From Granulicoccus phenolivorans DSM 17626 = NBRC 107789 = JCM 15570 (GTDB lineage: Bacteria; Actinomycetota; Actinomycetes; Propionibacteriales; Propionibacteriaceae), in assembly GCF_000423085.1 (NCBI RefSeq), contig NZ_AUHH01000001.1, positions 124,001 through 188,000 on the forward strand: a DNA stretch of 64,000 nt, in the 5' to 3' direction. A model generated the notes under the pieces. The model ran no database searches and was not told the DNA's origin. It saw only the letters and a program-made list of their open reading frames with translations. The position numbers were made by a program, and so were the translations under genes. Positions 1-64,000 of this stretch are shown here, one piece after another; the first letter of the stretch is position 1; each line of letters begins with the position of its first letter.

Positions 1-231
1 CGACAGCGACGGCGGGGTGTCGATCAGCTCGACCGACAGCGCCTGCTCACCCTTGCGGGTCTCCACGACGCCGAACTCCACCTTCTGCCCCGATTTGAGG
101 GTCGTCACACCGGCCGGGAGCGCATTGGCGCGCACATAGACGTCGCCGCCCCCTTCCTTGCTCAGGAAACCAAAGCCCTTGTCCGCGTCATAGAAACGGA
201 CCTTGCCTACCGGCACCGCAACCTCACTCAC
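1..231 (-). CDS. Cold-shock domain protein, 3' end outside window
   Basis: The 77 visible codons encode the N-terminal part of a cold-shock (OB-fold, nucleic-acid-binding) protein. After [19 protein letters not shown] come the RNP1-like GFGFLS and RNP2-like DVYVRANAL segments, the classic CSD pattern. Family members bind single-stranded RNA or DNA and act as RNA chaperones in the cytoplasm. The stop codon lies before position 1, so length and C-terminus are unknown; actinobacterial proteins of this type often carry an extension beyond the 67-residue CSD. The GTG at 231 is chosen because it is the most upstream in-frame start; a second GTG at 216 is equally possible. No clear ribosome binding site is visible. 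Confidence 0.85.
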
Positions 232-317
232 TCGGTCTGTGGACACATCATGTCACCCGGCTCCGGGCGCGCGCAGGCACGCTACAGGTGGCCCTGGGGG
301 CCCCGGGTCCGGCCATC

Positions 318-1208
318 CTACCCTGTCGGGCCAACCGGAGGGACCACCGCGGATCCGGTCCGGCCGGGCCGCAGCGCGTCGTTCAGCGACCCGGAACGAA
401 ACGCCCGCAGGTCCACCTCGGTGAAGTCGTGCGCCCGCACCACCGCACCCAGGTCGGCCCGGTCGGCGTCGGTCAGGGCGGCCAGGCAGGCCTGATCGAG
501 TTCCAGGCGCGCCGCCCCGGCCCCCAGATCGCGCACCCGCAGATCCCGGACCCGGTCGCCGAGTCGCGCGCGGACGGCGGCCTCGGCGCGCTCCACCCGG
601 GCCAGCCGGTGCGGGGTGATCTCGATCCCGTACGCGATCCGCGAACTCAGACAGGCGGCGGCCGGCTTGTCCCAGGTGGGCAACTGCCAGGCCCGCGACA
701 GCGCGCGGACCTGCGCCTTGGTCAGGCCGGCATCGGCCAACGGGGTGATCGCCCCGCGTTCGGCGGCGGCCCGGATCCCCGGCCGAAACCCGGCGACGAG
801 GTCATCGGCATTGGTGCCGGTGGCAACCTGCCAGCCCCGTTCGGTGGCCAGTGGCTGCAGCCGCTCCAGCAGTTCGGATTTGCAGAAATAGCAGCGGTCG
901 CCGGCGTTGGCGCGATATCCGGCGCGATCCATCTCGTGGGTGTCGATCACCCGGTACTCGACCCCGAGCGAGGCCGCGTACGCCCGGGCGGGGTCACGTT
1001 CGGCCAGCGGCAGCGAATCCGAGGCGGCGGTGGCGGCCAGCACTCGCTGCACCCCCAGGGCGCGGACCGCGGCAGCCAGCACCAGGGCACTGTCGGCGCC
1101 GCCGGAGAACGCCACGACCACCCCCGGGTGCGCTGCCAACCCGGCCAGCAGCCGACCCTCGGCCGCAGCCAGTTCCGCGGTCACCCCGCCCACCTCGACC
1201 TCGTTCAT
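318..1208 (-). CDS. larE: LarE-like ATP-dependent sacrificial sulfur transferase
   Basis: 296 aa. LarE enzymes adenylate and then thiolate a pyridinium carboxylate in biosynthesis of the nickel-pincer cofactor of lactate racemase-type enzymes; in the single-cysteine class the sulfur comes from the enzyme's own cysteine. A PP-loop ATP pyrophosphatase motif SGGADS sits at residues 35-40, an RCYFCK segment at about 105-110, and the sacrificial-cysteine region AACLSSR around Cys186. The ATG at 1208 is preceded by GGGAGAG, and a TAGCCT box lies 7 bases upstream, so the mRNA may be leaderless. The reading frame continues open upstream through the divergent gene, but that extension is antisense. No larB or larC is visible in the window, so the acceptor pathway is inferred only from family. 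Confidence 0.85.
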   Translation of the reverse strand: MNEVEVGGVTAELAAAEGRLLAGLAAHPGVVVAFSGGADSALVLAAAVRALGVQRVLAATAASDSLPLAERDPARAYAASLGVEYRVIDTHEMDRAGYRANAGDRCYFCKSELLERLQPLATERGWQVATGTNADDLVAGFRPGIRAAAERGAITPLADAGLTKAQVRALSRAWQLPTWDKPAAACLSSRIAYGIEITPHRLARVERAEAAVRARLGDRVRDLRVRDLGAGAARLELDQACLAALTDADRADLGAVVRAHDFTEVDLRAFRSGSLNDALRPGRTGSAVVPPVGPTG

Positions 1209-1215
1209 CTCTCCC

Positions 1216-1221
1216 AGGCTA
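1216..1221 (-). promoter_or_regulatory. -10 box of larE (possible leaderless)
   Basis: TAGCCT on the minus strand, 7 bases before the larE ATG. It lies back to back with the TAGGAT box of the divergent gene, 10 bases away, so the two promoters must overlap. Confidence 0.5.
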
Positions 1222-1231
1222 CCCGTCCCCC

Positions 1232-1237
1232 TAGGAT
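1232..1237 (+). promoter_or_regulatory. -10 box of the 1245 gene (possible leaderless)
   Basis: TAGGAT followed by 7 bases and ATG at 1245. It supports that start over the in-frame ATG at 1236, which overlaps the box. Confidence 0.5.
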
Positions 1238-1244
1238 GGGTCCT

Positions 1245-2117
1245 ATGGCGAGTTGGGAGGACGGACCCGAGTACGCGCCGCTGGCGCGCCCCGAACAGTT
1301 CGCGGCGCCCCGGGTGGCGCCGCTGGACCGGGCGCCCGAACCGCCGCGTCCAGCCGCTGACCTGCCGACCGATCACCCCCGGTGGGAGCAGCCCCGGGAC
1401 GCGAAACCGCTGGACGAACTGGTCCCCGATCTGCCGGCGGCCCGCGATCCGCATCAGCCGTTCGACGCGCCCGCGGCCACCCTCACCACCTACGACACGG
1501 CCTGGGGCGCCGCGCACACCGTGCTCGGGGACTGGGCCCCGCCCACCGACGCCCCGATCGAGGCCGCGCCCGGCCCGGCCCCCCGCCCCACCGCCGACGG
1601 CGCGGCCGCGCCGGTGCTGGTCCGGCACGATCCGAACCGACCGATCACGCTGACCCGGACCCGCGAGCAGGTGCAGCGTCCCGGCCCCGAGCAGCCGATC
1701 GGGGCGCAGCCCGGAACCCCGGGCTGGTTCGGGCCCGGACAGTGGGCTCCCCCCGCCCCGCAGAATCCCGGGCTGTCGCTGCGCTCGTTCGTCTCGGGCC
1801 TCAGCGTCCCGTTGCTGATCACGCTGCTGGCCGGTGGCCTGATCCTGCCGCTGTCCCCGCTGTTCTTCGTCGCCGCGGCGATCTGTTCCCGGTTCGTGCG
1901 CTACCGACGCAGCTGGGTCCGCTCGGCGTTCATCGTGTGCGGGGCGATGCTGGGGACCGCGTTGATCATGGGGGCGCTGTTCACCGCCGAGGTCGGCGGC
2001 ATCTGGAACATCCTGTCCTGGTCCAGCCTGTTCGCCTCCTGGGCCTGCCTGATCTGGTCGTCCGGCCTGGTGATCTCCGCCCTGCGACAGCACGAGCGCC
2101 CCGAAGCCAGGGGCTGA
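1245..2117 (+). CDS. Membrane protein with long proline-rich N-terminus
   Basis: 290 aa, no recognised family. Residues 1-180 are rich in Pro, Ala and Asp with no obvious fold. Residues about 187-280 hold three or four hydrophobic segments (near 187-215, 226-247 and 255-280). The profile suggests a cytoplasmic disordered tail joined to a small membrane domain. The start at 1245 follows TAGGAT by 7 bases; an ATG nine bases upstream is an alternative. The stop codon overlaps the CTG proposed as start of the next gene (CTGA), which suggests translational coupling to the helicase-associated protein. Confidence 0.7.
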   Translation: MASWEDGPEYAPLARPEQFAAPRVAPLDRAPEPPRPAADLPTDHPRWEQPRDAKPLDELVPDLPAARDPHQPFDAPAATLTTYDTAWGAAHTVLGDWAPPTDAPIEAAPGPAPRPTADGAAAPVLVRHDPNRPITLTRTREQVQRPGPEQPIGAQPGTPGWFGPGQWAPPAPQNPGLSLRSFVSGLSVPLLITLLAGGLILPLSPLFFVAAAICSRFVRYRRSWVRSAFIVCGAMLGTALIMGALFTAEVGGIWNILSWSSLFASWACLIWSSGLVISALRQHERPEARG

Positions 2118-4279
2118 TCCGCCTGCCCGAGCAATCCGACCCGCGTACGTTCGCCGAGGCGATCCGCCGGCTCGACGTGGCCGGCGTACGGACCCTGCTG
2201 CGGCACCGACCCGACCTGGCCGCGCCGCGGCCGGCCGACCTGGGCGAGGTGGCCGTCCGGGCGGCGACCGTCTCCTCGGTGCACCGGGCCCTGGACCGGC
2301 TGAACGCCTGGCAGCACCTGGTCCTGGAGGCGGTCGCCGCACAACCCGACCCGACCCGCACCGAGGATGTCGCCGCCCTGCTGGGCGCCGACCCGGAAGC
2401 GGTCGCCACCACCATCGACCTGCTCGCCGACCAGGCCCTGCTGTGGCGCTCGGCGGCCGGACTGCACCTGGTCCGCCAGGTCCGCGCCGAGTTCGAGCTG
2501 TGGCCCGGCGGACTCGCCGCCCCCTCGACCGAGCCCCTCACCGCCGCGGAGATCGACGCCGCCGTCGCCGCCGCCCCGCACGGCGGCGAGGTGCTGCGCC
2601 GGCTGTGCTGGGGCCCGCCGACCGGGACCGTGCGCAACGCCGACCGCCCGGTCAGCGCCGACTCGGCGAGCACCCCGGTCGAGGAGTTGCTCGCCCACCG
2701 GCTGCTGCGAGCGGTGGACCACGAGACGGTGATCCTGCCGCGCGAGGTCGCCCTGCACCTGCGCGGCGGCTTTGCCCCGGAACCGGTTCCGGTGACCGCG
2801 CCCGAACTGACCGGGCAACGGCGGCCGGCCAAGGTGATCGAGCACACCGCGGCCGGTGCGGCGAACGAGTTCGTCCACGATGTCGAGTCGGTGCTGACCG
2901 AGCTCGAGGGGCTGCGCCCCGGCCTGCTGCGCACCGGCGGGATCTCGATCCGCGACCTGGGCGCCCTGGGGCGCCGGCTCGGCCTGGCCGAGTCCCGGGT
3001 CCGGCTGTGTCTGGAGATCGGGACGGCCGCCGGCCTGGTGCTGGCCGCGGTACCGGCGTTGCAGTTGACCACCGCCTTCGACCGCTGGCTGACCCGCTCC
3101 ACCCTGGACCGGTGGCAGCTGCTGGCCACCACCTGGGTGGACACCCCGCGCTGGTACCTCACCGAGGGCCACTGCCTGGGGCCCTCGGGGGAGGCGCCCT
3201 GGGCGCCGGCGCTGCGCCGCCGGCTGCTGCGCAATCTGGTGAAGCATCCGCTGCAGGTCCCCGACCCGGACTCGCTGATCGCGCTGCTGCGCTGGCAGCA
3301 CCCCGGGTGGAGCGCGGACTCCCTGGCCGTCCGGGTGCCGCAGCTGATGACCGAGGCCTCCCTGGTCGGCCTGCTCGGGATGGGCGCGGTCTCCGGACTG
3401 GCCGCCGCCGGGCTCGGTGAGCCGGTGCCCGAGCACCTGACCGAACTCTTCCCGGCCCCGCTGGACTCGGTCCTGCTGCAGGCCGATCTGACCGCGGTCG
3501 CGCCGGGTCCATTGGCCGGCCGGGTGGCCGCCGAGCTGCGCCTGTTCGCCGAGCAGGAATCCCGCGGGGTCGGTGCGGTCTACCGGTTCACCGCGGCGAG
3601 CGTACGCCGGGGCTTCGACGCCGGTCGCAGCGCCGAGGACCTGGAACAGTGGCTGGCCACCCACTCCAGCACCGGGGTGCCGCAGCCGCTGCGGTATCTG
3701 ATCGCCGACGTGGCCCGGCGCCACGGCACGGTCCGGGTCGGGCAGGCCACGGCGTACGTGCGGATCGATGACGAGGCGGTGCTCAGCCGGATCCTGGCCC
3801 AGCCCGGGGCCGACGGTCTCGGGCTGCGCCGGATCGCGCCGGGCGTCCTGGTCGCCGCGGTGGAGCCGGGCGAGGTGGTGGAGTTTCTGCACGGTGCCGG
3901 GCTCGCGCCCGGCGCGGAGGACGCATTCGGCCGGCTGGTCCGGGCCCCGGCCCCACCCCGGGCGACCGCGCGCCGAACCGCGCCGGTGCAGCGACCACCG
4001 GCCGACCCGACGGCGCTGGCCGAGGACCTGGTCGCCCAGGCCGAGGCGGTCCGCGAACGGACCCGGAACTCGCGGACGGTGCAGGAGGAGCTCGCCGCCG
4101 CGGTCGCGGCCCGCACTCCGGTCCGGGTGGACTTCGTCGCCGATGACGGCACCCCGGTGAGCCGTACGCTGACCCCCCTGGTGGTCGCGGCCGGGATGAC
4201 CCGGATGCAACCGGCCGACGGGCCGACGCTGGCGATCCCGATCGCCCGGATCCGTTCGGTGCGACCGATCGGGGCGTGA
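2114..4279 (+). CDS. Helicase-associated (Helicase_C_3-type) domain protein
   Basis: 721 aa, cytoplasmic. It resembles the actinobacterial proteins annotated 'helicase-associated domain' that are encoded beside XPB helicase (mycobacterial Rv0862c type). The N-terminus, EAIRRLDVAGVRTLLRHRPD, matches the family opening, followed by winged-helix-like segments. The Helicase_C_3-like region spans about residues 455-610 (QADLTAVAPGPL through the VEFLHGAGL segment), and a short beta-rich tail follows. No Walker A motif is present, so it is probably a partner or regulator, not a motor. No ATG, GTG or TTG precedes the conserved N-terminus, so a CTG at 2114 overlapping the upstream stop is proposed; GTG 2177 would remove the conserved first helix. 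XPB lies one gene downstream, so a joint DNA repair role is inferred. Confidence 0.75.
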   Translation: MIRLPEQSDPRTFAEAIRRLDVAGVRTLLRHRPDLAAPRPADLGEVAVRAATVSSVHRALDRLNAWQHLVLEAVAAQPDPTRTEDVAALLGADPEAVATTIDLLADQALLWRSAAGLHLVRQVRAEFELWPGGLAAPSTEPLTAAEIDAAVAAAPHGGEVLRRLCWGPPTGTVRNADRPVSADSASTPVEELLAHRLLRAVDHETVILPREVALHLRGGFAPEPVPVTAPELTGQRRPAKVIEHTAAGAANEFVHDVESVLTELEGLRPGLLRTGGISIRDLGALGRRLGLAESRVRLCLEIGTAAGLVLAAVPALQLTTAFDRWLTRSTLDRWQLLATTWVDTPRWYLTEGHCLGPSGEAPWAPALRRRLLRNLVKHPLQVPDPDSLIALLRWQHPGWSADSLAVRVPQLMTEASLVGLLGMGAVSGLAAAGLGEPVPEHLTELFPAPLDSVLLQADLTAVAPGPLAGRVAAELRLFAEQESRGVGAVYRFTAASVRRGFDAGRSAEDLEQWLATHSSTGVPQPLRYLIADVARRHGTVRVGQATAYVRIDDEAVLSRILAQPGADGLGLRRIAPGVLVAAVEPGEVVEFLHGAGLAPGAEDAFGRLVRAPAPPRATARRTAPVQRPPADPTALAEDLVAQAEAVRERTRNSRTVQEELAAAVAARTPVRVDFVADDGTPVSRTLTPLVVAAGMTRMQPADGPTLAIPIARIRSVRPIGA

Positions 4280-4320
4280 CGACGTTCCGTTCCGTTCCGT
4301 GAATTTGGTCACGTTGTGAC

Positions 4321-4326
4321 TACACT
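4321..4326 (+). promoter_or_regulatory. -10 box, leaderless promoter of the 4333 gene
   Basis: TACACT, 6 bases, ATG at 4333. The bases just upstream hold three direct TTCCG copies (about 4284-4299) but no good -35 at the usual spacing. Confidence 0.5.
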
Positions 4327-4332
4327 GGCCCC

Positions 4333-5163
4333 ATGCTGGGACACAGGCGGGGATTCATCGCCGGAGTCGCGAGCGGTGCCGCCCTTGCGACGCTGGTTGT
4401 GGCGCCCTTGTCCCTGCTCACCGGCTCCGGCGGGCCGAAGGCTGCCCCGCAGGCCACCGCGCCCCGGACGCCGCGGCTGCCACCCGAGCCGACCGCTGCC
4501 CCGCTGGCCACCGGCACCCCCCGGACGAGCGTCCCGGCCGAACCGACCGTGACCCCCGAGTCGACCCCCGACATCGAGCAGACCGTCGCGCAGCCCACGC
4601 AGACCCATGCCGGCCCCGGCCTGGATCCGACGGTGGCCGAGACCTCCCGCAGCCTGCCCGGCCGGACCCGGTCGGCGACCGCCGAGGAGGGGCCGGAGGG
4701 CACCGCCACCGCCACCCGCAGCCCGCGGCAGACGGTGGCGCGCACCACCCGGGCCGTGCCGGAGCAGGTCGTCCCCGGGAAGTTCAGCGTGCACGTGGTC
4801 GGCAATTGTGAGTCCGACACCGGCATCGTGGTGGAGTGGACCGCCTCGGCCAACGCGGTCGAATATGTCGTGACCGTGGCCGGGCCGATGTCCGGCGGCG
4901 GGCGGACCACCGCGCTGCGGATGGAATTGGAATGCCCGACCCAGACCGGAACGGTGAGCATCCGCATCGATGCGCTGCCGCCCGGGGGAACGCCGGCGAC
5001 CAGTTCCTCGACGACGTTCTATGTGCAGCCGCCGCTGGACGATCCGCCCCCGTCCTCGCCGCCGGCCTCGGTGTCGCCCAACGGCGCCGGCACCCGCTCC
5101 GACACCACCGACCGGACCCCGTCGGGGCTGACCCGATCCCCGTCGAAGTCCGCCACCCCCTGA
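4333..5163 (+). CDS. Secreted or membrane-anchored Pro/Thr-rich protein
   Basis: 276 aa, function unknown. The N-terminus (LGHRRGFIAGVASGAALATLVVAPLSLL) reads as a signal peptide or anchor. Residues 35-145 are low-complexity Pro/Thr/Ala/Glu. A compact domain at about 150-235 begins FSVHVVGNCESDTGIVVEW and has alternating beta-strand character, like an Ig or fibronectin-III fold, with two cysteines (in GNCES and LECPT) that could pair outside the cell. A Pro/Ser/Thr tail follows. The ATG lies 6 bases after TACACT. The stop codon overlaps the XPB start by one base (TGATG), an odd coupling of a secreted protein with a DNA helicase. Confidence 0.65.
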   Translation: MLGHRRGFIAGVASGAALATLVVAPLSLLTGSGGPKAAPQATAPRTPRLPPEPTAAPLATGTPRTSVPAEPTVTPESTPDIEQTVAQPTQTHAGPGLDPTVAETSRSLPGRTRSATAEEGPEGTATATRSPRQTVARTTRAVPEQVVPGKFSVHVVGNCESDTGIVVEWTASANAVEYVVTVAGPMSGGGRTTALRMELECPTQTGTVSIRIDALPPGGTPATSSSTTFYVQPPLDDPPPSSPPASVSPNGAGTRSDTTDRTPSGLTRSPSKSATP

Positions 5164-6809
5164 TGCCGGGTCCCCTTGTCGTTCAGTCCGACCGCACGCT
5201 GCTCCTGGAAGTCGAACATCCCGATGCCGAGGCGTGCCGGATCGCGATCGCGCCGTTCGCGGAGCTGGAGCGCGCCCCCGAACACATCCACACCTACCGG
5301 ATCACCCCGCTGGGGCTGTGGAACGCCCGCGCCGCCGGCCATGATGCCGAGACCGTGGTCGATGCACTGATCACCCATTCGCGCTACCCGGTGCCGAGTT
5401 CGCTGTTGATCGACATCACCGAGACGATGGCCCGGTACGGCCGGCTGCGGATCGAGAAACATCCGGTGCACGGCCTGGTCCTGGCCTCCACCGACCGGGC
5501 GGTGCTCACCGAGGTACTCCGTTCGGCGAAGGTGAAGGGCCTGGTCGGAGCGCGGATCGATGACGACACCGTGGTGGTGCACCCCTCCGAGCGCGGTCAT
5601 CTCAAGCAGGTGCTGCTGAAGCTCGGCTGGCCGGCGGAGGATCTGGCCGGCTACGTCGACGGGGAAGCCCACGAGATCGACCTGGCCGACGGCGAATGGC
5701 AGGTCCGGCCGTACCAGAAGCTGGCGGCCGAATCGTTCTGGCACGGCGGCTCGGGGGTGGTGGTGCTGCCCTGCGGGGCCGGCAAGACGATCGTCGGGGC
5801 GACCGCGATGTCGCTGGCCCGCTCGACCACGTTGATCCTGGTCACCAACACCGTCTCCGCGCGCCAGTGGAAGGACGAACTGCTGCGCCGCACGACCCTG
5901 ACCGCCGATGAGATCGGTGAGTACTCCGGGCAGAAGAAGGAGATCCGGCCGGTCACGATCGCCACCTACCAGGTGATCACGACCAAGCGCAACGGCATCC
6001 ACCCGCACCTGGAGCTGTTCGATGCCCGCGACTGGGGGCTGGTGATCTACGACGAGGTCCACCTGTTGCCGGCCCCGGTGTTCCGGCGTACCGCCGATCT
6101 GCAGGCGCGGCGCCGGCTCGGCCTGACCGCGACCCTGGTCCGGGAGGACGGTCGCGAGGACGACGTGTTCTCCCTGATCGGGCCGAAGCGCTTCGACGCG
6201 CCCTGGAAGGAATTGGAGGCCCAGGGCTGGATCGCGCCGGCCGACTGCGTCGAGGTCCGGGTCACCCTGACCGACGACGAGCGCCTGGCGTACGCCCTGG
6301 CCGAACCGGATGTGCGCTACCGGCTGGCCTCGACCGCGGAATCGAAGACGCGGGTGGTGCTCGACCTGGTCGCCCAGCACGCCGGGGTCCCGCGGCTGGT
6401 GATCGGCCAGTACGTCGAGCAGTTGGACGAACTGGCCGAGCGGCTGGGCGCCCCACTGATCAAGGGCGAGACCAGCACCAAGCAGCGGCAGAAGTTGTAC
6501 GAGCAGTTCCGCAGCGGCGAGATCGATCTGTTGGTGGTCTCCAAGGTGGCCAACTTCTCCATCGATCTGCCCTCGGCCCAGGTGGCGATCCAGGTGTCGG
6601 GTGCCTTCGGGTCCCGGCAGGAGGAGGCCCAGCGGCTGGGCCGGCTGCTGCGGCCCAAGGACGGCCGGACCGCCCGGTTCTACGCGGTGGTGGCCCGCGA
6701 CACCGTCGACCAGGAGTTCGCCCAGCATCGGCAGCGCTTCCTCGCCGAGCAGGGGTACGCGTACCGGATCTTCGACGCGGAGGAGATCTCCGGGATCGAA
6801 GATCTGTAG
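5163..6809 (+). CDS. XPB-type DNA repair helicase
   Basis: 548 aa, superfamily 2 3'-5' helicase related to archaeal and eukaryotic XPB and mycobacterial Rv0861c. XPB unwinds DNA around lesions in nucleotide excision repair. An N-terminal damage-recognition-like region covers residues 1-175. RecA domain 1 has motif I PCGAGKT (about 203-209), motif II DEVH (297-300) and motif III LTATLVRED. RecA domain 2 ends in QRLGRLLRPKDGR (motif VI), and ARQWKDELLRR is present upstream of motif II. The ATG at 5163 overlaps the previous stop by one base. Length and all motifs agree with the bacterial family. It forms a gene group with the helicase-associated protein at 2114. Confidence 0.93.
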   Translation: MPGPLVVQSDRTLLLEVEHPDAEACRIAIAPFAELERAPEHIHTYRITPLGLWNARAAGHDAETVVDALITHSRYPVPSSLLIDITETMARYGRLRIEKHPVHGLVLASTDRAVLTEVLRSAKVKGLVGARIDDDTVVVHPSERGHLKQVLLKLGWPAEDLAGYVDGEAHEIDLADGEWQVRPYQKLAAESFWHGGSGVVVLPCGAGKTIVGATAMSLARSTTLILVTNTVSARQWKDELLRRTTLTADEIGEYSGQKKEIRPVTIATYQVITTKRNGIHPHLELFDARDWGLVIYDEVHLLPAPVFRRTADLQARRRLGLTATLVREDGREDDVFSLIGPKRFDAPWKELEAQGWIAPADCVEVRVTLTDDERLAYALAEPDVRYRLASTAESKTRVVLDLVAQHAGVPRLVIGQYVEQLDELAERLGAPLIKGETSTKQRQKLYEQFRSGEIDLLVVSKVANFSIDLPSAQVAIQVSGAFGSRQEEAQRLGRLLRPKDGRTARFYAVVARDTVDQEFAQHRQRFLAEQGYAYRIFDAEEISGIEDL

Positions 6810-6843
6810 GATCCCTCCGACCCGGGCGAAGGAAAGAGACAGC

Positions 6844-7440
6844 GTGAGCAAAGAGACGATGAACGAGGGCGACGGCATCGACCTGCGCCGCCGGATGCCC
6901 TTCATTGTGCTCGGCGCGGCGCTGGTGATCGGCCTGATCATCGGCGCGGTGGTCTGGTTCGTGCAGAGCCGCCCCGATCCCGCCCGGACCGAGACCGGGA
7001 ACAATGCCCCGGAGACCTCGCTGACCCCACGCACCGGCACCCCGGCGCCGGTCCAGGCCGGGGTGCTCGGCCAGCCCACCGAGATCGTCGGGCTGTACGG
7101 GACCGGTTCGGTGGTGGTGAACCGGGCCACCTGGCACACCACCGGGGACATCGTGCCGGCCGCGGGCCGGCAATACCTCACCGTGGAGTTCGAGGTGACC
7201 GCCCAGGGCGGCGCGATCGCCCTGCAGAAGGAGATGTTCACCGCCTACGAGGCGAACAAGACCGAGCACGTGCCGACCATCGGGGCCGGTGAGAACAACG
7301 ACCTGGGCAATATCGAGGCGGTCCCCGGCACTCCGGCGCAGTTCACCGTGTCCTTCGATCTGCCGCCCGGGGCGACCACGGTGATCCTCACCGATGAGGG
7401 CTTCAACCCACTGGTGGTCTACGAGGTGCCCGGACCCTGA
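6844..7440 (+). CDS. Single-pass membrane protein with extracytoplasmic beta domain (DUF4352-like)
   Basis: 198 aa. A short cytoplasmic head is followed by one transmembrane helix (about 19-42, MPFIVLGAALVIGLIIGAVV), a Pro/Thr linker and a beta-rich domain (about 75-195) in the style of DUF4352 proteins: 'ITYLTVEFEV'-like strand (actual text QYLTVEFEVTAQGG) and a terminal LVVYEV strand. GTG 6844 is preceded by GAAGGAAAGAGA. It starts 34 bases after XPB and may be read with it. Its 3' end overlaps the convergent Nudix gene by 22 bases, leaving no room for a terminator between them. The family match is by pattern only. Confidence 0.7.
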   Translation: MSKETMNEGDGIDLRRRMPFIVLGAALVIGLIIGAVVWFVQSRPDPARTETGNNAPETSLTPRTGTPAPVQAGVLGQPTEIVGLYGTGSVVVNRATWHTTGDIVPAAGRQYLTVEFEVTAQGGAIALQKEMFTAYEANKTEHVPTIGAGENNDLGNIEAVPGTPAQFTVSFDLPPGATTVILTDEGFNPLVVYEVPGP

Positions 7441-8012
7441 CCGTTCCCGCCGCCGGACGGGAACTGCCCCGGCAGCACCGGGACGCTGGATTCCTCGGTC
7501 ATCCCGAAGGCGACCGGCCGCTGGTCGGGACGGTCGATCAGATCGACCAGCCGCAGCAGGTACGCCGGCCAGATCTCCGCATCGGGGTCGACCAACTCGG
7601 CCAACGGCCACCAGCGCCACTGCTGCAGGGTGAGCCGCTCGTCGGCAGTGTGGTTGCTGGTGTCGAGCTCGAAGGGCCGCTCCAGGCGCACCGCGAAGAA
7701 GGTCTCGCGCTGGTGCGCGACCTGATCGGAGTAGCCGTGGATCGCGACCCGGTCCCCCAGCGGACCGATCAGTTCGGACTCGGCGACCTGCAGCCCGGTC
7801 TCCTCCCACAGTTCGCGGACCCCGGTGCCGCGCTCGGACTCCCCCGGATCCATCCCGCCGCCCGGGGTGGTCCACCACAGCGAGCCGGGCGTACCGGGAT
7901 CGGTGTCGGCCAGCAGCAGGACCCGCTCCTGGGCCAGCACCACCAGCCGGACGGCCACGCGGGTGCGGATCGGGCGGGCCGCCGGGTCGACGGCAATGTA
8001 GTCGCGCTCCAT
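7419..8012 (-). CDS. Nudix hydrolase
   Basis: 197 aa. Nudix enzymes hydrolyse nucleoside diphosphates linked to another moiety. The Nudix box is complete, from GGGMDPGESERG to RELWEETGL, with the REXXEE metal-binding helix. The start at 8012 has AGGAGGA at good spacing, and the codons upstream are not conserved-looking. Substrate cannot be told; the WWTTPGGGMDPGE context resembles house-cleaning Nudix proteins. It lies 34 bases downstream of cutC on the same strand and converges with the membrane protein gene, overlapping by 22 bases. Confidence 0.88.
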   Translation of the reverse strand: MERDYIAVDPAARPIRTRVAVRLVVLAQERVLLLADTDPGTPGSLWWTTPGGGMDPGESERGTGVRELWEETGLQVAESELIGPLGDRVAIHGYSDQVAHQRETFFAVRLERPFELDTSNHTADERLTLQQWRWWPLAELVDPDAEIWPAYLLRLVDLIDRPDQRPVAFGMTEESSVPVLPGQFPSGGGNGQGPGTS

Positions 8013-8046
8013 CGGGCTTCCTCCTGGGTCGGACACTCCGCTCACC

Positions 8047-8772
8047 CTACTGCGCCGGTGTCGTGCGCCCGGCGTACGCCCGCGCCACCTCCGCATCGAC
8101 CAGGCGCCGCCAGGAGCCGACCAGATCGGGGTCGACGTACTCCCGGAAGGAGCCGTGCGGGCGGACCTGTTCGGCCAGGTGGAAGGCGGTGATCCGGGCC
8201 CGGGCCAGCCACGGCACGTGTTCGGGCAGCAGGCCGCCCCCGGCCATCGCCAGCGCGGCGATCCGCCGGTCGCTGCGGGCGAAGGCGATCAACTCATCCA
8301 GGCCGTACGCCAGGCCGCGCGGCGAGCCGGCCGATTGGACCTGGTCCAGGCCGGGGGCCGGCAGCAGGGTGGTCCACGCCAGCGCCGGATCCAGCACCGA
8401 GTCGAAGGCGCGATGGAAGGTCCAGGGCCAGTCGACCCCGGCCAGCAGGCCGGCCAGGACCTCGGTGTCGATCTCCTCGCGCCCGTTCAGGAAGCCCATC
8501 ACGATCCCGTCGGCGCCGGCGTCCAGATAGCTGGCGGCCAGGCCGCGCAGCCGGGCGAACTCGCCACCGTCGGTGGAGAATCCCTCGCGCAGCCGCAGCC
8601 GGACCCGGATCTCCAGGTCGACGGCATCGCGGACCTTCTCCACCAGTTCCGGATCCGGGGACATGCCGCCGAACTCCAGTGACCCGATCACCTCGACGCG
8701 GTCGGCCCCGCCCGCGGCCGCGCGTTGCGCGTCGGCTGGGGTCAGGACCAGCACCTCCACCAATCCGGTCAT
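8047..8772 (-). CDS. cutC: CutC family protein
   Basis: 241 aa TIM-barrel protein of the CutC family, once linked to copper homeostasis; the biochemical role is unsettled. Family segments seen are GADRVEVIGSLEFGGMSP near residues 22-40, the IRVRLRLREG strand, GADGIVMGFL, WTFHRAFD and QVQSAGSPRG. The ATG at 8772 lies 6 bases after CACACT, a near-match to the leaderless pattern of this window. A 13-bp hairpin just upstream separates it from the fumarylacetoacetase-family gene, so it probably has its own promoter and is followed by the Nudix gene. Confidence 0.85.
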   Translation of the reverse strand: MTGLVEVLVLTPADAQRAAAGGADRVEVIGSLEFGGMSPDPELVEKVRDAVDLEIRVRLRLREGFSTDGGEFARLRGLAASYLDAGADGIVMGFLNGREEIDTEVLAGLLAGVDWPWTFHRAFDSVLDPALAWTTLLPAPGLDQVQSAGSPRGLAYGLDELIAFARSDRRIAALAMAGGGLLPEHVPWLARARITAFHLAEQVRPHGSFREYVDPDLVGSWRRLVDAEVARAYAGRTTPAQ

Positions 8773-8778
8773 GGATCC

Positions 8779-8784
8779 AGTGTG
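8779..8784 (-). promoter_or_regulatory. Weak -10 box before cutC
   Basis: CACACT, 6 bases, ATG. It departs from TANNNT at the first base. Confidence 0.3.
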
Positions 8785-8785
8785 C

Positions 8786-8819
8786 CGCCGCCCCTGCCCG
8801 GTGCCCGGCAGGGGCGGCG
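8786..8819 (-). terminator. Hairpin between the FAH-family gene and cutC
   Basis: A 13-bp perfect stem (core GCCGCCCCTGCC with GGCAGGGGCGGC) and an 8-base loop, with no T-run. It is placed to end transcription of the FAH-family gene before cutC. Confidence 0.6.
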
Positions 8820-8839
8820 CAACACGCCGGGACGCGGGG

Positions 8840-9667
8840 TCAGCGGGTGCGGAAGGTGTTGCGCAGTACGCCGATCCGTTCGACCTCGACCTCGACCACG
8901 TCGCCGGGGTTGAGCAGCACCGGAGGCTTGCGACCGATCCCGACCCCGCCGGGGGTGCCGGAGGCGATCACGTCGCCGGGCAACAGGGTGACGGTATCGG
9001 TGATGTACTCGATGATCCGGGCCACGTCGTGGATCAGCAGGTCGGTGTTGGAGTCCTGCATCACCTCCCCGTTCACCCGGGTCTGCACCTGCAGGCCGGT
9101 GCCGCCGGCGGGCAGTTCGTCGGCGGTCACCAGTTCGGGGCCGAGGACGCCGGAGGCGTCGGCGTTCTTGCCCAGGGTGAACTGGGTGGTCTCGGTCTGC
9201 TTGCGCCGGGCCGACACGTCGTTGAACACGCTGTAGCCGAACACGTGGGCCAGCGCGTCCGCGCGGGTGGCGCCGAAGACGGAATCCTTGATGATGACCG
9301 CCATCTCGACCTCCCAGTCCAGGCCGTCCTCGTTCGGCGGCACCGGGATCACGGTCCCGTCCACCGACAGGGACTGGGCCCAGCGGCCGAAGATCATCGG
9401 GTACTCCGGCAGGTCCATGTCGGTGAGTTCCTTGGTCTCATCGGCGTGGGAGTGGTAGTTCACCCCGACGCAGAAGATCCGGGAGGTGTCGGGGACCACC
9501 GGCGCCTCGGTCAGTTCGGCGCGCTGCAGTTCGGCGCCCGGTCGGGGCTGCTCGCCGCGAGCCACGGCCTCGTAGTACGCCCGGATCTCGCCCAGATCGG
9601 TGACCCGGTCCCCCTCGACCTGCCCGATGTGGCGTACGCCCTCGTGTTCGAATCCGATCAGTCGCAC
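8840..9667 (-). CDS. Fumarylacetoacetate hydrolase family protein
   Basis: 275 aa. FAH-fold enzymes cleave or decarboxylate 2-oxo acids or fumarylpyruvate-like compounds with a divalent metal. Seen are IFCVGVNYHSHADE (64-77), the metal-binding E-x-E in DWEVEMAV (119 and 121), GYSVFNDVSARR and the C-terminal GDVIASGTPGGVG. The usual annotations are 2-hydroxyhepta-2,4-diene-1,7-dioate isomerase or acylpyruvase; sequence alone does not decide. GTG 9667 follows GGAGG; longer in-frame starts lack such a site. The GroEL terminator lies upstream. Confidence 0.88.
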   Translation of the reverse strand: MRLIGFEHEGVRHIGQVEGDRVTDLGEIRAYYEAVARGEQPRPGAELQRAELTEAPVVPDTSRIFCVGVNYHSHADETKELTDMDLPEYPMIFGRWAQSLSVDGTVIPVPPNEDGLDWEVEMAVIIKDSVFGATRADALAHVFGYSVFNDVSARRKQTETTQFTLGKNADASGVLGPELVTADELPAGGTGLQVQTRVNGEVMQDSNTDLLIHDVARIIEYITDTVTLLPGDVIASGTPGGVGIGRKPPVLLNPGDVVEVEVERIGVLRNTFRTR

Positions 9668-9795
9668 AGTAATCCTCCGTCCCGGCGATGTCCCCGATGA
9701 CACCGCTCACCCCGATCCTGCCAAATCGCGCCGGGTCGTCGCGACCGGGGCTTGCCGATCAGCGGAACGCCGCGAGCACCCGTCGGAACAGACAA

Positions 9796-9827
9796 AGGTG
9801 GGCAGCCCCCACGGGGACTGCCCACCT
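9796..9827 (-). terminator. groEL terminator
   Basis: Arms AGGTGGGCAG and CTGCCCACCT with inner C/G pairs. On the minus strand the stem is followed by a T-rich TTTGTCTGTT tail, as in intrinsic terminators. Confidence 0.75.
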
Positions 9828-9853
9828 GAGTGTGTCGGATCAACCGGCGGGGC

Positions 9854-11521
<1,668 letters not shown>

Positions 11522-11649
11522 CTAGGATTTGTTGTCTTGAGGCGTACGGGTCCGGCCGGACACCTGGTGGGTGCCCGGTGGGCGTACTCCGGTTGTTCGC
11601 CAAGACGATGCCCGCGACGGACGGCCACATGGGCCTCACCAACTTGACG

Positions 11650-11676
11650 GTGGCACTCTCACCGGGAGAGTGCTAA
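11650..11676. promoter_or_regulatory. CIRCE operator 1 (HrcA site)
   Basis: GTGGCACTC, 9 bases, GAGTGCTAA. The right arm is a perfect match to the CIRCE consensus and the left arm differs in two bases. Confidence 0.8.
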
Positions 11677-11683
11677 CTCATTT

Positions 11684-11710
11684 TTAGCACTCGCCCCAAG
11701 GGAGTGCAAA
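11684..11710. promoter_or_regulatory. CIRCE operator 2 with groEL promoter
   Basis: TTAGCACTC, 9 bases, GAGTGCAAA; the left arm is perfect and the right arm has one mismatch. On the minus strand TTGCAC (11707-11702) and TAAAAA, 17 bases apart, form a good sigma-70-type promoter that lies wholly inside this operator. The two operators are 7 bases apart. Confidence 0.85.
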
Positions 11711-11752
11711 CGTTTCGCGGGCTTGATTTCGCCCGACAGGAGACTATGACCG

Positions 11753-12157
11753 ATGGAATGGCGCCGGCGCTGGTACGCCAACTTCGTCAACCTGTCGACG
11801 CCGCTGGGGCTGCTGATCGCCGCCGCCGGCCGGGCCCGACTGCGGCCGGGGCCGCGCGGGCTGATCCTGGCCGAGGGGTACCGGTGGCGTTTTCCGGATG
11901 CGGTCGCCTTCACCGTCGGCAATGTGGTGCTCACCGGCTCCGATTTCGACCGGTTGCGCGTGGTGTTGCCCGAGGTGCTGGCGCACGAGGAGCGACACAG
12001 TACGCAGTGGGCCCGCTGGGTCGGGCTGCCGTTCCTGCCGGCCTATGGTGCCGCGCTGGCGTGGTCGTGGCTGCGCACCGGGGACCGGGCGGCGTACAAC
12101 CGGTTCGAGCAGGAGGCCGGCCTGGTCGCCGGAGGGTATCGACCCGCCGACGGTTAG
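11753..12157 (+). CDS. Small protein with HExxH motif
   Basis: 134 aa, family not recognised. Residues about 79-86 read AHEERHST, an HExxH motif typical of zinc peptidases, followed by the hydrophobic FLPAYGAALAWSWL and RAAYNRFEQEA, where a downstream Glu could be a third ligand. The N-terminus has a hydrophobic stretch near 16-26 (PLGLLIAAAGRA). SD GGAG precedes the ATG. It is divergent from groEL and shares the region with the two CIRCE sites, so heat-linked expression is possible. A peptidase role is inferred only from the motif. Confidence 0.6.
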   Translation: MEWRRRWYANFVNLSTPLGLLIAAAGRARLRPGPRGLILAEGYRWRFPDAVAFTVGNVVLTGSDFDRLRVVLPEVLAHEERHSTQWARWVGLPFLPAYGAALAWSWLRTGDRAAYNRFEQEAGLVAGGYRPADG

Positions 12158-12160
12158 GCT
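12155..12160 (+). promoter_or_regulatory. -10 box, leaderless promoter of the type VII-like cluster
   Basis: TAGGCT, 6 bases, GTG 12167. The TAG of this box is also the stop codon of the preceding gene. Confidence 0.5.
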
Positions 12161-12166
12161 CCCGCC

Positions 12167-12994
12167 GTGACTGCCGCCCCGCCGCCCTTTCCGCATCAGG
12201 CCCCCGGACCCAATGAGGCCGAGGCGTACCGGATGATCGCCGAGCTGTTGGCCCGGACCCGGGTGTGGGAGGAGCAGTCGGCGTACCTGACCGGAGCCCT
12301 GGCCGAGGCCGGTGGCACCGTGTCGAACCCCTGGGTCACCCTCACCATGCTCGGGGGGCGGATCCAGGAGTTGGAGTTCACCGACAAGGTGCCCGGGGCC
12401 AGCCCGGTCCGGGTGCGCGAGGCCGTCCGCGAGGCGTACGCCCGGGCGGCGGCGCTGGCCAATGACGCGGTGGCCGAGGCGACCGGGCGGGTGCTCGGGC
12501 CCGAGGCTGCTCGGGCGATCCGGGAGTCGGTCGCCCCCGAGATCCGCGAGGCCGCCGAGGACCTGCCGGCGCAGGATCCGCCGACCACCGGCTGGCCGGC
12601 CGCCGAGGTCGGGCAGGCGGATCTGGATCGGCTGGACGCGCTGCTGGACAGCATCGACACCGAGGCACTGATCGCCGCGACCGATCCCCGCGACTACCTG
12701 GCCGACCTGGGCTACCACGAGGTCCCGCACGCCGCCTCGGCGGACTGGCAGGCCGATCTGGACCGGGAGGTGGCCGCGATCACCGCGAACGCCGAGGGGC
12801 TGGCCGAACGGCTGGGCGCGATCCGGGTCGAGCGGGTCGCCTCCACCTGTGCGGTGACGGTCAACGGGCACGGCGCCCTGCTGGATTTTCGGCTGCGGCC
12901 GGCCGCGGCGTCCCGCTCGGCCGCCGAACTGACCGCGGAGTTCGCCGCGACCTACGAGCAGGCGCTGGCCGAGGCGAGCCAACAGGCGCACTGA
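12167..12994 (+). CDS. YbaB/EbfC-like protein of a WXG100 cluster
   Basis: 275 aa. Two regions look like YbaB-type folds: residues about 48-105 (NPWVTLTMLGGRIQELEF, then a helix RVREAVREAYARAAALANDA) and about 222-272 (CAVTVNGHGALLDFRLRP, then a helix AAELTAEFAATYEQALAEA). A helical linker joins them. YbaB-like proteins often accompany WXG100 proteins in Actinobacteria and may bind DNA or act as chaperones; this role is inferred. GTG 12167 fits the leaderless pattern. It is followed 88 bases later by the WXG100-like gene. Confidence 0.65.
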   Translation: MTAAPPPFPHQAPGPNEAEAYRMIAELLARTRVWEEQSAYLTGALAEAGGTVSNPWVTLTMLGGRIQELEFTDKVPGASPVRVREAVREAYARAAALANDAVAEATGRVLGPEAARAIRESVAPEIREAAEDLPAQDPPTTGWPAAEVGQADLDRLDALLDSIDTEALIAATDPRDYLADLGYHEVPHAASADWQADLDREVAAITANAEGLAERLGAIRVERVASTCAVTVNGHGALLDFRLRPAAASRSAAELTAEFAATYEQALAEASQQAH

Positions 12995-13082
12995 CCGGCA
13001 CTTTCCGGTTTGCCGCACACCCGGCCGGGCCCGCGGCGGGGTTACCGTTCCCCTGCCGATGCCGTACGCCGAGGAGGCGCAG

Positions 13083-13403
13083 ATGACCTTCACCCTTGAT
13101 CTGGATGAACTTCGCACCCACCAGGCGCGTCTGCAGGACATCACCGACCGCGCCGATCAGGTGACCCGGACCGCGCAGGAGCTGAGCCTGTCCGGGCTGA
13201 CCCTGTACGGGGTGTTCTGCAGCCCGATCGTGGTGCCCCCGCTGGCCTTCGCGTGTGCCGCCGACATGCGGGCCCTGGCCGCGATGGCCCAGGTCATGCA
13301 GCGGCGTACGCAGGCGATCAAGCAGGTCGGCGACGACTACGAAGCGACCGAGCAGGCCAACCGGGACGCCGCGAATCAGACGGGACAGATCGTTGAGTGT
13401 TGA
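13083..13403 (+). CDS. WXG100/ESX-like small secreted protein
   Basis: 106 aa, all-helical profile. The length and the opening FTLDLDELRTHQARLQDI match the type VII 'excretion target' family. Residues 86-90, YEATE, fit the YxxxD/E export signal after the second helix. The central stretch (40-60, TLYGVFCSPIVVPPLAFACA) replaces the usual WXG turn, so it is an atypical member. SD GAGGAGG lies 6 bases before ATG 13083. The large protein downstream overlaps its 3' end by 11 bases, which suggests a co-translated and perhaps co-secreted pair. Confidence 0.65.
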   Translation: MTFTLDLDELRTHQARLQDITDRADQVTRTAQELSLSGLTLYGVFCSPIVVPPLAFACAADMRALAAMAQVMQRRTQAIKQVGDDYEATEQANRDAANQTGQIVEC

Positions 13404-15258
13404 GCCCTTCGTGGTCGGCGGCGCCAACCTGAAGGTGCCGGTCGCCTATGACCTGGCGAACACCGTCCAGTGCTGGGGGGACGGCAATCTGCGCCTGAAC
13501 GACCTGACCAGTGTGGCCGACCTCGGGCTGAACTCGCTCGGCATGGTGGTCGACCCGCTGGGCACGATCATCAGCGCGGCCCTGGACTTCCTGAAGGACT
13601 GGTTGTTGGCCAATTGCAAGCCGTTCAGTGATGTCGTCGACGCCCTGCTCGGCAGCCCGGAGCAGATCTTCGCGCAGTCGCAGCAGTGGGCGCAGGTCGC
13701 GGCCGACTGTTCCACGCTGCGCCAGGATCACCGGATCACCTGTTCGGATCTGCAGAGCTGGACCGGGGCCGCCGGGGCCGGCTACCAGGAGGTGTGCGCG
13801 AACACCGATCCGGTCTTCGAGACCGCCCAGGGCGCGGCGACCCGGCTCAGCCAACTGGTGAACGCCACCGGCGCGCTGGTCGGGGCGATCCGGGAGTTCC
13901 TGTGGCAGTTGCTCAAGACGGTGCTCACCGAACTGATCAAGTGGGGCCTGGCGGCGCTGGCCGCCGCGATCCCGTCGGTCGGCGCCTCGATCGGGGCGTT
14001 CACCGCCTGGGCGGTCGGACGGTTCGCCTGGCTGGGGTCCAGGTTCGCCGGGACGCTGGCCAAGCTGCTCACCAAGTGCGGGGACATCGCGCGCAAGCTG
14101 GGCCTGTCCGGGAAGCTGTTCGACGACGCCGCCGCGGCGCTGCTGCGGGTGGCGGGCAGGCTCGGCACCACCGCCGCGCGCGCCCCCCGGACGCCGTTCG
14201 GGCACGGGACCCCGTTCACCGTGCCCAGGAAGAATGACGCGCAGATGCCGTTCAAGTGGAACGGCGATGACACCAAGCCGCTGATGGACGGGTACAAGAA
14301 GTACAAGGACGTCAACAAGCACCTCAAGAGCGCCGGCAAGGGGGTGGATCCCGCCCTGGATCAGCATGCGACCAACAACGGCATCATCGATGGGGCAGGT
14401 CCGACCCTGAGTCCGCTGCCGCCGCGACAGCAGCCGACCGAACCCTCGCAGCCGAGCCAGCCCACACAGCCGAGTCAGCCCACACAGCCGAGCCAGCCCA
14501 CGCAGCCGAGTCAGCCCTCGCAGCCGACCGAACCCAGTCAGCCGAGCCAGCCCAGTCAGCCGAGCCAGCCCAGCCAGCCCACACAGCCGACCGAACCAAC
14601 ACAGCCCAGCCAGCCCACACAGCCGACCGAACCAACACAGCCCAGTCAGCCCTCGCAGCCGACCGAGCCCACGCAGCCCAGCCAGCCGTCGCAGCCCACG
14701 CAGCCGACCGAACCCAGTCAGCCGACGCAGCCCTCGCAGCCCAGCCAGCCAACCGAGCCGAGTCAGCCCACGCAGCCGACCGAGCCCACCCAGCCCAGCG
14801 AGCCCACGCAGCCCAGCGACCCGGCTCCGCAGCCGCCGGCAATCACCTTGGACACCGATGGTCCCGGCGAGCAGGCTCCGCTGGAGATCCGTCCGGGGGC
14901 CGAGCCCGGCCTGCAGGTGAGGGTGGACCCCGACGGCGAGGGTGGGGCTCCCGCTCACGAGATCACCGTCACCACCGGCCCCGATCAGGTGACCCGGGTC
15001 TCGCTGGTGCTGGACCCGAGCGCGGGCACCGAGCCGATCTCGGTGGAGGTTCCCCCGCAGCCGGCCGGTGAACCGGCACCGACGGTACTGGTGGATGTCG
15101 ACGGAGAAGGCGGGCAGGCCCCGATGGAGTTCCGGGTGGAGCACAACGCCGACGGGTCGACCTCGATCACTGTCGACCCGGACGGAGCCGAGGGAGCCCA
15201 GGCGGAGATGACCTTCACCTGGGACGCCGAGGACGCACCTCCCCCGATGCGCCCCTGA
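13393..15258 (+). CDS. Large WXG-type protein with PSQ repeat and acidic repeat tail
   Basis: 621 aa. Residues 1-150 form a helical region with SWTGAAGAGY (WXG-like) near 119-128. Residues about 150-235 are hydrophobic or amphipathic (IREFLWQLLKTVLTELIKWGL and onward), and a basic segment follows. Residues 348-476 are 43 successive Pro-(Ser/Thr)-(Gln/Glu/Asp) triplets. The last 135 residues hold four related DxDG units (DTDGPGEQAP, DPDGEGGAPA, DVDGEGGQAP, DPDGAEGAQA). It looks like a type VII-exported protein with a rigid stalk; no toxin domain is recognised. TTG 13393 is chosen because it keeps the N-terminus and overlaps the upstream stop; GTG 13411 is the alternative. Confidence 0.6.
   Translation: MSVEPFVVGGANLKVPVAYDLANTVQCWGDGNLRLNDLTSVADLGLNSLGMVVDPLGTIISAALDFLKDWLLANCKPFSDVVDALLGSPEQIFAQSQQWAQVAADCSTLRQDHRITCSDLQSWTGAAGAGYQEVCANTDPVFETAQGAATRLSQLVNATGALVGAIREFLWQLLKTVLTELIKWGLAALAAAIPSVGASIGAFTAWAVGRFAWLGSRFAGTLAKLLTKCGDIARKLGLSGKLFDDAAAALLRVAGRLGTTAARAPRTPFGHGTPFTVPRKNDAQMPFKWNGDDTKPLMDGYKKYKDVNKHLKSAGKGVDPALDQHATNNGIIDGAGPTLSPLPPRQQPTEPSQPSQPTQPSQPTQPSQPTQPSQPSQPTEPSQPSQPSQPSQPSQPTQPTEPTQPSQPTQPTEPTQPSQPSQPTEPTQPSQPSQPTQPTEPSQPTQPSQPSQPTEPSQPTQPTEPTQPSEPTQPSDPAPQPPAITLDTDGPGEQAPLEIRPGAEPGLQVRVDPDGEGGAPAHEITVTTGPDQVTRVSLVLDPSAGTEPISVEVPPQPAGEPAPTVLVDVDGEGGQAPMEFRVEHNADGSTSITVDPDGAEGAQAEMTFTWDAEDAPPPMRP
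14434..14820 (+). repeat. 43-copy 9-base repeat coding Pro-Ser/Thr-Gln/Glu
   Basis: Uninterrupted nonamers of the form CCN-(AGY/ACN/TCG)-(CAG/GAR), 387 bases inside the large WXG-type gene. Codon variation between copies shows that it is not a very recent expansion, though blocks such as CAGCCGAGCCAGCCC recur exactly. Confidence 0.95.
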
Positions 15259-15286
15259 CCGCGGCCCCACCGACCCCCACCACGCA

Positions 15287-15318
15287 ACGAACCCGGGATG
15301 AGATCATCCCGGGTTCGT
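15287..15318. terminator. Bidirectional hairpin terminator
   Basis: Perfect 14-bp stem ACGAACCCGGGATG / CATCCCGGGTTCGT with AGAT loop, between convergent genes ending at 15258 (+) and 15338 (-). No T-tract is present. Confidence 0.8.
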
Positions 15319-15337
15319 CGGTGCAGCGGTCTGGTGG

Positions 15338-15637
15338 TCAGGGCTGGGACAGGTCGATCCCCAGCCGCTTGGCGGACCGGGCGCGCTGGCGGTTCGCGCG
15401 CATCCGGCGCAGGCGCTTGACCAGCAGCGGGTCGTGTTCGAGCGCCTCCTGGGTGTCCAGCAGCGCGTTGAGGATCTGGTAGTACCGCGTGGCAGACATG
15501 TCGAACTGCTCGCGGATCCCCTGTTCCTTCGCGCCGGCGTACTTCCACCACTGGCGCTCGAAGTCGAGAATGGCAGCGTCGCGCTCACTGAGCTCACGGC
15601 GTGGGGATCGGGATGCGGGGTCAGTCGCTGCGGACAT
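15338..15637 (-). CDS. DUF3263 family protein
   Basis: 99 aa. It matches the small actinobacterial DUF3263 family, helix-turn-helix-like proteins: ERDAAILDFERQWWKYAGAKEQGIREQFDMSATRYYQILNAL is the core (about 18-60), followed by a basic RLRRMRANRQRARSAKRLG tail. The core reads like a sigma-70 region 4 type HTH (KEQGIREQFDMSATRYYQ), so DNA binding is likely; targets are unknown. ATG 15637 lies 7 bases after TACACT. Family members are often encoded alone, as here. Confidence 0.85.
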   Translation of the reverse strand: MSAATDPASRSPRRELSERDAAILDFERQWWKYAGAKEQGIREQFDMSATRYYQILNALLDTQEALEHDPLLVKRLRRMRANRQRARSAKRLGIDLSQP

Positions 15638-15644
15638 GGCCCTG

Positions 15645-15650
15645 AGTGTA
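15645..15650 (-). promoter_or_regulatory. -10 box, leaderless promoter of the DUF3263 gene
   Basis: TACACT, 7 bases, ATG 15637. Confidence 0.5.
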
Positions 15651-15752
15651 TGGGACGAATCACAGCGATGTCATTCATCCTCGCGGCGTGTACGCACCCC
15701 GGGTTGAATCGCCGCGGCCGGGTCGGATATCCCGGTGGGCTGCCGGTCCCAC

Positions 15753-15758
15753 TAGCAT
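15753..15758 (+). promoter_or_regulatory. -10 box of manA
   Basis: TAGCAT about 38 bases before the ATG. The leader contains the SD AAGGAGG. Confidence 0.4.
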
Positions 15759-15795
15759 CGCTGAGCAGGGCGCGTCCGGGCGCCGAAGGAGGATC

Positions 15796-16971
15796 ATGTT
15801 CACCATCGTCGGCCAGGTGCAGCACTATCCCTGGGGATCCGCCGACGCGATCCCGGGGCTCCTCGAGGTTGCGGCCACCGGCGAACCGCATGCGGAGTAC
15901 TGGCTCGGCGCGCATCCCAAGGCGCCGGCGGCCACCGCGTTGGGCCCGGACCTGCGCCAGGTGATCGCCGAGACTCCCGCGCTGCTGGGTGCGGCCTCCC
16001 GGGCGGCGTTCGGGGACCGGTTGCCGTACTTGTTCAAACTCCTGTCGGCCGATCAGGCGCTGTCGATCCAGGCCCATCCCTCGCGGGCGCAGGCCCGCGC
16101 CGGATGGGCCCGGGAGGAAGCGGCCGGGCTCGCGGCCGACGACCCGACCCGGAACTATCGCGACGACTGGCCGAAGCCGGAACTGATCGTGGCCCTGACC
16201 CACTTCGAAGGGTTGTGCGGTTTCGCCGAACCGGCCCGGCTGCGCGATCACCTCGCCCGGTTGAATCTCCCGGCGCTGGCCGAGCTCGCCGCGCCGCTGG
16301 CCGAACCGGACGGGATCGCCACCGTATTCGGGGCTCTCCTGGCGCGCGGGGATGCCGCCCTGGTCGCCGCGGCGGTGGCCGCGGCTCGCCCGTACGCCGA
16401 TCCGGCCGGGGACGAGTTCGCCCGCTGGTGCGACACCGCGGTGCGGCTGGCCGCGGACTACCCGGGGGATCCCGGCGTACTGGCGGCGCTGCTGATGCAC
16501 CGCTTCACCCTCGAGCCCGGGCAGGCGCTGTTCCTGCCGGCCGGCAATCTGCATGCCTACCTGCGGGGCACCGGGGTGGAGGTGATGTCGAACTCCGACA
16601 ATGTGCTGCGCGGCGGCCTCACCGGCAAGCACGTCGACGTTGCCGAGTTGACCGCGGTGGTGGACTTCGCCCCAGGCTTCCCCGGGCCGGTGCCGACCCG
16701 CGAATCCGCGCCCGGCGTCCTGCTGTACGCCACCCCGGCCCCGGAGTTCCGGCTCTACCGACTCCACGATCCGCACACCGAGCTGCCCGGCGACGGCGCG
16801 GCCCGGATCGTGTACGTCCTGGACGGCGCGCTGACCCTGCGCGGGGACACCGAACTCCGGCTGACCCGCGGTGCGGCCTGCTTCGTTCCGGCCGCGGAAA
16901 AGGTCCGGGTCGAGGGTCGCGGGGAGGCCTTCGTCGCGACCCCCGGACTGGACCCGATCCGACCGAGCTGA
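15796..16971 (+). CDS. manA: Mannose-6-phosphate isomerase, class I
   Basis: 391 aa zinc enzyme that interconverts fructose-6-P and mannose-6-P and feeds GDP-mannose and envelope glycan synthesis. Cupin-type zinc ligands are in SIQAHP (Q92, H94); others are expected in KPEL and in FLPAGNLHAYL. The PMI signature region HAYLRGTGVEVMSNSDNVLRGGLTGKHVD is present. Length is normal for class I PMI. ATG 15796 is preceded by AAGGAGG at 5 bases. The stop codon lies in a hairpin shared with the convergent lysin gene. Confidence 0.93.
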   Translation: MFTIVGQVQHYPWGSADAIPGLLEVAATGEPHAEYWLGAHPKAPAATALGPDLRQVIAETPALLGAASRAAFGDRLPYLFKLLSADQALSIQAHPSRAQARAGWAREEAAGLAADDPTRNYRDDWPKPELIVALTHFEGLCGFAEPARLRDHLARLNLPALAELAAPLAEPDGIATVFGALLARGDAALVAAAVAAARPYADPAGDEFARWCDTAVRLAADYPGDPGVLAALLMHRFTLEPGQALFLPAGNLHAYLRGTGVEVMSNSDNVLRGGLTGKHVDVAELTAVVDFAPGFPGPVPTRESAPGVLLYATPAPEFRLYRLHDPHTELPGDGAARIVYVLDGALTLRGDTELRLTRGAACFVPAAEKVRVEGRGEAFVATPGLDPIRPS

Positions 16972-16992
16972 GGCGGCCGAGCCGCCGCTCAG
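16968..16992. terminator. Hairpin containing both stop codons of manA and the lysin gene
   Basis: Arms CTGAGGCGGC and GCCGCCGCTCAG around a CGA loop, with a small bulge. The manA TGA and the lysin TGA (TCA on +) lie in opposite arms. Confidence 0.55.
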
Positions 16993-18482
16993 AAGGTGTC
17001 CGGCGCCCGGAGCGTACCGCCGCGCAACCGGGCCACCTCGGCGCGCAGTGCGGTCACCTCGGTGCGCAGCTCCCGGATCGCGCCGAGCACGAGATCCTTG
17101 TTGAAGTGGTCGTACTGGGCCTCGGCCGCGACACTGGTGGTCCCGTCCTTGTACGGGGTGCTGTTGTCGGCACCGCGGGGCAGTTTCGGGTACTGGGTGA
17201 ACAGCGCGTCCCGGGCCCCTTCCTTGGCCTGGTCACGCACGATGGCGTAGAGGCGTCCCTCCACGACCTCGAAGACGATCTGTCGCAGTTCCTCGATGCT
17301 GGCCATGTCGATGTCATCCTTGTCGATGTGGAGTGGGCGGGGGTTCGCCGGCAGGGCGGCGGAGTAGGCCCGGACGGCGTCCTGCCAGGTCCGGGTCGGC
17401 TTGATGAAGTTGCGTACGCTGTCGGCCTTCAGGCCGTCCCGGCCGGCCAGCCCGGAGCGAACCTGTCCGGCCGTCGACTCCATCTGGTGGGGGCAGCCGT
17501 ACCAGACCACGTGCAGGTGCTCTCCCTCGGTCCACCCGAACTCGCGGGTACGCGGGAACGGCATCGTTCCCCAATCGGCCCACACCTGGCGCTGGGCCGG
17601 GGACCACTGGCCGTTGTCGGCGACCCCGCCCTTGTCGTGGGTGTCGGCCGAGGCACGAACCCGGCCCCTGTTGTAGCCCCATTGGAAGAAGTCGAGGTTC
17701 TGCCGGATCAGCCCGCGGGCAAGCATGTCCGCCTCGATCAGCGGGAGCGTGATCGCCATGCACCGGCAGCCCAGGCCGCGGGCGCCGCCGGGAAGTTCGA
17801 TGTCGACGGCCGGGTCGTCGGGTGACAGCGGCGGGATCTCGATCCGGGGTCGGACCGGGGGTTCCACCGGCGGGGGCGGATCGGTGTTGAACCAGTGGAA
17901 GAACCGATTGAGATCAAGATCCCCGGCGTAGCCGCCGATCCGTCCGTGTTCGGTGTACTGGTGGCCCAGCAGCAGGCCGTCCCATCCGCTCGGCGTGCGG
18001 GTGTTGGGGATCTTCCAACCGGTGGGTTCGTTGGCTCCGTAGTCGGCCAGCCACAGCCGGCAGCCGTGGTCGCGGACCGGTTGCCAGCGGAACTCGTCAC
18101 AGACCGAGTAGTTCGCGTAGAAATCCACCGGGAGCGGCTGCTCGGCCTTGATGATCCGGACGAACTCGGCGCACCACGCCACGTTTCCCTGCTGCGCCTC
18201 GACGGGTTCCCAGTCCAGGACCAGCCCGTCGAGCCGGTCGAGGTAGGGCCGGACCTTGCGGAGGAACAGGTCGGCGTCCTGGGCGGGCGTGTTGGACGGG
18301 TCGGCGAAATGGAAGGCACCGAGCCTGGTCACCCCGTTGTCGAGCGCGTTGGCCAGGTGCCGTTCGAAAAGCTTGTCCGGCGTATGCATCCCCTGTGAGG
18401 CCTTGAAGATCGCCGCATCCACCCGGACCGCGGAGAATTCGAAATCCCGATCGTGGTTCGAAATATCGATGACATCCATCAT
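16989..18482 (-). CDS. Phage-type endolysin: GH25 muramidase plus M15-like domain
   Basis: 497 aa, likely bacteriophage-derived. Residues 1-200 match GH25 lysozymes: DVIDISNHD start, FKASQG, LGAFHFADPS and LVLDWEP with the catalytic D90/E92 pair. After a proline linker (about 203-222), residues 240-345 carry an M15 peptidase-like zinc pattern: S278..H282..G285..D289 (THDKGGVAD) and EHLH (H322, H324). The C-terminus (about 465-490) is a short coiled coil, LVLGAIRELRTEVTALRAEV. Together these would cut both glycan and peptide of peptidoglycan. SD GAGGGA precedes tandem ATGs; the first (18482) is used. No holin or phage gene is nearby. It lies just past the 3' end of tRNA-Thr, a common integration site, so it may be a prophage remnant. 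Confidence 0.8.
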   Translation of the reverse strand: MMDVIDISNHDRDFEFSAVRVDAAIFKASQGMHTPDKLFERHLANALDNGVTRLGAFHFADPSNTPAQDADLFLRKVRPYLDRLDGLVLDWEPVEAQQGNVAWCAEFVRIIKAEQPLPVDFYANYSVCDEFRWQPVRDHGCRLWLADYGANEPTGWKIPNTRTPSGWDGLLLGHQYTEHGRIGGYAGDLDLNRFFHWFNTDPPPPVEPPVRPRIEIPPLSPDDPAVDIELPGGARGLGCRCMAITLPLIEADMLARGLIRQNLDFFQWGYNRGRVRASADTHDKGGVADNGQWSPAQRQVWADWGTMPFPRTREFGWTEGEHLHVVWYGCPHQMESTAGQVRSGLAGRDGLKADSVRNFIKPTRTWQDAVRAYSAALPANPRPLHIDKDDIDMASIEELRQIVFEVVEGRLYAIVRDQAKEGARDALFTQYPKLPRGADNSTPYKDGTTSVAAEAQYDHFNKDLVLGAIRELRTEVTALRAEVARLRGGTLRAPDTF

Positions 18483-18656
18483 GGTCAGGGTCCCTCGATG
18501 AGAACATGAGCGGCCGGCAGCGGGACCGGCCGGACTGGTGGAGCGTCGGCGGCTTCGCCGATCGCCCTTGCGCTGGGGGATGCCGCCAGCCTACGCAGGC
18601 CCGCGGCGGCCGCCAACGCTCGTGTCCGGGGGACATCGGGCGCTGCCGGCGCGGGG

Positions 18657-18729
18657 AGCCCCTGACAGGATTCGAACCCACGACATCTTCTTTACAAGAG
18701 AAGCGCTCTACCAGCTGAGCTACAGGGGC
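18657..18729 (-). tRNA. tRNA-Thr (anticodon UGU)
   Basis: Full cloverleaf: acceptor GCCCCTG/CAGGGGC (7 bp), D-arm GCTC/GAGC, anticodon arm CTTCT/AGAAG around loop CTTGTAA (anticodon TGT), T-loop TTCGAAT and discriminator T. The T-stem GTGGG/CCTGT has two GC and three wobble pairs, which is weak. CCA is not encoded. The gene points toward the endolysin. Confidence 0.95.
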
Positions 18730-18818
18730 GTGCAGGTCCGCACCCGGGGGCGGAAAACGCACGACGCCATTGTGCCCGTCCGGGCCACCGGTGTCGAAGT
18801 CGGCCCGCCCCGGGGTGG

Positions 18819-18824
18819 TAGCCT
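18819..18824 (+). promoter_or_regulatory. -10 box of the 18851 gene
   Basis: TAGCCT, 26 bases before the GTG. The leader holds a GGGGAGG SD. The rest of the 18483-18850 interval holds only tRNA-Thr and short GC hairpins. Confidence 0.35.
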
Positions 18825-18850
18825 CGGCGCCGCGAAGGGGAGGTGGGCCG

Positions 18851-19498
18851 GTGCGGTGGGGACTACCAGCGGCATTGATCGTCGGTGGCGTGGCCGTGGC
18901 CGCGGGCGCGCTCGTGGTGATGTCGCCGGAGCCCACCTGCAGCAATCAGATCCTGCAACCCGGCCAGATCTGCCAGGTGACCCGGAAGGGTACGCCGCAG
19001 AAGCTCGACTATGACCAGATGGCGGCCGAGCACACGATGCGCCGGTGGGGGGCGGCCGGTGTCGGCGCCGCGATCGGCCTGGCCGGTGGCGGGCTGCTGA
19101 TCACCCGGGCGATCCGTCGGCCCGCTGCCCGCACCGCGGTCGGTACGCCGGCCCCCGACGCCACCCTCCCGCCGCCGACCGGCAGCCTGCGGGGAGCTCG
19201 CAATGCGGTCGCCCTGGATGTGACGCGCACTCCCCCGCCGCCGCGCCCGTCCACCCAGCGGACCCGACCCGCACCACCGCCCCGACCCACTCCGCCGGTC
19301 GGCCCACCACCGATTCCGGGTTCGGTGTTCACCCGGCCGCAGTTCAGCCTCCCGGCACCGACCCGGCCCCCGGCCCCGCACCATGCCGGGGACCCGCAGG
19401 ACCACACCGTGGTCCGGCCGTCGCACGCCCAGCCGTACCCGGGATCTCCGCCGCCCCCGGGATATCCGCAGCACCAGGCCACCCCGCCGCGCCACTGA
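18851..19498 (+). CDS. Two-pass membrane protein with Pro-rich tail
   Basis: 215 aa, family not recognised. TM1 is at about 5-24 (LPAALIVGGVAVAAGALVVM). The loop carries CSNQILQPGQICQVTRKG, with two cysteines likely outside the membrane and able to form a disulfide. TM2 is at about 68-88 (WGAAGVGAAIGLAGGGLLI). The remaining 125 residues are Pro/Thr/His-rich and probably cytoplasmic. GTG 18851 has a GGGGAGG SD. The stop codon is in a hairpin shared with the convergent dedA-like gene. Confidence 0.65.
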   Translation: MRWGLPAALIVGGVAVAAGALVVMSPEPTCSNQILQPGQICQVTRKGTPQKLDYDQMAAEHTMRRWGAAGVGAAIGLAGGGLLITRAIRRPAARTAVGTPAPDATLPPPTGSLRGARNAVALDVTRTPPPPRPSTQRTRPAPPPRPTPPVGPPPIPGSVFTRPQFSLPAPTRPPAPHHAGDPQDHTVVRPSHAQPYPGSPPPPGYPQHQATPPRH

Positions 19499-19511
19499 GC
19501 CGCCGGCTCAG
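19495..19511. terminator. Hairpin containing both stop codons of convergent genes
   Basis: CTGAGCC, loop GCC, GGCTCAG: perfect 7-bp stem. The TGA of the + gene and the TGA of the - gene each sit in one arm. Confidence 0.5.
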
Positions 19512-20275
19512 GCCTTGGGTTCGGCCTCGGCCTTCTGCTCGCGGCGGTGTCGCAGCCAGTACGAGACGAGCATCACCACGATGATCCCGCCGCTGACCCA
19601 CAGCGCGTACTTGGCGTACACCTCCATCAACTGCACCGCCGGCTCCCCGATCTGATAGCCGAGGAACAGGTACAGCGCCTGGAAGCAGAAGGCCGCGGCG
19701 ATGTCGATGGCGAAGAACTTGCGCCAACTCATCCCGTGCGCGCCCAGCGCCGCCTGCACCACCGGGCCGGGAATCGGGACCGGCAGGTAAGTGATCACGA
19801 TTGCCAGCCAGGATGTCTTCTCGACCACCTTCTGGGCCCGCACCGCGGCCTTGCGGTTGCGCTCGGACTTGCCGGAAATCATGTCGATGATCCCCTGCCC
19901 CCAGCGTCGCCCCGCCCAGAAGTAGATCCAGTCGAACTTGATATTGCTCAGCGTCGCCAGGATCAGGCCCAGCCACCACCACTGCGACCCGTTCGCCGCC
20001 CACAGGGCCCCGATCATCACCACCGCGGTCCGCGATCCGGCGATCCCGGCGTACAGGTAGGGATGCGGGAGCAGGACCGCGCGCAGCGGCAGCATCACCA
20101 GGGCGTAGAGGCCATAGGCCCCGATCGCCCCCAGCAGAAACTTGTCGGTTCCGGTGGGCTTGTGCTTCCACGGCATCGCCGGGTCGTCCCACCATTCCTT
20201 CTCCGCCGACGCGTCGGTCTCCGGCTCGGGGACGGATTCGACCCGGTCGGGATCGGGGGGCTGCTCGGCGCTCAC
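19508..20275 (-). CDS. DedA/VTT-domain membrane protein
   Basis: 255 aa. DedA proteins are multi-pass membrane proteins linked to lipid flipping and envelope homeostasis. The VTT signatures are visible: KFDWIYFWAGRRWGQGII (about 112-130), ITYLPVPIPGPVVQAALGAHGMSWRKFF (about 160-187, with the conserved proline pair) and a C-terminal helix before a basic end. The first 40 residues are acidic and cytoplasmic. GTG 20275 follows TAGGAT by 7 bases. Confidence 0.85.
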   Translation of the reverse strand: MSAEQPPDPDRVESVPEPETDASAEKEWWDDPAMPWKHKPTGTDKFLLGAIGAYGLYALVMLPLRAVLLPHPYLYAGIAGSRTAVVMIGALWAANGSQWWWLGLILATLSNIKFDWIYFWAGRRWGQGIIDMISGKSERNRKAAVRAQKVVEKTSWLAIVITYLPVPIPGPVVQAALGAHGMSWRKFFAIDIAAAFCFQALYLFLGYQIGEPAVQLMEVYAKYALWVSGGIIVVMLVSYWLRHRREQKAEAEPKA

Positions 20276-20282
20276 CCAGGGA

Positions 20283-20288
20283 ATCCTA
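20283..20288 (-). promoter_or_regulatory. -10 box, leaderless promoter of the DedA gene
   Basis: TAGGAT, 7 bases, GTG 20275. Confidence 0.5.
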
Positions 20289-20434
20289 CGTCGCCGGCGG
20301 CCCGGACCCCAGTCCGCCGCGGGTGCCCGGCCCGCAGCCCCGGGCGTGTGATCCTGCTCACCAAATCCCTCATGACGGGCCCTGACGCGTTGCGGACAGC
20401 GGCAAGGGCTTCGTTTTCGAGGGGTCGGCGGGCC

Positions 20435-20462
20435 TAGACTGACCGTGCAACACCGAAGTTGC
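20435..20462 (+). promoter_or_regulatory. Promoter and inverted repeat upstream of the ABC ATPase
   Basis: TAGACT at 20435-20440 is a good -10. An inverted repeat GCAAC-N6-GTTGC (20447-20462) lies at the expected transcription start and is followed by GTTTTCC. It may be an operator or a small leader hairpin. Confidence 0.4.
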
Positions 20463-20511
20463 GTTTTCCACTACGGATCGTCGGGCACGTACCTGCCCGT
20501 GGAAGGACACC

Positions 20512-21585
<1,074 letters not shown>

Positions 21586-21603
21586 TCCGCCGAGCGGGAG
21601 TGC

Positions 21604-21609
21604 CAGACT
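21604..21609 (+). promoter_or_regulatory. Weak -10 box before the DUF4032 gene
   Basis: CAGACT, 6 bases, ATG 21616. The spacer AAGGGG could also act as a close SD. Confidence 0.3.
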
Positions 21610-21615
21610 AAGGGG

Positions 21616-23004
21616 ATGCCTCGATTTCTGTCGGCCAAGCCGGATGCCCGCCTGATCCCGCTGCCGTGGAACACACCGCTGGAGCACTGGCCGTTGGAGC
21701 ACCTGGTGGCGCTGCCCCGCGGCATCTCCCGGCACGTGGTGCGGTTCATCAAGGTCGGCGAGGAGATCTACGCGGCCAAGGAGGTCGTGGAGCACAGTGC
21801 GATCGCCGAGTACCGCCTGCTGCACGACCTGAAACGGCTGCAGACCCCGGCCGTCGAACCGGTCGGGGTGGTCACCGGGCGCGTCGCCGAGGACGGGCAG
21901 GCGCTCGACCCGGTCCTGATCACCCGGCACCTGCAGTTCTCGCTGCCCTATCGATCGCTGTTCTCGGTCGGGGTCCGGCCGGACACGGTGACCCGGCTGC
22001 TGGACGCGATGGTGGTGCTGCTGGCCAAGCTTCATCTGGTCGGGTTCCTGTGGGGTGATGTGTCGCTGTCGAACACCCTGTTCCGCCGCGACGCCGGGGA
22101 GTTCGCGGCGTACCTGGTCGATGCCGAGACCGGCGAACTGCACGAAACCCTCTCCGACGGGCAGCGCGAACACGACCTGGAGATCGCCCGGGTGAACCTG
22201 TTCGGCGAGTTCTCCGACCTGGAGGCCGGCGGCATGCTCGACACCGCGCTGGATCCGGCGACCCTGGTCGAGACGATCGAGACCCGCTATCAGGAACTGT
22301 GGAGCGAGCTGACCGAGCCCGAGGAGTTCGACGACTCCCAGTTGTCCCGGATCGAGGGCCGGGTCCGCCGGTTGAACGCGCTCGGCTTCGATGTGGCCGA
22401 ACTGGACATCACCACCGACATCGACGGCACCACGATCCGGATCCAGCCGAAGGTGGTCGATGCCGGCCACCATTCCCGCCGCCTGCTGCGGCTGACCGGC
22501 CTGGACACCGAGGAGAACCAGGCCCGCCGGCTGCTGAACGACCTGGACACCTACAGCGCCCGCACCGGCCAGCAGAACATGGACGAGGCAGTCGTGGCGC
22601 ACCAATGGTTGACCCACAGCTTCGAACCGGTGATCGAGGCGGTCCCGGAGAGTCTGCGCAGCAAACTGGAACCGGCCCAGGTGTTCCACGAGGTGCTGGA
22701 GTACCGCTGGTACCGCTCGGAGGAGGCCGGTCGGGAGATCCCCCTGGTCGAGGCGGCCCACATGTACGTCAACGACGTGCTGCACAACCTGCCCGACGAG
22801 GCGGTGTCCTCGGAGAACCTCGAGCTGATCCCCGACCAGGGCCATCGCCGGCTGCAGAACCCGTACGACCCCGGCCAGGGCTTCGCCGACGAGCAGGAGA
22901 TGCCGATCGACGATCCCTGGGAGGCCGACGCCGAGGCGCCCCCGCAGACCCTGGGATTCGCCGACATCGCCGCGCTGCGGGCCAAGGCCGGCAAGAAGTT
23001 CTGA
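21616..23004 (+). CDS. DUF4032 protein with kinase-like N-terminal half
   Basis: 462 aa, widespread actinobacterial family of unknown function. The N-terminal half resembles lipopolysaccharide kinase/Rio-type folds: IYAAKEVVEHSAIAEYRLL (Lys and Glu of a VAIK/helix C pair), then WGDVSLSNTLF (HxD-like loop, about 149-159), then AYLVDAETGE (DFG-like). The C-terminal half (about 225-400, with ARRLLNDLDTY and EVLEYRWYRSEEAGREI) is the DUF4032 domain. An acidic linker and a LGFADIAALRAKAGKKF end follow. Kinase activity is a prediction from these motifs. Confidence 0.85.
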   Translation: MPRFLSAKPDARLIPLPWNTPLEHWPLEHLVALPRGISRHVVRFIKVGEEIYAAKEVVEHSAIAEYRLLHDLKRLQTPAVEPVGVVTGRVAEDGQALDPVLITRHLQFSLPYRSLFSVGVRPDTVTRLLDAMVVLLAKLHLVGFLWGDVSLSNTLFRRDAGEFAAYLVDAETGELHETLSDGQREHDLEIARVNLFGEFSDLEAGGMLDTALDPATLVETIETRYQELWSELTEPEEFDDSQLSRIEGRVRRLNALGFDVAELDITTDIDGTTIRIQPKVVDAGHHSRRLLRLTGLDTEENQARRLLNDLDTYSARTGQQNMDEAVVAHQWLTHSFEPVIEAVPESLRSKLEPAQVFHEVLEYRWYRSEEAGREIPLVEAAHMYVNDVLHNLPDEAVSSENLELIPDQGHRRLQNPYDPGQGFADEQEMPIDDPWEADAEAPPQTLGFADIAALRAKAGKKF

Positions 23005-23042
23005 CCCGCTGGTTGGTGTGTGAAACGCCGGCGACGGGCCAG

Positions 23043-23048
23043 TAGGCT
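23043..23048 (+). promoter_or_regulatory. -10 box, leaderless promoter of cysS
   Basis: TAGGCT, 6 bases, GTG 23055. Confidence 0.5.
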
Positions 23049-23054
23049 GACCCG

Positions 23055-24503
23055 GTGACGTTCCATCTGTACGACTCCGCCAGTGCTCAGGTACGCGAGC
23101 TGGATCCGGTCGAGCCGGGCAAGGTTTCGATCTACCACTGCGGCCTCACCGTTCAATCCGCCCCGCATGTCGGTCACATCCGCAAGGAGGTGGTCTTCGA
23201 TGTGCTGCGCCGCTGGTTGACCCACTGCGGGTACGAGGTCAAGGTCGTCGCGAACGTCACCGACATCGACGACAAGATCCTCACCAAGTCCGCCGCCGCG
23301 GGCCAGGAGTGGTACGCGTGGGCGTACCACTTCGAACTCGAGCTGCACCGGGCGTACGCCGCCCTCGGCTGCATCCCGCCGACCTACGAGCCGCGCGCCA
23401 CCGGGCACATCCCGGAGATGCTGGAGCTGATCCAGACGCTGATCGAGCGGGGGCATGCCTACCCGGCCCCCGACGGCTCCGGCGACGTCTACTTCGACGT
23501 CCGGTCCTGGCCGCGCTACGGCGAGCTGTCCCACCAGCAGATCACCGACATGGAGGCCGCCGCGGACGCCGATCCGCGCGGCAAGCGCGACCCCCGGGAC
23601 TTCGCGCTGTGGAAGGGCTACAAACCCTCCGAGCCGGAAACCGCGTCCTGGTCCTCGCCGTGGGGTCGCGGCCGGCCCGGCTGGCACCTGGAGTGCTCGG
23701 CGATGGCCGGGAAGTACCTGGGCGCGGAGTTCGACATCCACGGCGGCGGGCTGGATCTGCGCTTCCCGCACCACGAGAACGAGCTCGCCCAGTCCGCGGC
23801 GGCCGGGCGGCCGTTCGCCCGGGTCTGGATGCACAACGCCCTGGTCACCACCGCCGGGGAGAAGATGTCGAAGTCGATGGGCAACGGGGCGCTGGTCTCC
23901 GAGGTGACCAAGACCTACCCGGCGCGCGCGGTCCGGCTCTACCTGGCCGCCCCGCACTATCGCTCGATCATCGAGTTCTCCCCCGACTCGCTGGCCGAGG
24001 CGACCGCCTCGCTGCACCGCATCGACACCTTCCTGGATCGCGCCGAGGACGTCCTCGGCGCCGATCGCCCGAGCGCCGACGTGCCGGCGGCGTTCCGGAC
24101 CGCGATGGACGACGACCTGGGGACGCCCGCGGCGATGGCGACGCTCTACCAGGCGGTCCGCGAGGGCAACCAGGCGATCGACCGGGCCGACCGCACCGCC
24201 CTGGCCGAGCACTACGGGGCGGTCCGCGCGATGCTCACGGTGTTCGGCCTGGACCGCGATGATCCCGCCTGGGCCGAGACCGGCACCGGCCCCGACGACC
24301 TGACCGAGGTCGTCGACGGTCTGGTCGGCGCGCTGCTCACCCAGCGGCAGGAGGCGCGGGCCCGCAAGGACTATGCCGCCGCGGACGCGATCCGCGACTC
24401 GCTCAGCGCCCTCGGGCTGCAGGTCACCGACACCCCCAGTGGTCCCAAGTGGAGCCTGGATACCCCCCGCAGCCCCGACAACACCCGAAAGCAGGACCAC
24501 TGA
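23055..24503 (+). CDS. cysS: Cysteine--tRNA ligase
   Basis: 482 aa class I aminoacyl-tRNA synthetase that charges tRNA-Cys. Zinc/cysteine-site Cys29 lies in YHCGLT, the HIGH-like motif is PHVGH (37-41), [15 protein letters not shown] is complete, and KMSKS is at 270-274. The C-terminal helical DALR region follows. This is true CysS, not the MshC cysteine ligase of mycothiol synthesis, since the GCPx opening of MshC is absent and the C-terminal domain is full. The stop codon overlaps the rlmB start (TGATG), so the two form an operon, as in many Actinobacteria. Confidence 0.96.
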
Positions 24504-25432
24504 TGGCAGGCAATTCCAAGGGGCGCAGCGCCGGGCACAAGGGGCAGGGCAACACCGCCGGCTCCGGTGGCCGGATCCGCCGCGGGCTGCAGGGCAAGGG
24601 CCCCACCCCGAAGGCCGAGGACCGGCCGTATCACAAGGCGTACAAGGCCGCTCAGCGGCAGGCGGCGGCGCGGCCGCGGCGGGCGGTGAAGCCGGGCTCC
24701 CGCGCGGAGTGGGTGGCCGGCCGCAATGCGGTGCTGGAGACCCTGCAGGCCGGGATCCCGGTGCAGACCGCGTACGTGGCCGAGGGGGCCGAGCGCGACG
24801 ACCGACTCCGCGACATTCTCAAGCACTGCGCCGAGCACTCGATCACCCTGCTGCAGGCCTCCCGGGTCGAGCTGGACCGGCTCACCGACGGGGCGGTGCA
24901 CCAGGGCGTGGCGCTGCGCCTGCCGGACTACGAGTACGCCCATCCCGACGACCTGATGCACCACGCGCTGGAGCAGGAGCAGCCCCTGGTGGTGATGCTC
25001 GATCAGATCACCGACCCGCGCAACCTGGGGGCGATCATCCGCTCCGCGGCCGCGTTCGGCGCCCAGGGCGTGGTGATCCCCGAACGCCGGGCCGCCGGGA
25101 TGACCGCGGCCGCCTGGAAGTCCTCGGCCGGGGCCGCGGCCCGGATCCCGGTGGCCCGGGCGACGAACCTGAACCGCACGCTGGCGGCGTACGCGAAGGC
25201 GGGGTTCACCATCGTCGGGCTGGCCGGCGAGGTGGACACCGACATCAGCTCGCTGGCCGCCGATCAGCCGCTGGTGCTGGTGGTCGGCTCGGAGGGCGAG
25301 GGCCTGCACCGGCTGGTGCGGGAGAACTGCGACGTGATCGTGTCGATCCCGATCGCCAGCGAGGTCGAGTCGCTCAACGCCGGGGTCGCGGCCGCGATCG
25401 CGCTGTACGAGGTCAGCCGCCTGCGCGGGTGA
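24503..25432 (+). CDS. rlmB: 23S rRNA 2'-O-methyltransferase RlmB (TrmH family)
   Basis: 309 aa SPOUT methyltransferase expected to methylate G2251 of 23S rRNA. The first 65 residues are a basic, disordered extension common in Actinobacteria. The substrate-binding domain begins WVAGRNAVLETL. SPOUT motifs: DQITDPRNLGAIIRSAAAFG (about 187-206), VVGSEGEGL and IPIASEVESLNAGVAAAIAL. The start at ATG 24503 overlaps cysS by one base. Some related proteins methylate tRNA, so the exact target is inferred. Confidence 0.9.
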   Translation: MAGNSKGRSAGHKGQGNTAGSGGRIRRGLQGKGPTPKAEDRPYHKAYKAAQRQAAARPRRAVKPGSRAEWVAGRNAVLETLQAGIPVQTAYVAEGAERDDRLRDILKHCAEHSITLLQASRVELDRLTDGAVHQGVALRLPDYEYAHPDDLMHHALEQEQPLVVMLDQITDPRNLGAIIRSAAAFGAQGVVIPERRAAGMTAAAWKSSAGAAARIPVARATNLNRTLAAYAKAGFTIVGLAGEVDTDISSLAADQPLVLVVGSEGEGLHRLVRENCDVIVSIPIASEVESLNAGVAAAIALYEVSRLRG

Positions 25433-25449
25433 GGTTCACCCGCAGGCGG
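25416..25449. terminator. Hairpin containing both stop codons of rlmB and DUF6541 gene
   Basis: CCGCCTGCG-(CG)-GGTGA pairs with TCACCCGCAGGCGG around a GGT loop (14 bp, one 2-base bulge). Each arm carries one stop codon. Confidence 0.6.
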
Positions 25450-27535
25450 TGACCCGGTACAGCTTGGCGTACTGGCCGGAGCTGGCCACCAGCTCGAACC
25501 CGGGCACCCCGTCCAGATGCTCGATGCCGGGATGCACATGGCGGCCCTGGTGGACCTCCTTGGTGCCGAAGTCCAGCACCCAGCCGATCCCCTGGCGCTG
25601 GGCCGCGGCGCACACCTCGGGCATGGTCGCCCAGTCCTTGAAGTGATCATTGAGCAGGACCACATCCGGGGGCAGCGCGATGTACATGTGCGGCTCGGTG
25701 ACCGCCCGGTTCGCCAGCGCGTACGCCATCCCGGCGCCGGTGAAGGCGTTGCCGATGATCTTGCCGTCGGGGGGAATGATCTGCTTGACCTGTTCCAGGA
25801 CCGCCATCTCGTCCTTGTCGACCAGCCGCCCGCCCTGCATCGCGTACGCCTTCTCCGCCTCGCGCATCTCGTACCACAGGTAGCGCTGACGCTGGGTGGT
25901 CTGCACCAGCAGGCCGACGGTGATCGCGGCGACGATCAGGACGGTGACCAGCCGGGCCACCGGGGTCCGGCGTTCCAGCCCGGAGCGGCGGAAAGCGGCG
26001 GCGAGCAGATCCAACAGATAGGACAGCCCGAGCACGGTCAGCGGGAGCGTGGTGATCACCAGCGCCGCGGCCAGCCGGTAGGGGTCGTTGTACCAGATGC
26101 CGGTGAGCATGGTCCGCAGCGTGCTCTGCGGGGTGGCCGACACGATCACCCACAGCCCGACCACGATCGCGTGCGCCAGCACCAGCCACCGATTGCGCCG
26201 GCGCCGGATGCAGGCGTACAGGCCCAGCACCATCAGCAGGCCCAGGGCCCAGGCGGCGTAGCGGTTCAGAGGGGTCGCGACCAGGGCCTGACCCAGCGCA
26301 CTGTGCACGCTGTGCTTGGGCGACCAGAGCGCCTCGGCCGGTCGCAGCACCTGCCACAGCAGGGCAACGACCAGGATCGCCAGGATGGTGAGCCCGACCT
26401 TGATCGCCGGGGTGCGGGTCTGCGCGTCCCAGGTCAGGCCCTTGAACCGGCCGCCGTGGCGGTGCCAGCGGGCGACCGACTGCCAGCTCCAGGCGAGCAG
26501 GATGACCAGCATCATGACGAAGTACAGCATCATCACGCCGGGATGGGACAGCGCCATCGCGCCGATCCCGAAGACGCCGAAGATCACCGCCGGAATCGGC
26601 GGGACCCGCCAGCCCGGGGACACCCCGGCGAACTGCACGGTGAGGGCCACCACCGTGGGCAGCACACACAGGCCCATGAAGTAGGCGTACAGCACACCGA
26701 AGTCGAGCATCAGCAGCGGGAAGCCGGTGAAGGAGACCGCCAGGACGCCGGCGCCGAGCATGCTCGGGATCCGCAGGCGGACCAGGCTGCCGGCCAGGAA
26801 GATGAAGCCGCTGATCCAGACCAGGCAGGCGCACACGATCACCGTGGCGTTCGCGGCGATCGCGATGTTGTCCGAGCCGAGGATGATCAGCACCAGGCTG
26901 ACGGTGTCGTGCCAGGCGGCCGGATAGATGCCGGGCAGTTCCCCGGTCAGGCCGAGCAGGGTCAGCGTGGAACCGTCGTGGGTGTTCAGGATCCAGCGCA
27001 CCGCGTTGGCGTGGAAGCTGTTGTCGTAGGTCTGGGAGAGCGCGTCGGGCACGATCAGCACGGTGTGCAACTGCCGCAGCATCAGCACGGTGCCCAGGGC
27101 CACCGCGACCAGGGCCCACAGCCGACGGTCGCGCAGCCAGATGATCGGCGAGCGCTTCGGCCAGGGGCCGATCAGTGAGACCCGGGTCCGGCGTACGGCG
27201 GTCGAGCCGCCCTCGGACTCACTGGTGTCAGCGGCCGCGCCGTGGGACCCGCGGGCCCGGAATCGGAGCCAGGCGTACTGCACGCCGATGGCGATCGCCA
27301 CGGTGAGCAGGGTGACCACGGCGACCGGCAGCGGTCCCCAGCCGATCCCCATCGGGGAGATCACGATCGCGGTGAACGCGATCAGCGTCATCGACACGCT
27401 CGGCGCGATCGCGAGCGCGGCCAACGGCTTGACCCGGAACGCCGGAGTGCGACATACCCCGACGACGAGCAGTCCCGGAAGGTACAGCACGACCATCGCG
27501 ACCAGTACGTACGGCACGATTGCCAGCCAACCCAA
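25436..27535 (-). CDS. DUF6541-like polytopic membrane protein
   Basis: 699 aa with about 14-16 membrane helices and a C-terminal soluble portion (about 590-699), in the style of large actinobacterial DUF6541 proteins that resemble GT-C glycosyltransferases. Notable parts are the TYDNSFHANAVRWIL loop after an early helix, LPGIYPAAWHDTVSL and the tail IIGNAFTGAGMAYALANRAV. The TTG at 27535 is chosen because GGAGGAGG lies 6 bases upstream; the ATG at 27574 has no such site. It follows the GtrA/FAD/PIG-V operon on the same strand, so a role in lipid-linked sugar transfer is plausible but unproven. Confidence 0.75.
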   Translation of the reverse strand: MGWLAIVPYVLVAMVVLYLPGLLVVGVCRTPAFRVKPLAALAIAPSVSMTLIAFTAIVISPMGIGWGPLPVAVVTLLTVAIAIGVQYAWLRFRARGSHGAAADTSESEGGSTAVRRTRVSLIGPWPKRSPIIWLRDRRLWALVAVALGTVLMLRQLHTVLIVPDALSQTYDNSFHANAVRWILNTHDGSTLTLLGLTGELPGIYPAAWHDTVSLVLIILGSDNIAIAANATVIVCACLVWISGFIFLAGSLVRLRIPSMLGAGVLAVSFTGFPLLMLDFGVLYAYFMGLCVLPTVVALTVQFAGVSPGWRVPPIPAVIFGVFGIGAMALSHPGVMMLYFVMMLVILLAWSWQSVARWHRHGGRFKGLTWDAQTRTPAIKVGLTILAILVVALLWQVLRPAEALWSPKHSVHSALGQALVATPLNRYAAWALGLLMVLGLYACIRRRRNRWLVLAHAIVVGLWVIVSATPQSTLRTMLTGIWYNDPYRLAAALVITTLPLTVLGLSYLLDLLAAAFRRSGLERRTPVARLVTVLIVAAITVGLLVQTTQRQRYLWYEMREAEKAYAMQGGRLVDKDEMAVLEQVKQIIPPDGKIIGNAFTGAGMAYALANRAVTEPHMYIALPPDVVLLNDHFKDWATMPEVCAAAQRQGIGWVLDFGTKEVHQGRHVHPGIEHLDGVPGFELVASSGQYAKLYRVTACG

Positions 27536-27743
27536 GATCTGCCTCCTCCGGCTCGGTGTCCCCCGGCCGCTCATGCAGGTCCGACGATCCGGGGCCCGCG
27601 GCAGCGGAGTCCAGAGCCAAGGAGCATGATCGCAAGAATCCGGGTGCCACTCAACTTAGCGACCGGGACGCCGTCGGTGGGCTGCCACGCCCAAACAATG
27701 ACCGGCTGCCCGATTCCGTTGGCTGATCCCCCGCGCGGCAGCG

Positions 27744-29093
27744 CTAAATGATCCACTGCACCCAGGCCACCGCCCAGGTGACGAACAACACGGTCTGGAA
27801 CATCATCGCGAACGCCACGATGCCGCTCTCCAGCCAGGGTTTGCGCCGCAGCACCACCACCCCGAGCATCGCCGGGGCGAAGATGAAGGACAGGTAGCGC
27901 AGGATGCTGTCGGCCCAGGGTTCGCCGATCGACATCGACCCCATGATCAGGACCCCGCCGTAGACCACGTACGCCCAGGGCACCTTCGCGAACAGGCAGA
28001 CCACCAGCACCGCCAGGGTGACCAGGACGATGATCAGCTTCACATCCCGCGGGGTGTAGACACCGTCGGCGATCTGCTGCCACATGGTGACCAGCGGGTT
28101 GGTCGGCACCACATCCCATTCGGCGTGCTGGACCTCGGCGTAGATCCCCCAGTCGCCCCGGGACATGTACCAGCAGTAGACGGTGAACATCGCGTACCCC
28201 AGCGGTGCGGCGAGGATCGCCGGGATCGCCTTGACCGCGTACGCCCAGGCCTGTTTGGTCCAGAACCGCCAGTGCTGGTTCTGCAGCAGCAGGAGCACGA
28301 TCGCCAGCGCCATCACCGGCCCGGTGGTCCGGGTCAGCCCGACCAGTAGCGCGGCGACCGCGGCCTTGCCCCACTTCCCGGTCTGGATGTAGTAGAAGGT
28401 GGCCAGCGACAGGCACAGGAACAGGCCCTCGGTGGTGGCTGCCTGGAGCAGGAAGCTCGCCGGCAGCATCATCAGCAACCAGACCCCGCGGCGGGCCTCG
28501 AGTTTGGTGCCGAAGTGGTGCTCGAACAGCTTGTAGCCGTAGTAGATGCAGCCGAAGAAGGCCGCGTTCGCCACCAGGAACAGCCCCACCGAGGCACTGC
28601 CGACCAGATAGCCGACCACCTTGCCCAGCAGCGGGAACAGCGGCGCCCAGGCGAACCGCAGCACCAGCGGGGACAGCGGGAACCGGCCACCGCTGGCGAT
28701 CCCGTCGTGCAGCACCCGCAGGTCCTCCGCGCTGAGCCGCTGGGTGTAGGAGGTCTCGGCCAGCACGACGTAGCGATGGGCGTCCCACTTGAACCACATC
28801 GTGTACGGGTTGTAGTTGGTGATGTGCTGGTTCAGCTCCATGATCACCTTCTGCACCGCCTGCGGGTCACTCACGATGACGTGGCGAATGAACTCGAAGG
28901 CGGGAATGGTCACCATCCCGGCGACGGCCCACAGTAGCTTGAAGGCCAGGAAGCACAACAGCAGGAACGGCCAGGTGCGTTGCCACCAGCGCAGCACCGT
29001 ACCGTCGGTATCGGTCTCCGGGCCGGTGAACGCCCGCTTGATCGGACGCCAGATCCGCAGCGCGGGGTTCGCGCCGGTGGTCTGCTCACTCAT
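27744..29093 (-). CDS. PIG-V-like GT-C mannosyltransferase family protein
   Basis: 449 aa, about 10 transmembrane helices. The loop after TM1, [19 protein letters not shown] (about 99-117), matches the 'F-x-x-WD-x-x-x-Y' catalytic loop of PIG-V/GPI mannosyltransferase-like proteins, which use polyprenyl-phosphate mannose outside the membrane. [17 protein letters not shown] and [14 protein letters not shown] are family-like as well. The ATG overlaps the stop of the FAD oxidoreductase (ATGA), so it is the third gene of a coupled operon. Donor and acceptor are unknown. Confidence 0.75.
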
Positions 29094-30760
29094 TTGGACT
29101 CGTGGTAGTCCTGCTCGGCGTTGACCTCCCACACGTTCGACTTGTCCCGGCGCCCGGAGGCGATGTTGTCCACCGCTTCCATCGCGGTGAGCATCGAGTG
29201 GTCGGCGTTGTTGTAGTGGTGCTGGCCGTTGCGGCCCAGCAGCCACAGGTTCTCGAAGGAGTCGGTGAAGTCACGGACCCGGTCGAGTTGCTGGTAGGAG
29301 CCGAAGTAGGACGGGTAGGTCTTCTTCATGTGCAGCACCGTGGTGTCCAGCACGTCGGCGCGATCGATGATGTCCATCTGGACCAGTTCCTCGATCCCGA
29401 AGGCAGCCATCTCCTCCGGCGACCGGGACCACATCTCGTCGCCCTCGTCGCAGAAGTACTCCATGCCGATCCACACGTTGTGCTCATCGGCGACCATCCA
29501 CGGGCTCCAGTTGTTGAAGATCTGCAGCCGGCCCACCTGTACGTCGGGTTCCTGCACGTAGATCCAGTTGTCCGGGACGATGTGGTACTTGGTCGGAATG
29601 TCGGTGTTGTTGCGGATCTTGAGCTGCTTCAGCAGGACGCCGACGGTCAGGAAGTCGCGGTACGGCAGCGAGGTCGCGATCTCGGTCACGTGCTCGGGAA
29701 CCTCGACCCCGTCGAAGGCGGTGATCAGTTCACTGATCGGCATGGTGGAGAAGACGTGGTCGGCCGCGATCCGCTCGGTGTGCCCGGTCTCCCAGTCGGT
29801 CACCTCGACCCCGGTGATCCGCCCCGGTTGCCCGTCGGCCGGCGCCTCGGCGTACAACTCGGTGACCGCGCGGCGCAGGTGCACCTGGCCGCCGCGTTCA
29901 ACCACCTTGCGGGCCACGGTCTCCCACATCTGGCCGGGGCCGTACTTCGGGTACAGGAAGAACTCGATCAGCGAGGTTTCGACATCCTTCTGGGCGAGGT
30001 CGGCCCGCTTGCGGGACAGGCCCAGCCGGGGCGCGATCTTCTCATCGATGATCTTCTTGCCGGCGTGCACCAGGGTGCCCATCACCGAGAGGCCCTTGAC
30101 CCGCTGAGCACCCCAGTCGGGGGCGATCTCGTTGACCGGGACGCCCCAGACCTTCTCGGTGTAGGACTTGAAGAAGGTGTTGTACAGCTCCCGGCCGAAC
30201 CGGTTGATGTAGAACTCCTCCAGCGACTTCTCCGGCAGCGGGCGCAGCCGGGCCTTCAGGTAGGAGAAACCGATCCGGGCCATCTTCGCCAGCCCGAGGT
30301 TCTTGATCGTGGTCGCGTCCAGGGTGATCGGGTAGTTGAAGAACTTGCGGTCGTAGTAGATCCGCGACAGGCGGCTGCGGACCAGCAGCACCTCGTCGGT
30401 GGTCTCCGGGTCGGCTCCGGCGCCGCCGGTCAGTTCGCGGGTGTTGCCGCGGTACTGCAGGGTGAACGACTCGCCCTCGGGGGTGTCCTGGATCGGCATG
30501 ATCGAGGTCCACCAGTTCATCACCCGGTCGGACTTGGAGAAGAACCGGTGCCCGCCGATGTCGATCCGGTTGCCCTTGTAGTTCACCGTGCGGGAGATGC
30601 CGCCCACCATGTCGGAGGCCTCGAACACGATCGGGGTGATGCCGGGGACCCGTTCCTGGAGCTCGTACGCGGCGGTCAGCCCCGCCGGCCCCGCCCCGAT
30701 GATGATCGCAGTGCCCGTGGACTTCGCCGGGTCGGCTGCTGGCTGAGCGGTATCGGTCAT
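29090..30760 (-). CDS. FAD-dependent oxidoreductase, UDP-galactopyranose mutase-like
   Basis: 556 aa. The FAD-binding GxGxxG is in [16 protein letters not shown] (about 20-35), then [16 protein letters not shown] and [16 protein letters not shown]; the C-terminus ends the flavin site with [22 protein letters not shown]. The family groups with amine oxidase/UDP-galactopyranose mutase-like proteins encoded among cell wall glycosyltransferase genes. It could act on a sugar nucleotide or lipid-linked sugar; no substrate can be read from sequence. ATG 30760 overlaps the gtrA-like stop (ATGA) and in turn overlaps the PIG-V-like gene. Confidence 0.85.
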
Positions 30761-31266
30761 CGGCTCTCTTTCGGTTTCCCCGTATAGATCAGGAAGCGAC
30801 GCGCTAGGAAGTTCCAGAAGAAGACGATACCCGTGGAGATCAGCTTGGACACCGCATAGTGCAGCCCGACGTGTTCGGTGAAGGTCCACATCAGCAGGTT
30901 GTTCAGCCCCAGACCGACCACCCCGATCAGCGCGAACATGGCCAGTTCGCGGCGCCGGCTGTGGCTGGTACCGCCGAAGACCCACAGGTGGCTGCAGATC
31001 CAGTTGGTCGCCAGCCCCAGGATGAACGAGATCGTGGCCGACCAGAGGTAATCCAAGTGCGCCAGCTCGGTCAGCCCGATCAGCACGCCGTAGTCGACGG
31101 CGAAGGCGAGCACCGAGACGAAGCCGTAGCGGATCATCTCGGTCAACAGATGCCGGTTGCTGCGCTTGAAGATGCCCAGGAAGCGCTGCCCGAACGTACG
31201 CGGCGGTCGCCCGGGCGGCGGTGGAGCGGAAGCGGCAGGATCCGGCTCACGCATGGCAGAACTCAT
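30757..31266 (-). CDS. GtrA-like flippase family membrane protein
   Basis: 169 aa with four transmembrane helices (about 47-66, 72-92, 108-128 and 135-155), the standard GtrA layout. Typical segments are [36 protein letters not shown] and [13 protein letters not shown] near the C-terminus. GtrA proteins are thought to move undecaprenyl-phosphate sugars across the membrane. ATG 31266 has GGGGAGGCGGGG at the right place; ATG 31254 is a less likely start. It is the first gene of the coupled operon with the FAD enzyme and the PIG-V-like enzyme. Confidence 0.87.
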
Positions 31267-31314
31267 GCCCCGCCTCCCCTCGACTGCGACCGCCCCGGTG
31301 GCAGGCCACCGTGC

Positions 31315-31320
31315 AATCTA
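31315..31320 (-). promoter_or_regulatory. -10 box of the gtrA operon
   Basis: TAGATT. The short leader downstream contains a CGGTGGC/GCCACCG stem before the SD. Confidence 0.4.
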
Positions 31321-31356
31321 GCTCGCCGCCGAAAGCGCACCAAACCCCCACGCCGC

Positions 31357-31369
31357 GGTGGTGACCACC
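31357..31369. promoter_or_regulatory. Palindrome between gtrA operon and glyA
   Basis: GGTGGT-G-ACCACC lies between the two divergent promoters and could be an operator for either. Confidence 0.3.
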
Positions 31370-31406
31370 AGAGGTACGCCGCCCCGGGGTCGGCGGCGCG
31401 CTGGAC

Positions 31407-31412
31407 TAGAGT
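31407..31412 (+). promoter_or_regulatory. -10 box of glyA
   Basis: TAGAGT, 33 bases before GTG 31446. The leader contains a GGGAG SD. Confidence 0.4.
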
Positions 31413-31445
31413 GCAGGGTGCACCATCGAGAGCAGGGAGTGAGTC

Positions 31446-32888
31446 GTGTCCGAGACCAATCAGGCGGCCGCAGAAGCGTACCGCAGCGCATTGGCCATCA
31501 TCGAGGGCGTCGAGCCGCGGATCGCCGGCGCCATCACCGCCGAGTTGCACGACCAGCGCGAGTCGCTGAAGCTGATCGCCTCGGAGAACTACGCCTCGCT
31601 GCCGGTGCTGCTGACCATGGGCAACTGGCTGTCCGACAAGTACGCCGAGGGAGTGGTCGGACGTCGCTTCTACGCCGGTTGCCAGAACGTGGACACCGTC
31701 GAGTCGGTCGCCGCCGAGCACGCGCGGGCACTGTTCGGGGCCGAGCACGCGTACGTGCAGCCGCACTCGGGCATCGATGCGAACCTGGTCGCCTACTGGG
31801 CGATCCTGTCCGAGCTGATCGAAACCCCCGGGGTGGCCGAGGCGGGCGTCAAGACGGTCAACGACCTGACCGAGGAGCAGTGGGAGACGCTGCGGGCCAA
31901 GATGGGCAACCAGCGCCTGCTCGGGATGAGCCTGGATGCCGGCGGTCACCTGACCCACGGCTTCCGGCCGAACATCTCCGGCAAGATGTTCCACCAGCGG
32001 GCGTACGGCACCGACCCGGAGACCGGGTTGCTCGACTACGCCGCCCTGCAGGCCCAGGCCCAGGAGTTCAAGCCGCTGATCATCGTGGCCGGCTACTCGG
32101 CGTACCCGCGGCGGGTCAACTTCGCCAAGATGCGCGAGATCGCCGATTCGGTCGGCGCCGTGCTGATGGTCGACATGGCCCACTTCGCCGGCCTGGTGGC
32201 CGGCAAGGTGTTCACCGGCGAGGAGGACCCGATCCCCTACGCCGACATCGTCACCACCACCACGCACAAGTCGCTGCGCGGCCCGCGCGGCGGCATGGTG
32301 CTGTCGACCAAGAAGTACGCCGACGCCGTGGACCGTGGCTGCCCGATGGTGCTCGGCGGCCCGCTGTCGCACATGATGGCCGCCAAGGCCGTGGCGCTGG
32401 CCGAGGCGCGGCAGGATTCCTTCCGGACCTACGCCCAGAACATCGCCGACAACGCGCAGGCGCTGGCCGAGGGCTTCCTCAAGCGCGGTGCGACCCTGGT
32501 CACCGGCGGCACCGACAACCACCTGGTGCTGCTGGATGTGAGCTCCTTCGGGCTGACCGGCCGGCAGGCCGAGTCGGCGCTGCTGGACTCCGGTGTGGTG
32601 ACCAACCGGAACTCGATCCCGCGCGACCCGAACGGCGCCTGGTACACCTCCGGCATCCGGCTGGGCACCCCGGCGCTGACCTCGCGCGGGTTCGGTGCCG
32701 ACGAGTTCGACAAGGTGGCCGAGCTGATGTGCGACGTGCTGGCGAACACCACCCCGGAGATCGCCTCGACCGGCAAGCCGGGCAAGGCCAAGTACAAGCT
32801 GGCCGACGGGGTCGCCGAGCGTACCAAGGCTGCCGCCGCCGAGCTGCTGACCGCGCACCCGCTGTACCCGGGGCTGGAACTGGCCTGA
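31446..32888 (+). CDS. glyA: Serine hydroxymethyltransferase
   Basis: 480 aa PLP enzyme that converts serine and THF to glycine and methylene-THF. The N-terminus LIASENYAS, the [15 protein letters not shown] region, DMAHFAGLV and the PLP lysine segment [14 protein letters not shown] are all present. The length is longer than the usual 420 aa because of an insertion around residues 140-165 ([18 protein letters not shown]), seen in a subset of actinobacterial GlyA. GTG 31446 has GGGAG upstream. A perfect hairpin terminates it together with the convergent lipoprotein gene. Confidence 0.96.
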
Positions 32889-32909
32889 GGCCGGCCCCGG
32901 CCCGACACA

Positions 32910-32943
32910 CCGTGGGGACGATCCGAACGGATCGTCCCCACGG
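32910..32943. terminator. Bidirectional hairpin terminator after glyA
   Basis: Perfect 15-bp stem CCGTGGGGACGATCC / GGATCGTCCCCACGG with GAAC loop between two convergent genes. Confidence 0.85.
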
Positions 32944-32948
32944 GTGGT

Positions 32949-33602
32949 TCAGCGCAGAATCCAGGTGATCTTGTCGCCGAAGTCCCGGGGCTCGTAGTGG
33001 ATCCGTTCGAAGACCGGGTGCCCCTGCGGCCCGAAGCCGACCCAACCGCGCTGACACTGCCCCACCCGCAGCAGGGTCTCGGTGTACGCCGGGGTGCGCG
33101 GCCCCTCGTTGGGCGGGGTGTCGACGAAATCGGCGAGCGGGACGCGGACCGGTGGGCCGCCCTCCTCGGGGAGGCTGACGGTGACGTGCCAGGGATTGAG
33201 GCTGACCCGGGTGGTGCCATCGGAGTTCGCCCCGGGGTGGGCCTGGGTGTAACAGACCTGCAACTCGACGTAGGTGTCCAGTTGGTCGGTGGGTTCGAGG
33301 TGCAGCACCGTCACGTCGAAGTGGCGCAGCTGGGCGGTCTGGCCCACCCGGAGCGTCCGGGTCTGCGGACCGGGCGGTGGTGCGCTCGAGGGTTCGGGTT
33401 CGGGGGTCGGCGTACTCGTCGGAACCGATGGGCTCGCGGTCGCCGACTCCACCGGCAGCCGGGTCGGGCTCGGGGTCGTTGCCGATGCTACGGGTGGGGC
33501 GGTGGTGGCGGGCCCAGTGGGCTGCCCCGCGCAGCCACTGAGGATCAGCCCGGTCACCAGTACGACGATCGATCCGCCGGCCCCGCGCGCTCCCCCGAAC
33601 AT
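32949..33602 (-). CDS. Lipoprotein with DUF4352-like domain
   Basis: 217 aa. A signal peptide ends in the lipobox ILSGC with Cys24 as the lipid-modified residue. Residues 25-92 are a Pro/Thr/Ser linker, and 93-217 form a beta-rich domain starting TRTLRVGQTAQLRHFDVTVL, like DUF4352 proteins, with a pair of cysteines (in QVCYTQ and VGQCQRG). Function is unknown; it would sit on the outer face of the membrane. ATG 33602 follows AAGGGGGAG. It lies 22 bases after the DUF2207 gene on the same strand and may share its transcript. Confidence 0.75.
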   Translation of the reverse strand: MFGGARGAGGSIVVLVTGLILSGCAGQPTGPATTAPPVASATTPSPTRLPVESATASPSVPTSTPTPEPEPSSAPPPGPQTRTLRVGQTAQLRHFDVTVLHLEPTDQLDTYVELQVCYTQAHPGANSDGTTRVSLNPWHVTVSLPEEGGPPVRVPLADFVDTPPNEGPRTPAYTETLLRVGQCQRGWVGFGPQGHPVFERIHYEPRDFGDKITWILR

Positions 33603-33624
33603 CGCGGCTCCCCCTTGCGGTGAA

Positions 33625-35364
33625 TCAGCGCCGGAACAGCACACCGGACAGTGTGGTCCGGAAGTTTTCCAGGGACGTTGGGAGGTCCTGGAGATGCCAG
33701 TCCGCGGGGCCGTGGTACCAGTCGAGGTCCTCCGGGTCGGCCACCCCCGGATCGTCGTCGGCAGCCACGAGGGCGGTCAGCCAGCGGTCCGCGCCGCCGA
33801 GGACGACCGCGTACGGCAGGACTTCGGACAGCTCCCGGTACTCCAGGCCTTTCGGCATCTTGTCGGTGGGCCGGGTGAGCAGGTCCTGCTGCAGCGCCAT
33901 CAGGCCGGCCAGCAGCCGGGTGCCCGCCGGCGTACGCTTCGGCATCGACGTGGCGACGAAGGCCAGGAAGAGTGCGACGGCGATCAGCGCCAACCCGGTG
34001 AGGCCGAAGGTGGTGAAAGCCATCAGGATGCCGGTGATCACGATGGCCACGATCAGGGTGACCCAGGCGCCGGTGGCCCACGCATTGCGGGTGCTGTCGG
34101 GACGGCGTTCATACCAGCCGTTCTCGACGATCTGGTCATAGAGGTCGTCCTGCACCTTCGGCACCGCCTCGGCGACCCGGCCACCGATCTCGGAGACCCG
34201 GGTCGGTTCCCCGGCGGGTGCGATCGCATTCAGCAGGTCGCGCTCGAAGGCGTACAGGTCGGCGTCGTCCTTGTCCAGCCGGACGAACTCCCAGTCGGTC
34301 GGAGCGAACCGATCGGCCCGGGGCAGCTCCACGATGCGCAGGTACCCGCGTACGGCCAGATCCAGGATGGTGCCGGTGACATCGACCGGGTCGACTCGCT
34401 CATCGAAGACGGTCCCGACCTGGCCGGGGACGACGTTGCCCAGGGCGTGGAACTCGATCGTGCCGTCGGAGTTCTCGCGGAACTCGGCCACTGGGGTCGG
34501 ATCCCCGCTGAGGGCGGCGTCCCGGCCGTTGCGCCGGTGCAGCAGGTAGACCGCCAGCAGGCCCAGCAGCAGCACCGCGCCGGCGACGGCGAGCTCGACC
34601 CCGCTGGCCTTGAGGGCACGCTGCAACGTCCACTGGTCCTTGGTGTCGGCGTTGACCGCCACCACGGTGGGCGGGAAGGTCAGCCGGAAACCGACGATCT
34701 CGCCGGCGCCCCGGGGTCCGTCCTCGAAGGTCGGCCGCGGACCGTCGTGCGGGGCACCGGTGGCGGCGGTGCAGGAGGTGGTCGAACCGGGCGGGCCGGC
34801 GACACACGCGAGGTTGCTGAACTGACCGGGAATGCTGATTTCACCGGTGAACGTGTTGACCGGGGCGTCCAGTCCCTGCAGCACATTCCAGGCCACCAGC
34901 GTCTGCCGGTCCTCCGGGCGGGCCTGCTCGTTGTCGACCACCGCGGCGCCGTGGACGGTGTAGTTCAGGGTGATCTCACCGGCCCCGTTCGGGGTCATCG
35001 TCACCACGGTTTCGTTGTTCCGGGTGTCCACCTGCGCGATGTTCTGTCCGTTGGCGGTGGCGCGGACATCCTCCAGGCGGTAGACCCGCTCGCGGGATCC
35101 GACGATCTGTTCGCGCAGTTGGAATCGCTGGACCAGGGTGCCGGGCGGGGTTCCGTCGAAGGTGATCTTCGCCTCGACGTTGACCGACCCGTCGGCATTG
35201 ATGCGGATATCGGCGGAGTAGTCGGCGACCGTTCCCTCGGCCCGGGCCGGTGCCGCGGTGGCCGCGAGGATGGCCAGTGCCGCGAACAGCGCCATCAGCA
35301 GGCTCCGCAGCGTCCGCGCGGAGCCGGCTCGGCCGGTCGTACCAGAGGCTGTCTGCCGAAACAC
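33625..35364 (-). CDS. DUF2207 family membrane protein
   Basis: 579 aa. A signal peptide (about 20-42, ending APARAEG) is followed by a secreted beta-rich DUF2207 domain (about 45-250; YSADIRINADGSVNVEAKITF is the typical opening). TM1 is at about 256-275 (VELAVAGAVLLLGLLAVYLL). The cytoplasmic part has a helix-rich domain with VTGTILDLAVRGYLRI, and a hydrophobic pair lies at about 425-465, as in the family. DUF2207 proteins are common predicted membrane proteins of unknown function. GTG 35364 has GGGGGAA upstream. It is divergent from the first YpfJ-like gene, with a palindrome between. Confidence 0.85.
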   Translation of the reverse strand: MFRQTASGTTGRAGSARTLRSLLMALFAALAILAATAAPARAEGTVADYSADIRINADGSVNVEAKITFDGTPPGTLVQRFQLREQIVGSRERVYRLEDVRATANGQNIAQVDTRNNETVVTMTPNGAGEITLNYTVHGAAVVDNEQARPEDRQTLVAWNVLQGLDAPVNTFTGEISIPGQFSNLACVAGPPGSTTSCTAATGAPHDGPRPTFEDGPRGAGEIVGFRLTFPPTVVAVNADTKDQWTLQRALKASGVELAVAGAVLLLGLLAVYLLHRRNGRDAALSGDPTPVAEFRENSDGTIEFHALGNVVPGQVGTVFDERVDPVDVTGTILDLAVRGYLRIVELPRADRFAPTDWEFVRLDKDDADLYAFERDLLNAIAPAGEPTRVSEIGGRVAEAVPKVQDDLYDQIVENGWYERRPDSTRNAWATGAWVTLIVAIVITGILMAFTTFGLTGLALIAVALFLAFVATSMPKRTPAGTRLLAGLMALQQDLLTRPTDKMPKGLEYRELSEVLPYAVVLGGADRWLTALVAADDDPGVADPEDLDWYHGPADWHLQDLPTSLENFRTTLSGVLFRR

Positions 35365-35484
35365 GATTCCCCCATCGTCTGCTGGGTGCGAACGCGCCCG
35401 GCGTCACTATTGCACACCGGGTGTCGCCACATCCTCCCCCCGGCAGATCTCTGCTCCCGATTCTGGGCGAACCTTCAGCGCCCT

Positions 35485-35500
35485 GTAACCTCTGGGTTAC
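35485..35500. promoter_or_regulatory. Palindrome over the -35 of the first metallopeptidase paralogue
   Basis: GTAACCTCTGGGTTAC: 6-bp arms with a 4-base centre. It overlaps the expected -35 position of the TAGGGT promoter. Confidence 0.4.
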
Positions 35501-35511
35501 CGAGCTTTCTC

Positions 35512-35517
35512 TAGGGT
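35512..35517 (+). promoter_or_regulatory. -10 box, leaderless promoter of the 35525 gene
   Basis: TAGGGT, 7 bases, GTG 35525. Confidence 0.5.
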
Positions 35518-35524
35518 AAGCCGT

Positions 35525-36550
35525 GTGAGCCAACCATGGGGGGACCGGGGCGGACAGCCCTGGGGCGATCAGGGACGGCCGCAGTTCGGGGGGCCGGGTC
35601 AGCAACAGTGGGGCAGTCATCTCGGCGCGCCACCACCGGGACCGGCGAAGCGGCCCGGCCGGCTGCGAATCATTGCGTTCATCGCCGGCGGGCTGGTGTT
35701 CGTCGCGGTGGTCGGCCTGGTCGTCTGGAAGCTGAGCCAACCGCAGTACAAGAACGACGACTACGGCATTCCACAGCCGACCGCCCACGCTCCCCAACCA
35801 CCGGAGGTGAAAGATCCGGCCGAATGGGATGCCATTGTGCGCCAGAACGTTCTCTACCAGCAGACGCTCGACACCCCCGTCCGCTGCGAGCTCCCGGACC
35901 GACTCGATCCCACCTGGGCCCGGGAACAGGTACAGGAATTTCTGCAGCAGCAGGTGAACTGCCTGCACCGGGTCTGGGGGCCTGTCCTGGACCGTACCGG
36001 CAAGTACACCACGCACGTGCCCACGGTGACCGTCTATGACGACGACATCACCACCGCGTGCGGCAAGCAACCCAAGGGCCCGAACAACTTCTACTGCCGG
36101 GCCGATCAGCAACTCTATTTCTCGATGGACCTGCTCACCGATCCGGAGGCGCGCACCACCCAGGTCCATCCGGCAGCCGAACAGATGTTGGCCAACTCGT
36201 ACGCCCACCTGCTCCAGGGCCGAGCCCAGATCAACGACGCTGTCCGGACGCAGGGGCAGCGCCAGAAAGCAGCGGAAGCTCTCGAGGCCAACCGACGAAA
36301 GACACTGCAGGCGGACTGCTACGCCGGCATGTACCTGGCAGCAGTGGCGCAGTCCCGGGGCTACGGAGAAGCCGAAGTTGCCGCGATCCTGGCGCATGCC
36401 CGCGCGATAGGTGACGACAACCTCCCCGGCGAAAGAGCGCGCACCCATGGCACCGGCGACAGCCGCGCGTACTGGACCCAACTGGGCATGTCGACCACCG
36501 AGGTGGGCAAGTGCAACACCTTCGTCGCCCCACCCGACCTCGTCCGGTAA
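35525..36550 (+). CDS. YpfJ-like metallopeptidase paralogue lacking the zinc site
   Basis: 341 aa. A Gln/Pro/Trp/Gly-rich cytoplasmic head (1-46), one transmembrane helix (47-69) and a YpfJ-type ('putative neutral zinc metallopeptidase') domain outside. In the family the active site is HExxH plus a Glu in ELQADC. Here residues 224-228 are NSYAH, and residue 260 in TLQADC is Thr; so the first His, the catalytic Glu and the downstream Glu ligand are all changed, while flanking residues (HLLQG, ADC, AQSRGYG) and cysteines are kept. It is therefore likely a pseudoenzyme, perhaps a partner of the neighbouring active paralogue, with which it shares SQPQYKND. Start GTG fits the leaderless pattern. 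Confidence 0.85.
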   Translation: MSQPWGDRGGQPWGDQGRPQFGGPGQQQWGSHLGAPPPGPAKRPGRLRIIAFIAGGLVFVAVVGLVVWKLSQPQYKNDDYGIPQPTAHAPQPPEVKDPAEWDAIVRQNVLYQQTLDTPVRCELPDRLDPTWAREQVQEFLQQQVNCLHRVWGPVLDRTGKYTTHVPTVTVYDDDITTACGKQPKGPNNFYCRADQQLYFSMDLLTDPEARTTQVHPAAEQMLANSYAHLLQGRAQINDAVRTQGQRQKAAEALEANRRKTLQADCYAGMYLAAVAQSRGYGEAEVAAILAHARAIGDDNLPGERARTHGTGDSRAYWTQLGMSTTEVGKCNTFVAPPDLVR

Positions 36551-36619
36551 GTGCGCAGCCACGCCGCATTCTTGGTGAATGCTCAGCGCCCTGCCATCGC
36601 CGTCGCCCCGCAGAGTCTC

Positions 36620-36625
36620 TATTGT
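36620..36625 (+). promoter_or_regulatory. -10 box, leaderless promoter of the 36633 gene
   Basis: TATTGT, 7 bases, GTG 36633, the same layout as the upstream paralogue. Confidence 0.5.
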
Positions 36626-36632
36626 GGGCCCG

Positions 36633-37724
36633 GTGAGTCAGCAATGGGGGGGCCAGGGCGGACAGCCCTGGGGGCAGCAGGGTCAGCAACCCTGGGGGCA
36701 GCAGTGGAGCCGGCCCGGCGCGGCGGGCAACCCCTGGGGCGGCGGTACTCAACCCGGGCCACCGCAATGGGGCGCCCAGCAGAGCCCGCAGCAGTGGGGT
36801 GGCCAGCCGGGGCAATCGAAGAAGTCCGGCGGTCTGGGCAAGGTGCTGTTGATTGCCGGCGGCCTGGTCGTGGCCGCTGTGCTCGGCCTGGTTATCTGGA
36901 ATCTGACCCAGCCGCAGTACAAGAACGACAACTACCAGATCCCGCCCGCCACGGCGAACGCACCCGAACTGCCGATCAATGAGAACCCGGCCGAATGGGA
37001 CGCGGTGCTGACCCGCAACGCCCTCTACCAGCAGACCGTGGACAGCCCGGTCCGCTGTCAGATGAACCCCGAGCGCCTCGATCCGGACGGGACGCCCGAG
37101 CAGGTGCAGGCGTACCTGCAGCAGGAGATGAACTGCCTCTACCGAGTCTGGGGGCCCACCCTGGACCGGACCGGCAAATATCACACGTTTGTCCCGACCG
37201 TGACGGTCTACACCGACAGCATCACCACCGCGTGCGGCACCAAGCCGAAGGAGCCCAACGCGTTCTACTGCGGCGCCGACCAGCAGCTGTACTTCTCCAT
37301 GGACATGTTCCGGCACCCGGCCACCGACACGGCCCGAGTACATCCGGTGGCCGACTTCATCATGGCCCACGAGTACGCCCACCTGCTCCAGGGCCGCGTC
37401 GAGATCGCGGGGGTCAGGTACCAGTCGGCAGACCAACTCACCAAGTCCGAGTGGTTGACCCTCGGTCGCCGCAATGAGCTCCAGGCCGACTGCCTGGCCG
37501 GGATGTACACCGCCGCGGTTGCCCAATCGCGCGGCTACGGGCAGACCGAGGTCGCCGCGATCACCGCGCTCACCCAGCAGATCGGCGACGATTCGGGGGG
37601 CAGAACCGCGCCGGGCGACCACGGCACGATGGCCAGCCGGGAGTACTGGAGCCAGCTGGGCATGTCCACCACCGAGGTGGCCAAATGCAACACGTACGCC
37701 GCCTCGCCGGATCTGGTCCGGTGA
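36633..37724 (+). CDS. YpfJ-like zinc metallopeptidase
   Basis: 363 aa, paralogue of the preceding gene. Head with QPWG repeats (1-68), transmembrane helix 69-91, and extracytoplasmic peptidase domain with intact HEYAH (246-250) and Glu282 in ELQADC. Cysteines in RCQMN, NCLYR, TACGT, FYCGA, ADCLA and KCNTY match the paralogue, so disulfides are likely. GTG 36633 is selected over an upstream ATG (36579) because [14 protein letters not shown] aligns with the first residues of the paralogue and a TANNNT box precedes it. The stop overlaps the ispF start (TGATG). Confidence 0.87.
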
Positions 37725-38200
37725 TGCGGGTCGGGATCGGGGTCGACGTCCATGCCCTGGCCGACGGGCAACCCATGATCATCGGTGGCGTCCACTTTCC
37801 CGAGGAGCCGCGGGGACCGGTCGGGCATTCCGACGGCGATGTGGCCGCCCACGCCGCCTGCGACGCGCTGCTCTCGGCGGCCGGGCTGGGCGACCTGGGC
37901 AGCAACTTCGGCACCAGCGATCCCGCCTGGGCCGGTGCCCCCGGGGTCGCGTTCCTGACCGAGACCGCCCGCCGGGTCCGGGCCGCCGGCTTCGAGATCG
38001 GCAACGTGGCGGTCCAGGTGATCGGGAATCGCCCCCGCATCGGCCCGGTCCGCGCCCGGTGCGAACAGACCATGGCCGAGGCGTTGGGGGCACCGGTGAG
38101 TGTCTCGGCAACCACCACCGATGGACTGGGCCTGACCGGTCGCGGGGAGGGCATCGCCGCGATGGCGACCGCCCTGCTCACCGAGGCGGCCGAGCACTGA
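37724..38200 (+). CDS. ispF: 2-C-methyl-D-erythritol 2,4-cyclodiphosphate synthase
   Basis: 158 aa, MEP pathway enzyme that cyclises CDP-ME 2-phosphate. The metal-binding D-x-H is in [10 protein letters not shown] (8-10), and [22 protein letters not shown] and [17 protein letters not shown] are the family signatures. Length is standard. ATG 37724 overlaps the stop of the metallopeptidase gene by one base, so translation is coupled to an unrelated envelope protein. ispD lies 1.3 kb away on the other strand, separated by a third YpfJ paralogue, a break from the usual carD-ispD-ispF order. Confidence 0.95.
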
Positions 38201-38225
38201 CCGGTCCCTCGACCCCGAACGCGCC

Positions 38226-38231
38226 TAGAAT
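38226..38231 (+). promoter_or_regulatory. -10 box, leaderless promoter of the 38238 gene
   Basis: TAGAAT, 6 bases, GTG 38238. Confidence 0.5.
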
Positions 38232-38237
38232 CGACGG

Positions 38238-39506
38238 GTGAGCGACCGACCTTTTTCCTGGGACGACCCCTTCGGGCCACCGGCTCCTGCTCCGCCGCCA
38301 GGGTCCCCCCAACAGGGTTGGCCGAACCATCCGCCGGCACCGAACCCTCCGCCGGCACCGAGCTGGGGCGCCGCCCCCACCCAGCCGATCCCGACACAGC
38401 CGGGCTGGGCCCAGCAGCCGCCCCCCGCGCAGCAGACCTGGGGTGCCCCGCCCCCGCAGCCCCAGTCGGGCTGGACGGCTCCCCCGCAGCCCCAGCGCGC
38501 CGCGCAGCCCCACTATGCCGCGCAGCAACACCCGGCCCCGCAGTGGGGCCAGCCCGCCCAGCCGATGCAGCCGTGGGGGGCGTACGCCCAACCCGCCCCG
38601 CCCTGGGGACCGCCGGCGGCACCGAAGAAGAGCCACCGACGCCTGCTCACCACCGTGCTCGTCGCGGTGCTGGTGATCGGTCTCGGGGTCGGCGGCGTGG
38701 TCGGCTACAACGCCCTGTACGGGTATCAGAACGACTCCTATGCGGTCCCGGCGGTGGACCCGGATCCGCAACCGGTTCCCGAGCCGAGCCGGCCTCAGGT
38801 GGAGGAATGGCGCACTGCCCATGCGCTGTACAGCGAGCGGGTGCCGAATCCGGTGCGGTGTGACCGCCTCCCCAGCGTCGACGCCAGGACCTCCTCCGCG
38901 CGCGAACTCGAGGGCTACTACAACGAACTGATGGGTTGCGAAATGCGGGTGTGGGACAAGGTCCTGCAGGGCTCCGGCGATTTCCATGCCGTACGCCCGA
39001 GCGTGACCGTCTACTCCGACCAGGTGACCACCCCGTGCGGGACCCGCAACGGCGGCAACGCGTTCTACTGCATGCGGGACCAGCAGATCTACATCGCGCT
39101 CGACTTCATCCGCGACTTCGGGGACATCCGGGCCAGCAATGTGGTGATCGCCCACGAGTTCGGGCATGCGGTGCAGGGCCGGGCCGGAATCCTCTCCGCG
39201 TCGAACCGAGTGCTGGAGAACACGGCCCAGAACGATCCGGCCGGCTACGTGGAATACCGACGCCGGGAGTTGCAGGCGGACTGCTTCGCCGGTCTGTTCC
39301 TGAATGCCACGGCCAAGTCGATGAAGCTGGAGGAGGCCGACCTGGCGGTCTACTACGAAACCTGGCGCAGCGGCGGCTCCACCCGCGAGGACAAGAACAC
39401 CCACGGGACGCCGGAATCGCGGCACTACTGGGGTCAGTTGGGCCTGTCCACCGATGAAATCGGCAAGTGCAACACCTGGGCGGCGGGCGAGGAGCAGCTC
39501 AAGTAG
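38238..39506 (+). CDS. YpfJ-like zinc metallopeptidase (third paralogue)
   Basis: 422 aa. A long Pro/Gln/Ala/Trp-rich cytoplasmic region (1-130) precedes one transmembrane helix (about 135-157) and an extracytoplasmic metallopeptidase domain with HEFGH (306-310) and Glu344 in ELQADC. It is more divergent than the other two (GYQNDSYAVPAV in place of SQPQYKND) but keeps the order of cysteines and the C-terminal TPESRHYWGQLGLSTDEIGKCNTW. The 3' end overlaps convergent ispD by 8 bases. Substrate is unknown; the family is annotated as neutral zinc metallopeptidase by motif. Confidence 0.88.
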   Translation: MSDRPFSWDDPFGPPAPAPPPGSPQQGWPNHPPAPNPPPAPSWGAAPTQPIPTQPGWAQQPPPAQQTWGAPPPQPQSGWTAPPQPQRAAQPHYAAQQHPAPQWGQPAQPMQPWGAYAQPAPPWGPPAAPKKSHRRLLTTVLVAVLVIGLGVGGVVGYNALYGYQNDSYAVPAVDPDPQPVPEPSRPQVEEWRTAHALYSERVPNPVRCDRLPSVDARTSSARELEGYYNELMGCEMRVWDKVLQGSGDFHAVRPSVTVYSDQVTTPCGTRNGGNAFYCMRDQQIYIALDFIRDFGDIRASNVVIAHEFGHAVQGRAGILSASNRVLENTAQNDPAGYVEYRRRELQADCFAGLFLNATAKSMKLEEADLAVYYETWRSGGSTREDKNTHGTPESRHYWGQLGLSTDEIGKCNTWAAGEEQLK

Positions 39507-40212
39507 CCCGCAGCAGGGCCTCGGCCAGGATCAGGTCGATCGGCTCGGTGATCTTCATCGCCTCCCGGGCCCCGGGCACCAGGTGCACCGAGCGTCCCAT
39601 CGCCTCACAGCAGGCCGCATCATCGGTCACCACCAGCCCCCGGGCCAGCACATGCTCGTGGGCGGCGCGCAGCGTACTCGGATCGAAGCCCTGCGGGGTC
39701 TGGACAGCTCGCAACCGGCTGCGATCGACCACCTCGGAGGATTCGTCGGGCAGCACCCGGCGGATCGAGTCGATCACCGGCAGGGCCGGGACCACCGCGG
39801 GATGACCGGCGCGGACGGCCGCGATCACGGCCGCGACGACGGCGGCCGGAACCAGCGGACGCGCCGCATCGTGTACCAGCAGTACGCCGCACTCCCCCGC
39901 CGCGGCCAGGCCCAGGCGTACCGAATCCTGTCGCTCCGCGCCGCCGGCCACCACCTGGCAGGGCACGGGCGCATTCTCGAGGACCTGCTGGAAGGTCGCC
40001 ACCAGCGGCGGCGCGGCGGTCACCACGACCCGGTCCACGCCGCCGGCGGCCAGTTGCCGGACCGAGCGCAGCACCAGTGGCTCGCCGGCCAGGGGGACGA
40101 GCGCCTTCGGCAGGGCAGCACCCAGCCGAGTGCCGGAACCGGCCGCCGCCACAATGGCGACGACCGGTTCCGGTTGCTGCTTTCCGGGTTTGGTCCGACC
40201 GGAAACAGTCAT
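39499..40212 (-). CDS. ispD: 2-C-methyl-D-erythritol 4-phosphate cytidylyltransferase
   Basis: 237 aa. It makes CDP-methylerythritol in the MEP isoprenoid pathway. The nucleotide-binding loop AAAGSGTRLGAALPKAL (about 22-38), VLLVHDAARPLV and VQTPQGF are complete. The gene follows carD by 25 bases on the same strand, the normal actinobacterial arrangement. The extra N-terminal 15 residues (TVSGRTKPGKQQPEP) suggest the true start could be later, but no better start is seen. No strong SD is visible before ATG 40212. Confidence 0.94.
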   Translation of the reverse strand: MTVSGRTKPGKQQPEPVVAIVAAAGSGTRLGAALPKALVPLAGEPLVLRSVRQLAAGGVDRVVVTAAPPLVATFQQVLENAPVPCQVVAGGAERQDSVRLGLAAAGECGVLLVHDAARPLVPAAVVAAVIAAVRAGHPAVVPALPVIDSIRRVLPDESSEVVDRSRLRAVQTPQGFDPSTLRAAHEHVLARGLVVTDDAACCEAMGRSVHLVPGAREAMKITEPIDLILAEALLRAT

Positions 40213-40237
40213 GTTCAGTTGCGTGGCTCGATGCTGA

Positions 40238-40723
40238 TCAGGACGCGAGGACTTCCTCGAGCATGACCTCGGCGCGATCCTCGTCGACCTTCTCGGCCAG
40301 GGCCAGTTCGCTGACCAGGATCTGGCGGGCCTTGGCCAGCATCCGCTTCTCGCCGGCGCTCAGGCCACGGTCCTTCTCGCGGCGCCACAGGTCACGCACG
40401 ACCTCGGCCACCTTGAGCACGTTGCCCGAGTGCAGCTTCTCGACGTTGGCCTTGTACCGACGCGACCAGTTGGTCGGCTCCTCGGTGTGCGCCGCACGCA
40501 GCACGTTGAAGACCTTTTCCAGACCCTCGGAGTCCACCACGTCCCGGACGCCGACCAGATCCACGTTACAGGCCGGAACCTGAACGACCAGGTCGTTCTG
40601 ACCGACGATCCTCAGAACCAGGTAAAGAGTGTCTTCCCCCTTGATCTTCCTGTTAGTGATGTCCTCGATGACAGCTGCCCCGTGAGTCGGGTAAACCACC
40701 GTTTCGCCGATCGTAAAGGTCAT
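40238..40723 (-). CDS. carD: CarD family transcription regulator
   Basis: 161 aa RNA polymerase-binding protein that stabilises open complexes, notably at rRNA promoters. The Tudor-like RNAP-interacting domain opens [20 protein letters not shown] (3-22), and the C-terminal helical DNA-binding domain includes [17 protein letters not shown] with the conserved Trp and the [16 protein letters not shown] helix. ATG 40723 follows GAAAGGGG. A TAAACT -10 lies about 28 bases upstream. It is the first gene of the carD-ispD pair. Confidence 0.96.
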
Positions 40724-40750
40724 ATCGTGTGAACCCCTTTCCCGCAGACC

Positions 40751-40756
40751 AGTTTA
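40751..40756 (-). promoter_or_regulatory. -10 box of carD
   Basis: TAAACT; no clear -35 partner, as is common for CarD-dependent style actinobacterial promoters. Confidence 0.45.
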
Positions 40757-40919
40757 GCATGCGGTCAGGCCCGCCTTAGCGGCGTTTGGGCCAGCCAGCG
40801 CGGAATCGACCGCCGGCGGCGCCCTTGACAATCGGTCCGCAGCGTGCCTGCGGGATGGCCGACCGGCAACTTTCTGTCCCCGATCCGAGGACCGAGCGGC
40901 ACATCCGTCAGTTTATCGC

Positions 40920-40925
40920 TAGGCT
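40920..40925 (+). promoter_or_regulatory. -10 box of the 41000 lipoprotein gene
   Basis: TAGGCT, about 75 bases before the GTG; the leader has a GAGGAG SD. Confidence 0.4.
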
Positions 40926-40999
40926 GACTTTCGTATCGGCGGTACTCCGCCGTCAGTTCGAACCCTCCCCTCCCGGGGATGTCGCGAGGAGCCTGCACA

Positions 41000-41596
41000 G
41001 TGACCCAGCACAAGTCGTTTCGCGTGATCGCCGCCGTCGCTGCGAGCGGTTTGGTCCTCGGCCTGGGTGCCTGTGCGCGGCCGCAGACGCTGCAGCCCTA
41101 CACCCCGGCGGAGGGCACCAACGCCGACGCGCGAGCGATCAAGGTGCAACCCACCGCGCAGCCGGCGAACTACAGCACCGGTGAGGTCAGCGTGGTGCCG
41201 CTGAAGGCACGCAACATGATGGTCGTGGCGACCGGGGAGAACACCGGGTTCATCGCCGGGTCGCTGGTGAACGAGGTGGCTCCGCAGGATCGGCTGATCC
41301 GGGTCGAGATCACCACCCAGGCCTTCCAGGAGCATGTCGGCGGCCAGCAGCGCGAAGTGCCGTCGGAGCAGCTTCCGCCGGTGCAGGCCAACGTCACCCT
41401 GCCCACCGGTGAGTTGGTGAACCTCTACCACGTTGCGCCGCTGACGGTGAACGGCAAGCTCAACCCGGGCCACACGGTCACGATGAAGCTCACCTTTGCC
41501 AACAACCAGTTGGAGGCCTTCCAGGCCCCGATCGTGGACTCGACCAAGGCCTATTACCAGGGCCGGACGCCGTCGGCCACGCCCGCCGCCTCCTGA
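41000..41596 (+). CDS. Conserved lipoprotein beside carD
   Basis: 198 aa. Signal peptide with lipobox LGAC, lipid-modified Cys25. The mature part has a short linker (to about 58) and a beta-sandwich-like domain (about 60-185): GEVSVVPLKARNMMVVATG, LIRVEITTQAF and TVTMKLTFANNQLEAFQAPI. This resembles extracytoplasmic copper-chaperone-like or Ig-like folds but lacks a recognisable metal motif. Function is unknown. GTG 41000 is taken because GAGGAG lies at good spacing; ATG 40979 would add seven residues ahead of the signal peptide. A strong terminator follows. Confidence 0.75.
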   Translation: MTQHKSFRVIAAVAASGLVLGLGACARPQTLQPYTPAEGTNADARAIKVQPTAQPANYSTGEVSVVPLKARNMMVVATGENTGFIAGSLVNEVAPQDRLIRVEITTQAFQEHVGGQQREVPSEQLPPVQANVTLPTGELVNLYHVAPLTVNGKLNPGHTVTMKLTFANNQLEAFQAPIVDSTKAYYQGRTPSATPAAS

Positions 41597-41629
41597 GGGC
41601 CGGGACGCAGCACCGAAACCTGTCGCAGT

Positions 41630-41666
41630 CGGGCCGGGCGGATCTCCGCCCGGCCCGATCTGTTTT
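41630..41666 (+). terminator. Rho-independent terminator
   Basis: 12-bp stem CGGGCCGGGCGG / CCGCCCGGCCCG with ATCT loop, followed by ATCTGTTTT. It ends the lipoprotein transcript. The 41597-41933 interval holds this and the next hairpin and no gene. Confidence 0.85.
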
Positions 41667-41743
41667 GGCGTACCACCCGACTCGGCGCTCAGGTTCTCAG
41701 CCGGGCCTCAGTCCTGAGCGGGTGCGGAGCGTCCGAAGATGAA

Positions 41744-41775
41744 CCAAGGGCCTCGCAATCCTGCGAGGCCCTTGG
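41744..41775 (-). terminator. Terminator of the prs gene
   Basis: Perfect 14-bp stem CCAAGGGCCTCGCA / TGCGAGGCCCTTGG, loop ATCC. The minus-strand side continues TTCATCTTC; the plus side continues AAAATGATC. Confidence 0.75.
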
Positions 41776-41933
41776 AAAATGATCATTCCGGGGGAAGAAC
41801 GATCAGGCACCTGGGGGCGCATCCTCGGGGGGAGGGATGTATCGCCGGTCCCAGTTGACGTATCTGAGCATATTCTCACCAACCACCCGACACAAGTCCC
41901 GCGCCGGGGAACATTCCAAAAACTGAAGAGTTT

Positions 41934-42893
41934 TCAGCCGATGGTGACTTCGTCGGAGAACAGCGTGCTGATCGACTCACCGGTGTTGTGTCGGCGTACC
42001 GCCTCGGCGAACAGCGGCGCGACCGAGCGTACGGCCAGCTTGTCGGGGGTGCAGTCGGGCCGCAGCGGGACGGTGTTGGTGGTGAGGATCTCGCGGATGT
42101 CGGACTGGGCGTTGAGCCGTTCGACCGCTTTGCCGACGAACAGGCCGTGGGTGGTGGCCACCGAGATCTCCTCCACGTCGTACTCGCGCAGCCGATCCAT
42201 CAACTCGATCATCGAACCGGCGGTGGCCACCTCGTCGTCGAGGATGATCACCTTCTTGCCCTCCACGTCACCGACGATCCGGTCGATCACGACCTTGTCA
42301 TCGGCCAGGCGCCGCTTCGAGCCGGCTGCCACCGGTACGTCGAGCAGCCGGGCGAGTTTGGAGGCGACCTTGGCGTAGCCGAAGTCCGGGGAGACCACTA
42401 CGGTGTTCGACAGGTCGGTGCCCTGGAAGTGGCTGGCCAGTTCGTGGGTGGCGCTGAGGTGGTCCACCGGGACGCCGAAGAAGCCGTGGACCTGCTCCGA
42501 GTGCAGCGTCATGGTGATCACGCGGGTGGCCCCGGCGGTCTCCAGCAGGTCGGCGACCAGCTTCCCGCCGATCGAGATCCGCGGGGCGTCCTTCTTGTCC
42601 GAGCGGGCGTACGCGAAGTGCGGGATGACGGCGGTGATGTGACTGGCCGAGGCACCCCGGGCGGCGTCCAGCATCAGCAGCAGCTCGACCAGGTTCTCCT
42701 GGACCGGCGGCACGAGGGGCTGCACGATGTACACGTCGCGGCGCCGGCAGTTGGCCCGCAACTGCACCTGGAGGCAGTCATTGGAAAAGCGCGTGATGTT
42801 CGTCGGGGAGAGTTCCACCCCGAGGATGTCGCACATTTCCTGAGCGAACTCGGGGTGCGCCGAACCGGTGAATACTGTGATGTCTTCCGCCAC
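41934..42893 (-). CDS. prs: Ribose-phosphate diphosphokinase (PRPP synthetase)
   Basis: 319 aa. It makes PRPP from ribose-5-P and ATP for nucleotide, His and Trp synthesis. Family segments: FTGSAHPEFAQEMCDILGVEL, DVYIVQPLVPPVQENLVELLLMLDA, ITAVIPHFAYARSDKK, VITMTLHSEQVHGFFGVPVD and the PRPP-loop VIILDDEVATAGSM. The PRPP loop has DDEVATAGS where most Prs have DDxxxTGGT-like residues, and no glmU is adjacent, so it may be a second, divergent Prs. GTG 42893 lies 6 bases after TATGGT. Confidence 0.9.
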   Translation of the reverse strand: MAEDITVFTGSAHPEFAQEMCDILGVELSPTNITRFSNDCLQVQLRANCRRRDVYIVQPLVPPVQENLVELLLMLDAARGASASHITAVIPHFAYARSDKKDAPRISIGGKLVADLLETAGATRVITMTLHSEQVHGFFGVPVDHLSATHELASHFQGTDLSNTVVVSPDFGYAKVASKLARLLDVPVAAGSKRRLADDKVVIDRIVGDVEGKKVIILDDEVATAGSMIELMDRLREYDVEEISVATTHGLFVGKAVERLNAQSDIREILTTNTVPLRPDCTPDKLAVRSVAPLFAEAVRRHNTGESISTLFSDEVTIG

Positions 42894-42899
42894 GGGGAC

Positions 42900-42905
42900 A
42901 CCATA
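42900..42905 (-). promoter_or_regulatory. -10 box, leaderless promoter of prs
   Basis: TATGGT, 6 bases, GTG 42893. Confidence 0.5.
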
Positions 42906-42939
42906 GTGCGGGCGACCGGACGGTTCCGGCCGTTCTCAC

Positions 42940-43617
42940 TCAGCTTTCGAACTTGTAGCCCAGGCCGCGGACGGTGACCAGGTAGCGCGGGCTGGACGGT
43001 TCGGGTTCGATCTTGGAGCGCAGCCGCTTGATGTGCACGTCGAGGGTCTTGGTGTCGCCGACGTAGTCCGCGCCCCAGATCCGGTCGATCAGTTGGTCGC
43101 GAGTCATCACTCGCCCGGCGTTGCGCAGCAGCATCTCGAGCAGCTCGAACTCCTTGAGCGCCAGCTTCACCCGCTCCCCGTTGACCGAGACGGTGTGCCG
43201 CTCGACGTCCATCCGGACCCCGGCCGATTCGATCACGTCGGGGAGCAGTTCCACGTCCTGGCCGCGGCGCAGCACCGCCCGGATCCGGGCCACCAGTTCG
43301 CGATGGGAGAACGGCTTGGTGACGTAGTCGTCGGCGCCGATCTCCAGCCCGACCACCTTGTCCACCTCGGAATCGCGCGCGGTCACCATGATCACCGGGA
43401 CGGTCCCGCGCAGCCGCAGCTGGCGACAGACCTCGGTACCGGGCAGCCCGGGCATCATCAGGTCGAGCAGGACGATGTCGGCGCCGTTGCGGTCGAACTT
43501 GGCCAGGCCCTCGGTGCCGTCGATGGCCTCGATGACCTCGAAGCCCTCCTTGCGCAGCATGTAGGCCAACGCCTCGCGATAGGACTCCTCGTCCTCGACG
43601 ACCAGCACACGTGTCAT
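42940..43617 (-). CDS. regX3: RegX3-type phosphate response regulator
   Basis: 225 aa OmpR/PhoB-family regulator. The receiver domain (1-115) has acid pocket VEDEE, phospho-acceptor Asp52 in VLLDLMMPG, Thr in VTARD and Lys in YVTKPF. The winged-helix domain (about 130-225) ends YLVTVRGLGYKFES. It controls phosphate starvation genes in Actinobacteria. The start overlaps the senX3 stop (ATGA), so kinase and regulator are co-translated. A PHO-box-like repeat lies upstream of the pair. Confidence 0.95.
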   Translation of the reverse strand: MTRVLVVEDEESYREALAYMLRKEGFEVIEAIDGTEGLAKFDRNGADIVLLDLMMPGLPGTEVCRQLRLRGTVPVIMVTARDSEVDKVVGLEIGADDYVTKPFSHRELVARIRAVLRRGQDVELLPDVIESAGVRMDVERHTVSVNGERVKLALKEFELLEMLLRNAGRVMTRDQLIDRIWGADYVGDTKTLDVHIKRLRSKIEPEPSSPRYLVTVRGLGYKFES

Positions 43618-44888
43618 GGATGAACCTTCCCGAGGGCCACTTGCTGGGCACCAGCTTGCTGGTTTTTCGGCACCGCTGCCAATCGGCTTGCATCGTGGTC
43701 AGCGCTGGCCCCGTTGTCGGCGGCGGCCCCGTCGTCGCCAGCTTCCTCGTGGTCGGCGACGGGCTCGCCGCTGTTGTACGGCAACTGGATGGTGAAGGTC
43801 GAGCCCTGTCCCACCTTGGACCAGACGTTCACCTGTCCCCCGTGCGCGGCAACGATGTGCTTGACGATGGCCAGACCGAGCCCGGTGCCGCCGTTGGCGC
43901 GGCTGCGGGCATAGTCGACCCGGTAGAAGCGTTCGAAGATCCGTTGCAGGTCCTGGGCGGGGATGCCGATCCCGTTGTCGGAGACGCTGATCTCGACCAG
44001 CGGATCCACCCCGTCGCTGGTACGCCGCGTGGCGACGGTCACCCGGGTGTTCGGCTCGGAGTAGATCACCGCGTTCTCCACCAGGTTCTGCACCGCGACA
44101 CCGAGTTGCTGGGCATCACCCAACACGGTCGTGCCGCGCTCCCCGGCCAGAACCAGGGTGATGCCGCGCCGATCGGCCTTGACCCGGCTGCCGTCCACCG
44201 CGCGGGCCAGCACCCGGTCGATATCGACGGGTTCGGCGCGCAGCAACGGGTTGTCCGACTGCAGCCGGGACAGGTCGATGATCTGGCCGACCAGCTCGCC
44301 CAGCCGGTGCGACTCCCGCTGCATCCGGGAGGCGAAGCGCAGCACCGCCTCGGGGTCGTCGGCGGCGTCCTCGACCGCCTCGGACAACAGTTGGATCGCC
44401 CCGATCGGCGTCTTGAGCTCATGGGAGACATTGGCCACGAAGTCCCGCCGGGTCTCCTCGACCCGGCGCGCGGTGGTCCGGTCCTCGGCCAGCACCACGA
44501 TCAGCTCCCCCAGCGGCGCGACCCGGGCAGTGAGATAGATCGCCGGGGAACTGCCCCGCCGCATCTCCAGGTCGGCGACCCGGATCCGGCCGTCGGCGCG
44601 CACCTGGTAGATCAGTTCCTGGATCTGCGGGACGATCACCCGGGTCCCCCGGACCATGCCGAAGGTGCGTGCCGGGGAGGAGGACTGGATCACTTCGCCG
44701 TCGGGTCCGACCACGATCGCGGTGGTCCGCAGGATCTGGATCATCTCCGAGACGCCCGCGGGGATCTCCCGGGGATTCGGAGTGGTCGGCACCTCCGGTC
44801 GGTGTCGGTAGCGCAGCACGACCCAGGCGATGATGGCGCCGACGGCGCCACCGAGCACCAGCGCCAGCAACACCCAGACCCATCCCAC
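43614..44888 (-). CDS. senX3: SenX3-type phosphate sensor histidine kinase
   Basis: 424 aa. One or two N-terminal transmembrane helices with short loop (about 4-26), a PAS-like region (45-140), the dimerisation H-box VSHELKTPIGA with His156, and an ATPase domain with NLVENAVIYS (N-box), DNGIGIP (G1) and GGTGLGLAIVKH (G2). The C-terminal 45 residues are a variable Asp/Ala-rich tail. GTG 44888 is used because it directly precedes the membrane segment; its SD is weak. SenX3 senses phosphate status with PhoU and the Pst system. Confidence 0.93.
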   Translation of the reverse strand: MGWVWVLLALVLGGAVGAIIAWVVLRYRHRPEVPTTPNPREIPAGVSEMIQILRTTAIVVGPDGEVIQSSSPARTFGMVRGTRVIVPQIQELIYQVRADGRIRVADLEMRRGSSPAIYLTARVAPLGELIVVLAEDRTTARRVEETRRDFVANVSHELKTPIGAIQLLSEAVEDAADDPEAVLRFASRMQRESHRLGELVGQIIDLSRLQSDNPLLRAEPVDIDRVLARAVDGSRVKADRRGITLVLAGERGTTVLGDAQQLGVAVQNLVENAVIYSEPNTRVTVATRRTSDGVDPLVEISVSDNGIGIPAQDLQRIFERFYRVDYARSRANGGTGLGLAIVKHIVAAHGGQVNVWSKVGQGSTFTIQLPYNSGEPVADHEEAGDDGAAADNGASADHDASRLAAVPKNQQAGAQQVALGKVHP

Positions 44889-44950
44889 CCCATTGTTTTT
44901 ACCCCAGTCACCCCGGAACTCCCCAACCGCGAACAGAAGATCATCAACTG

Positions 44951-44972
44951 TTCAGACTGCGTTCACCCCTGA
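44951..44972. promoter_or_regulatory. PHO-box-like direct repeat
   Basis: GTTCAGACTGC followed at once by GTTCACCCCTG: two 11-base units starting GTTCA, the layout of actinobacterial PhoP/RegX3 binding sites. It lies between divergent senX3 and phoU. Confidence 0.7.
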
Positions 44973-45067
44973 CTGAAGGATTCGGCCCCGTTGCGCCTAA
45001 GGTGGGTCGCCTATCAAGGTATCGCCGTCCGATCGGACACGCGGGACCGGTCCGAGGAGGGAGGGCG

Positions 45068-45742
45068 ATGCGGGAGAGCTATCGCAGCCAGTTGCGGCGC
45101 GTGGTCACCGAACTGGTCCACACCTCCGAGTTGGGTGGCACTGCCGTCCGCAACGCGACCCGCGCCCTGCTCGAGGCAGATCTGCACATCGCCGAGCAGG
45201 TGATCTCCGAGGACGCCCGGATCGATGACCGGGTCGCCGAGATCGAGGATCGCTGCTATCACCTGCTGGTCCAGTTCTCACCGATGGGCGCCGACCTGCG
45301 CACGATCGTCACCGCGCTGAAGATGTGCGCGGAGCTGTCCCGAATGGGCGACCTGGCCGCCCACGTCGCCAAGATCGCCCGGATGCGCTATCCCGAGCAC
45401 GCCGTCCCCGATCAGCTGCGCGACAACTTCGCCCGAATGGCCGAGATCGCCGAGGAGATGGTGGCCGACGCCGGCGCGGCGCTGAACAACCAGAACCTGA
45501 CCCTGGCCCGGGATCTGGCCGCCACCGACCAGGAGATGGATGACCTGCGCCGGGCCCAGTTCCAGGTGCTGCTGGATGAGACCTGGTCCCACGGCGTGGA
45601 GGCGGCGGTCGATGTCGCGCTGCTGGGCCGCTACTACGAACGGATCGCCGACCATGCGGTGTCGATGGGGCACCGGGTGATCTATGCCGCAACCGGGGAA
45701 CGCCCCGACGACCCGACCTGGACGGTGGCCGATTCCCAATGA
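45068..45742 (+). CDS. phoU: PhoU phosphate-signalling protein
   Basis: 224 aa, two three-helix PhoU repeats. MRESYRSQLRRVVTELV begins the first, with DDRVAEIEDRCYHLL carrying acidic metal-binding residues; the second has TDQEMDDLRR and GRYYERIADHAVSMGHRVIYA. PhoU restrains the phosphate sensor kinase when phosphate is ample. ATG 45068 follows GAGGAGGGAGGG. It is divergent from senX3-regX3 with a PHO box between. The stop overlaps the next gene (ATGA). Confidence 0.95.
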   Translation: MRESYRSQLRRVVTELVHTSELGGTAVRNATRALLEADLHIAEQVISEDARIDDRVAEIEDRCYHLLVQFSPMGADLRTIVTALKMCAELSRMGDLAAHVAKIARMRYPEHAVPDQLRDNFARMAEIAEEMVADAGAALNNQNLTLARDLAATDQEMDDLRRAQFQVLLDETWSHGVEAAVDVALLGRYYERIADHAVSMGHRVIYAATGERPDDPTWTVADSQ

Positions 45743-47136
45743 GTGACCTGCTGACCGGCCTGAGCGATCCGGCCTGTGCCGAGCATGTGCTGCGCTTCCC
45801 CGACGGGGCGCTCACCTTCGCCGAGTTCGCCGGGGCGGCGGCCGCGGTCGCTGGGACGCTGGCCGGGCGGCAGCGCGTGGCGGTGTTCGCCGAGCCGACC
45901 CTGATCACGGCCCTGGCGGTCAGCGGTGCGCTGCTGGCCGGGGTGAGCGTGGTCCCGGTGCCGACCGATTCGGGACCGCGGGAGTTGGCGTACCTGCGCG
46001 CGGATTCGGCGGCCGAGGCCTGGCTGGGGTGCGCCGGCGACGACGTCCTGCCGTTGCTCGCGGTCGATCCGGCCGCCCGTGCCGACCTGCCGGCCGGCGA
46101 GCCGGATCCGGCCGCGATCGCGTTCATCCTCTACACCTCGGGCACCACCGGTTCCCCCAAGGGCGTACTGCTGCCCCGCTCGGCGATCGCGGCCTGCCTG
46201 GACGGCCTGATCGAGGCCTGGCAGTGGACCGCGGCCGACACCCTGGCGCACGGTCTGCCGCTGTTCCACGTGCACGGGCTGGTGCTCGGGGTTCTCGGCC
46301 CGTTGCGGGTGGGCTCCGGGCTGGTGCACACCGGCCGCCCGACCCCGCAGGCGTACGCCGAGGCCGCGGCGACGATGTACTTCGGCGTACCGACGGTCTG
46401 GAGCCGAATCGCGGCCGACCCGGACGCGGCGCGCGCGCTGCGCGATGCCCGCCTGCTCATCTCCGGATCCGCCGCGCTGCCCACCCCGGTGTTCCACGCC
46501 CTGGCCGACCTGACCGGCCGGGAACCGATCGAGCGCTACGGGATGAGCGAAACCCTGATCACCATCAGCGCCCGGGCCGACGGACCGCGCCGCCCGGGTC
46601 ATGTCGGGTTCCCGATCAGCGGCGTACGCACCCGGCTGCGCGACGACTCCGGCGCCGCGGTGCCGGCCGACGGCGAGACCATCGGCAATCTCGAGGTCAC
46701 CGGAGCGACCCTGCTGACCGGCTATCTGAACAAGCCCGAGGCGACCGCCGAGGCCTTCACCGCCGACGGCTGGTTCCGCACCGGGGATCTGGCCACCATC
46801 GACGCGACCGGGAACCACCGGATCGTCGGCCGCGCCTCGGTGGACCTGATCAAGTCCGGTGGCTTCCGGATCGGTGCCGGCGAGATCGAGTCGGTGCTGC
46901 TGGCCCACCCCGGGGTCCTCGAATGTGCCGTGGTCGGCGCTCCCGACCCCGATCTGGGTCAGCGGGTGGTGGCCTTCGTCATCGCCGGCGACCAGGCCCC
47001 CGCGGCGGCGGAACTGATCGAGCTGGTGGCCACCGAGTTGAACAATCACAAGCGCCCGCGGGAGATCCGCTTCGTGGATCGGCTCCCCCGCAACGCGATG
47101 GGCAAGGTGCAGAAGAAGCGGCTGCTGGAGCCGTGA
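45739..47136 (+). CDS. Acyl-CoA synthetase (AMP-forming, MatB-like)
   Basis: 465 aa ANL-superfamily ligase. P-loop YTSGTTGSPKGV (about 132-143), LPLFHVHGL, YGMSETL (A5 motif), GWFRTGDLA (A7), GRASVDLIKSGGFRIGAGEIE (A8) and a C-terminal MGKVQKKRL with the catalytic Lys (A10) are all present. The LPLFHVHGL and SGSAALP pattern resembles malonyl-CoA synthetases, but the substrate is not proven. Its start overlaps phoU, so it may respond to phosphate. Confidence 0.9.
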   Translation: MSDLLTGLSDPACAEHVLRFPDGALTFAEFAGAAAAVAGTLAGRQRVAVFAEPTLITALAVSGALLAGVSVVPVPTDSGPRELAYLRADSAAEAWLGCAGDDVLPLLAVDPAARADLPAGEPDPAAIAFILYTSGTTGSPKGVLLPRSAIAACLDGLIEAWQWTAADTLAHGLPLFHVHGLVLGVLGPLRVGSGLVHTGRPTPQAYAEAAATMYFGVPTVWSRIAADPDAARALRDARLLISGSAALPTPVFHALADLTGREPIERYGMSETLITISARADGPRRPGHVGFPISGVRTRLRDDSGAAVPADGETIGNLEVTGATLLTGYLNKPEATAEAFTADGWFRTGDLATIDATGNHRIVGRASVDLIKSGGFRIGAGEIESVLLAHPGVLECAVVGAPDPDLGQRVVAFVIAGDQAPAAAELIELVATELNNHKRPREIRFVDRLPRNAMGKVQKKRLLEP

Positions 47137-47142
47137 CGGCAC

Positions 47143-47172
47143 CGGCCCGGCCCCCACGCGGGAGCCGGGCCG
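47143..47172. terminator. Hairpin terminator between convergent genes
   Basis: CGGCCCGGC / GCCGGGCCG stem, with inner CCC/GGG pairing, between the synthetase gene and gpmA. Confidence 0.65.
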
Positions 47173-47187
47173 CAGGGCGTACCGGGA

Positions 47188-47937
47188 TTACTTCTTGCCC
47201 TGGTTCTTGACCGCTTCGATCGAGGCCGCGGCGGCCTCCGGGTCGAGGTAGCGCCCGCCCGGGTTGACCGGCCGCATGTTCTCGTCCAGCTCGTAGTACA
47301 GCGGGATGCCGGTGGGAATGTTCAGCCCCGAGATGGCGTCGTCGGAGATCTGGTCCAGGTGCTTGACCAGCGCCCGCAGCGAGTTGCCGTGCGCGGCCAC
47401 CAGCACGACCTTGCCGGCCTGCAGATCCGGCACGATCTCGGCCTCCCAGTACGGCAGCATCCGCGCCACGACGTCCTTGAGGCACTCGGTCACCGGACGC
47501 TCGGCCTCGGGGATGTCGGCGTAGCGCACGTCGTCCCACTGGGAGAACTCGTTGTCCTTGTCCAGCGCGGGCGGCGGGGTGTCGTAGGAACGCCGCCACT
47601 GCATGAACTGATCCTCGCCGAACTGTTCGCGGATCTCCGCCTTGTTCAGGCCCTGCAACTTGCCGTAGTGCCGCTCGTTGAGCCGCCAGGACCGGCGGAC
47701 CGGGATCCAGTGCCGATCGCAGCCGTCGAGGGCGACCTGAGCGGTGTGGATCGCGCGACGCAGCAGCGAGGTGTGCAGCACCTCGGGCAGCAGATTTTCC
47801 GACTTCAGCAGTTCGGCGGCCTTCTCCGCCTCGCGGAGTCCCTTCTCATTGATGTCGACGTCGACCCAGCCGGTGAACAGGTTCTTGGCGTTCCATTCGC
47901 TTTCGCCATGGCGAAGCAGGATCAGTTGTGCGCTCAT
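47188..47937 (-). CDS. gpmA: 2,3-bisphosphoglycerate-dependent phosphoglycerate mutase
   Basis: 249 aa glycolytic mutase. The phosphohistidine motif [19 protein letters not shown] (about 8-26), [19 protein letters not shown], and [14 protein letters not shown] with the second catalytic His are intact. ATG 47937 lies 6 bases after TAGGCT. Its place next to YbjN and close to senX3-regX3 matches the actinobacterial ybjN-gpm-senX3 neighbourhood. Confidence 0.96.
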
Positions 47938-47943
47938 GCCCCG

Positions 47944-47949
47944 AGCCTA
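47944..47949 (-). promoter_or_regulatory. -10 box, leaderless promoter of gpmA
   Basis: TAGGCT, 6 bases, ATG 47937. Confidence 0.5.
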
Positions 47950-47986
47950 ATGTGTCGCGAACCCCGCGCGGGCGCGGGCTGCGGGA

Positions 47987-48556
47987 TCAGCGCCCGAGTT
48001 CCTTGGGCCGGGGGCGCGGGGGTGGCTGCTCCGCCCGCTCGGCCTGCTCCCGGGCGTGTTTGCGCCGGCCGCGGTCGGCGATCAGCCCCATCCCCGGGAA
48101 GCCGTGCGCGGCGTTGGCGAGCTGGGTGACCGCGTCCAGGATCCGGCCCACGTTCGGCGCGATGGTTTCGATCTGGTCGGCCACCGAGGGCAGCCGATCG
48201 ATCATCTCGACCATCGCCTCGATCTCGTCGTCCTCGATGCTGTGCACCAGCCGGTTGGCGATCGGCACGGCCTTGTCGGCCAGCGGGCCGATCGGCTCGA
48301 TCAGTTCCTCGCTGCGGGCCACCAGGTTCTCGGTCCGGGTGACGACCTGGCGGACGCCGGCGACGGTGTCGTCCACGTCGTCGACCATCCCCTCGACCCG
48401 ATCGATCAGCACCTCGACCCGGTCGACCAGGGCGATCAGCCGCGGGACCAGGTCCATCAGTTCGCGGACCCCTTCCACCCCGTCGACCATGTTGTCGCGG
48501 GCCCGGTCGGCGGCGGCGACCAGTTCGCGCGGACCGGGGATCAGCCGGCGCGCCAT
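47987..48556 (-). CDS. Coiled-coil protein coupled to YbjN
   Basis: 189 aa, almost entirely amphipathic helix with heptad pattern (about 20-140: repeated DRVEVLIDRVEGMVDDVDDTVAGV-like units). It has no transmembrane helix or known domain. The design resembles phasin or apolipoprotein-like proteins that coat surfaces, but this is only a profile. The ATG overlaps the YbjN stop by one base (TGATG), so they are co-translated. The C-terminus is basic and Pro-rich. Confidence 0.65.
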   Translation of the reverse strand: MARRLIPGPRELVAAADRARDNMVDGVEGVRELMDLVPRLIALVDRVEVLIDRVEGMVDDVDDTVAGVRQVVTRTENLVARSEELIEPIGPLADKAVPIANRLVHSIEDDEIEAMVEMIDRLPSVADQIETIAPNVGRILDAVTQLANAAHGFPGMGLIADRGRRKHAREQAERAEQPPPRPRPKELGR

Positions 48557-49125
48557 CAGGCCCCGCCCCCGGCTGGGCGTTCCTGGCCGGCACGTTCTTG
48601 GGCGGCGGCCAGGTCGGCCGGATCGGCCAGGTGCCGGAAGGCGTCCAGGTTCCGGGTGGATTCCCCGCGGTCCAGACGCCACTTCCATTCCCGCCGGATG
48701 GCGGTGGCGAAGCCCAGCTCGAGGATCGGGTTGAACGACTCGTCGGCGGTCTGGGCGACCGCACCGAGCAGCCGGTCGATCTCGGCCTCGGTGACCACCT
48801 CCAGCGCGATCCGGCCGGTCAGGTAGATGTCGCCGAGCCGATCGACGCTGAAGCTGATCCCGTACAGCTTGAGATTCTGCTGCAGCAGCCAGCGGTAGAC
48901 CGCGGCATGGTTCTCATCGGGATTGCGGGCCACGAAGGCCCGGACCTCGAGGATCCGGTTGCCGACCACCAGGGCGCAGTCGGTCTTCTGCTTGTTCGTA
49001 CCGGGCAGCTCGATGTTGAACCGGCCCGGTTCGGACTCGGTGTACGCCAACTCCAGCCAGGTCACCGCGGACCGGATCAGCGCGGGCACATCGGTGGGCT
49101 CGGGCGGCTCGGACTGCTCGGTCAT
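48556..49125 (-). CDS. YbjN domain protein
   Basis: 189 aa. YbjN/DUF1790-type fold resembling type III secretion chaperones; FNIELPGTNKQKTDCALVVGNRILEVRAFVARNPDENHAAVYRWLLQQN is typical of the actinobacterial proteins next to gpmA (mycobacterial Rv0487 type). The exact role is unknown. ATG 49125 lies 6 bases after TACGCT. It is followed by the coiled-coil protein and then gpmA. Confidence 0.87.
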   Translation of the reverse strand: MTEQSEPPEPTDVPALIRSAVTWLELAYTESEPGRFNIELPGTNKQKTDCALVVGNRILEVRAFVARNPDENHAAVYRWLLQQNLKLYGISFSVDRLGDIYLTGRIALEVVTEAEIDRLLGAVAQTADESFNPILELGFATAIRREWKWRLDRGESTRNLDAFRHLADPADLAAAQERAGQERPAGGGA

Positions 49126-49131
49126 GGCCTC

Positions 49132-49137
49132 AGCGTA
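49132..49137 (-). promoter_or_regulatory. -10 box, leaderless promoter of the YbjN gene
   Basis: TACGCT, 6 bases, ATG 49125. Confidence 0.5.
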
Positions 49138-49166
49138 CGCGGCGCCGAGCCGGCCCGGGGACCGGC

Positions 49167-49544
49167 TCAGTCGGTCAGCTCCAGCAGGGACTGCCCACCC
49201 TGGACGGCATCACCGGCGGCGACATGGATCACGCTGACGGTTCCGGCGCGCGGCGCGGTGATCTCGGTCTCCATCTTCATCGCCTCCAGCACCACCAGCA
49301 CCTGCCCGTCGCTGATGGCGTCCCCCTCGGCGACCAGCACCTTGGCGACCGACCCCGCGAGCGGGGCCACCACCGCGTTCGCGGTCACCGCCTGCACCGA
49401 GGCCGAGGTCGGGGCCGCCGGGGTGTTGGCGTTCCCGGCGCCGTACGCCAGCACCCCGAGCGAGCCCAGGCCCGGCCGGGCCTCTTCCTGGACCTCGACA
49501 TCCACCTCGTAGGGAGTGCCGTTGACAGTCACGGTCAGTTTCAC
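49167..49544 (-). CDS. Transcarboxylase 1.3S biotin carrier subunit
   Basis: 125 aa. Biotinyl domain with the AMKM site, biotinyl Lys90. In the Propionibacterium transcarboxylase the 1.3S subunit carries the carboxyl group between the 12S and 5S active sites. The N-terminus MKLTVTVNGTPYEVDVEV and an Ala/Pro/Thr linker precede the biotinyl domain, as in the classic 123-residue protein. It is the last gene of the four-gene operon, 27 bases after the small protein. Confidence 0.95.
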   Translation of the reverse strand: MKLTVTVNGTPYEVDVEVQEEARPGLGSLGVLAYGAGNANTPAAPTSASVQAVTANAVVAPLAGSVAKVLVAEGDAISDGQVLVVLEAMKMETEITAPRAGTVSVIHVAAGDAVQGGQSLLELTD

Positions 49545-49571
49545 TGTGTGCTCCTCAACCTGTCGGCCCGC

Positions 49572-49853
49572 TCAGGAGCGGGCAATCTCGTGACTCTGGA
49601 CCCGTTGGCGACCCTGTGCCGCCCAGGTGCTGCTGTCGCGCTGGAACCGGACCGCCTTCACCCGCGCCCGGTTGCCCAGGTACGCCGAGACGGCGGCGCT
49701 GATCGCGATGATGACGTCCTCGGGGATTTCCTGGTTTCCGCGCAGGGCGGCGATCTGGGTCTCCAGGGCCTCGACCCGGGCGGTCAGGGCCGCGACCGCG
49801 CGGGCGAGGTCCGCCGGATCGGTGGATCCGGCCGGGGGTGTCTGCTCTGCCAT
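49572..49853 (-). CDS. Small protein of the transcarboxylase operon
   Basis: 93 aa, unknown function. Residues 15-42 are helical (LARAVAALTARVEALETQIAAL, coiled-coil-like). The core IPEDVIIAISAAVSAYLGNRARVKAVRF resembles short segments found with biotin-dependent carboxylase or decarboxylase systems (OadG/epsilon-type accessory subunits). SD AGGAGGA precedes ATG 49853. Its place between 12S and 1.3S suggests an accessory or assembly subunit. Confidence 0.75.
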   Translation of the reverse strand: MAEQTPPAGSTDPADLARAVAALTARVEALETQIAALRGNQEIPEDVIIAISAAVSAYLGNRARVKAVRFQRDSSTWAAQGRQRVQSHEIARS

Positions 49854-49866
49854 GATTCCTCCTGAC

Positions 49867-51444
49867 TCAGGTCGGGCCGAGGCCGTGCTTCTTGGCGGGC
49901 CGGATCTCCCGCTTGGAGGACAGGATCTCCAACGCCATCGCGACCTCGCGCCGGGTGGTGGCCGGGTCGATGATGTCGTCGACCAGGCCCCGGGAGGCAG
50001 CCATGAACGGCGTGGAGAACGTTTCGCGGTACTCGGTGACCAGTTCGGCCCGCCGCGCCTCCTGATCCTCGGCCGCAGCGATCTCGCGGCGGAAGACCAC
50101 ATTCGCCGCGCCCTCGGCACCCATCACCGCGATCTCGGCGGTCGGCCAGGCGAAGACCCGGTCCGCGCCGAGGTCCTTGGAGCACATCGCCAGATAGGCA
50201 CCGCCGAAGGCCTTGCGCAGCACGACGGTGATCTTCGGGACGGTGGCCGCGGAGTAGGCGTACAGCATCTTGGCGCCGTGCCGGATGATGCCGCCGTGCT
50301 CCTGGGCGACCCCGGGCATGAAGCCGGGCACATCGACCAGGGTCAGCAGCGGGATGTTGAACGCGTTGCAGAATCGGACGAAGCTCGAGCCCTTGTCGGA
50401 GGAGTTGATGTCGAGCACCCCGGACATGTGCTGCGGCTGGTTCGCCACCACCCCGACCGTACGCCCGGTGATCCGGGCGAACCCGACGACCAGGTTCTGG
50501 GCGTACCCGGCCTGGACCTCGAGGAAGTCGCCGTTGTCGACCAGCAGGCCGATCACCTCGCGGACGTCGTAGCCCTTCTTCCCGTCGACCGGGACGATGT
50601 CGCGCAGGGCCGGGTTCGGCTCCACCACCTCATCGGGCTCGACGATCGGCGGATCCTCGGAGTTGTTCTGCGGCAGGAAGCTGAGCAGCTTCTTCGCGAT
50701 CAGGATCGCCTGCTCGTCGTCATCGGCCACGAAGTGCGTCACCCCGGACAGCGCCATGTGGGCGTCGGCGCCGCCCAGGGCGTCCTGGGTCACCTCCTCG
50801 CCGGTGACCTGCTTGATCACTCCGGGCCCGGTGATGAACATGTGGGCCTGCCGGGTCTGGATGATGAAGTCGGTCAACGCCGGGGAGTACGCCGCACCCC
50901 CGGCGCACGGGCCGGCGATGATCGACACCTGCGGCACCACCCCGGACAGCAACACGTTGTTGTAGAAGACCCGACCGTAGCCCGACAGCGAATCGATACC
51001 CTCCTGGACCCGGGCGCCGCCGGAGTCGTTGATGAAGATGAACGGCGTACCGGTCACCTGGGCCTTGTGCATCATCGCCACGACCTTGTCCGACTGCATC
51101 TCCCCGGCCGACCCACCCATCACGGTGAAGTCCTGCGAGGCGATGTGCACCGGACGCCCGAGGACCGCCCCGGAGCCGGTCACCACCCCGTCGGCGGGCG
51201 CGTCGGCCTTGTCCATCCCGAAGAACGTGGTGCGGTGGGTGGCGAACATCCCGGTTTCCTGGAAGGTGCCCTCATCGAGGATCGCCGCCAGCCGCTCCCG
51301 CGCGGTCAGTTTGCCCTGACTGTGCTGTTTGTCCAGCCGGGCCTCGCCGCCGCCCAGGCGTACCTCGGCCTGCTTGTCGGCCAGCTGCGCCAGCCGCTGT
51401 TTCATCGACGGAAGTTCTTCTGCCATCTTCACTCCTTCAGCCAT
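49867..51444 (-). CDS. Transcarboxylase 12S (methylmalonyl-CoA carboxyltransferase) subunit
   Basis: 525 aa carboxyltransferase that moves a carboxyl group from methylmalonyl-CoA to biotin. It aligns residue by residue with the P. freudenreichii 12S protein: EKQHSQGK-like ARLDKQHSQGKLTARERL, ADGVVTGSGAVLGRPVH, DSGGARVQEGIDSLSGYG, AGPCAGGAAYSPALTDF and AEIAVMGAEGAANVVFRREI, ending PAKKHG. Crotonase-type oxyanion GG loops are intact. ATG 51444 gives nearly the same length as the known protein; ATG 51426 also has an SD (GAAGGAG). It lies 10 bases after the 5S gene. Confidence 0.95.
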   Translation of the reverse strand: MAEGVKMAEELPSMKQRLAQLADKQAEVRLGGGEARLDKQHSQGKLTARERLAAILDEGTFQETGMFATHRTTFFGMDKADAPADGVVTGSGAVLGRPVHIASQDFTVMGGSAGEMQSDKVVAMMHKAQVTGTPFIFINDSGGARVQEGIDSLSGYGRVFYNNVLLSGVVPQVSIIAGPCAGGAAYSPALTDFIIQTRQAHMFITGPGVIKQVTGEEVTQDALGGADAHMALSGVTHFVADDDEQAILIAKKLLSFLPQNNSEDPPIVEPDEVVEPNPALRDIVPVDGKKGYDVREVIGLLVDNGDFLEVQAGYAQNLVVGFARITGRTVGVVANQPQHMSGVLDINSSDKGSSFVRFCNAFNIPLLTLVDVPGFMPGVAQEHGGIIRHGAKMLYAYSAATVPKITVVLRKAFGGAYLAMCSKDLGADRVFAWPTAEIAVMGAEGAANVVFRREIAAAEDQEARRAELVTEYRETFSTPFMAASRGLVDDIIDPATTRREVAMALEILSSKREIRPAKKHGLGPT

Positions 51445-51454
51445 GCTGACTCCC

Positions 51455-52954
51455 TCAGGCCGGCTCGACCGACACGTTGTGGGCGTGGTCGCCGATGGTG
51501 ACGGTGTACTTGATCGGCTCGCGTACGGCATTGGCCGCACCGGAGGCGATCGCGGCCTCCTTGGCCACCTGCTCGGCGGTCTTGCCGACATTCTTCGGTC
51601 CCTCGGCGCGGGTCTTGAAGAACCCCGGGGCCACCGACGGGAACATCGCGACGGTGAGCACGTCCTCATCGCTGCCGTCGAAGCCCTCCAGCCCCGCGGC
51701 CTCGGCCCTGAGGTGGTCCCATTCGGGGTCGAGCAGGTCGGCCGGACGGACCGTGATCGGCTCCTTCTTGGTCTGCTTCTTCGCCAGTTCGACGACCTCG
51801 GCGTTGCGTACGCCGGGGCACTCGCCGTAGTAGCCGAGCATCAGGTCGGCGAACTCGCCGGTGAGCACCTTGTAGCGGCCCATCAGCACGTTGAACACCG
51901 CCTGCGTCCCGACGATCTGGGAGGACGGGGTGACCAGCGGCGGGAATCCGGCGTCCTCGCGGACCCGCGGCACCTCCTCCATCACTTCCTCGATCCGGTC
52001 GCCGGCGCCCTGGTTCTTCAGCTGGGACTCCATGTTCGAGATCATCCCGCCGGGGATCTGGGACTTGAAGATGTTGGTGTCCACGGTGGTGATCTTGGAC
52101 TCGAAAGCGGAGTACTTCGGGCGGACCTTGGCGAAGTGATCGCGCACCGGCAGCAGCGTGGCCAGGTCGACGCCGGTGGTGAAGCCGGTGCCCTCGAGCA
52201 TCTCCACCAACGACTCGGTCGGGTTGTGGCCCGGGCCCAGCGACATCGAGGAGACCGCGGTGTCGACGACATCGGCGCCGGCCTCGATCGCCTTCATCAG
52301 CGAGACCAGGGTCACCCCGGTGGTGGCGTGGCAGTGCACGTTCACCTGGGTGTCGGCGCCGTAGGTGTCCTTGATGCCCTTGACGATGTCGTAGGCCGGC
52401 TGCGGCTTGAGCAGCGCGGCCATGTCCTTCAGCGCGATGGACTGCGCGCCCATGTCGAGCAGGCGGCCGGCGAGCTGCACGTAGCCCTCGGTGTTGTGCA
52501 GCGGGGACACCGTGTAGCAGATGGTGCCCTGGGCGTGCTTGCCCACCTTGGTCACCGCGTTCATCGCGTGCTCGAGGTTGCGCGGATCATTCAGGGCGTC
52601 GAAGACGCGGAAGACGTCCATCCCGTTCTCGGCGGCCTTGGCCACGAACCGCTCGACCACCTCGTCCTGGTAGTGCCGGTAGCCGAGCAGGTTCTGCCCG
52701 CGCAGCAGCATCTGCAGCCGCGAGTTCGGCATCAGTTTCCGGAACGTGCGCAGCCGCTCCCACGGGTCCTCGTTCAGGAAGCGGATACAGGTGTCGAAGG
52801 TGGCCCCGCCCCAGCACTCGACGCTCCAGAATCCGGCCCGGTCGATCTGCTCACAGACAGGGATCATGTCCTCGATCGCCATCCGCGTCGCCATCAGACT
52901 CTGGTGTGCGTCCCGCAGCGCCAGCTCGGTCACGCCAATTTCTCGTGGCATCAT
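51455..52954 (-). CDS. Transcarboxylase 5S subunit
   Basis: 499 aa. This subunit accepts carboxyl from carboxybiotin to make oxaloacetate from pyruvate. TIM-barrel carboxyltransferase domain: RDAHQSLMATRM near the N-terminus (metal-binding Asp/His), SVECWGGATFD, NLLGYRHYQDEVV, the carbamylated Lys in ALKDMAALLKP and HCHATTG. The PYC-OADA-type C-terminal domain follows (FPPLVTPSSQIVGTQAVFNV). Three ATGs occur at 52963, 52954 and 52951; 52954 has the best spacing to ACAGGA. First gene of the operon. Confidence 0.95.
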   Translation of the reverse strand: MMPREIGVTELALRDAHQSLMATRMAIEDMIPVCEQIDRAGFWSVECWGGATFDTCIRFLNEDPWERLRTFRKLMPNSRLQMLLRGQNLLGYRHYQDEVVERFVAKAAENGMDVFRVFDALNDPRNLEHAMNAVTKVGKHAQGTICYTVSPLHNTEGYVQLAGRLLDMGAQSIALKDMAALLKPQPAYDIVKGIKDTYGADTQVNVHCHATTGVTLVSLMKAIEAGADVVDTAVSSMSLGPGHNPTESLVEMLEGTGFTTGVDLATLLPVRDHFAKVRPKYSAFESKITTVDTNIFKSQIPGGMISNMESQLKNQGAGDRIEEVMEEVPRVREDAGFPPLVTPSSQIVGTQAVFNVLMGRYKVLTGEFADLMLGYYGECPGVRNAEVVELAKKQTKKEPITVRPADLLDPEWDHLRAEAAGLEGFDGSDEDVLTVAMFPSVAPGFFKTRAEGPKNVGKTAEQVAKEAAIASGAANAVREPIKYTVTIGDHAHNVSVEPA

Positions 52955-53090
52955 GTCTGCCATCCTGTCAGCCGATCCGGCCGTGGATGCGGCTGCCCCC
53001 ATCGCTGAGGGCCGGGCCCGGTTCGATATCCTGACCGGGACTTTCGTCCGCCTCCGGCACCGGCCCGGCTCGGCTCACCCCCGCCCGCGT

Positions 53091-53096
53091 TAGATT
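53091..53096 (+). promoter_or_regulatory. -10 box of the DUF350 gene
   Basis: TAGATT, 47 bases before the ATG. Confidence 0.35.
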
Positions 53097-53143
53097 GACG
53101 CCCGATCGTGTGTCCGGATCGGCCCCTGCAGCGAAGGAAGACC

Positions 53144-53569
53144 ATGCAAGATCTGCTGAGCAATATCGTCGCCGTGATCGCCTACGGCGTGGTCGCCCTC
53201 CTGGTCATGGTGCTCTCCTACGTGATCGTGGACCTGCTCACCCCGGGCAAGCTCAAGGAACTGATCTGGGTGCAGCGCGCCCCGGGCGCGGCCGCGCTGC
53301 TCGGCACCGACCTGCTGGCCTCGGCGATCGTGATCTTCTCCGCGATCATGTCCTCGGGCGCGGACACCCTCTGGCTGGGCCTGCTCGGCACCGTGATCTA
53401 TTCGGTGATCGGCATCGTGCTGATGACCCTGTCCTTCCTGGTGATCGACGCGCTGACCCCCGGCAAGCTCGGCCAGGTGATTGCCGCGGAGCGGTTCCAC
53501 CCGGCGGTGGTCGTGAACATGGCGGCGCATCTGGGTATCGCGATCGTGATGGCGGCAGCCATCTACTGA
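53144..53569 (+). CDS. DUF350 family membrane protein
   Basis: 141 aa with four hydrophobic segments (about 5-31, 47-68, 74-100 and 120-141) and an internal duplication: VIVDLLTPGKLKELIW near 27-42 and LVIDALTPGKLGQVIA near 100-115. DUF350 proteins are small membrane proteins of unknown function found in many bacteria. ATG 53144 follows GAAGGAAG. It is divergent from the transcarboxylase operon. Confidence 0.85.
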   Translation: MQDLLSNIVAVIAYGVVALLVMVLSYVIVDLLTPGKLKELIWVQRAPGAAALLGTDLLASAIVIFSAIMSSGADTLWLGLLGTVIYSVIGIVLMTLSFLVIDALTPGKLGQVIAAERFHPAVVVNMAAHLGIAIVMAAAIY

Positions 53570-53672
53570 GCCGCGCGGGGTCGGGCTGTGGACAGCAGCC
53601 TCCCCCGGGTGCGGTTTCCACAGATCTGCCGCGCCATGCACCATCACCGGTGGCCGAGACCACCCTTCGGTC

Positions 53673-54563
53673 ATGCCGACACCGAAGAACGAAGTTGCGT
53701 ACTCGCTCGATCAGCGGGGCTGGATCGACACCCGCGGCAATCCCCGCCTGGCCAGATTTGCCGGCCAGCAGGTCGCGGCGGGCCGGCTGGTCCGACTGCT
53801 GCGGGGCATCTATGCCGCACCCGATCATGCCGCCGACCCGTCGATTGCCCTGCGCGCCCTGCAGCACCATGACCCGAATGCCGTCTTCACCGGCCTGACG
53901 GCGGCGCATCTGACCCTGTGGCCACAGAATCCGGCGCGGCTGTTCCCGATCGAAGCAGCGTCCCTGACGCGCCCCAGCCGGACCGGCGAGTTGTTCCGCT
54001 GGGAGCGGCGGAGGGTCCCGCCGGACTGGATCTGTGAGCCCGGCGGGCTGCGGTGCACCCGCCCCGAGCTCACCGCGATCGACCTGATCCCCCGAGCCGG
54101 CGGCGACTTCGTCGACAGCGCGCTGCGCCAACTCGGCCCGGGTCGCCAGGGCGACTTCCTTGACTCGGCCCGGCGTGCGCTCGCCGACCACCCGCATCGG
54201 CGGGGAAATGCGGTGCGAACTCGGATCCTGGACGAGTCACGGGCGTTTCCGTGGTCCCCGGCCGAGCGGGTGCTCCACAGGCTGCTGCGCAGCGAGGGCA
54301 TCCTCGGCTGGACGGCGAACTACTTGGTGCGGTGCGGCGACCGGACCTTTCTGATCGACGTCGCACTGCCGGAATCGATGGTCGGTTACGAAGTCGATGG
54401 TTATGAGTACCACGCGTCCCGCGAGGCGTTCGAGGCCGATTGCTACCGGCACAACGAGTTGGCCCTGGCCGGTTGGCGAATCTTTCGGTTCAGCTGGCGA
54501 ATGCTCACCGAGGATGTGGACTATGTGCGAGACATAGTTCGCCGAACCGCCGTTTGGATGTAG
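53673..54563 (+). CDS. AbiEi-like antitoxin-fold protein with DUF559-like nuclease end
   Basis: 296 aa. Residues about 5-60 form a winged-helix region (EVAYSLDQRGWIDTRGNPRLARFAGQQVAAGRLVRLLRGIYA) like the AbiEi_4 domain. The C-terminus resembles DUF559/Vsr-type endonuclease folds: FLIDVALPESMVGYEVDGYEYH (Asp and Glu in PD-(D/E)xK-like positions), ADCYRHNELALAGWRIFRFSW. Proteins of this pair type are very common in Actinobacteria, usually alone and without a toxin. Catalysis is unproven. No SD is obvious before ATG 53673. Confidence 0.8.
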   Translation: MPTPKNEVAYSLDQRGWIDTRGNPRLARFAGQQVAAGRLVRLLRGIYAAPDHAADPSIALRALQHHDPNAVFTGLTAAHLTLWPQNPARLFPIEAASLTRPSRTGELFRWERRRVPPDWICEPGGLRCTRPELTAIDLIPRAGGDFVDSALRQLGPGRQGDFLDSARRALADHPHRRGNAVRTRILDESRAFPWSPAERVLHRLLRSEGILGWTANYLVRCGDRTFLIDVALPESMVGYEVDGYEYHASREAFEADCYRHNELALAGWRIFRFSWRMLTEDVDYVRDIVRRTAVWM

Positions 54564-54572
54564 TCAACCGGT

Positions 54573-54598
54573 TCAGCGGTGTCCGAAAGTGCCGCTGA
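54573..54598. terminator. Hairpin between convergent genes
   Basis: TCAGCGG and CCGCTGA with a 12-base loop, after the AbiEi-like gene. Weak, no T-run. Confidence 0.35.
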
Positions 54599-54636
54599 CT
54601 GAGGCCCAAAAAGTTTGAGAACATCGATTCGGTCAC

Positions 54637-55758
54637 TCAGTGCTTTTGCCGCACTCCGGGGGCCCGCTTCTTGAACTCGCTGACGAACAGATTGCGCACC
54701 GCCTCGGAGTCCAGGGCACCGTTCAGCATCGGGACCTTGCCCGCGCTCACCGCCTGGCACACCACGATCCAGGACTCGCCCATGGCCACGGTGAACCCAC
54801 TGGCGACCCCGGCCCCGACCACCCCACCGATGATGGACCCGGCCCCGGGGATGAGCTTCATCAGCCCGGTCACCGCGGCCCGCCCGCCCGCGGTGGCCGC
54901 GGAGGTCGCCGCGACCCCCATCATCGCCGCCCGCTCGTACCGGATCTTGTACAGCTGGGCGATCCGCGCCATCATCCCGAGTTGGAGCGGGACCAGCAGG
55001 GCCGCGTCGGAGAACGGAATCGGCGTCGCGGCCGCGGCCGCGGCCGCGGCGGCCGCCGCGGCTACCGCTTTGTGCGCCTGGGCAGCCTTCGCCTGAAAAT
55101 CGATCTCCTGCGCCGCGGTGAGCGCTGCATGAACACCTTCGGGTGCAACCTGAAAGGTGGCCTGCAACAGCTCGCTCAAGCCGTGCACCGGCTGACCATA
55201 GAACTGATCCCTCGCAGCGTTGGTGAGGAACGGTCGGCCGCCCTCGATCGGCAGGTGCAGCGACTCGATGTAGCGCGCCAGCTCCACCGCATCGGGGTGA
55301 TACATCTCCCCGTTCTTGGGTACCTGGGTGAGCACCACGATCACCGGCACCCCGAGGGAGTCCAGGTGGGTGATGAAGTCGGCCTCCGAACTCTCGAAGC
55401 GCCGGTCCAGGCCGCGCACGCAGTACCAGGCGACATGCACCTGATCGGCCAGCGGGCGCTTGCGCAACTCCTTGATCGTCTTGTCGACCTCGGCGATCAA
55501 CTGCTTGTCGTCCTTGCCGACCTCCAGACCCTGGGTGTCCAGGATGCCCAGTTGCCCGCGCTTGTCGAGGTAGAGGTGGGAGCCCTGGGTGACCGGCTGC
55601 CCGATCCCGGTGGCCGCGACCGGCTCACCGAAAATGGCATTCACCAGGGTCGACTTGCCCACCCCGGTCTTGCCGAACAGGGCCAGGTTGAAACGCCCGA
55701 GCAACTCCGACTGCTTGTCGAACTCGGTACGGAAGGAGTCGGTGAACCACTGCGACAT
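54637..55758 (-). CDS. GTPase with DUF697-type membrane-associated end
   Basis: 373 aa. G1 GKTGVGKST (29-37), G3 DTQG (74-77) and a degenerate G4 TQVP (144-147) in place of NKxD. The C-terminal half (about 246-350) is hydrophobic and Gly/Ala-rich (PGAGSIIGGVVGAGVASG), like DUF697 in GTPases that contact membranes. A run of 12 Ala (233-244) separates the parts. The degenerate G4 may change nucleotide specificity. ATG 55758 lies 7 bases after TACGCT. Function is unknown. Confidence 0.82.
   Translation of the reverse strand: MSQWFTDSFRTEFDKQSELLGRFNLALFGKTGVGKSTLVNAIFGEPVAATGIGQPVTQGSHLYLDKRGQLGILDTQGLEVGKDDKQLIAEVDKTIKELRKRPLADQVHVAWYCVRGLDRRFESSEADFITHLDSLGVPVIVVLTQVPKNGEMYHPDAVELARYIESLHLPIEGGRPFLTNAARDQFYGQPVHGLSELLQATFQVAPEGVHAALTAAQEIDFQAKAAQAHKAVAAAAAAAAAAAATPIPFSDAALLVPLQLGMMARIAQLYKIRYERAAMMGVAATSAATAGGRAAVTGLMKLIPGAGSIIGGVVGAGVASGFTVAMGESWIVVCQAVSAGKVPMLNGALDSEAVRNLFVSEFKKRAPGVRQKH
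55026..55061 (-). repeat. GCC/GCG run coding poly-Ala
   Basis: 12 consecutive Ala codons, alternating GCC and GCG, inside the GTPase gene; a slippage-prone CCGCGG-rich tract. Confidence 0.85.
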
Positions 55759-55765
55759 GGGCCCC

Positions 55766-55771
55766 AGCGTA
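55766..55771 (-). promoter_or_regulatory. -10 box, leaderless promoter of the GTPase gene
   Basis: TACGCT, 7 bases, ATG 55758. Confidence 0.5.
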
Positions 55772-55839
55772 TTTCACGTCCGCGAATGCGCCCGCGGACC
55801 CGCCGACCCCAATCCTGGGGGGCCCGCAGCGGGCCCGGC

Positions 55840-56292
55840 TCAGGTGCGGCGCCTGCCGCGGTGGGACTGGGCCCGGACAAGGACGCCCACCATGATCAGC
55901 AGGACGACCCCGATGATGCTGAACGCGAACAACCCGCTGAAGAGCCCGCCCAGCACCAGGACCACACCGAGCACCAGCAGCACCGGCCGCAGCACCCGCA
56001 CCGCACCGTTGCTCCGGTGCCCGGCAGGCTGGTTGTACGCCAGCACGGCCTGGCCGTAGGGGCCCGGGGTCAGCGGCCCAGCGGCCCACAGCGACGGCGC
56101 ACTCGGCGTCCCCGGCCCCACGCCGCCCGGTCGGGGCACGGGGGCCGGGTACTGCCCCGGGGCGTACCCCGGCGGCACCGGCTGATATCCGGGCTGCCCC
56201 ATCGGGTACCCGGGCTGCCCCATCGGGTACCCCGGCTGCCCCATCTGGCCCGGGTCGTACCTCGGCCACGGCGGCTGCTGCGAGGAACTCAT
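55840..56292 (-). CDS. Small membrane protein with MGQPGYP repeats
   Basis: 150 aa. Residues 17-38 have three copies of MGQPGYP/Q, followed by a Pro/Gly-rich region. Two hydrophobic segments lie at about 103-120 and 121-141 (VLLVLGVVLVLGGLFSGLFAF and onward). The C-terminus is basic. This architecture is common among actinobacterial cell envelope proteins of unknown function. It is divergent from typA. No strong SD is seen before ATG 56292. Confidence 0.65.
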   Translation of the reverse strand: MSSSQQPPWPRYDPGQMGQPGYPMGQPGYPMGQPGYQPVPPGYAPGQYPAPVPRPGGVGPGTPSAPSLWAAGPLTPGPYGQAVLAYNQPAGHRSNGAVRVLRPVLLVLGVVLVLGGLFSGLFAFSIIGVVLLIMVGVLVRAQSHRGRRRT

Positions 56293-56395
56293 ACCCGAAC
56301 CCTGTCACACTCCGCGGGCGGTTCGGCCGGTTCGGAGAAGTGAATTCTCGGGGGCGGGCCCCGTCCGGAGTACGGATTCAGTGGTCGCGCGGGCG

Positions 56396-56401
56396 TAGGC
56401 T
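56396..56401 (+). promoter_or_regulatory. -10 box of typA
   Basis: TAGGCT, about 50 bases before ATG 56452. Confidence 0.4.
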
Positions 56402-56451
56402 GTCCCGCGGCCGGAAATCGCCCGGCCTGCACCAAGAACAGAGAGCCGCTT

Positions 56452-58314
<1,863 letters not shown>

Positions 58315-58328
58315 GCTCTCCCCCGCGA

Positions 58329-58361
58329 CCAACGCCCGGCCCGCATCGGGTCGGGCGTTGG
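58329..58361 (+). terminator. typA terminator abutting the next promoter
   Basis: 14-bp stem (one G-U) CCAACGCCCGGCCC / GGGTCGGGCGTTGG with GCATC loop. The next gene's TACGAT starts one base after it. Confidence 0.75.
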
Positions 58362-58367
58362 TACGAT
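58362..58367 (+). promoter_or_regulatory. -10 box, leaderless promoter of the serine hydrolase
   Basis: TACGAT, 5 bases, GTG 58373. The -35 region would lie in the upstream hairpin. Confidence 0.4.
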
Positions 58368-58372
58368 GACGT

Positions 58373-59734
58373 GTGCGCACCGTTCGCCGCCCGACCCCGC
58401 ACCGCCGCCGGGTCGGCACCGTTGTCGGCCTGGTTGTTCTCGTCCTGATCCTGGCCCTGCTCGCCGTCTTCGGCTGGCAGCGTCCGATCCTGCTCACCGG
58501 CACCGGGTACGCCGCGCACAACGCCTGTGCCGTGAACCGGATCGCGGGCCGGCCCGACCCGGCGACCGATCTGCCGCCGAATCCCCTGGTGCCCTACCTG
58601 CGGATCGCCGGCACCGGCAATCCGACCACCGGGAGCCTGTTCGGTGCTCTGGCCCGACAGCATGCCTGGTACACCCCCGGATTCGGCTGTACGCTCGCCC
58701 CCACCCGCCCGGCGCTGGGAGCGGCCTCGGTGATCGACCCCGGCGCCAACCCGTTCACCAGTGCCCCGACCCCGGCACCGAACCCGGCCCTGACGGCCGC
58801 GCTGGGCCGCGCCTTCGGCGATGACCTGTCCGCCGCGGCGGCCAGCGAGCTGGGGACCCGCGCGGTGGTGATCGTGAAGAACGGCAGCCTGGTCGGCGAG
58901 CGGTACGCCGCCGGCTTCGATGCCCGGACCCCGCAGCTGGGCTGGTCGATGTCGAAGAGCGTGACCAGCCTGCTGACCGGCGTCCTGGTCGCCCGTGGCG
59001 AGATCGCGCTGAGCACCGATCACCTGCGACCCGAGTGGACCGACGAGCGCGCCGACATCACCGTGGAACAGCTGCTGCGGATGACCAGCGGGCTGCAGTG
59101 GGACGAGACCTACGACCTCGGCACCCCGATCACCCGGATGCTCTACCTGGAACCCGACATGGGTAGCTACGTGGCGTCCCTGCCGCCGGCCCACCGGCCG
59201 GGCACCCTCCAGCAGTACTCCAGCGGCAGCACCACCCTGCTGTGCGCCGTGCTCGCGCAGCGGACCGGCCTGGGTGCCGAGCTGCCCCGGCAGACGCTGC
59301 TGGGCCCGCTCGGGCTGTCCTCGGCGGTCTTCGAACCCGATGCCGCGGGCACCCCGGTCTGCTCCTCCTACCTGTGGATGACCCCGCGGGACTGGGCGGC
59401 GATCGGGCAGTTCGCGCTGCGCGACGGCGAATGGAACGGCCACCGGCTGCTGCCCGCGGACTGGATGCGGCAGAGCCTGACCGCCACCGCGGTCGGTGCG
59501 ACCGACGATCCGGGCTATGCCCTGGGCTGGCGGACCAACATCCTCCCCGACGGCTCGCTGCGCTGGCCCGACCTGCCCGCCGACACCTACTGGGCCGCCG
59601 GGCATGACGGCCAGAAGGTGCTCATCGTGCCCTCCGAACAGCTCGTCGTGGTCCGGATGGGGTTCACCCCCGAGGCCGACGACGAGCCCTCCGAAGTGGC
59701 CCTGGTCCGGGACGCCATCGCGACGCTGCACTGA
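58373..59734 (+). CDS. Serine hydrolase (beta-lactamase/PBP4*-like), membrane-anchored
   Basis: 453 aa. N-terminal transmembrane helix (about 13-35), an alpha/beta lead region, then a class C beta-lactamase-like domain. The catalytic SxxK is SMSK (192-195), the second motif is YSSGS in place of YxN, and the third is HDGQ. The substrate is not known; family members act as esterases or D-peptidases. It is placed between typA and the mft genes. Confidence 0.85.
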   Translation: MRTVRRPTPHRRRVGTVVGLVVLVLILALLAVFGWQRPILLTGTGYAAHNACAVNRIAGRPDPATDLPPNPLVPYLRIAGTGNPTTGSLFGALARQHAWYTPGFGCTLAPTRPALGAASVIDPGANPFTSAPTPAPNPALTAALGRAFGDDLSAAAASELGTRAVVIVKNGSLVGERYAAGFDARTPQLGWSMSKSVTSLLTGVLVARGEIALSTDHLRPEWTDERADITVEQLLRMTSGLQWDETYDLGTPITRMLYLEPDMGSYVASLPPAHRPGTLQQYSSGSTTLLCAVLAQRTGLGAELPRQTLLGPLGLSSAVFEPDAAGTPVCSSYLWMTPRDWAAIGQFALRDGEWNGHRLLPADWMRQSLTATAVGATDDPGYALGWRTNILPDGSLRWPDLPADTYWAAGHDGQKVLIVPSEQLVVVRMGFTPEADDEPSEVALVRDAIATLH

Positions 59735-59758
59735 GGCACCCGGCTTCATGATCTGAGG

Positions 59759-59764
59759 TATGTT
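59759..59764 (+). promoter_or_regulatory. -10 box, leaderless promoter of mftEFG
   Basis: TATGTT, 6 bases, ATG 59771. It implies that the three mft genes are transcribed independently of an upstream mft operon. Confidence 0.45.
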
Positions 59765-59770
59765 GCGCTC

Positions 59771-60445
59771 ATGCCGAACGATCGCCCCGCGGGCCCGGCC
59801 CGGGAGCCGTTGGCGGTGATCCCGGTGGGCTCCACCGAGCAGCACGGGCCGCACCTGCCGACCACCACCGACACCCGGATCGCCGAAGCGGTCGCCGCCG
59901 CGCTGCCCGGCCGGGTACTGCCGGCGCTGGCGTACGGCTCCAGCGGGGAACACCAGGCCTTCGCCGGCACCGTGTCGATCGGTACGCCGGTGCTGACCTC
60001 AGTACTCACCGAACTGGGCCGCTCCCTCACACACTGGGCCGACCGGATCCTGTTCGTCAACGCCCACGGCGGCAACGTCGGCGCGCTCACCGACGCCACG
60101 GTCCTGCTGCGCCGCGAGGGACGCGATGCCGCCTGGTACGCCTGCCCCACCGCCGCCGACCCGACCGACCTGCATGCCGGGCTGGGCGAGACCGAGCTGA
60201 TGCTGGCGATCGAGCCGGCCTCGGTCGACCGGGCCGCCGCCGAGGCCGGACCCCGCCGGCCGCTGGCCGAACTCCTGCCGCGGCTGCGGGCCGGCGGGAT
60301 GGCCGCGGTGAGCGCCAGCGGCGTACTCGGTGACCCGCGCGGAGCCGATCCCGACCGAGGCGCGCGCCGGCTCGCCGCGCTGATCGCCGCGGCCGCGGCC
60401 GCGGTGGCCCGCTGGGAACCCGACAACCGGGGCCGGCTGCGATGA
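59771..60445 (+). CDS. mftE: Mycofactocin precursor peptide peptidase MftE (creatininase family)
   Basis: 224 aa. Creatininase-fold metal enzyme that cleaves the MftA peptide to release the C-terminal Val-Tyr product. Metal-binding PVGSTEQHGPHLPTTTD (19-34), GSSGEHQAFAGTVSIG, FVNAHGGNVGAL and LGETELML are present. Assignment to MftE instead of other creatininases rests on the downstream mftF and mftG. The stop overlaps mftF (ATGA). Confidence 0.87.
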   Translation: MPNDRPAGPAREPLAVIPVGSTEQHGPHLPTTTDTRIAEAVAAALPGRVLPALAYGSSGEHQAFAGTVSIGTPVLTSVLTELGRSLTHWADRILFVNAHGGNVGALTDATVLLRREGRDAAWYACPTAADPTDLHAGLGETELMLAIEPASVDRAAAEAGPRRPLAELLPRLRAGGMAAVSASGVLGDPRGADPDRGARRLAALIAAAAAAVARWEPDNRGRLR

Positions 60446-61869
60446 TCACCGCGCCACCCGCCCTGCCCGTCGGCACCCGGATCCGGCTGCGACCGGGTCG
60501 GCTGCGGCGACTGCAACCCGGCGCGGACGGTCCCCGGCTGCAGCTCTACGGCGGCGACCCGATGGCTCTGCTCACCCTGCCCGCCGCGGTGACCGCGGCG
60601 CTGCTGCCCACGATGTCCGGCCTGCGCGGCGGCACCCTCGAGGTCACCGACCCGGCCACCGCGCAGATCGCCCGGCTGCTGCTGGACCGGGACCTGGCCA
60701 CCGTCGCCCCCGCCGCACCGACCACCGTCGCGGCGGCTCGGGTTAGCGTGGTCATCCCGGTCAAGGACGACCCCCGGCTGACCCGGCTGCTGACCGCACT
60801 GGCCGCCGAACACCCCGACCTGCCGGTGATCGTGGTCGACGACGGCTCCCGGACCCCGGTCCGCGACCCGCGGGCCCGGGTGCTGCGGCATGACCGCCCC
60901 CGCGGCCCGGCCGCCGCCCGGAACGCCGGCATCGCCGCCTGCACCACCGAGTGGGTGGCGCTGCTGGATGCCGACACGGTCCCGGAACCGGGCTGGCTGG
61001 AGCCCCTGCTGGCCCTCGCCGCGGACCCGCAACTGGCCGCGGTCGCGCCCCGGATCGTGGCCCACGCCCCCGGCGGTGGTCTGCTCAGCCGCTACGAGAC
61101 CCATCATTCCGCCCTGGACATGGGGCCGACCGGCGGCGTCGTGGGGCCCGGCGGGCAGCGCAGCTACGTCCCGACCGCCGCCCTGCTGCTGCGCCGCATC
61201 CCCGGCCTCCGGTTCGCCGAGGACCTGCAGGTCGGCGAGGACGTGGACCTGTGCTGGCGGCTGCACGCGGCCGGCTGGCGGATCCGCTACGAGCCCGGGG
61301 CCCGGGTCGGACACGATCACCGGGTCCGGTTCGGCGCCTGGGCCCGCCGCCGCTTCGACTACGGCACCTCCGCCGGGGCACTGGCCCAGCGCCACGGCGC
61401 GACCATGGCACCGCTGGTCTGGTCGCCGTTCAGTGCCCTGGTCGCCCTCGGCGTGTGGTCGGGGTCCCCGCTGGGCCTGCTCGTCGCGGCGGGGGCGGCC
61501 GGCTGGCTGTGGTCGGGCCTGCGGCGCCGGGTCGGCGGGGAACTGGCCACCGAGATGACCCGCTACGCCGCGCAGCAGTCCCTGGTCCGCGGTACCGAGG
61601 CCGTGCTGCGTTCGTACGCCCCACTGGCCCTGGTCGCGTCGGCGCTGAGTCCGGCGGTCGCGGCCCGGGTCCTGCTCGCCTCGATCCTGCAGGCCGGCGC
61701 CGGGTGGACCCGGCACCGGGACCCGGTCGCCGCCCTGGCCGCGGTCGGGCTGCGCCGCGTCGATGATCTCTGCTACGCCGCCGGGGTGTGGACCGCGGCG
61801 TGGCGGACCCGGTCCTGGACCCCGGTACGCCCGGTCCGCACCGGGCTGCACCGGCGACGGAACCGCTGA
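60442..61869 (+). CDS. mftF: Mycofactocin glycosyltransferase MftF
   Basis: 475 aa. GT2-type transferase that oligo-glucosylates mycofactocin. An N-terminal MftF-specific region (1-100; VGTRIRLRPGRLRRL) precedes VSVVIPVKDDPRL, VVDDGSRTPV, GPAAARNAGI, LLDADTVPEPGWL (DxD) and the EDVDLCWRLHAAGW motif, with membrane-associated segments in the C-terminal part. Length and order fit MftF. Its stop overlaps mftG by one base. Confidence 0.88.
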   Translation: MITAPPALPVGTRIRLRPGRLRRLQPGADGPRLQLYGGDPMALLTLPAAVTAALLPTMSGLRGGTLEVTDPATAQIARLLLDRDLATVAPAAPTTVAAARVSVVIPVKDDPRLTRLLTALAAEHPDLPVIVVDDGSRTPVRDPRARVLRHDRPRGPAAARNAGIAACTTEWVALLDADTVPEPGWLEPLLALAADPQLAAVAPRIVAHAPGGGLLSRYETHHSALDMGPTGGVVGPGGQRSYVPTAALLLRRIPGLRFAEDLQVGEDVDLCWRLHAAGWRIRYEPGARVGHDHRVRFGAWARRRFDYGTSAGALAQRHGATMAPLVWSPFSALVALGVWSGSPLGLLVAAGAAGWLWSGLRRRVGGELATEMTRYAAQQSLVRGTEAVLRSYAPLALVASALSPAVAARVLLASILQAGAGWTRHRDPVAALAAVGLRRVDDLCYAAGVWTAAWRTRSWTPVRPVRTGLHRRRNR

Positions 61870-63080
61870 TGGCGCCGACCGCCGACGTGCTGGTGGTCGG
61901 CGCCGGGTCGGCCGGCTGCGTACTCGCCCACCGGCTGGCCGCGGAGGGCCGCCGGGTGCGCCTGGTGGAGGCCGGGGGTCGTGGCGTACCCCGCCGCGCC
62001 GACCGGCTCCCGCTGACCCCACCGTGGGCCCGCAGCTATCCCGCCGAGCTCGGCACCGGCGGGCAGGTCCGGATCTGGCGCGGGGCCACCCTCGGCGGCT
62101 CCGGCGCGGTCAACGGCTGCTACCTGCTGCCCCCCACCGATGCCGCCGGCTGGCCGTGGCCGGACCCGGTGCTGGCCGCCGCCGTCGACCGGGTGTGGGC
62201 GCGGTTCGATCCGGAGGTCGCACCCGATCCGGACATCCGGGCCTGGCTGGCGTCCTGCGGGGTGCCGCCGACCCCGGTGCCGCTGAGTATGCATGCCGGG
62301 CAGCGGATCAGTGCGGCCGACGCGTACCCGCTGACCAGGGTCGCGCTGCACACCGACACGAGCGTGACCCACCTGCTGCGGCAGGCGGACCGGGTCACCG
62401 GCGTGGCGCTGGCCGACGGCAGCGAATGGCGCGCCGGCGAGGTCGCCCTGGCCGCCGGGACGATCGGCACGCTGAGCCTGTTGGCCCGGTCCGGACTGAT
62501 CACCGAGGCGGTGGGGCTGGTCGAACATCCGGAGTTGCTGTTCGACTCCCCCGCCCCGGCCGGGGCGCCCGACCCGGCCGCGGTGCCCGGCCCGCTGCTG
62601 GCCACCGTCGCGCACCGCGAGGTTCCTCATCCGGGCCTGGGGACCGCCTGCCTCGAGGTGCGCCCGTACGCCCGGCCCTTCGGCGCGGTGATCCCCGGCG
62701 CGGGCGGCCCGCCGACCCCGCAACTGGGGCTGGCCCTGATGGGCACCACCTCCCGCGGGCGGCTGCACCTGGACCCCGCCGGCGCCGCGGTGATCGACCT
62801 CGGCCTGCTCACCGATCCCGGGGACCGCCGCGCCCTCGCCGCCGCCACCGAGTGGGCCCGCGACGTGCTGGGCGTACGCGGACCGGGGGTGCCGGCCACC
62901 TCCCAACACCTGTCCGGCGGCGCCGAGCTGGGCGTCCGCTGCGACCCGTCCGGCCGGTGGTCCGGCGTACGGGGACTGCGGATCGTGGACGGGGCCGCAC
63001 TGCCCGGCCAGCGCCGGCGCGGACCGCACGCGGCCATCCTGGCGCTGGCCGACGAACTGGCTCGGCGCTGGGACCAGTGA
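61869..63080 (+). CDS. mftG: Mycofactocin-associated GMC oxidoreductase MftG
   Basis: 403 aa. FAD-dependent glucose-methanol-choline family protein. Dinucleotide motif VLVVGAGSAGCVLAHRLA (8-25), LGGSGAVNGCYLLPP and the C-terminal ATSQHLSGGAELG with a likely catalytic His. MftG links mycofactocinol to the respiratory chain in alcohol oxidation. It is shorter than most GMC enzymes (500-600 aa), as is usual for MftG. ATG 61869 overlaps mftF. Confidence 0.88.
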   Translation: MAPTADVLVVGAGSAGCVLAHRLAAEGRRVRLVEAGGRGVPRRADRLPLTPPWARSYPAELGTGGQVRIWRGATLGGSGAVNGCYLLPPTDAAGWPWPDPVLAAAVDRVWARFDPEVAPDPDIRAWLASCGVPPTPVPLSMHAGQRISAADAYPLTRVALHTDTSVTHLLRQADRVTGVALADGSEWRAGEVALAAGTIGTLSLLARSGLITEAVGLVEHPELLFDSPAPAGAPDPAAVPGPLLATVAHREVPHPGLGTACLEVRPYARPFGAVIPGAGGPPTPQLGLALMGTTSRGRLHLDPAGAAVIDLGLLTDPGDRRALAAATEWARDVLGVRGPGVPATSQHLSGGAELGVRCDPSGRWSGVRGLRIVDGAALPGQRRRGPHAAILALADELARRWDQ

Positions 63081-63173
63081 GCCTGCTGAGACGGCCGAGA
63101 CAGCTGTGACGGACGGGGTTCGATGAGCATCTGCTCAGCACCTCAACGATTGGGCCGCGATCGCCGGCAGGGA

Positions 63174-63203
63174 TTTTCACCAGCGAACAATCGTGGTTAC
63201 GCT
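63174..63203 (+). promoter_or_regulatory. Promoter of the LGFP protein gene
   Basis: TTTTCA (63174-63179), 18 bases, TACGCT (63198-63203). Confidence 0.4.
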
Positions 63204-63261
63204 GAGCGCGCCGTGGTCCGAGGATGGGCATGGTACGTCATCGAACAACCCTAGGAGCGGT

Positions 63262-64000
63262 ATGAAACGCACAGTTTCGGCGCTGGTGGGAGTGACCGCG
63301 GCATCGCTGCTGCTGTCGGTCCCCGGTCTGGCATCCGCGGCCCCCACGCCGACGCCCACCCCGAGCGCCACCCCGGTGGCGACCGCCGCCCCGACCGCCC
63401 CGACCCCGGGCGCTGCGACCCCGGGCGCCCCGACCCCGGCCGCCCCGACGCCGACCCGGACCCCGGCGATCACCACGCCGCCGGCCCCGGCCAGCCCTAG
63501 CACCCCGGCCACGCCCACCCCGGCGCCGACCCCCTCGGCGAGCGCGCAGGCGATCGAGGTCAAGGGCGCGATCAAGGAGGTCTGGGACCGCAATGGCGGC
63601 GCCGCCGGCCCGCTGGGCCAGCCCGTGGCCGCGGAGTTCCAGGGCGCCCAGAGTGCCTGGCTGCAGCAGTTCACCGGCGGCTGGATCGTGTGGACGCCCG
63701 GGATCGGTGGCTACACCGTCCGTGGCGGTCTGCTCGGCGGCTGGCTCGCCCAGGGCCGCGACGCCGGCCCGCTCGGCGTCCCCACCGGTGAGGGCGTCCA
63801 GGCCGGTCGCGGCTCGTGGACCCAGTCCTTCTCCGGCGGCCGCCTCTACTGGATCTCCGGCAGCCGCGCCTACGCGGTGCGCGGCGCGATCCTGGGGGTC
63901 TACCAGGACTCCGGCTGGGAGAACGGCACCCTCGGCCTGCCCGTCGGCAACGAGTACGCCAGCGCCAACGGCTCGATCGTGCAGAATTTCGAGTTCGGCA
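63262..64000 (+). CDS. Secreted LGFP-repeat protein, cut by the window end
   Basis: The visible 246 codons begin with a signal peptide (about 1-26, VSALVGVTAASLLLSVPGLASA), then a Pro/Thr/Ala linker to about 94, then LGFP-type repeats with GPLGQP, GPLGVP and GTLGLP cores at roughly 55-residue spacing. LGFP repeats anchor or bind cell-wall components in Actinobacteria, and this class often carries an N-acetylmuramidase or other effector domain outside the repeats. Anything after position 64000 is unknown. SD AGGAG precedes the ATG. Confidence 0.85.
   Translation, partial: MKRTVSALVGVTAASLLLSVPGLASAAPTPTPTPSATPVATAAPTAPTPGAATPGAPTPAAPTPTRTPAITTPPAPASPSTPATPTPAPTPSASAQAIEVKGAIKEVWDRNGGAAGPLGQPVAAEFQGAQSAWLQQFTGGWIVWTPGIGGYTVRGGLLGGWLAQGRDAGPLGVPTGEGVQAGRGSWTQSFSGGRLYWISGSRAYAVRGAILGVYQDSGWENGTLGLPVGNEYASANGSIVQNFEFG

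Follow-up and report, generated by a model that had tools for sequence, protein, structure and literature searches.

The stretch of DNA analysed here (the window) comprises 64,000 nucleotides of Granulicoccus phenolivorans. A lysin gene occupies positions 16989–18482 on the minus strand, as an open reading frame (ORF) that begins with ATG, is uninterrupted and encodes 497 amino acids, with a GH25 domain, a predicted LAS-type domain and a helical tail. Its neighbour on the same strand is tRNA-Thr(UGU), identified with ARAGORN at 18655–18729, whose 3' end lies 172 nt upstream of the lysin start codon. On the other side lies manA (mannose-6-phosphate isomerase; 15790–16971, plus strand), which is convergent with the lysin gene, their stop codons being 17 nt apart. 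The preliminary description had placed the lysin at 16989–18729 and 174 bases past the tRNA; the gene does lie there and just past the tRNA, but that interval takes in tRNA-Thr itself and the distance is slightly smaller. A Shine-Dalgarno (SD)-like GAGGGA (18491–18496, minus strand; SD energy -6.4) precedes the main lysin start. A consensus scan located a promoter-like site upstream of tRNA-Thr (18769–18797, minus strand; one found versus 0.1 expected) and no terminator-like site between tRNA-Thr and the lysin gene, and this promoter-like site might also serve the lysin through transcriptional read-through.

A phage endolysin in its original setting would be surrounded by a phage genome with a holin. 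No such setting was found, and the lysin is alone among host genes, as the preliminary description had stated. A PHROG scan of the proteins of ten flanking genes revealed no phage hallmark; their matches were to ABC-transporter and unknown-function families, with one weak match to a tape-measure family (E 7e-4) from a low-complexity protein. Between 15 and 24 kb of the window there was no small membrane ORF that resembled a holin and had coding bias, and no tyrosine recombinase (PF00589) was found on the 277-kb contig that carries the lysin (C1), all those of the genome being on other contigs. Terminase and portal genes are present in the assembly solely on contig C46 (G000; L109/L112), a phage-like, partly N sequence of 30 kb with terminase, portal, major head protein and integrase genes and 45–50% GC, which represents a foreign phage or a contaminant within a 70% GC assembly. 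C46 was set aside as the partner phage of the lysin because its GC content does not fit that of the host (about 70% at the lysin). A contractile injection system as the user of the lysin was also dropped, since no phage tail sheath gene was found in the genome. Elsewhere in the neighbourhood, a 617-aa protein (13405–15258) with a long low-complexity P/S/T/Q/E repeat tract and no Pfam match comes after a 114-aa helical protein, in surroundings that look like a secreted WXG-type region.

The N-terminal part of the protein (residues about 5–194; 17901–18470, minus strand) is a GH25 domain, confirming the muramidase assignment made earlier. The PF01183 match (E 9.2e-21) covers residues 5–184 and profile positions 1–179 of 180, at 75.4 bits versus a cut-off of 27, and the same part scores as phrog_291 endolysin (E 1.6e-30). 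The acidic residues expected of GH25 enzymes are present in an alignment to 4kru, namely D6 (DIS at 6) and D90 and E92 (LVLDWEP at 87–93). Residues of this type have a known catalytic role in the GH25 family, and muramidase activity is predicted on this basis. Comparison with phage lysins, as had been proposed, showed the GH25 part to be 32–33% identical to endolysins of Curtobacterium and Arthrobacter phages, and this part also matches GH25 enzymes of known structure (4kru and 1jfx). GH25 endolysins of actinophages and clostridial phages (the lysin of Curtobacterium phage Kalimba, the 4kru autolytic lysozyme and, from Streptomyces, 1jfx) share with the lysin an N-terminal GH25 domain, a modular layout and the lack of a signal peptide. 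However, those found align over the GH25 part only (39% of the lysin), and none has the second domain. A Pro-rich linker (residues about 198–232; 17787–17891, minus strand) leads from GH25 to this second domain (residues about 232–385; 17328–17789, minus strand). The C-terminal tail is predicted to be helical with a heptad-like end, in agreement with the coiled-coil end noted before, based on the sequence and a low-confidence single-sequence model; single-sequence prediction of the full protein gave a pLDDT of 37 and was unusable.

The second domain had been described as M15-like. Homologues were identified in 21 of 395 Actinomycetes genomes, in 86 stretches of IMG/VR and, with a single peptide pattern, in 350 stretches of genome_contigs. 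Alignments of 26 and again of 90 sequences show two invariant elements, S-x2-T-H-x6-D and H-x-H, represented in the lysin by H282-x6-D289 and H322-x-H324. Among the 26 members no meaningful match to Pfam, PHROGs or NCBIfam was obtained, and the domain profile has no match in the PDB. In particular, none of the 26 matches M15 in Pfam, and none was found with M15 among NCBIfam or PDB profiles, although a kinship with M15 may nevertheless exist. A model built from the 90-row alignment reached a pLDDT of 87.6. Plain Foldseek of this model against the PDB returned no significant match, and against a VLP/viral library a single match with no named function (A0A8S5VEW5, E 7e-4). A re-ranking structural aligner placed Escherichia coli MepA (1tzp_B) first, with Z 5.6 over 115 aligned residues, versus 3.8 for the next, unrelated structure. 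The motif spacing of MepA (HASHQTGLDVD, HMHV) equals that of the second domain. Since hhalign of the domain profile against E. coli MepA was not significant (E 0.21, probability 0.3), the link to MepA consists of motif and fold, and by sequence the domain is not an M74 member. The LAS motif is defined as H-x(3–6)-D plus H-x-H (PMC3927764). Because the invariant motif, its spacing and the predicted fold point to MepA, and the motif fits this definition, the second domain is likely to have the fold of a LAS-type zinc peptidase, and it would be expected to bind metal and to cleave peptide bonds. The peptidase-like part of the earlier description is retained as a likely LAS-type domain, which has no Pfam M15 match and by fold comes nearest to the M74 enzyme MepA.

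Several characterized systems resemble this domain in part. MepA (M74, LAS group) shares H-x6-D and H-x-H and is the best structural match, but it is a periplasmic enzyme of Gram-negative bacteria with no significant sequence or profile similarity. Listeria Ply500-type phage endolysins (M15) are described as LAS enzymes in work listed among the references of PMC3927764. They combine a zinc peptidase with a phage lysin, as predicted here, and probably belong to the same overall fold group, whereas the second domain carries H-x-H instead of the M15 motifs. Mycobacteriophage LysA enzymes, whose peptidase domains are termed N1–N5 (PMC3314691), can be likened by description, as they contain peptidase and glycosidase modules that had likewise escaped domain libraries; there the peptidase comes first, unlike in the lysin, where GH25 does. 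In total, the LAS family has several hundred members, found in phage lysins and in secreted actinobacterial proteins. A LAS-like domain was also seen embedded in very long ORFs of phages, of 1000 to over 2000 aa, resembling tape-measure or tail proteins (L158, L163, L166, L169, L180, L185 and others).

The closest relatives of the lysin lie in phage lysis regions (L189, L192 and L106). The nearest LAS-domain relative, a 323-aa protein of the uncultured phage contig L189, shares 45% identity across 154 residues; its gene is followed after four bases by a separate gene for a GH25 endolysin, and tail and virion genes surround the pair. Phage contig L192 encodes a 501-aa endolysin with GH25 at 6–193 and LAS at 219–374, the same order as in the lysin, and this gene adjoins a small membrane ORF and tail genes. 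A prophage protein of genome G027 (L002/L106) contains the LAS domain and adjoins HNH and tail genes, with a serine recombinase near. The layouts in L192 and L189 indicate that the lysin has a phage-endolysin architecture and that the two predicted activities also occur as neighbouring genes. Among annotated phage records only EBPR siphovirus 6 and Dulem virus 32 carry the LAS domain, and this near absence explains why it is missing from PHROGs. tblastn with the last 303 aa of the protein as query gave no match in 50,697 phage records. Whole-protein searches of genome_contigs and viral_contigs also gave no relative, with patterns specific to the lysin, but domain-based searches did find relatives. 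One could instead propose that the gene encodes an ordinary secreted autolysin of the host, a GH25 enzyme to which a peptidase domain has been added, since secreted LAS relatives with a signal peptide and a peptidoglycan-binding-like repeat are common in actinobacteria. However, the nearest relatives of the lysin form a phage lysin subgroup and not the secreted one, the GH25 part fits phage endolysin families, and no signal peptide or transmembrane stretch is present, so we consider an autolysin very unlikely.

The genus is represented by this single genome. No full-length homologue is present in 147 genomes of the family, two of which have the second domain only, as LAS-domain fragments. The host flank used for synteny, manA, was found in 53 of 57 relatives, and in 12 relatives the equivalent interval between manA and tRNA-Thr lacks the lysin, a comparison that had been suggested with the original description. 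Ten relatives have no room for it, because only 17–170 nt lie between manA and the codirectional tRNA-Thr(UGU) that follows it. The interval contains a kinase-like gene in G008 and is filled in G013 by three nearly identical repeats of ~177 bp in tandem (L073:11975–12548). Together, the GH25 and endolysin matches, the relatives in L189, L192 and the G027 prophage, and the absence from relatives make a phage origin well supported.

The preliminary description had placed the lysin next to the 3' end of tRNA-Thr and proposed looking for a copy of that end. A prophage integrated at a tRNA 3' end is expected to be accompanied by a direct repeat and an integrase, and the lysin, just 3' of tRNA-Thr and in the same direction, might then be all that is left after deletion of the rest. 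Neither mark was found: no copy of tRNA-Thr sequence of 12 nt or more occurs elsewhere in the window, its 3' end included, and no integrase is present on the contig, so the insertion idea lacks its defining marks. No other phage fragment is seen in the 172 nt upstream or the 17 nt downstream of the lysin. Furthermore, manA and tRNA-Thr(UGU) point towards each other in the window and in G013 (L073:11901–13712) and are codirectional, with the tRNA after manA, in the other relatives showing the pair. This reversed orientation is a local inversion common to the window and G013, and since G013 has it without the lysin, it either predates the lysin or arose independently of it. These results argue against the insertion link, and a prophage remnant at this tRNA is an unlikely source of the gene.

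Composition does not set the lysin apart. Its GC content is 67.6%, versus 69.7 ± 3.4% in 41 local genes, so that the lower GC reported for the start region relative to the flanks is real but slight. Its codon score is typical (z = +0.42, rank 28 of 41 local genes) and GC3 is 0.86–0.90 in all three parts, in contrast to the lone LAS protein of G002 (L003), which has a GC3 of 0.69 next to neighbours of 0.91 and 0.94. The lysin is compositionally not foreign and its codon use is host-like. The preliminary description had taken host-like codon use, combined with presence of the gene at this locus in all relatives, as a sign against its reading; the first is observed here but the second is not.

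Such codon use, together with an intact frame, intact motifs in both domains and a good ribosome site, would fit a domesticated lysis enzyme, retained and expressed by the host. It might serve, for instance, in programmed lysis or in releasing cytoplasmic products, with leakage or a holin encoded elsewhere assisting it. Another lone LAS lysin amid host genes (L003) and four Nocardioides records with nuclease-LAS-GH25 fusions amid host genes are consistent with this. However, the codon use is explained equally well if the gene came recently from a high-GC phage, the lysin occurs in one genome only, and there is no signal peptide, no holin-like gene near and no phage-sheath or contractile apparatus in the genome. 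Domestication appears improbable.

We consider it highly probable that the gene is a phage endolysin gained horizontally by this lineage and now solitary beside manA and tRNA-Thr, the source phage having presumably been lost around it. Some observations weigh against this reading: host-like codon use and GC content fit an old, selected host gene as well as a recently captured one, no attachment repeat or integrase marks the route of arrival, and a single genome of the genus gives no measure of age or selection. As a captured endolysin, it would cut the glycan strand through its GH25 domain and a peptide bond of the stem or cross-bridge through its LAS-type zinc domain. The helical tail may bind the wall or multimerise, perhaps together with a short form produced by internal initiation of translation. 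Because signal peptide and transmembrane segments are lacking, the enzyme is expected to stay cytoplasmic and to act only once the membrane has been breached by a holin, by another phage or through cell death.

Endolysins in which a single gene yields two polypeptides are known, such as CTP1L and LysIME-EF1 (PMC9430671) and Ms6 LysA (PMC3314691). In these, an in-frame internal start with a ribosome site lies between the catalytic part and the tail, as in many LAS family members. In many tailed relatives the border between LAS domain and tail reads GAGGACGAC, followed by ATG, GTG or TTG. An SD core with an in-frame start codon was present at this border in 25 of 68 non-redundant tailed members, versus 2 of 68 in an equal-length stretch inside the LAS domain (Fisher p = 5e-7); the other two frames gave 4 and 0 such cases. 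Where the border reads E-D-D-V, GTG encodes the valine in 5/5 (background, 28%), and TTG encodes the single leucine at a border of this kind (background, 8%). An acidic protein motif by itself would account for GAGGAC, but not for which start codon is used. These data suggest that the tailed LAS relatives are two-polypeptide lysins.

For the window gene, the corresponding border reads AAGGA-N10-ATG, with AAGGA at 17317–17321 and the candidate internal start at codon 393 (ATG393; 17304–17306, minus strand; SD energy -5.8 kcal/mol). A strong internal start, first taken from the family pattern, was weakened by ranking all in-frame start codons of the lysin gene, as others equal or beat ATG393 in SD energy and the signal is only average in the window. 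Unlike in the known two-polypeptide endolysins, the short form is a prediction here, with a signal no better than that of other in-frame codons. A separately translated tail of 105 aa (residues 393–497; 16992–17306, minus strand) is thus only plausible, by analogy with the SD and start codon seen family-wide at the border.

As an instance of phage gene capture, the solitary lysin gene is modest and its origin ordinary; the second domain is unusual and uncatalogued. The more useful outcome is this wall-peptidase-like family, with an invariant zinc-type motif and no Pfam, PHROG or PDB match, which occurs in lysins and very long ORFs of phages as well as in secreted proteins of actinobacteria. 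At present its members carry either a hypothetical-protein annotation or one that refers solely to their other domain. Enzymes active on the walls of high-GC Gram-positive bacteria might be sought in this family. With a second start apparently built in ahead of the tail, these proteins also form a new group of lysins in which the two-polypeptide idea can be tested. In a further-reaching version, a stand-alone two-polypeptide phage lysin would have been put to use by the host as a functional lysis enzyme, and its second domain would found a LAS peptidase family not described before; we regard this as quite unlikely. If true, the lone lysin of G002 and the Nocardioides fusions would be parallel lysin captures by actinobacteria.

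The second solitary LAS lysin, in G002 (L003:1087–2037), has low GC3, and its C-terminal part can also be aligned with the phage protein of L189. It is flanked by ATP synthase-side genes on one side and by an isomerase-like gene on the other. The fusions, in Nocardioides and Nocardioidaceae records (L194:2879–5464, L195:2019–3638, L196:2915–5446 and L197:3008–5254), join an EEP-type nuclease (PF03372, shown in L194), a LAS-like domain and GH25 (PF01183). They have no evident signal peptide and lie amid host genes. In L196, dnaK adjoins the fusion gene, and a small hydrophobic ORF overlaps its end.
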